Positions 1-23,103 of a DNA stretch of 23,103 nucleotides are shown piece after piece. The stretch lies in assembly GCA_019312985.1 (NCBI GenBank), contig JAFDCC010000004.1:1-23103 (forward strand), written 5' to 3'. Positions within the stretch are counted from its first letter, which is position 1. Each line of letters opens with the position of its first letter. The notes under the pieces were generated by a model. That model was given only the letters and a program-made list of their open reading frames with translations, did not search any database and was not told the DNA's origin. This stretch comes from Deltaproteobacteria bacterium. Its GTDB lineage: Bacteria > Desulfobacterota > Desulfobulbia > Desulfobulbales > BM004. Both the position numbers and the translations under genes were made by a program.

Positions 1-58
1 ACAAAACGACCTCATCCGGCAGGATATCCTTAAAGCCTTTCAAAGCCCTGATACTCAA
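1..58 (-). CDS. hisS: Histidyl-tRNA synthetase, N-terminal fragment (runs off window)
   Basis: Only the first 19 codons are in the window. Read on the minus strand they give MSIRALKGFKDILPDEVVL, matching the class II HisRS N-terminus, whose G-[TF]-K-D-I-L-P segment leads into motif 1. The start must be TTG at 58-56: an in-frame TAA lies two codons upstream (64-62), and a GAGGAG Shine-Dalgarno sits at 70-65 with a 6-base spacer. HisRS charges tRNA-His in the cytoplasm. The paralogue HisZ shares this fold and cannot be fully excluded from 19 residues, but the KDILPDE stretch favours HisS. It is divergent from the gene at 332. Confidence 0.8.
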   Translation of the reverse strand, partial: MSIRALKGFKDILPDEVVL

Positions 59-64
59 AATTTA

Positions 65-70
65 CTCCTC
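65..70 (-). promoter_or_regulatory. Shine-Dalgarno that fixes the hisS TTG start
   Basis: Minus-strand GAGGAG, 6 bases before TTG at 58-56. The in-frame TAA at 64-62 rules out any longer start, so this site decides the unusual TTG initiation codon. Confidence 0.7.
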
Positions 71-171
71 ATTGCGGTAGAAATGTATTAATATGGGAAA
101 ATAAACGGACCACTTTACCCGCACCGTCGTTAAAAAGTCAAGCAATGTCGCCCCTCCCGCCATGCTTTGAC

Positions 172-200
172 TTGACAAAGGGAGTGAAGCGGGGCATAGT
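172..200 (+). promoter_or_regulatory. Candidate sigma70 promoter for the gene at 332
   Basis: TTGACA at 172-177 (perfect -35) and CATAGT at 195-200 (4 of 6 for -10) are 17 bases apart, placing transcription start near 207 and leaving a roughly 125-base leader. Seen by eye only. The rest of the 59-331 divergent intergenic region shows no gene; a weaker minus-strand TTGACT (141-136) could serve hisS. Confidence 0.45.
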
Positions 201-267
201 CGTGCATTATTGCCGCACGGCAGGCATTGTTTTTGTCTGAAGAATCGAGCTGTTAATACACAAAGGA

Positions 268-304
268 CAGCAGGAGCCCCCATACCTGGGGGTTTGCCCT
301 GCTG
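268..304 (+). other. Two-tier hairpin in the 5' leader of the FMN oxidoreductase gene
   Basis: CAGCAGG (268-274) pairs with CCTGCTG (298-304), and inside it CCCCC (277-281) pairs with GGGGG (288-292) around a 6-base loop. No T-run follows, so it is not a classic terminator. It lies between the candidate promoter and the ATG at 332, ending 27 bases before the start codon. It could affect translation or mRNA stability; no known riboswitch family is recognised. Confidence 0.5.
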
Positions 305-331
305 AAGAACATTGCAGAATCTCCTGATAGC

Positions 332-1306
332 ATGAAATTACCACCCCTCACCATTGGCCCCTTTACCGCCCCGATTCCCCTTATCCAGGGAGGGATGTCC
401 ATCAGGGTTTCCACTTCCGCCCTGGCAATACCCGTGGCCGACTGCGGCGGCATCGGCACCATCGGCGGCTCCTCCATCCCGCCCGACGAACTCAAGGCGG
501 ACATTGTCAAGGCCAAGAAGGCGACAAAGGGGATTGTGGCGGTGAACATCATGTTCGCCATGAAAAACTTCTACAACCTGGTGAAGGCCTCCATTGAAGG
601 CGGCGTCGACATGATTATCACCGGGGCCGGCTTTTCAAGGGATATCTTCAAGGTCGGCAGGGAATCGAACACCCCCATCGTCTCCATTGTCTCTTCGCCT
701 GCCTTTGCCAGGCTGGCGGAAAAACTCGGGGCCGCCGCCATTATTGTCGAGGCCAAGGAGGCGGGCGGCCACCTGGGAACCGATATTGCCCTGCGCGATC
801 TCTTTCCCAAAATCCGCACGGTGGTGAAAAAGGTCCCTCTGATCGCCGCGGGCGGCATCACCGACGGCTACGACATGGCGGAGATGATGGACAAGTTCGG
901 CGCCGACGGCGTCCAGGTTGCCTCTCGCTTTGTCCTGTCAAAGGAGTGCTCCGTATCCGACGCGTTCAAGCAGGCCTACCTCAATGCCAGGAAAGAGGAC
1001 GTCACCCTTATCCGTTCACCGGTCGGCCTGCCCGGCAGGGCGATCAGGACACCCTTCGTCGAACAGATGGAGGCGGGCGAGGAAATGAAAACCAAGGAGT
1101 GCAAATACAAGTGCTTGAAAAAATGCGACCACTTCTACTGCATCTCCGAAAGGCTGATTAAGGCAAAAGACGGCAATATTGAAGAGGGCCTGGTGTTTTC
1201 CGGCGAGAATGTCTACCGGATGAAGGAGATACTCAGCGTCAAAGATATCTTTGACATGTTTGTCAGCCAGGCCGAGTCTGTTTACCGGGAACCCGCTGCC
1301 TCCTGA
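332..1306 (+). CDS. Nitronate monooxygenase / FabK-like FMN-dependent oxidoreductase
   Basis: A 324-residue TIM-barrel flavoprotein of the 2-nitropropane dioxygenase/FabK family. Visible features are the N-terminal PLIQGGMS segment, the KEAGGHLG motif holding the family histidine (H147), AAGGIT and GADGVQVASRF, which form the FMN phosphate site near residues 180-205. In this family FMN carries electrons from NAD(P)H to enoyl-ACP, or from alkyl nitronates to oxygen; in an anaerobe a reductase role is more likely, but the substrate is not evident. The C-terminus carries a cysteine cluster, C257-x3-C261-x3-C265-x4-C270, which would suit an Fe-S cluster or zinc. The ATG start has no clear Shine-Dalgarno. 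pcnB follows after 21 bases, so co-transcription is likely. Fold assignment is secure, reaction uncertain. Confidence 0.85.
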   Translation: MKLPPLTIGPFTAPIPLIQGGMSIRVSTSALAIPVADCGGIGTIGGSSIPPDELKADIVKAKKATKGIVAVNIMFAMKNFYNLVKASIEGGVDMIITGAGFSRDIFKVGRESNTPIVSIVSSPAFARLAEKLGAAAIIVEAKEAGGHLGTDIALRDLFPKIRTVVKKVPLIAAGGITDGYDMAEMMDKFGADGVQVASRFVLSKECSVSDAFKQAYLNARKEDVTLIRSPVGLPGRAIRTPFVEQMEAGEEMKTKECKYKCLKKCDHFYCISERLIKAKDGNIEEGLVFSGENVYRMKEILSVKDIFDMFVSQAESVYREPAAS

Positions 1307-1327
1307 ACCGAAATACTCTGCATAAGA

Positions 1328-2686
1328 ATGCTCATCCCAACTGACCGGCCGCCTGCAGCCACCGTTGATGCCCAAGCTGCGGACCCCCGTATAATTCTCC
1401 CGCCGGACCACCCCATAACAAAGAAACGCATTGACCGGGAGGCCCTGAAGGTTCTCCACCGGTTGCGCGATGCCGGTCATGTCGCCTACCTTGTCGGCGG
1501 CGGTGTCCGGGATCTTTACCTCGGCAAAACACCGAAGGATTTTGACATCAGCACCGATGCACGCCCGGGGCAGCTTCGCAAGCTTTTCAGGAACAGCCGC
1601 CTCATCGGCAGGCGCTTCCGTCTGGTGCAGGTCTTTTTCCCGGGCAACAAGATTATCGAGGTTTCCACCTTCCGCTGCCGCAGCGAGTTCGATCTCAACG
1701 GCGGCGAAAGGGTCCTGGCAGCCAACAACACCTACGGTTCCCCTTCCGATGACGCCTTCCGCCGCGACTTGACCATCAACGGCCTCTTCTACGAGATAGA
1801 AAACAGCTCCATCATCGACTATACAGGCGGGGTCAGGGACATGGAGCGCGGCATTATCCGCTTTATCGGTGAACCGGGGAAACGGGTGCAGCGCGACCCG
1901 GCCAGGATGTTGCGGGTCATCCGTCATGGAGCGCGCAACAACTTCGCCATCGAACCCGCCACCTGGCAGGCCATCATCGACCACAGGGAAAAGCTGACAC
2001 TCTGCCCCATTTCCCGCATCCGCGATGAACTGCTGAAGGACCTGCACGGTTCGGTCTGCAGGGCCTGGATGCAGCTTGCCATTGATTCCGGCATTCTTTA
2101 CGTCCTTTTTCCCTTTTACCGACCGGTTCTTGAAGGAGAGGACGGCCCGGAAAAACTCCGTCTGCTTCTTGCCCTCCAGGCGGTAGTCGACAGGCTGCAT
2201 TCCGGCGGAGGGGTGCTGCCGGACCAGGTTCTCTTCGCCCTGCTCCTGCTGCCCTGGGCAATGACAGAGTACAAACTCCTGGAAAAAACCTATAAGGGGC
2301 CGGAATTCCACCGCTTCCTGAACACCCTCCGGAGCCGCCTCGATGAACTCCTTGGCCCCATGAGCATCAAGCGGTCCCACCGGGAAAACATCGCGCTGCA
2401 GCTTGTCACCCTGCCGCAGTTTATCCGTTTTTCCCGGGAGAACAAGTGGCCCAGGTGGCTGAAACGGAAAAGCTACTATCAGGAGTGCGACCTGTTTTTT
2501 CGCATTTTCACAGAGGCCACCACCGGCAAACAAATGCCGGCGCATATTACGGCGGCAATCATTTCACAGCCTCCCCCGAAGGCAAGGTACAAACCTGCGA
2601 GAAAACGCCGCGGCGGCAAGAGAAAGTCAGGCGGCCCGAGTTTTGCCGGGACACAGAAGGGGGGCATTTTCGGGCTGAAGAAGTAG
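1328..2686 (+). CDS. pcnB: Poly(A) polymerase I / polynucleotide adenylyltransferase
   Basis: A 452-residue class II nucleotidyltransferase of the PcnB family, which adds 3' poly(A) tails to RNA and so speeds decay by the degradosome. The head domain has the nucleotide-binding LVGGGVRDLYLG (about 55-66) followed by the metal-binding DFD pair (D71, D73). The neck has RDPARMLRVIRHGARN. The C-terminus (about 425-445) is rich in Arg, Lys and Gly, as in PcnB, and would bind RNA. CCA-adding enzymes share the head, but the length, basic tail and the pattern of the neck favour poly(A) polymerase. The start has only a weak ribosome site (TAAG). bioF begins 29 bases after the stop with a strong Shine-Dalgarno. 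Confidence 0.88.
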   Translation: MLIPTDRPPAATVDAQAADPRIILPPDHPITKKRIDREALKVLHRLRDAGHVAYLVGGGVRDLYLGKTPKDFDISTDARPGQLRKLFRNSRLIGRRFRLVQVFFPGNKIIEVSTFRCRSEFDLNGGERVLAANNTYGSPSDDAFRRDLTINGLFYEIENSSIIDYTGGVRDMERGIIRFIGEPGKRVQRDPARMLRVIRHGARNNFAIEPATWQAIIDHREKLTLCPISRIRDELLKDLHGSVCRAWMQLAIDSGILYVLFPFYRPVLEGEDGPEKLRLLLALQAVVDRLHSGGGVLPDQVLFALLLLPWAMTEYKLLEKTYKGPEFHRFLNTLRSRLDELLGPMSIKRSHRENIALQLVTLPQFIRFSRENKWPRWLKRKSYYQECDLFFRIFTEATTGKQMPAHITAAIISQPPPKARYKPARKRRGGKRKSGGPSFAGTQKGGIFGLKK

Positions 2687-2715
2687 CCCGGGGCATGCAA
2701 CCGGGAGGGGGTTTA

Positions 2716-3888
2716 ATGGAACGGATACGGAAGTTTCTCCTGGAGCGCCGGCAGACCGGCACTCTCCGCACCCTGGCACCCCTGGTCCGCCTCGGGCACG
2801 GCTGGGTCAGACCCCTGGATTCCGGGGAAAAATTGCTCGACTTTTCGTCCAACGACTACCTCGGCCTGGCGGAACATCCCGAGGTCATCGGCGCCGCCAG
2901 AAAGTACCTGGAAATGTTCGGGGCCGGGGCCGGGGCTGCCCGTCTCATGAGCGGCGACCTGGAAATCAACCACCTCCTGGAGCAGGAAATTGCCCGGTTC
3001 AAGTCGACGGAGGCGGCCCTGCTTTTCGGCAGCGGCTACCTGGCCAATACCGGCATTATCCCGGCCCTGGCCGGCCGGGGCGATCTCATCGTCACCGACC
3101 GGCTGAACCACGCAAGCATCTACGATGGCTGCCTACTTTCCGGCGCAAGGACCATAAGGTTTCGCCACAACGACCTGAACCATCTCGAGCAGATCCTGCA
3201 GGAAAAAAGAAGCCAGTACAACAGCTGCCTTCTCGTTGTCGAGTCCATCTACTCCATGGATGGCGACCGCTGCCCTCTCGTGGAACTGGTGAAGCTGAAA
3301 AAACGGTTCGGCTTCTTTCTCATGGTTGACGAGGCTCACGCCACCGGCATTTACGGCGAGAACGGCGCCGGCATCATCGAGGAGGACGGGGTCAGCGACG
3401 GGGTCGACATCGCCATGGGCACATTCGGCAAGGCCCTGGGAAGCTATGGCGCCTATGCGGCGGCCTCGCGGGAGATGGTTGATTACCTTGTCAACAGGGC
3501 CCGCACCTTCATTTACTCCACGGCGCTGCCGCCGGCCGTTATCGGAGCCTCCCTCGCCTCCCTCTACCTCGTCGGGTCAGAAGTGCAGCATCGCCTCGAC
3601 CTGCTGGCAAAGGTGGCCTTTTTCAAAAAACAGCTGCGTAAAAACGGCCTGAAAGACGATTTCGGCCCCTCCCAGATTATTCCCGTCATGATAGGCGACA
3701 GCGCCAAGGCCCTTGCTGCGGCTGCAGAGCTCCGCCGCCGCGGAATCTATCTCAAGGCAGTCCGGCCGCCGACTGTGCCGGAAGGCACCGCCCGCCTCCG
3801 CTTCTCCATAACGAACCACCACCGGGAGGAGGATTTGAAACGGTGCGCCGCAATCCTGGCAGAAGAACTGCGCCGCCATAAGCTGTAA
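2716..3888 (+). CDS. bioF: 8-amino-7-oxononanoate synthase
   Basis: A 390-residue PLP enzyme of the alpha-oxoamine synthase family. BioF condenses pimeloyl-ACP (or CoA) with L-alanine to give 8-amino-7-oxononanoate, the first step in building the biotin ring. Visible hallmarks are DFSSNDYLGLAEH near residue 40, LLFGSGYLANTG, VDEAHATGIYG (D205, H208) and the PLP lysine K239 in TFGKALGSYGAY. The start is ATG at 2716 because GGGAGGGGG lies just upstream and the protein then matches BioF from its first residues (MERIRKFL). The frame is open for another 90 codons upstream, but that overlaps pcnB and has no family match. The next gene is also a biotin gene (BioH-BioC fusion). KBL and serine palmitoyltransferase are relatives; context decides for BioF. 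Confidence 0.93.
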   Translation: MERIRKFLLERRQTGTLRTLAPLVRLGHGWVRPLDSGEKLLDFSSNDYLGLAEHPEVIGAARKYLEMFGAGAGAARLMSGDLEINHLLEQEIARFKSTEAALLFGSGYLANTGIIPALAGRGDLIVTDRLNHASIYDGCLLSGARTIRFRHNDLNHLEQILQEKRSQYNSCLLVVESIYSMDGDRCPLVELVKLKKRFGFFLMVDEAHATGIYGENGAGIIEEDGVSDGVDIAMGTFGKALGSYGAYAAASREMVDYLVNRARTFIYSTALPPAVIGASLASLYLVGSEVQHRLDLLAKVAFFKKQLRKNGLKDDFGPSQIIPVMIGDSAKALAAAAELRRRGIYLKAVRPPTVPEGTARLRFSITNHHREEDLKRCAAILAEELRRHKL

Positions 3889-3945
3889 CAGTTTTCTCCT
3901 GCCGGCTATTGCCTGTTTGCGCCATATCCGCTATAGAGTGCCCCC

Positions 3946-5439
3946 ATGTCCCATATATTTCACAATAGCGCAATGCTGCATACCGCAGAAAGACCGACTC
4001 TCTTTCTGCCGGGCTGGGGTTTTGACGGCCGGGTGCTGAGCCTGCTGAAGCCCGCGCCGGACTGGATCTTTCCGGAAACCCCGCTGGACCCGGCAATCAT
4101 CGAGGATGATCTGCTGCAGTTGCTTGCGGGGGAAAACGCCGGAAAAGTACGGCTGGTCGGCTGGTCCATGGGTGCCATGCTGGGCCTTGATTTCACCGCG
4201 AGGCACCCGGAACCGTTCTCCTCGCTGCTCCTCGTTTCCCTCCGCCGTTGCTGGCCCCGGAAAGAGATACAGGCGATAAGGGAAGAATTCAGCCGCGCCC
4301 CGGAGGCCTTCATGAAAACCTTTTACCGGAAGTGTTTTCTGGGCAGCAGAGAGACCTACCGAAACTTCTGCGCCAGCCTCCAGCCTCTCTATCTTGGAGA
4401 CCTGGAGAAAAACAGCGGCCGGCTTGCGCGCGGTCTTGCCTTTCTCGAAACATTTCAGCCCCCGGCAACTCCTCCCGCCATCCCGACAAGGCTGGTCCAC
4501 GGCCGGCAGGACATCATCGCCCCGGTGCAAGAGATGGCAGTCCTGCCGGGCGCTGCCCGGAAGGTCATTGACACGGCGGGCCATTTTCTCTTTTCCCACC
4601 CGGATTCCTTTTATCAGCAGGAAACAAAAAAGAAGGCGATCCAGGCCAGGTTTTCCAGGGCGGCGGCATCATACGATTCCTATGCCGTGATCCAGAAAGA
4701 AGTGGCCCAGAAGCTGGCACTGCAGATCAAGCCGGAGAGAGGAATTCGGCAGGTCAGAACCATCCTGGAGATTGGCTGCGGCACAGGGAATTTTACCGAA
4801 CTGCTGGCAACCCGTTTTCCCGCAGCACGGATAACGGCCATCGACTTTTCTCCGGAAATGGTCGAAAGGGCCAGGGCCAAGCTGGAGAACCCGAATATCG
4901 TGTTTCTCTGCGTCGAGGGGGAAAAATTCCTGCAGGATGCGCCGGGAGAATCCTTTGACCTGGTAACGTCCAACGGCTCCCTGCAGTGGTTTGCCGATCT
5001 GGACAGGGCCCTGGGCAACATTGCCCGCGTCCTTGTCCCCGGCGGGACAATAGCCTGCTCCATCTTCGGGCCGGAGAGTTTGCAGGAACTGGGACAGGGG
5101 CTGGCTGCCCTGCATGCCACGGCAGATTCCCTTGCGGCCAGGTCCTTTCTGCCGCGCAAGAGGCTGGCGAAAGCACTTCAGGCCCATTTTTCCGGCGCTA
5201 TTCTGACGGAAGAGCGCCTGGAGAGAAAATATCAGTCAGTGCGCGACCTCCTCCGCCATATCCAGAAAACCGGAACGGCAGGGTGGCCGCAGGCGGTGCC
5301 GCAGCGCCTGACCCCTGCCAGGGTGTCACGGCTTGACCGGTGGTTTACCGCGACATACGGCTCCTGCCGGGTGACCTACCATGTTTTTTTCCTGCAGGGC
5401 GAAAAAGGCGGCGAGCTCACGGAGAGGGATTGCGAATGA
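3946..5439 (+). CDS. bioC: BioH-like pimeloyl-ACP methyl ester esterase fused to BioC malonyl-ACP O-methyltransferase
   Basis: A 497-residue two-domain protein. Residues 1 to about 222 form an alpha/beta hydrolase: FLPGWGFDGRV, nucleophile S74 in GWSMG, Asp189 in HGRQD and His213 in DTAGHF make a full triad. From about residue 226 a complete BioC begins with its own N-terminus (AIQARFSRAAASYDSYA), followed by the SAM-binding LEIGCGTGNF (274-283), the DFSPEM segment and LTSNGSLQWF-like VTSNGSLQWFADL. BioC methylates malonyl-ACP to open a disguised fatty-acid elongation; BioH removes the methyl group from pimeloyl-ACP methyl ester to end it. One chain thus holds the entry and exit steps, next to BioF which takes the product. 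There is no stop or frame change at the junction. ATG at 3946 has a poor ribosome site; M10 is an alternative start. Confidence 0.88.
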   Translation: MSHIFHNSAMLHTAERPTLFLPGWGFDGRVLSLLKPAPDWIFPETPLDPAIIEDDLLQLLAGENAGKVRLVGWSMGAMLGLDFTARHPEPFSSLLLVSLRRCWPRKEIQAIREEFSRAPEAFMKTFYRKCFLGSRETYRNFCASLQPLYLGDLEKNSGRLARGLAFLETFQPPATPPAIPTRLVHGRQDIIAPVQEMAVLPGAARKVIDTAGHFLFSHPDSFYQQETKKKAIQARFSRAAASYDSYAVIQKEVAQKLALQIKPERGIRQVRTILEIGCGTGNFTELLATRFPAARITAIDFSPEMVERARAKLENPNIVFLCVEGEKFLQDAPGESFDLVTSNGSLQWFADLDRALGNIARVLVPGGTIACSIFGPESLQELGQGLAALHATADSLAARSFLPRKRLAKALQAHFSGAILTEERLERKYQSVRDLLRHIQKTGTAGWPQAVPQRLTPARVSRLDRWFTATYGSCRVTYHVFFLQGEKGGELTERDCE

Positions 5440-5527
5440 CAAGACTTATAAGCACTTCCGACTTCAGACAGTTGCCGGTCTTTTCCCTTGAAACCTTTTA
5501 TGCCATACCCGGGCGGCTGCCAAAAGC

Positions 5528-6013
5528 CTACTTCTGTTCCCGGCGCCACACCTCTTCCTGCTCCAGGAGTTCCCCCAGGATAAAGGCGGCTTCCCCGACG
5601 AGTTCAACACAGATTTTACGTCTGCTTTCCGGGTTGTTGTAGTACTCCTTGACCGCAGCCCGATCTTTCCAGTCCACCCCGGCAATGTCCCGGCAATTCA
5701 TGCTGCCGTAGGGACTGCTCAGTTCCTCGAATTTCTTCAGAAACTTGTTGCCGGCGCCCCAGATGCGGGGGTTTTCCTTTTCCGCCAGACTACCCCGGCT
5801 GTAGATGCTTGAAATCATCGCGATTCCTCCCAGCAGTATGCCGCAAACGCCCCCCGAACTGGCAATACCGCCGCCGAAAGCGCCGACCGCCTTGATAACT
5901 GCCTCGTCAACCAAGCCTGTTTTTTCCTGGCACACGGCAAGGACGGCCTGGCTTCAGTGAAATTTTCTGATAAAAAGATCCTCTGCCTTCCGGCGCATTT
6001 CATCTGGCGTCAT
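5528..6013 (-). CDS. C-GCAxxG-C-C family selenoprotein (in-frame UGA at codon 20 read as Sec)
   Basis: The open part (GTG at 5935 to 5528) is only the C-terminal 135 residues. Reading upstream in the same frame passes one TGA (5956-5954) and reaches ATG at 6013, with AGGAG 8 bases before it (6026-6022), giving 161 residues. The segment before and after the TGA, RKFH-U-SQAVLAVCQE, lines up with the C-A-Q-A-V-L segment at the start of this redox family, so the TGA sits exactly where the first conserved cysteine belongs. Other family cysteines are present: C28, C57 in GGVCG, C107 in NCRDIAG and C135. A SECIS-like hairpin follows the TGA. Family members are small presumed redox proteins of anaerobes with no settled function; selenoprotein forms are known. 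Most ORF callers would cut off the first 26 residues. Confidence 0.85.
5909..5956 (-). promoter_or_regulatory. UGA codon plus bacterial SECIS-like hairpin
   Basis: Read on the minus strand, TGA at 5956-5954 is followed at once by a 9-pair stem (5953-5945 with 5917-5909, including two G-U pairs). Inside it are UCCU/AGGA (5943-5940 with 5928-5925), a U-C mismatch, two G-C pairs and the apical loop CGUGU (5936-5932). The loop starts 18 bases after the UGA and has G as its second base. This fits the known bacterial SECIS pattern: apical loop 16-37 bases from the UGA, with a G in the first two loop positions. SelB would bind the loop. Pairing was worked out by hand. Confidence 0.7.
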
Positions 6014-6181
6014 CTGTCTTTCTCCTGAAAATATGGATATTGGTGTGGTAAGCCCTCAGTTCCGTCCGGCATACACTGGCCTGTGAACAGTGAGGCTGCC
6101 TTTGAAAAAAGAAAGAGGGCGAGAGGGTACCTGGATGCGCTGCAGCCTGAAATCGACCTCCCCCGCTTTTCTGTTCTTGCT

Positions 6182-6210
6182 ATTCTATGCAGCACTGTGC
6201 ATCAAATCAA
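6182..6210 (-). promoter_or_regulatory. Candidate promoter for the selenoprotein gene
   Basis: Minus-strand TTGATT (6210-6205), 17-base spacer, TAGAAT (6187-6182, 5 of 6 for -10). Transcription would start near 6175, leaving a leader of about 160 bases before the ATG at 6013. It lies in the 213-base gap between yrfG and the selenoprotein gene, in which no other gene is seen. Confidence 0.4.
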
Positions 6211-6226
6211 TTGGTCCGGTGATTTT

Positions 6227-6919
6227 TCAGACGATCAACTCGTTGAAGTAGACGATGGAGGCAAACTGTTTCGAGTAAAGCACCCCGGCCCGACTGCTCG
6301 GCCTGCTGACAAAGATAAGGACTCCCATGCCGTAGGTTGCGGCTGCCTGGAGGACATTCTCGTTGTCGTCGGCCAGGAGGGTCCGCTTTCTGTCAAAGCC
6401 TAGCAGTTCCTCAAGTCTGTCCCAAAAAAGGGGATCCTCCTTCGGCAGGCCGATATCACCGGAACAGACAATCCGGTCAAAATAGGAGCCGATATCGGTT
6501 CGGCGCATCTTGATGTCGAGGGTTTTGCTGTGGGCGTTCGTCACCAGGTGCACCTCCTTGCCGATGCCTCTGCAGAACTGCAGAAAGTCTATCACGTATG
6601 GGTGCACCTGGATAAGGTGATCGACCTTGAGCTTCAGGGCAGGGATATCCAGGCCAAGCTTCTCCGACCAGTAGTCCAGGTCTGTCCACTCCAGGGTGCC
6701 CTCCATGCTCTGGTAGCGGGCCAGCAGCTCCTTGCGGGCTTGCAGCGGCGTTAAACCGTTTTTTGCCGCAAAAACCCCGGGGACATAATGCTCCCAGAAG
6801 TAGTCGTCAAAATGCTTGTCCAGCAGGGTGCCGTCCATGTCCAGCAGGACGGTGTCCACCCTGTCCCACCGGGGTTCCCAGTAAATGGGCCGGGAGTGCT
6901 CTTCTGTTTTATTTTTCAT
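6227..6919 (-). CDS. yrfG: HAD-family GMP/IMP nucleotidase (YrfG-like)
   Basis: A 230-residue haloacid dehalogenase-like phosphatase. Motif I is LLDMDGTLLD with nucleophile D27 and acid/base D29, motif II is LVTNAHS, the motif III lysine lies in GLPKED, and motif IV is LADDNENVL. The cap region has DDYFWEHYVPGVFAAKNG and DYWSEKLGLDI, which I recognise as closely matching E. coli YrfG (DNYFWQ, AKNGVTP, DYWSEQLGLDI). YrfG dephosphorylates GMP and IMP in the cytoplasm. It is the last gene of the rnc > radical SAM > ABC-F run, 96 bases after the ABC-F stop, so it may have its own promoter. No strong Shine-Dalgarno precedes the ATG. The phosphatase family is secure; the nucleotide substrate rests on similarity. 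Confidence 0.85.
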   Translation of the reverse strand: MKNKTEEHSRPIYWEPRWDRVDTVLLDMDGTLLDKHFDDYFWEHYVPGVFAAKNGLTPLQARKELLARYQSMEGTLEWTDLDYWSEKLGLDIPALKLKVDHLIQVHPYVIDFLQFCRGIGKEVHLVTNAHSKTLDIKMRRTDIGSYFDRIVCSGDIGLPKEDPLFWDRLEELLGFDRKRTLLADDNENVLQAAATYGMGVLIFVSRPSSRAGVLYSKQFASIVYFNELIV

Positions 6920-7015
6920 GGCATATCAATAGAGGGCACATTTCATAAAGGCAAAAAAGTCTCAAGTAGGCTCTGCCTGGCAAACAGGTCTTTACGGGAT
7001 TAACACACGGGCCTG

Positions 7016-8977
7016 TCACTCCAGTTCCTCTATCCGGGCCTGGACTTCCTCCCACTGCTCGAACAGGCGCCCCAGCCGCCGCTCCACCGCGCTGTACTCC
7101 CGGCTCGACTCGGCAAACTTCTCCTGGTCCTGGTAAAACTTCGGGTCAGCCATGAGTTGTTCCAACTCCCTTTTCCGCGCTTCCAGTTTCTCGATCGTCT
7201 CTTCTGCCTGTTCCGCCTCCTTTTTCAGGGGCATCAGCCTTCTGCTTTTCTCCTGCCGCGCTTTTGCCTGTTCCTGCCGGGCCGCCTTTCCCCGCAGCTT
7301 CGCCGGGACTTCCTCCCCGTTTTTCGCCTCGGCAGATGGCTCTTCGGGGGCTGCTGGCGCCCGCTCCGCCAATTTGCCGAGAGTGTACAGGTAGTCTTCG
7401 ATGTTGCCTTCGTAGAGGCTGGCAGTCCCGTTTTTTATCTCCAGGACCTTGTTGATAAAGCGGTTTACAAAGTGCCGGTTGTGCGACACGATGATTATGG
7501 TGCCGTCGTATTGGGCGAGGGCTTCCTGGAGAACCTCCTGGGAACTCATGTCCAGGTGATTTGTCGGCTCGTCCAGAATGAGGAGGTTGGCAGGCTGGAC
7601 AATCATCTTTGCCAGCGCCAGGCGGCTTTTCTCGCCGCCGGACAGAACGTCGACCTTCTTTTCCACCTCTTCCCCCCTGAAGAGAAAGGCGCCAAGCAGA
7701 CTCCGGATCTGGGTCATGGTCATGTCGCCCGCCACGGCCGCCAGGGTCTGGAGTGCGGTAAGTCCCTCCGGGAGTTCCTGGGCCTGGTGCTGGCCGAAGT
7801 AGGAAATCCTGACATTGTGGCCGGGCTTTATTTTGCCGGCTTCCGGCGTTACAAGGCCTGCAAGTATCTTCATAAGCGTTGACTTGCCGGCGCCGTTAAC
7901 TCCCACCACCGCAATCTTGTCACCCCGCTGCAGCTGAAACGACACGCCGGAAAAAACCTGTTTTCCGTCATACGTCTTGCCGAGGGACTGAACATCGAGG
8001 ACATGGCGGCCGCTCGGCGCTGCCGGCGGAAAATGAAACGCCACCTCCTGCTCGGCTTCGGCCAGCTCGATGCGCTCCATGCGGGACAGCTGCCGAAGGC
8101 GGCTCTGCACCTGCTTTGCCTTGGTGGACTTGGCCCTGAACCGCTGGACGAATCGCATGGTCTGCCGGATCTGGGCCTGCTGGTTGGCGTAGGCCGCCCT
8201 TTCCACCTGCAGACGGATATCCTTGTCCGCCACGTACTTCGAGTAATTCCCCCTGAAGGCGGTGAGACGCCCGAGACTGAGTTCCCAGGTGATGGATGTC
8301 ACCCGGTCAAGAAAGGTGCGGTCATGGGAGATAATCACCAGGCCACCGTTGTAGGTCAGCAGGAAATTCTCCAGCCAGGTGAGGGAATCCAGGTCAAGGT
8401 GGTTGGTCGGCTCGTCCAAGAGGAGCAGGTCAGGCCGGGCCAGGAGCAGCCTGGCAAGCATCAGCCGCATGAGCCAGCCGCCGCTCAGGGAACTGCTGGG
8501 ACGGTCAAAATCTTCCACACCAAATCCCAGCCCCATGAGAACCTTTTCCGTCTCGGCCCGGACCCTGAAGATATCAACTCTTTCCAGCCGGTGCTGCAGT
8601 TCGGCCTGTTTTTTCAGAAGTTTTTCAAAACCTTTGTCGCTCGGGCCGGTTATTGCCAGCTGCCTGTTAACCTCGTCCAACTCCTCCTGCAGAGCCAGGA
8701 CCCCGGCAAAGGCACTTTCCGCCTCGTGGTAGATGGTCCGTCCCGTATCGAGGGCTGTCGCCTCCTGCGGCAGGTAGGCGACGCTGAACCGTTTCGGCCG
8801 CCTGACAACTCCGGGGTCGGTTTCGGTTATGCCGCTGATGATCTTCAGCAGGGTCGACTTACCGGCGCCATTGACCCCCACCAGGCCGATATGGTCCCTG
8901 TCGTTGATCCTGGCCGATACATCATTGAAGAGATGCTTTTCCCCGTAGCGTATGTCAAGGTTTGTCACTGTAAGCAT
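7016..8977 (-). CDS. ABC-F family ATPase (YheS/Uup-like ribosome-associated factor)
   Basis: A 653-residue soluble protein with two ABC ATPase domains and no membrane segment. Domain 1 has Walker A GVNGAGKST (about 34-42), signature LSGGW and Walker B LLLLDEPTNHLD. Domain 2 repeats GVNGAGKST, LSGGEKSR and LLILDEPTNHLD. Between them lies the basic P-site tRNA-interaction linker (FRAKSTKAKQVQSRLRQLSRME), of YheS type. The last 90 residues are Lys/Glu-rich and predicted coiled coil. ABC-F proteins bind the ribosomal E site and ease stalled translation; some give antibiotic resistance, but nothing here points to that. It starts 13 bases after the radical SAM stop and so is in the rnc operon. The subfamily is inferred from the linker and from WLMRLMLA-type similarity to YheS. 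Confidence 0.9.
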   Translation of the reverse strand: MLTVTNLDIRYGEKHLFNDVSARINDRDHIGLVGVNGAGKSTLLKIISGITETDPGVVRRPKRFSVAYLPQEATALDTGRTIYHEAESAFAGVLALQEELDEVNRQLAITGPSDKGFEKLLKKQAELQHRLERVDIFRVRAETEKVLMGLGFGVEDFDRPSSSLSGGWLMRLMLARLLLARPDLLLLDEPTNHLDLDSLTWLENFLLTYNGGLVIISHDRTFLDRVTSITWELSLGRLTAFRGNYSKYVADKDIRLQVERAAYANQQAQIRQTMRFVQRFRAKSTKAKQVQSRLRQLSRMERIELAEAEQEVAFHFPPAAPSGRHVLDVQSLGKTYDGKQVFSGVSFQLQRGDKIAVVGVNGAGKSTLMKILAGLVTPEAGKIKPGHNVRISYFGQHQAQELPEGLTALQTLAAVAGDMTMTQIRSLLGAFLFRGEEVEKKVDVLSGGEKSRLALAKMIVQPANLLILDEPTNHLDMSSQEVLQEALAQYDGTIIIVSHNRHFVNRFINKVLEIKNGTASLYEGNIEDYLYTLGKLAERAPAAPEEPSAEAKNGEEVPAKLRGKAARQEQAKARQEKSRRLMPLKKEAEQAEETIEKLEARKRELEQLMADPKFYQDQEKFAESSREYSAVERRLGRLFEQWEEVQARIEELE

Positions 8978-8990
8978 TTAATGTGCAATA

Positions 8991-10019
8991 TCAAGATGAT
9001 AGAGTAACTGTTTGCAGCTGGCCCCTTTGCTGCTTCCGGTCAAAGACCAGTTCAACCCCGTTCAGCAGTCCGAGACCGGCCAGTTTTTTCATGCTGCCAT
9101 TGTTGCGGCCCCGGAAGGCCGACTCGTCCGCCGCTGCGATACCAAGACGCAGCTTCTGTTCCGGTTCGCGCCGGCGCAGCACCTTCCTCGCCTGTTTAAA
9201 AAGGTGCCGCGACAGGACCAGTTCCCCGAACGCCGGGTGATAGGGTCCGGCCACCACCTTTTCCTCAAGCTCCCGTGAGGGCTGCAGTCCCATGCGCACC
9301 ACCCGGATGCGGTGCCGGTCAAACACGATTTTCATCCTGCTGCAGAGAGCAACCGCCCTGAATAGTGACAGCGGCCGGTACGTCCCGCGCCGGAACATGG
9401 ATTCCAGACCGCTTTCCCGGAGTACCAGGGCAGGATATATCCTGACAAAATCGGGCGTAAGCGCTGCCACCTTCTCTGCCGTTTGCATGGCCTTTGCCGT
9501 CGTGTCGCCCGGCAGACCGCACATGACCTGGGCCCCGACCGTAAAGCCCTTTTGCCGCAGGAGGCTGATTGCCTCCTCCGCCTGTTGCGCCGTGTGGCCC
9601 CGGCGGCTTAACTCCAGGACTTCCTGGTCCAGCGACTGGATGCCGAGCTCGACAATGTTGACAGAGTACTCCCGCAGCAGGGAAAGAACAGCGGGGTCGA
9701 TGTAGTCCGGCCGGGTGGAGATCCTCACCGAGTCGACCCGCCCCTCTCTGATATAGGGTTGGACAGCGTCCAGCAGCTCTTCCTGGCGGCGGCGATGTAA
9801 CCCGGTAAAGCTTCCCCCGTAAAAGGCAACCTGCACACCGCTTTTCCTTTGCCGGCCCGGGCGGTCCAGCCACAACTCGATGATCCTGCTGACCTCCAGC
9901 CGCGAAGGAGAGAGCCCGCCACTTCCGGCACTGCCGCTAATCGTGAACTGGTCACAGAAAATGCAGCGGTGGGGGCACCCCTGGTGCGCGATGAATATCG
10001 GGATAACAAGCGGTGTCAT
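8991..10019 (-). CDS. Elp3-like radical SAM protein
   Basis: A 342-residue radical SAM enzyme. The [4Fe-4S] cluster cysteines are C15-x3-C19-x2-C22 in GCPHRCIFCDQ. FYGGSFTGL is the GGE-like SAM-binding motif, and ISTRPDYI and VELGIQSLD are typical of the Elp3/HemN-related group. Elp3 proper has a C-terminal GNAT acetyltransferase domain; here the remaining 100 residues show none, so it is not a tRNA-modifying Elp3 of the full type. The reaction is unknown. It lies between rnc (42 bases upstream) and an ABC-F gene (13 bases downstream), all on the minus strand. I recall similar radical SAM genes next to rnc in other anaerobes, which suggests a link to RNA or ribosome work; that is inference. 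Confidence 0.85.
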   Translation of the reverse strand: MTPLVIPIFIAHQGCPHRCIFCDQFTISGSAGSGGLSPSRLEVSRIIELWLDRPGRQRKSGVQVAFYGGSFTGLHRRRQEELLDAVQPYIREGRVDSVRISTRPDYIDPAVLSLLREYSVNIVELGIQSLDQEVLELSRRGHTAQQAEEAISLLRQKGFTVGAQVMCGLPGDTTAKAMQTAEKVAALTPDFVRIYPALVLRESGLESMFRRGTYRPLSLFRAVALCSRMKIVFDRHRIRVVRMGLQPSRELEEKVVAGPYHPAFGELVLSRHLFKQARKVLRRREPEQKLRLGIAAADESAFRGRNNGSMKKLAGLGLLNGVELVFDRKQQRGQLQTVTLSS

Positions 10020-10061
10020 GCCGGCTGGTCCTGTTCGGTGCGAAAAAGAGACTTCAGTTTG

Positions 10062-10823
10062 TTATTTGTCCGGGGAACCGCCTTGTTTTGCCAGTTTTTC
10101 CTGCCACGCATCCCGGTCTGCCAGGGCTTGGGCCGCGGCCTGCTGTTCCGCCGCCTTCTTGCTGCTGCCGGAGCCCGTTCCTAAAATTTCTTCCATGAAG
10201 CGTACCGTCACGGTAAAGGTCTTGGCGTGGTCCGGCCCTTCTTCGGCATCGAGGTGGTAGCTCGGTGCCTGGCTGAAATGCTCCTGAAGGAATTCCTGGA
10301 GGTGGCTCTTCGCATTTTCAACCACCATTTTGCCCTTTTCCGGGGGAAGCAGCTCCGCAAAGTGCTCCCGGATAAAGTGAAGCGCCCCGGCAAAGCCCCG
10401 GTCCATGTATATGGCGCCGATAATGGCCTCCAGGGCAGCGGCGAGGATGGAGGGCTTTTGCCGGCCGCCGGAACTTTCTTCACCCCTGCCGAACATGAGG
10501 TGGTCCCCAACTCCTACCTCCCCGGCCACCTTGGCAAGGGAGGCCTCCCGCACCAGCTCGGCCCGTATTTTTGTCATTTCGCCCTCCCGCAAGGAGGGAT
10601 ACATGCGAAACAGCATGTCGCTGACTGCCAGGTCAAGGACCGCATCCCCGAGAAACTCCAGGGTCTCGTTGTTCAGCCCGTCGTCGAGCTGTTCAAAGCT
10701 GAACGAGCTGTGGACCAGGGCCTGCTGCAGCAGGAGCGGATCGCTGAACCGGCAGCCGAGCAATTCCTCCATTTCCCGGAGCCTTTCCCTGTTTTTGCGG
10801 GCCAGCTGCTTGATGCTCATCAT
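10062..10823 (-). CDS. rnc: Ribonuclease III
   Basis: A 253-residue RNase III. The catalytic domain has the family signature NETLEFLGDAVLDL (about 51-64) with its acidic metal ligands, and a second acidic site in LAAALEAIIGAIYMD (about 127-141). A double-stranded RNA-binding domain follows (about 160-240), ending with GSGSSKKAAEQQAAAQAL, whose SKKxAE motif contacts RNA. It cuts double-stranded RNA, maturing 16S and 23S rRNA and some mRNAs. First gene of a minus-strand run with the radical SAM, ABC-F and yrfG genes. MM at the start leaves two adjacent ATG choices. An inverted repeat with a minus-strand TTGACA (10871-10866) lies just upstream. Confidence 0.95.
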   Translation of the reverse strand: MMSIKQLARKNRERLREMEELLGCRFSDPLLLQQALVHSSFSFEQLDDGLNNETLEFLGDAVLDLAVSDMLFRMYPSLREGEMTKIRAELVREASLAKVAGEVGVGDHLMFGRGEESSGGRQKPSILAAALEAIIGAIYMDRGFAGALHFIREHFAELLPPEKGKMVVENAKSHLQEFLQEHFSQAPSYHLDAEEGPDHAKTFTVTVRFMEEILGTGSGSSKKAAEQQAAAQALADRDAWQEKLAKQGGSPDK

Positions 10824-10850
10824 GGCAATATCGTTTTGTCAGACGGACTG

Positions 10851-10871
10851 TTGACAAATTCCCCTTGTCAA
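10851..10871. repeat. Inverted repeat TTGACAA-N7-TTGTCAA between rnc and tRNA-Cys
   Basis: Perfect 7-base arms (10851-10857 and 10865-10871) with a 7-base spacer. Each arm contains a -35-like hexamer, one for each direction, so the repeat may be two back-to-back promoters or an operator. No regulator is recognised. Confidence 0.5.
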
Positions 10872-10894
10872 AAAAATATTTCTATGGTTATGAT
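10865..10894 (+). promoter_or_regulatory. Candidate tRNA-Cys promoter
   Basis: TTGTCA (10865-10870), 18-base spacer, TATGAT (10889-10894, 5 of 6 for -10). Start of transcription would be near 10901, about 30 bases before the tRNA, a normal distance for a tRNA leader. Confidence 0.5.
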
Positions 10895-10929
10895 GACCGC
10901 TTTGTGAAATCATGCTATGGTTTCACCAT

Positions 10930-11005
10930 GGCGGCGTAGCCAAGCGGCTAAGGCAGCGGTCTGCAAAACCGTTATTCACCGGTTCAAATCCGGTCGCCGC
11001 CTCCA
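10930..11005 (+). tRNA. tRNA-Cys (anticodon GCA), CCA encoded
   Basis: A full cloverleaf can be drawn. Acceptor GGCGGCG (10930-10936) pairs with CGCCGCC (10995-11001). The D stem is GCC/GGC. The anticodon stem GCGGT/ACCGT flanks loop CTGCAAA with anticodon GCA at 10963-10965. The T arm is ACCGG-TTCAAAT-CCGGT. The discriminator is T (11002), as expected for cysteine tRNAs, and CCA is encoded at 11003-11005. This is an ordinary Cys tRNA, not the longer tRNA-Sec. It is followed 9 bases later by a strong terminator. Confidence 0.97.
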
Positions 11006-11014
11006 TGAATATCC

Positions 11015-11049
11015 AAAAGGGGTTGGCCTCTCAAGCCAACCCCTTTTTT
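11015..11049. terminator. Strong, probably bidirectional terminator between tRNA-Cys and nadC
   Basis: AAAAGGGGTTGGC (11015-11027) and GCCAACCCCTTTT (11035-11047) form a 13-pair stem with a 7-base loop, then more T. The A/T-rich base of the stem supplies a T-run on either strand, so it can end both the tRNA transcript (plus) and the nadC transcript (minus, stop at 11083). Confidence 0.9.
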
Positions 11050-11082
11050 ACTTCCTGCCTCCCTCCTGCCGCCACCCTGTTC

Positions 11083-11922
11083 TCAGACGCCCAGCAGCCG
11101 CATGCTGATATCACAAGCAGGAGCCGAGTGGGTCAGCGCTCCGATGGAAATATAGTCCACCCCGGTTTCCGCCACCTGCCGGACATTGTCCAGGGTAACG
11201 CCGCCCGAGGCCTCGAGCAGGGCCCGGCCGCCCGCCAGCTTTACGGCTTCCCGCATGGTGACCGGGTCCATGTTGTCCAGCATGATGATGTCGACGCAGC
11301 TGGCAAGGCACTCCCGCACCTCCCCCATACTCGAGGCCTCGACCTCGATCTTCATGGTATGGGGGATCTTGCCCCGCACAAGGGAGACGGCTTTCTGGAT
11401 GGAACCGGACGCCTCTATATGGTTGTCCTTGATCAGAACACCGTCTGAGAGGTTGAAGCGGTGGTTGTGCCCCCCGCCTGCCCGCACCGCGTATTTTTCC
11501 AGCATGCGAAGCCCCGGCGTTGTTTTCCGGGTGTCGAGAATTTTCACCGGCAGGGGCTTGACCCTGTCGACAAACCTGGCGGTCAGGGTGGCAATGCCGG
11601 AGAGGCGCTGCACCAGGTTGAGTGCCACCCGTTCAGCCTTCAAAAGGTCGAGCACCGGTCCCGTTGCCTGCAGGAGGATGTCGCCGGGAGAGGCCTCAGC
11701 CCCGTCCTTTTCGGCATGGATGATGGTAATCGCCGGGTTCTGGGCCGTGAAAACAGCCGGCGCGACACTGTCCATGCCGCAGACAACAAAGGTTCCCTTG
11801 GCGACAAACTCCGCCTTGCCCGTCTGCTCCGGCGGGATGATCGCTTCGCTCGTGATATCGCCGCTGCCGATGTCCTCGTGCAGAAATTTTTCTATGGCCT
11901 TTTTCAGTACGTTTGCATCCAT
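11083..11922 (-). CDS. nadC: Nicotinate-nucleotide pyrophosphorylase (quinolinate phosphoribosyltransferase)
   Basis: A 279-residue enzyme that turns quinolinate and PRPP into nicotinate mononucleotide, CO2 and pyrophosphate in de novo NAD synthesis. Recognisable parts are the N-terminal HEDIGSGDITSEAI, the NLVQRLSGIATLTARFV helix, DTRKTTPGLRMLEKYAV with the conserved Arg/Lys substrate ligands, GGGHNHRFNLSDGVLIKDNH, KIEVEAS, IMLDNMDP and the terminal ASGGVTLDNV and DYISIGALTHSAPACDISM phosphate-binding segments. Length is normal. It is the last gene after dgt and valS, 39 bases from the valS stop, and is followed by the shared terminator at 11015-11049. The ATG at 11922 has GGGA a few bases upstream. 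Confidence 0.96.
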   Translation of the reverse strand: MDANVLKKAIEKFLHEDIGSGDITSEAIIPPEQTGKAEFVAKGTFVVCGMDSVAPAVFTAQNPAITIIHAEKDGAEASPGDILLQATGPVLDLLKAERVALNLVQRLSGIATLTARFVDRVKPLPVKILDTRKTTPGLRMLEKYAVRAGGGHNHRFNLSDGVLIKDNHIEASGSIQKAVSLVRGKIPHTMKIEVEASSMGEVRECLASCVDIIMLDNMDPVTMREAVKLAGGRALLEASGGVTLDNVRQVAETGVDYISIGALTHSAPACDISMRLLGV

Positions 11923-11961
11923 GATATCCCACGGGCCGGGGCAACCCCTTGCCTGCCGTGC

Positions 11962-14640
11962 CTAGAGCTGCTGCAGCCGCTCCATGCTCTCCATGACCTT
12001 GGCACGCTTGGCGTGCAGGGTTTGCTGTTTTTCCTTTTCACCGTCCACCACCTCTGTTGGCGCATTGGCCAGAAATTTACCGTTGGCAAGCTTTGCCTCC
12101 ACCTTGCCCAGCTGGCGGGACACCTTGTCCAGCTCCTTTTCCAGCTTGGCCAGTTCCTGGGCAACGTCAACCAGGCCGGCCAGCGGCACAAAAATCTCGA
12201 TCTCGTTGAAGATGTACGAGGCCGCTCCCCGGGGCCGGCTGCCTTCCGCCAGAATCTCCAGATACTCCACCCGCGCCAGGGCCAGGATCGCCTGGGAGTT
12301 CTGCCGCAGGAGCTCGCCCTTGGCTGCATCGGGACAGATCACCGTGGCCCTGACGCGGGCCGAGGGGTGGATGCCGGTCTCGCTCCTGATATTGCGCAGA
12401 CCGGTTACTACACCCATGAAGAGAGCGGCGCCCGTTTCGGCCTCCGGGTTGTCCCATGCCGGGGTCTCTTGCGGGAATGATTCGGTCATGATGCTCTCTC
12501 TGTCTCCGGGAAGAGCGGCCCAGATCTCCTCGGTGACAAAGGGCGTGATGGGGTGCAGCAACTTTATGATGATTTCCAGGACCGTGAAGAGGACTTCGCG
12601 GCCGGTGGTTTTTTCCTGCAGGTCGTCGCCGTAGAGGTCGCCCTTGATCCACTCCAGGTACCAGTCGCAGAACTCGTGCCAGATGAACTGGTACAGGGCA
12701 TGGGCGGCATCGTTGAAGCGGTACTCGTTGAAGCCTCGGTACACCTCGCCGATGGCCCTGTTGGTCCGGCTCAGTATCCACCGGTGCTGAAGGCCAAGCT
12801 CTTCCGGCCTGATATCGGCAACTGCAGCGGGCCGGTTTGCGTCGATATGCAGCAGGGCGAAACGCACCGCGTTCCAGATCTTATTGATAAAGTGGCGATA
12901 GCCCTCTATCCTGTCCTCGGAAAGCCGTATGTCCCTGCCCTGGGCGGCGAAGGCTGTCATGGTGAAACGGAGGGCGTCGGTTCCGTAGCGATCCATGATG
13001 AGGAGCGGATCCATGACGTTGCCCTTCGACTTGCTCATCTTCTGGCCCTCGGCATCACGTACCAGGGCATGGAGGTAAACATCCCTGAAAGGGGTTTCCC
13101 CCATGAAGTGAATCCCCATCATCATCATGCGCGCCACCCAGAAAAAGAGAATGTCAAAGCTGGTGATGAGCACGGAGGTCGGGTAGAAAAAGGCGAGTTC
13201 CCTGGTGTCATCGGGCCACCCCAGGGTTGAGAAGGGCCAGAGGGCCGAGCTGAACCAGGTATCGAGCACGTCGGTTTCCTGGACCAAATCCGCGCTGCCG
13301 CATTTGGGGCAGACGTCGGGATCGGTGCTGCTGACAACCAGTTCGCCGCACGTTTCGCAGGTCCAGGCCGGGATCTGATGGCCCCACCAGATCTGGCGCG
13401 ATATGCACCAGTCTCGGATGTTGTACATCCAGTCATAGAAGGTGTTTTCCCAGGTCTTGGGATAGATCCTTGTCCTTCCCTCCTGCACCGCCTGTATCGC
13501 CTTTTCGGCCAGGGGCTTGACCGACACGAACCACTGCTTGGACAGGCTCGGCTCCACCACGGTATGGCAGCGGTAGCAGTGTCCGACACCGTGCTGGTAG
13601 GGTTCGACCTTTTCCAAAAGCCCCTGCCTGTCAAGCTCCTCCACCACTTGCCGGCGGCAGGCAAACCGGTCCAGGCCAGCATAGGCGCCGGCCGCCTCGT
13701 TCATCGTGCCGCTCTCGTCCATCACCGTCAGGGACGGCAAATCATGCCGCCGGGCGATCTCAAAATCGTTGAGGTCATGGGCCGGGGTCACCTTCAGGGC
13801 GCCGGTGCCGAACTCCTTGTCGACATGGGCATCAAAGACAATGGGGATGGTGCGCCCTGTCAGGGGAAGCTCCACCGCCTTTTCCGGTAAGCCGTTATAG
13901 CGCTCATCCGAGGGATGGGCGGCAACCGCGGTGTCGCCCAGCATCGTTTCCGGCCGGGTGGTGGCCACGACCATGTAGCCGCCGCCAGCGGTAAACGGGT
14001 AGCGGATATGGTACAGCTTGCCGTCCGTCGGCTCGTGCTCCACCTCCAGGTCGGCCAGGGCCGTATGGCAGCGGGGACACCAGTTGATGATATAGTCACC
14101 CCGGTAGATCAGCCCCTCGTCGTAGAGCCGGGTAAAAACCTCGCGAACGGCGCGGGAGAGCCCCTCGTCCATGGTAAAACGCTCCCGGTCCCAGTCGCAG
14201 GAGCAGCCGAGCCGCTTCAGCTGGTTGATGATCTGGCCGCCGGACTCTTCCTTCCACTCCCAGACCCGTTCGATGAACTTTCGGCGGCCGATGTCATGGC
14301 GGTTGATGTTCTCGGCAGCCAGCTGTCGCTCGACGACGTTCTGGGTCGCGATGCCCGCATGGTCGGTACCCGGAAGCCACAGGGTGTTAAAACCCTGCAT
14401 CCTCTTGAAGCGGACGAGGACATCCTGCAGGGTATTGTTTAAAGCATGGCCGACATGCAGGACGCCGGTGACATTGGGAGGCGGGATCACGATGGAGAAT
14501 GACGACTTGTCCCCGTCCATCGTGGCCTGAAACTTTTTCTCCTCCTGCCAGGAGGCATACCACTTCTTCTCTACGCTGGAAAACTCGTAGGCTTTTGCGA
14601 GTTCCAGACCGGGGGCCTGTGGGCCAGATTTTTTTTCCAT
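11962..14640 (-). CDS. valS: Valyl-tRNA synthetase
   Basis: About 892 residues, class I synthetase. HIGH motif: PPPNVTGVLHVGH (53-65). CP1 editing domain: ATTRPETMLGDTAVAAHP, which removes mischarged Thr. A four-cysteine knuckle (CETCGE and CPKCGS) lies before LDTWFSSALWPF. The KMSKSKGN loop starts at K534. The anticodon-binding domain follows, and the last 65 residues are the Val-specific coiled coil (VAQELAKLEKELDKVSRQLG). The frame is open to an ATG at 14679, but the ATG at 14640 (MEKKSGPQ) is preferred because the 13 extra residues resemble nothing and would begin 13 bases from the dgt stop; neither has a good Shine-Dalgarno. It sits between dgt and nadC and is probably co-transcribed with them. 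Confidence 0.95.
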   Translation of the reverse strand: MEKKSGPQAPGLELAKAYEFSSVEKKWYASWQEEKKFQATMDGDKSSFSIVIPPPNVTGVLHVGHALNNTLQDVLVRFKRMQGFNTLWLPGTDHAGIATQNVVERQLAAENINRHDIGRRKFIERVWEWKEESGGQIINQLKRLGCSCDWDRERFTMDEGLSRAVREVFTRLYDEGLIYRGDYIINWCPRCHTALADLEVEHEPTDGKLYHIRYPFTAGGGYMVVATTRPETMLGDTAVAAHPSDERYNGLPEKAVELPLTGRTIPIVFDAHVDKEFGTGALKVTPAHDLNDFEIARRHDLPSLTVMDESGTMNEAAGAYAGLDRFACRRQVVEELDRQGLLEKVEPYQHGVGHCYRCHTVVEPSLSKQWFVSVKPLAEKAIQAVQEGRTRIYPKTWENTFYDWMYNIRDWCISRQIWWGHQIPAWTCETCGELVVSSTDPDVCPKCGSADLVQETDVLDTWFSSALWPFSTLGWPDDTRELAFFYPTSVLITSFDILFFWVARMMMMGIHFMGETPFRDVYLHALVRDAEGQKMSKSKGNVMDPLLIMDRYGTDALRFTMTAFAAQGRDIRLSEDRIEGYRHFINKIWNAVRFALLHIDANRPAAVADIRPEELGLQHRWILSRTNRAIGEVYRGFNEYRFNDAAHALYQFIWHEFCDWYLEWIKGDLYGDDLQEKTTGREVLFTVLEIIIKLLHPITPFVTEEIWAALPGDRESIMTESFPQETPAWDNPEAETGAALFMGVVTGLRNIRSETGIHPSARVRATVICPDAAKGELLRQNSQAILALARVEYLEILAEGSRPRGAASYIFNEIEIFVPLAGLVDVAQELAKLEKELDKVSRQLGKVEAKLANGKFLANAPTEVVDGEKEKQQTLHAKRAKVMESMERLQQL

Positions 14641-14691
14641 GGTCTTACAGGTTCGATAAAAATTTAACGGGTGCCCCATGCACCGCGAGTG

Positions 14692-15735
14692 CTAAATCAC
14701 GGCCCAGGGCTTCGGCAGAAATATCTCCTGATACAGGTCCAGGGCAAAACGGTCTGTCATGCCGGCGACAAAATCACAGACGGCCCGGTGGTCCCCCCGG
14801 GTGTCGACATCCGGGTCCGCCATATCGCCGGGCAGGCCGTTTTCATAAAAATAGAGGTACAGCTCGCGCACGACCTTCATCGCCTTGATAAAGTCGTCGT
14901 GCACCCGGTGCGTCTCATAGACGTTTTCGTAAAGAAAGCCGCGCAGGTCGGAGATAAGCCCGATGATCTCCGGGCTCATGCTGAGGCGGGTACCTCCCTG
15001 ATCCAGGGTTGTATAGATAATATCCCGCACCATGGTGTTGATTCTCTGCGAGTGGGTCCGGCCGAGCTTTTCATAGACATAGGGGGGCAGGTCGCTCTCC
15101 CGGATAATCCCCGCCCGGACTGCGTCATCGAGGTCATGGTTGACATAGGCAATGATGTCGGCGACCCGCACAACCCTTCCCTCCAGGGTTGCTGGCAGCT
15201 CGGATATATCCTTCGGCAGGATATCATTCCTGCCCTTGGAGTGCATGCCGATGCCGTCCCGGACCTCATAGTTCAGGTTGAGGCCCTGGCCGCCGTTCTC
15301 CAGGACATCGACAACCCGGAGGCTCTGTTCAAAATGCCGAAAGCCGCCGGGATGCAGTTCGTTTAAAACAGATTCGCCCGCATGGCCGAAAGGGGTATGC
15401 CCCAGGTCATGGCCCAGGGCAATGGCCTCGGTCAGGTGGCCGTTGAGCTTCAGAGCGACCGCCACCGTCCGGGCGATCTGCGATACTTCGAACACGTGGG
15501 TCAAACGGGTACGGTAATGATCTCCGGCCGGTGCCAGAAACACCTGGGTCTTGTATTTCAGCCGCCGGAAGGCCTTGCAGTGGATAATCCGGTCGCGGTC
15601 CCGCTGAAAGGCCACCCTGATATCGCACTCCGGTTCGGGCCGCAGCCGGCCCCGGCTCTTTCTGCTGAGACAGGCGTGGGGAGAAAGAATTCTCCCCTCG
15701 TTCTCCTCCATCTCTTCCCGGATTGTCCGTCCCAT
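14692..15735 (-). CDS. dgt: dGTP triphosphohydrolase-like HD-domain protein
   Basis: A 347-residue HD-domain protein of the Dgt type, which splits dNTPs into deoxynucleosides and triphosphate. Metal ligands are H80 in [12 protein letters not shown] and the H109-D110 pair in [16 protein letters not shown], with a later Asp in [37 protein letters not shown] is the conserved nucleotide-binding lead-in. Length and lack of the E. coli insert place it in the shorter, often multi-substrate group. A terminator-like hairpin lies 30 bases upstream of its start, so it may begin a separate dgt-valS-nadC transcript or receive read-through. valS starts 51 bases after its stop. The ribosome site is weak. 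Confidence 0.92.
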
Positions 15736-15764
15736 AAGAAGCGTCTGCCTAATGAATAATGGTT

Positions 15765-15795
15765 AAAAAGGCGGCAGGCCGCACCAGTTGCCGCC
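15765..15795 (-). terminator. Terminator-like hairpin between the Fe-S gene and dgt
   Basis: On the minus strand GGCGGCA (15795-15789) pairs with TGCCGCC (15776-15770) around a 12-base loop, followed by TTTTT (15769-15765). It lies 53 bases after the Fe-S protein stop and would end the corC-lnt-prfB transcript. The 15736-15847 gap holds nothing else that I can name. Confidence 0.7.
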
Positions 15796-15847
15796 ATGCG
15801 CTCTCTTTTACCATCAGCCGCAGGCAAGGACAAGTCTTTCTGCAACT

Positions 15848-17107
15848 TTAGTGAAGATGTTTTGCCAGAAAAACCGCGAGGTGCTCGGCCCGCCCGGAGC
15901 CGGAGCAGGCGGCCAACCCTTGCTTCCACTGCAGCAGGCAGCCGGAGCAGGAGGTCAGCACTGTCTGTGCTGCCAGTTCGCCGAACTCGTCAAGAAGCTT
16001 CTGCCGAACCTGCAGGGCCAGGTCCGGGTGCGCCAACTGGAAGAGACCTCCCTGGCCGCAACAGCGGGGGCCGGCCGGCAGCTCCTCCAGTTCGAGGGAA
16101 GGCAGCAGCCTGAGAAGCTCCCGGGGTTCCCGCGTGATGCGGTGCGTAAAGCGGAGATGGCACGGGTCATGATAGAAGACCCTTTCGCCCGCCGCAGCCT
16201 GCAGCAGCTGCCCCCTGTCGGCGGAAAACCTCTCCAGGAAAAAGGAGGAAAACTCCCGAACCCTTCCGGCAAAACGGACCGCCCGTTGCCGCCAATCGGG
16301 GTCGTCGGCCAGAAGCGTTCGATAGGACATCAGCTGATAATAGCAGGAGGAACAGGAGGCCAGGATTGGCAAGCCGTTGTTTTCAAAGGCAGCGATATTC
16401 TTCCGGGCCAGGTCCCGCGCCTCGTCAACCCTGCCGGCGGCCACCGCCGCCATGCCGCAGCATGTCTGCTCCAGGGGCACCTCGGCTTCCGCACCCGTTG
16501 CCGCAACGACAAGAGACTGTGTCGCCCCGGCAATTTCCGGCTGCAGATGATTAGCGAGACAGCCTATGAAATAGGCGGTTTCCGGTTCCGGGCCGCTCGC
16601 CTGGCGGTCGTCCCTCGCAGCCGCTTTTGCCCGCAGCCCGGCAGCATAGCCCGCCGGCGGCGGCTCCAGGATTTCGCCGGTAAAACCTTCCAGCCGCAGG
16701 CGCAGGCCGCTTTCTGCCGGCAGCAGTTCGCCCAGCCTGGCTGCAGCTGAACCGAGCCGGGCCAGCCCCGCCAGAAGAGTGGGGCGGACAAGGGCCTTGC
16801 GGCTCACGTATTTCAGCAGCGATCCCTTCGCCAGTTTCGGCAGCCCCGAACGGGCTTCAACAACCAGTTCCGGGGTATCGAGGCCCCGGGGGCACGCATC
16901 ACGGCAGGCGCCGCACAGAAGGCATCTGGAAAAGATATCTCCGTAGTGCGCTGAAATTGTGTGCTTTTCTGTCCTGGAAACCAGGTGCTGCTTGCCGCGG
17001 GGCGTGTGTGCCTCGTTGCCTGTCACCCCGTAAACCGGGCACAGCGTGTTGCAGGTGCCGCACTTGACGCAGGCGGTCGCATCGCTTCTGCCGCTTTCCT
17101 TCTTCAT
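15848..17107 (-). CDS. GlcF/LldE-like (Fe-S)-binding protein with two CCG domains
   Basis: About 419 residues. Two ferredoxin-type cluster motifs come first: CVKCGTCNTLCPVYG (near 14) and CLLCGACRDACPRG (near 64). Two cysteine-rich CCG domains follow: IGCLANH with CCGMAAVAAGR and SCSSCYYQL, then DPCHLRF with CCGQGGLFQLAHP and SCSGCLLQW. This is the layout of glycolate oxidase subunit GlcF and of subunits passing electrons from 2-hydroxy acids; heterodisulfide reductase HdrB/D shares the CCG pair. No FAD-linked GlcD partner is in the window, so the substrate is unknown. It starts 17 bases after the prfB stop and is followed by a hairpin terminator. ATG at 17107 is preferred (GGAA just upstream); a GTG 9 bases earlier is possible. 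Confidence 0.85.
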   Translation of the reverse strand: MKKESGRSDATACVKCGTCNTLCPVYGVTGNEAHTPRGKQHLVSRTEKHTISAHYGDIFSRCLLCGACRDACPRGLDTPELVVEARSGLPKLAKGSLLKYVSRKALVRPTLLAGLARLGSAAARLGELLPAESGLRLRLEGFTGEILEPPPAGYAAGLRAKAAARDDRQASGPEPETAYFIGCLANHLQPEIAGATQSLVVAATGAEAEVPLEQTCCGMAAVAAGRVDEARDLARKNIAAFENNGLPILASCSSCYYQLMSYRTLLADDPDWRQRAVRFAGRVREFSSFFLERFSADRGQLLQAAAGERVFYHDPCHLRFTHRITREPRELLRLLPSLELEELPAGPRCCGQGGLFQLAHPDLALQVRQKLLDEFGELAAQTVLTSCSGCLLQWKQGLAACSGSGRAEHLAVFLAKHLH

Positions 17108-17124
17108 CGCTTCCACTGGGGCTT

Positions 17125-18220
17125 TTACCGCTGCCAGAGAAGGTACGCCTTGATAAAGGGGTCGAGATTGCCGTCGAGAACGGAGTCGACGTTGCCGATC
17201 TCGCAGCTCGTTCGGTGGTCCTTTACCATCCTGTAGGGCTGCAGGACGTAAGAACGGATCTGGCTGCCCCAGCCGATTTCCTTTTTCTCGCCTTGCAGAT
17301 CCTGCTGCTCCTTGGCCTGGAGTTCCTTTTCCCTGTCGTAAAGACGGGCCCGAAGCATTTTGAACGCCATGTCCTTGTTGCGGTGCTGGGAGCGCTCATT
17401 CTGGCACTGGACGACAATCCCGGTGGGCAGATGGGTTATCCTTACCGCGGAGCTGGTCTTGTTGACATGCTGCCCCCCGGCGCCGCTGGCCCTGTAGGTG
17501 TCAATGCGCAGGTCCTTTTCGTTGATGTCGATATCAATGGCATCATCAAGCTCCGGAAAGACAAACACCGAGGCAAAGGAGGTGTGGCGGCGGCCGCCGG
17601 CATCAAAGGGCGAGATGCGCACCAGCCGGTGGATGCCCATCTCGGAGCGCAAATAGCCATAGGCGTAATGGCCCTTGATCAGGATGGTAACCCCCTTGAC
17701 CCCGGCCTCGTCACCGGGCTGATAGTCAAGAACATCGGCGCTGAAGCCCTTTTCCTCGATCCACCTGAGGTACATCCGCAGGAGCATATCCGCCCAATCC
17801 TGGGCCTCGGTCCCGCCCGCCCCGGCATGGATGGTCAATAGCACGTTGTTCTCGTCATGTTCGCCGGAAAACATGCATTCCAGCTCAAATTCGTCCACCC
17901 GGGCTTCCAGCTTTTCCAGGGTCTCCGTGACCTCGCGGACCGTGGCCTCATCGCCCTCCTCCAGGGCCATTTCCAGCAGCAGGGAAGCATCCTCCCAGAT
18001 CTGGGAGCATGCTTCCCAGGAAGTTATCGCCTCCTGGATCCTGCCCCTTTCCATCTGGATCTTCCTGGCGGCGGCGGCATCATCCCAGAAGCCGGGAGCC
18101 ATTATCTGCTTTTCAAGTCCGGCGAGCTGCCCCCTCTTGCTGTCTACCTCAAAGATGCTCCTTCAGGGCCAGGATGCGGCCCTTTAAATCCTGCAGTTTC
18201 TGTTTCAGTTCTGCTGACAT
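17125..18220 (-). CDS. prfB: Peptide chain release factor 2 with +1 programmed frameshift
   Basis: RF2 ends translation at UGA and UAA. The gene is in two frames. ATG at 18220 (GGAGG upstream) opens 23 codons, MSAELKQKLQDLKGRILALK and EHL, then meets TGA at 18151-18149. Skipping one base there enters the main frame at GAG (18150-18148) and runs to 17125, for 364 residues, almost the same as the 365 of E. coli RF2. The slip site CTT-TGA has AAGGAG three bases before it. Functional motifs are the SPF codon-reading tripeptide in RISPFDAGG and the GGQ peptidyl-hydrolysis loop (near 248-250) in GAGGQHVNKTSSAVR. RF2 sensing its own UGA gives autoregulation. It is in the corC-lnt-prfB run, 55 bases after lnt. 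Confidence 0.96.
18149..18163 (-). promoter_or_regulatory. prfB +1 frameshift signal
   Basis: Minus strand reads AAGGAG-CAT-CTT-TGA: internal Shine-Dalgarno (18163-18158), CTT slip codon (18154-18152) and in-frame stop TGA (18151-18149). Spacing is identical to the E. coli AGGGGG-TAT-CTT-TGA signal. Confidence 0.93.
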
Positions 18221-18275
18221 GCGCTTGTTTCCTCCGGTAAAATAGTAATTATAATCATCTCGTTAAAGCAATGCA

Positions 18276-19922
18276 TCATCTCTGCCGCTGCCGTCCGCGG
18301 CAGAGTAGAATAGCGGGGATGCTGCCCAGCAGGCACAGCAGCCCGAAATAATGGCCAAAGGCGGTAAAAAAAGTTTTTTCCTGCAGCAGGGCAACATCTT
18401 CCACTCGGTAAAACGGCTGAAACAGCGGCGATGCACCCTGGATTTTTCCCAGGGGGGTAATAAACGCACTCACACCGGTATTTGCCGCACGCGCCAGGCT
18501 TCTCCTGTTTTCAACCGCCCTGAACACGGCCATGGACAAATGCTGCCAGGGCGCGCTGGAAGCGCCGAACCAGGCATCGTTGGTGATATTGACGAGCAAA
18601 TTGGCGCCGCGGTCGGCCCAGTCCCTGGCCAGGGCCGGGAAAATGCTTTCAAAGCAGATTAATACACCAATTGCCGCACCCTGGCAAGACAGGGGGCTGA
18701 CCGGTGCGCCGACACTGAAATTGCCGATACTCTCCACGAGCGGCCCGGGAAGGGGCAGGTAGCGGCTGAAGGGAACATACTCGCCGAACGGCACGAGGTG
18801 CTGCTTGTCATAGCGGCCGCCGATACCGCCTTCCGGTGTAAACAGGTAGGCGCTGTTATAGGCGAGGATCCCGTCCAGGTCTGTGGTGTTTTTCCCCGGC
18901 GTTCTTTTATAAAAGGGCGCTCCCGCAAGCAGCCAGGTTTTCTGTTTTGTCAGCACATCCTTTTGCAGGGTGTGAAAATAAAGGTTATCGCCAACAAGGA
19001 AGGGAAGCGCTGTTTCCGGCCAGACGAGCAGTTCCGGCGGGCTGTTCTCGCCGGCCTCGGCCTGCTCTGAAAGGGCTGCGTAGATTTCCACTGTCTTCAG
19101 CCGCATGGCCGGCGACCATTTCTGGTCCTGTTCTATATTGCCCTGCACCACGCCGATCTTCATGTGAGGACTGGCAGCAATCACCTGCTCCACCTGGCGG
19201 TACCGGACCAGGTTATAGCCGAAGATCCCTGCGGTGATGCACAGGGCGGGGAAGATCGCATAGAACCAGGCAGAACGGCGCCGCTCTGTCAGGGCCGGCT
19301 GCCTTTCCGGCGCCCCACGCCGGTGTGCCAGCCAGAGGGCAAGGAGCAGGGCGGTAAGCGCGTTCACCAGGACAATGAGGAAACTCACGGCAAAGTGGCC
19401 TGCCAGGTCGGCAATCTGGATGAGAAGTAGTACGCTGTACTGCGAGTAGCCCAGGTCCTGCCACGGAAAACCGGAAAAAAGAAACGACCTGGCATAATCA
19501 AGCCCCACCCAGAGAAGGGGTGCAACCCAGACGACCAGCGTTTCCCGGTGCTTCCATATCCTGGCAATGAGAACCGAGAAGAGGACAAGGTAACTGCTCA
19601 TGTACAGGGCCAGGAGCAGCAGGGCCGGGGCCGAGACCCAGAGGGGCAGGGAGCCGTAGCGCCCCAGGACGATGATTATCCAGTAGAGAAGCGAGACATA
19701 ATGGACCATGCCGGCGAGCAGTCCCAGCCGCGCCGCAGCCCCGGGACCGGCATTTCGGACGGCCAGCAGGAGCGGCACCAGGGCCACCCAGGCCACCGGC
19801 CAGAAACCGGCAGCGCCGGGAAAGGAAAGAAAAAGCAGCCCCCCTGTTGCAAGGGCAAGCCAGACGGGATGAGAGGTGCCGGATTTGACCTCCCCGGCTT
19901 TCGGTCCGCCTCTCACGGTCAT
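18276..19922 (-). CDS. lnt: Apolipoprotein N-acyltransferase
   Basis: A 548-residue inner-membrane enzyme that adds the third acyl chain to the N-terminal cysteine of lipoproteins. Several hydrophobic segments fill the first 230 residues (for example LALATGGLLFLSF and ALLLLALYMSSYLVLFSV). A periplasmic nitrilase domain follows with triad E303 in LVWPETALPF, K373 in DKQHLVPFGEY and C423 in LICFES, spaced much as in E. coli Lnt. A last hydrophobic helix lies near 525-540 (YFGLLCLLGSIPAILL), then a basic tail. Its ATG overlaps the corC stop by four bases (ATGA), so translation is probably coupled. The corC-lnt pair is the same as ybeX-lnt in E. coli. Confidence 0.95.
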   Translation of the reverse strand: MTVRGGPKAGEVKSGTSHPVWLALATGGLLFLSFPGAAGFWPVAWVALVPLLLAVRNAGPGAAARLGLLAGMVHYVSLLYWIIIVLGRYGSLPLWVSAPALLLLALYMSSYLVLFSVLIARIWKHRETLVVWVAPLLWVGLDYARSFLFSGFPWQDLGYSQYSVLLLIQIADLAGHFAVSFLIVLVNALTALLLALWLAHRRGAPERQPALTERRRSAWFYAIFPALCITAGIFGYNLVRYRQVEQVIAASPHMKIGVVQGNIEQDQKWSPAMRLKTVEIYAALSEQAEAGENSPPELLVWPETALPFLVGDNLYFHTLQKDVLTKQKTWLLAGAPFYKRTPGKNTTDLDGILAYNSAYLFTPEGGIGGRYDKQHLVPFGEYVPFSRYLPLPGPLVESIGNFSVGAPVSPLSCQGAAIGVLICFESIFPALARDWADRGANLLVNITNDAWFGASSAPWQHLSMAVFRAVENRRSLARAANTGVSAFITPLGKIQGASPLFQPFYRVEDVALLQEKTFFTAFGHYFGLLCLLGSIPAILLCRGRQRQR

Positions 19923-20785
19923 GTTTTTTCTATTTTAACGGTTTTGATTTGCCGCCTTGTGGCTGACAGGACTTTGAAACGCAGGCTGCCGAGTTCAACC
20001 GTTTCGCCGGCCTTCGGCAGATGGCCCAGTTGGTGGATTATAAAGCCCCCGACAGACTCATAGGGGCCGTCAGGCACATTGACAGCAAAAAAAGACTCAA
20101 CCTCCTCAATATCCTCCTTGCCGTAAATAATAAGGCTGCCGTCCTGCAGTGTCCGCCACTGGCGCTCGTCCTTGTCATACTCGTCATCAATCTCCCCGAC
20201 AATTTCCTCCAGCACGTCCTCCAGGGTCACCAGGCCGCGGACCCCGCCAAACTCGTCCGTCACGATGGCCATGTGGCTTTTCTTCGCCTGGAAGGCCTTC
20301 AGCAGGTCAACTATGCGCATGGTCTCGGACACGAGGAAGGGCGGTTTGATCAGGTGTTCAATATCGGGGCAGGCCTGCGGTGCATCGACGCAGACAAGAA
20401 GGTCCTTGGCATTGAGGATGCCGATGATATTGTCATGGGAGCCGGAGTACACCGGGATCCGGGTAAATCCTTCCCTGATGATCAGTTTCAGGACATCGGG
20501 GATCGGGGTCCGGACGTCGGCAGCGACCATTTCCGGCTTCGGTGTCATGATTTCATGGATAAGGGTATCCCTGAACTCGAAGATACTGTTGATCATCTGC
20601 CCCTCCTGGGGGGTGATCAAGCCTTGCTCTTTGCCTTCTTCCAGAAGTTCCTGGATCTCCATCTCAAGGTCTTCGGTGGTATCCGGGGTTCGGCCCAATC
20701 CCAGAATTTCCAGGAGACGGTTCAATATGTTTTTACTGGGTTGCGAGTCGGGTAAATCGGAAGAGGAATCCTGGTCTTTTTCCAT
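19919..20785 (-). CDS. corC: CorC/HlyC-type CBS-domain protein
   Basis: A 288-residue soluble protein with no membrane domain, so the short CorC (YbeX) form and not a DUF21 transporter. An acidic linker (EDLEMEIQELLEEG) leads to FRDTLIHEIMTPKPEMV, the start of the first CBS domain (about 65-125). The second (about 130-190) contains SHMAIVTDEFGGVRGLVTLED. The C-terminal CorC_HlyC domain has ESVGGFIIHQLGHLP. In E. coli CorC has been linked to magnesium/cobalt efflux and more recently to ribosome work; the exact role is unsettled. It is the first gene of the corC-lnt-prfB run and overlaps lnt by four bases. The promoter in the 325-base gap upstream is not clear. Confidence 0.92.
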   Translation of the reverse strand: MEKDQDSSSDLPDSQPSKNILNRLLEILGLGRTPDTTEDLEMEIQELLEEGKEQGLITPQEGQMINSIFEFRDTLIHEIMTPKPEMVAADVRTPIPDVLKLIIREGFTRIPVYSGSHDNIIGILNAKDLLVCVDAPQACPDIEHLIKPPFLVSETMRIVDLLKAFQAKKSHMAIVTDEFGGVRGLVTLEDVLEEIVGEIDDEYDKDERQWRTLQDGSLIIYGKEDIEEVESFFAVNVPDGPYESVGGFIIHQLGHLPKAGETVELGSLRFKVLSATRRQIKTVKIEKT

Positions 20786-20944
20786 GCAGAATTGCTAGTA
20801 GCCTGTCTCGGTTATATTGAAGCTGCGTTTCATTTATCCCTTGTTTCTTTCCTGCATGGGTAGGGAAAAAACACCATAAAGTCAAGAAAAAAATTGACTG
20901 TTGCCGCCAAAATAAGTAGAAACTGCTTCTGAAATTTTCTGCAG

Positions 20945-20980
20945 GGGGATGAATAAGTGCATACTGTTCATCCCCTTTTT
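20945..20980 (+). terminator. Terminator-like hairpin upstream of the accC promoter
   Basis: GGGGATGAA (20945-20953) pairs with TTCATCCCC (20967-20975), AGT/ACT can extend it inside the loop, and TTTTT follows (20976-20980). It works only in the plus direction, yet no plus-strand gene lies between it and divergent corC. It may insulate accC, or end a short transcript starting near TTGACT (20894-20899). Confidence 0.7.
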
Positions 20981-21007
20981 GTTATGATCGGAGAAATAAG
21001 GTATATT
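20979..21007 (+). promoter_or_regulatory. Candidate accC promoter
   Basis: TTGTTA (20979-20984), 17-base spacer, TATATT (21002-21007). The -35 begins within the T-run of the preceding hairpin. Transcription would start near 21014, giving a leader of about 97 bases. Confidence 0.5.
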
Positions 21008-21022
21008 AACCAGCAGTAGCAC

Positions 21023-21067
21023 CCCGCCTTACAGGCTCTGTAGCGGCAGAATCCCTTTACAGGCGGG
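21023..21067 (+). other. Stem in the accC 5' leader
   Basis: CCCGCCT (21023-21029) and AGGCGGG (21061-21067) are perfect complements across a 31-base loop that holds a small GCT/AGC stem. TTACAGG occurs at both sides (21029-21035 and 21057-21063). It ends 43 bases before the GTG start. No named riboswitch is recognised. Confidence 0.4.
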
Positions 21068-21110
21068 ACAATTCACATTAAGGCAGCTTAAACGGCAGAA
21101 CCGGACCGTA

Positions 21111-22516
21111 GTGAACGATAAAATCCTCATCGCCAACAGGGGCGAAATTGCCATTCGCATCATGCAGGCCTGCAGGGATCTGGGGCTTGATTACGTTGTC
21201 GTCTACACCGCGGCGGACGAAGACTCGGAGCATGTCCGCCTGAACCGCGACAGCACAAGCAACAGCAAAAAGGCCTGGCAGATAACCAGCTATACCGACC
21301 CAAATGACATCCTGGCGGTGGCCGACCATACTGAATGCACCGCCATCCACCCGGGGTATGGTTTCTTTTCCGAAGATTTTCGCTTTGCCCGCCGGGTCAC
21401 GGTGCGGGATCGACCCCTGACTTTCATCGGCCCCAACTGGCAGGTCATCAGAAACCTCGGCGACAAGATCAACACCAAAAAGGTGGCAAAATCCCTGGAG
21501 ATCCCCGTCATACCCGGAACGGACAGCCCTATCTACAACGAGATGGAGGCCGAGGAAATTGCTGACCAGCTCCTTGATGACCAGAAAAGCCAGAATATCA
21601 GCAAGCCTTCCATACTCGTTAAGGCAGCTGCCGGCGGCGGCGGCATGGGCATTGAAGAGGTCAGGGAAATTGAGCAGTTTCGCCGCGTTTACCGCCAGGT
21701 GCAGAATTATGCCAAAAGACAGTTCGGCGATCCCGGGGTCCTGATCGAGCAGTGCCTGCGGGACTACAACCACCTGGAGGTACAGCTCCTCTGCAGCCGG
21801 CACGGCGAAAGGCTCCATTTCGGCACCCGCAACTGTACCATCCAGAGCACCGGCCGCCAGAAAAGGGTCGAGGCGGCACCCGGCTTTGACGACTCCTGTT
21901 TTGTCTATGATTTTGACAGCGCCGAGGTCCTCGAGGCGATCGTCCAGTACTCCCGAAACTTGCCTCCCATGTGCGCTATGACAACGTCGGCACCTGGGAG
22001 TGGATTGTGGCACAGAACGGCCAGCCGCACCTTCTGGAGGTCAACACCAGGATACAGGTGGAAAACGATATTTCGGCCCGGATAAGCTATGTAAACGGCC
22101 AGCATCCCAGCCTGATCCGGGAGCAGATACGGCTGGCCCTGGGTGAGCGCATCGGCTTTTCCCAGCATGACATCGCCTTCAGGGGAGCGAGCATCGAGCT
22201 CCGCATCGTGGCGGAGGATACCTCGCGCGGCTTTGCCCCGTGGATCGGCACCATTGAAAAATTCTCCTTCCCGAAGCATGACTGGGCGGCTGTCTATACC
22301 CATGTACCCTTTGACAGGCCGTACATGATCCCGAGTGATTTTGACCCGAACCTGGCCCTCGTCGTTCTCTGGGGCGATACCATCCAGGAGACAAAAGAAC
22401 GGGCCAGCAGGTTCATGCGGGAAATTGTCATTGAGGGCAGGAACAACAAAGGCGAACCGATAATCACCAACATGGAATACCTGCGCAACAACCTTGACCG
22501 GTTGCTCACTTTCTGA
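21111..22516 (+). CDS. accC: Biotin carboxylase of acetyl-CoA carboxylase, with a one-base frame lesion
   Basis: Biotin carboxylase uses ATP and bicarbonate to carboxylate biotin on its carrier protein, the first half of malonyl-CoA formation. Frame 1 (GTG at 21111) has NDKILIANRGEIAIRIM, AIHPGYGFFSED, the ATP-grasp glycine loop KAAAGGGGMG, and HFGTRNCTIQSTGRQKRVE. At about 21951-21958 the match jumps frames: the other frame continues KLASHVRYDNVGTWEWI, LEVNTRIQVEND and DRLLTF, ending at 22516. One base is missing, probably in TCC-CGN-AAA-CTT; restored length is 468 residues. No slippery heptamer is present, so this is an indel or sequencing error, not recoding. The IQSTGRQK and RIQVEND variants differ from textbook AccC (IQRRHQK, RIQVEH), so it is a divergent branch. 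No biotin carrier domain is attached. Confidence 0.85.
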
Positions 22517-22570
22517 GCCAGGTACAGCAGGCAGTAACCGCCGCAACAGGCAACAAAACAACGACACTTT

Positions 22571-23103
22571 ATGGACGATCTTCGCAAAAGACTGCACAAG
22601 ACGGAAGAACGGCTTAACTACCTCATCAGGGTGAAGGACAGTTCCTCCTGGGGCAATATCTCCGGTTTTCAGGAAAAGTATACCCACCTGAAAGACTCCT
22701 TTTATGACTATGAGACCGATGTCCTTGCCGAGAAGATCCATGAACTGGAAGAGGCGCTTACCTTTAACGAGGAACGGTGCGAGGAAACCCTTAGCCCCAT
22801 GGAGCGGGTCCGCATTGTCCGCAGCCCCCAGCGCTTCACCCTCAAGGATATCCTGGAAAATGTCTACGAGGATTACACCGAGTTGAGCGGCGAGGAGGAC
22901 GCCAGTATTGACCCCTCTATGGTTACGGCAAAGGCCCAGATTATCAGGAGAATAAAAAACAAGGTCTATTCACAGCCTGTGATGGTCATTGGCCAGGAAA
23001 AGGGGCACGGTGAAGAGTACCGCAACGGTGGCTCCTGCAAGCCCTGGGGGAACGAGAAGGCGCTGCGTTGTATGCGCGTTGCCGAGACCGAAGGCATCCC
23101 CAT
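22571..23103 (+). CDS. Acetyl-CoA carboxylase carboxyltransferase, AccA-like N-terminal part (runs off window)
   Basis: 177 codons are open to the end of the window, starting MDDLRKRLHKTEERLNYLIR. The first 90 residues are charged and probably coiled coil, as in the AccA N-terminus. Then comes PVMVIGQEKGHG, which matches the AccA PVMIIGHQKGR strand, and a KPWGNEKALRCMRVAETEGIP segment that matches the AccA N-F-G-M-x-x-P-E-G-Y-R-K-A-L-R-L-M-x-x-A-E region. The carboxyltransferase passes CO2 from carboxybiotin to acetyl-CoA. It lies 54 bases after accC, which supports an acc operon. In relatives this gene can be a longer fusion with AccD or a biotin carrier; the window stops too early to say. 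Ribosome site is poor. Confidence 0.8.
   Translation, partial: MDDLRKRLHKTEERLNYLIRVKDSSSWGNISGFQEKYTHLKDSFYDYETDVLAEKIHELEEALTFNEERCEETLSPMERVRIVRSPQRFTLKDILENVYEDYTELSGEEDASIDPSMVTAKAQIIRRIKNKVYSQPVMVIGQEKGHGEEYRNGGSCKPWGNEKALRCMRVAETEGIP

Follow-up and report, generated by a model that had tools for sequence, protein, structure and literature searches.

The apparently truncated gene on the minus strand at 5528..6013 of the window (the whole stretch of 23,103 nucleotides analysed here) very probably encodes a full-length selenoprotein, with its internal stop codon read as selenocysteine (Sec). We hold with great confidence that the UGA concerned, at 5956-5954, is decoded as Sec by the Sec machinery. 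The gene has 161 codons and belongs to the C-GCAxxG-C-C family (PF09719, C_GCAxxG_C_C). To judge by homologues that bear a taxon name, it comes from a Desulfobulbales-like anaerobe. Seleno-forms of this family were said to be known in the first-pass annotation, and they are indeed on record: pfam09719 stands in the selenoprotein table of PMC9312934, Table 1 of PMC13188914 has a C-GCAxxG-C-C “form 1” and “form 2”, “predicted with high confidence”, and NCBI names the homologue P0156 a “(seleno)protein”. Because these sources name such forms, the gene is a further member of a known selenoprotein family.

A full-length reading frame across an internal UGA

The open reading frame list for this locus contains only a frame of 135 codons starting at a GTG (5528..5935, minus strand, 5935 to 5528), and the protein database lists the same form (P0002, 135 residues, 100% identical). 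Translation from further upstream gives a 161-codon frame running from an ATG at 6013 to a TAG at 5528, interrupted by a single TGA at codon 20 (5954..5956, minus strand); in the window copy no other stop codon lies between this TGA and the gene end. An AGGAG ribosome-binding site (6022..6026, minus strand) is found 8 nt 5’ of the ATG. Each of the 63 close copies read has an ATG at this aligned position. On re-reading the sequence, frame, coordinates, ribosome site and TGA were all as first annotated.

With the UGA read through, the product reaches 82.7 bits for PF09719, where the curated cut-off is 27, and 57.8 bits for TIGR01909, “C-GCAxxG-C-C family (seleno)protein” (cut-off 47.4). Its residues U20, C57, C107 and C135 follow the four-cysteine order of PF09719, the first counted as Sec; codon 20 aligns with the first conserved Cys of the family, as had been claimed. 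The other family cysteines are intact, again in agreement with the initial reading: among 220 aligned members, Cys57 (codon 5843..5845, minus strand) is retained in 220, and Cys107 (5693..5695) and Cys135 (5609..5611), on the same strand, in 219 each, with one broken copy as the exception. With UGA written as C, all four positions are kept in 214 of the 220 members, five of the six exceptions being entries with Trp in place of UGA. The product would be an all-helical protein of 161 residues and, having no leader, is probably cytoplasmic.

Codon 20 alternates between UGA and Cys

Codon 20 was then surveyed at increasing phylogenetic distance. A search of 77 related genomes returned a match in 39; of its 19 hits better than E 1e-50, 14 had an internal TGA. 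Across the order, 90 of 257 genomes matched at E <= 1e-20, giving 91 rows; codon 20 could be read in 77 of them, including the window gene (13 were not fetched and one was cut before codon 20), and was TGA in 50, TGC in 24 and TGT in 3, with 4 of the 13 unfetched rows carrying TGA according to the search output. The family recurs across the phylum, 49 of 395 genomes matching the selenoprotein at E <= 1e-15 in 56 rows; 22 of these rows were unread and 7 already counted, and the 27 further copies have TGA (15), TGC (8) or TGT (4). The combined count is 65 UGA, 39 Cys and no other codon in 104 copies read. Since only TGA, TGC and TGT occur at this place in the copies read, the TGA is not there by chance. 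Homologues with neither Cys nor Sec at codon 20, the counter-evidence envisaged in the first-pass annotation, did not appear, all 104 copies read having Cys or UGA codons. The same two states recur among the remote paralogues of the fetched loci, where nine of ten have Cys and L045 has TGA.

A sequencing error is an unlikely source of the TGA because it recurs in five more members of the genus (genomes G003, G004, G006, G007 and G008) and because the 90%-identity cluster of the short form P0002 spans 12 sequences on 3 contigs. Short forms are frequent: 89 of the 120 homologues listed for the gene have 124-138 residues and start after the codon-20 place, presumably owing to the same UGA, the DNA having been inspected for a few of the 89. 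Selenoprotein genes of this kind hide in databases as forms that begin downstream of the UGA.

We also considered whether the UGA is read as some other amino acid, such as Trp under genetic code 4, or passed by leaky read-through. Trp does stand at the codon-20 place in 5 of 104 full-length database proteins (P0010, P0029, P0038, P0039 and P0192), entries which, to judge by the protein sequences, are probably UGA codons called with genetic code 4. Against such a reading, the sense codon is Cys in 39 of the 39 non-UGA copies read, UGA is an ordinary stop here, ending 8 of the 16 listed window genes, prfB retains its UGA frameshift site, and selA, selB (N-terminal part) and selD are present. We therefore reject the code-4 reading on the Cys codons, the ordinary use of UGA as a stop and the Sec genes, and regard decoding as anything other than Sec as extremely improbable. 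The prfB gene (release factor 2, named from reading; 17125-18220, minus strand) has a +1 frameshift site, CTT TGA, after 23 codons, and its UGA at 18151-18149 is a second recoded UGA in the window.

Purifying selection before and after the UGA

Uncorrected pN/pS was computed over all 820 pairs among 41 close UGA copies. It was 0.21 for codons 2-19, 0.39 for codons 21-38 and 0.23 for codons 39-56, and 0.93 in DNA of equal length 5’ of the ATG in the same copies. The UGA is translated through, with purifying selection acting on both sides of codon 20. These values bear directly on gene decay, in which the TGA would be a nonsense mutation and either the 135-residue GTG product or nothing would be made. 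The short form in the protein database speaks for decay; against it stand the TGA at the same codon in 65 of 104 copies read, the selection upstream of the UGA, the conserved ATG and ribosome site, and a window copy with no other stop before the gene end. Decay and a genuine short GTG product were rejected on these grounds, and we consider decay very improbable.

In a quick tree of the 104 copies, built with codon 20 masked and without bootstrap, nine changes between Sec and Cys are needed, at least five of them forced by the starred branches, and the window gene falls inside a 38-row branch consisting of UGA copies throughout (SH-aLRT 91). Four genomes contain adjacent paralogues, with a Cys and a Sec copy side by side in three of them (loci L163, L165 and L167) and two Sec copies in the fourth (locus L168). 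The split-Soret cytochrome, discussed below, is a dimer, and by analogy it is possible that the adjacent paralogues in these four loci form a hetero-pair.

Sec copies collectively show a SECIS-like hairpin

In bacterial SECIS elements the loop is 3-14 nt long, begins 16-37 nt downstream of the UGA and has a G as its first or second base. In the window, a SECIS-like apical hairpin of 4 + 2 bp with one mismatch and the loop CGUGU lies at 5925..5943 (minus strand), with 17 nt from UGA to loop. It is enclosed by a longer stem (5909..5953, minus strand) in the minimum-energy fold, which covers 61 nt at -18.4 kcal/mol (z -0.63) and is not significant alone. Searching with Rfam at its gathering cut-offs returned no SECIS family.

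Folding was first scored over the plain 48 nt after the UGA. Mean z was -0.76 in close Sec copies, -0.55 in far Sec copies and +0.15 in Cys copies, with p <= 0.05 in 2 of 41 close Sec copies, and the far copies reached -0.84 in a control window; plain 48-nt folding is too blunt for a SECIS hairpin. A hairpin-specific test was devised after inspection of these folds, in which the best hairpin fitting the SECIS geometry is compared with those of synonymous recodings of the same gene; a second set of 27 copies took no part in choosing it. Its p-values treat copies as independent although the sequences are related. In the first set, the 41 close Sec copies had a mean z of -1.66, with p <= 0.1 in 21 of them; the 9 far Sec copies had -1.74, with 7 at this level, and the 27 Cys copies +0.20, with 1. 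In control windows placed 48 nt upstream or 48 and 96 nt downstream, mean z lay between -0.60 and +0.43. In the second set, the mean energy was -8.3 for Sec versus -4.9 for Cys copies (p 0.013 by energy, 0.021 by z); taken singly, two of the 15 Sec copies and one of the 12 Cys copies reached p <= 0.1.

In many relatives the apical hairpin has 8 bp. Its stem reads TTCTGGCC-GTG-GGCCAGGA in the close copies, CTCGGCG-CGTG-CGCCGAG in the far branch and TTCTTGC-GGTCGG-GCAAGAG in family f33, so that the letters vary by branch and the position is constant. Of its eight paired positions, 7.10 are paired on average in Sec copies versus 2.64 in Cys copies, the structure itself having been taken from Sec copies. 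Strong hairpins do occur among Cys copies, 4 of 27 in the first set lying at -7.5 or below and three more being found in the second (L159, L164, L177), and adjacent Cys/Sec pairs have nearly equal energies (-6.4/-5.3, -3.4/-5.3 and -7.2/-7.4). The window’s own hairpin fits the geometry and, at -4.6 kcal/mol (p 0.91), is no better than synonymous recodings; it is near the weak end, with L103 alone weaker among the 41 close Sec copies, a point on the side of gene decay. The hairpin is thus shown by the Sec copies as a group, the window’s own copy being weak. The Sec machinery would decode the UGA at 5956-5954 as selenocysteine, aided by this hairpin just downstream.

Selenocysteine machinery

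The source assembly comprises 1.59 Mb in 299 contigs and is 61% complete. It contains selA (618.9 bits), selD (340.2 bits) and the N-terminal part of selB (positions 1-257 of 581, 298.5 bits), whose frame is open to the contig end. The presence of sel genes, which the first-pass annotation had made a test of its reading, was borne out for these three; selC was not found, no tRNA-Sec exceeding the cut-off in this 61%-complete assembly, where the best match is a tRNA-Ser. This too is a point for decay. The selD gene of the same assembly (L015, C156) has a UGA in its active-site motif, TCGU, and so is itself a selenoprotein gene.

Among relatives, 69 of 77 have a tRNA-Sec match over the cut-off. 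Of the nine genus genomes, G003, G004 and G005 yielded an intact tRNA-Sec in a DNA search, and G002 one that a contig end truncates, leaving 64 of 94 bases; the search did not find it in G000, G001, G006, G007 and G008, a match of 20 bases in G006 not being followed by the rest of a tRNA-Sec. ARAGORN called the loci L064 (G003) and L071 (G005) as tRNA-Sec(tca). G001, G006, G007 and G008, in which tRNA-Sec was not found, are 80-88% complete, and the latter three, at 80-84%, have the UGA gene. Their completeness does not fully explain the gap, which may be an assembly gap or something else. From the frame, the alignment of UGA with Cys, the selection, the group hairpin, selA/selB/selD and the fold match described below, each of them observed, we infer that Sec is inserted in this organism.

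Gene neighbourhood

Twenty neighbourhoods of 9-15.5 kb were compared with the window, and a further 12 of 9-16.5 kb were added. Neighbours are common mainly within groups of relatives, for instance L208-L211, L150-L152, L212-L213 and L141-L142. A HAD hydrolase gene lies just upstream of the selenoprotein gene and has the same place in L139 and L140, which come from two other members of the genus. In the first neighbourhood clustering, one gene cluster, which includes the window’s ABC ATPase, occurs in six neighbourhoods at varying distances; a second six-member cluster is a reverse-strand ORF lying mostly over or beside the selenoprotein gene itself. As a functional clue, the gene neighbourhood gave no support for a mechanism in the 20 + 12 neighbourhoods and the window.

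Several genes were noted along the way. In family f33 (L212, L213), the Sec gene stands beside two genes that, by reading, resemble subunits of benzoyl-CoA reductase / 2-hydroxyacyl-CoA dehydratase. In the window, the gene at 3946-5439 (plus strand) encodes an alpha/beta hydrolase fused to a SAM methyltransferase according to a domain scan, which we take to be of the BioH/BioG-BioC kind, and the adjoining aminotransferase-class gene at 2707-3888 (plus strand) is presumably bioF. The product of the gene at 15848-17116 (minus strand) is an iron-sulfur protein that combines CCG domains with a 4Fe-4S dicluster domain.

A predicted split-Soret fold and a putative iron centre

The predicted structure of the selenoprotein matches the split-Soret cytochrome c (1h21) over residues 1-159, a relative reached by both profile searches and the predicted model. 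Foldseek alone gave 1h21 at E 2e-3, and helical models can attain such Z by chance. A single-sequence search of solved structures returned no credible match (best E 0.6), and VIA-align found no credible fold besides 1h21, a result that rules out no other fold. The selenoprotein matches the split-Soret iron-centre domain in both its fold and its four Cys positions, and the title of this sole solved relative describes an iron-centre protein. A 2003 paper on 1h21 reportedly detected a novel iron-sulfur centre by its EPR signal, possibly of the [2Fe-2S] type; the aerobically purified crystal is said to have been without the centre, its ligands being modelled only.

On this basis, the most likely mechanism, which we favour tentatively, is that the selenoprotein would be a free-standing form of the split-Soret iron-centre domain, without the haem part or a leader. 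Cys/Sec 20, 57, 107 and 135 would carry an iron-sulfur centre or a labile version of it; the centre would pass or sense electrons, and Sec20 would tune its potential or reactivity. The more specific proposal that Sec20 is a selenolate ligand of the centre, held by three Cys and one Sec and with Sec and Cys swapped at least five times in the phylum, is possible though unlikely. If Sec is an iron ligand, the protein would have a natural selenolate-ligated iron-sulfur site; to our knowledge such sites have rarely been documented outside engineered proteins.

The iron-centre mechanism, though not the selenoprotein claim, competes with a thiol-type chemistry in which Sec20 would form a selenenylsulfide with one other Cys and reduce a substrate with no metal. 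Many predicted selenoproteins are thiol-oxidoreductase-like according to PMC13188914, the family is named “putative redox-active protein”, and Sec and Cys interchange within it. A CxxC/UxxC arrangement is absent, however, the retention of all four Cys in 214 of 220 members is more easily squared with a metal site than with a pair of residues, and the solved relative is titled an iron-centre protein; we regard thiol-type chemistry as a serious possibility, on balance doubtful. The biochemical role had been called unknown in the first-pass annotation, and the portions of the literature examined agree, giving no chemistry beyond “putative redox-active”. Those portions contain no description of the family as iron-sulfur proteins, the term GCAxxG was not found in the available portion of PMC8318568, and PMC5701242 and PMC5928083, where consulted, just mention the split-Soret cytochrome. 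No paper with both “split-Soret” and “GCAxxG” was present in the literature collection searched, and others may exist.

Comparison with known systems

The selenoprotein shares its Pfam family and a single Sec with the C-GCAxxG-C-C family selenoproteins (PF09719 / TIGR01909), the two published forms of which, by the rule given in PMC13188914, differ in Sec position or motif. The best-scoring NCBIfam model is the DVU_1555 family C-GCAxxG-C-C protein (NF045669), at 70.6 bits, below its cut-off of 103. The HUGP/GUXX-star fusion selenoprotein (NF045501) matches residues 4-153 with only 39.8 bits, where the cut-off is 325; the alignment runs no further than position 155 of a profile of 236 positions, and the second Sec is absent from the window protein. 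The name of this model suggests, taken by itself, a His-Sec at the same place.

With the split-Soret cytochrome c (1h21; NF047622), the likeness comprises the predicted fold over residues 1-159, the PF09719 domain and a Cys at all four places. Split-Soret-type proteins differ in having a C-terminal part with two CxxCH motifs (18 of 20 read), which the selenoprotein lacks; many have a leader, judged by eye, whereas the selenoprotein has none and stops where the domain stops; and where the selenoprotein has Sec20 they have Cys, never UGA, in 20 of 20 read. One split-Soret-type ORF, L197, was considered as a hidden UGA gene and rejected, as it has Cys and a start set too late. NF047622 is absent from the profile matches of the selenoprotein at E <= 0.001, and no CxxCH occurs in its sequence. 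Judged by sequence, then, the selenoprotein shares the split-Soret domain and is not the cytochrome. Fold, profile and four cysteines tie the family to a protein described with an iron centre, and its chemistry thereby becomes testable.
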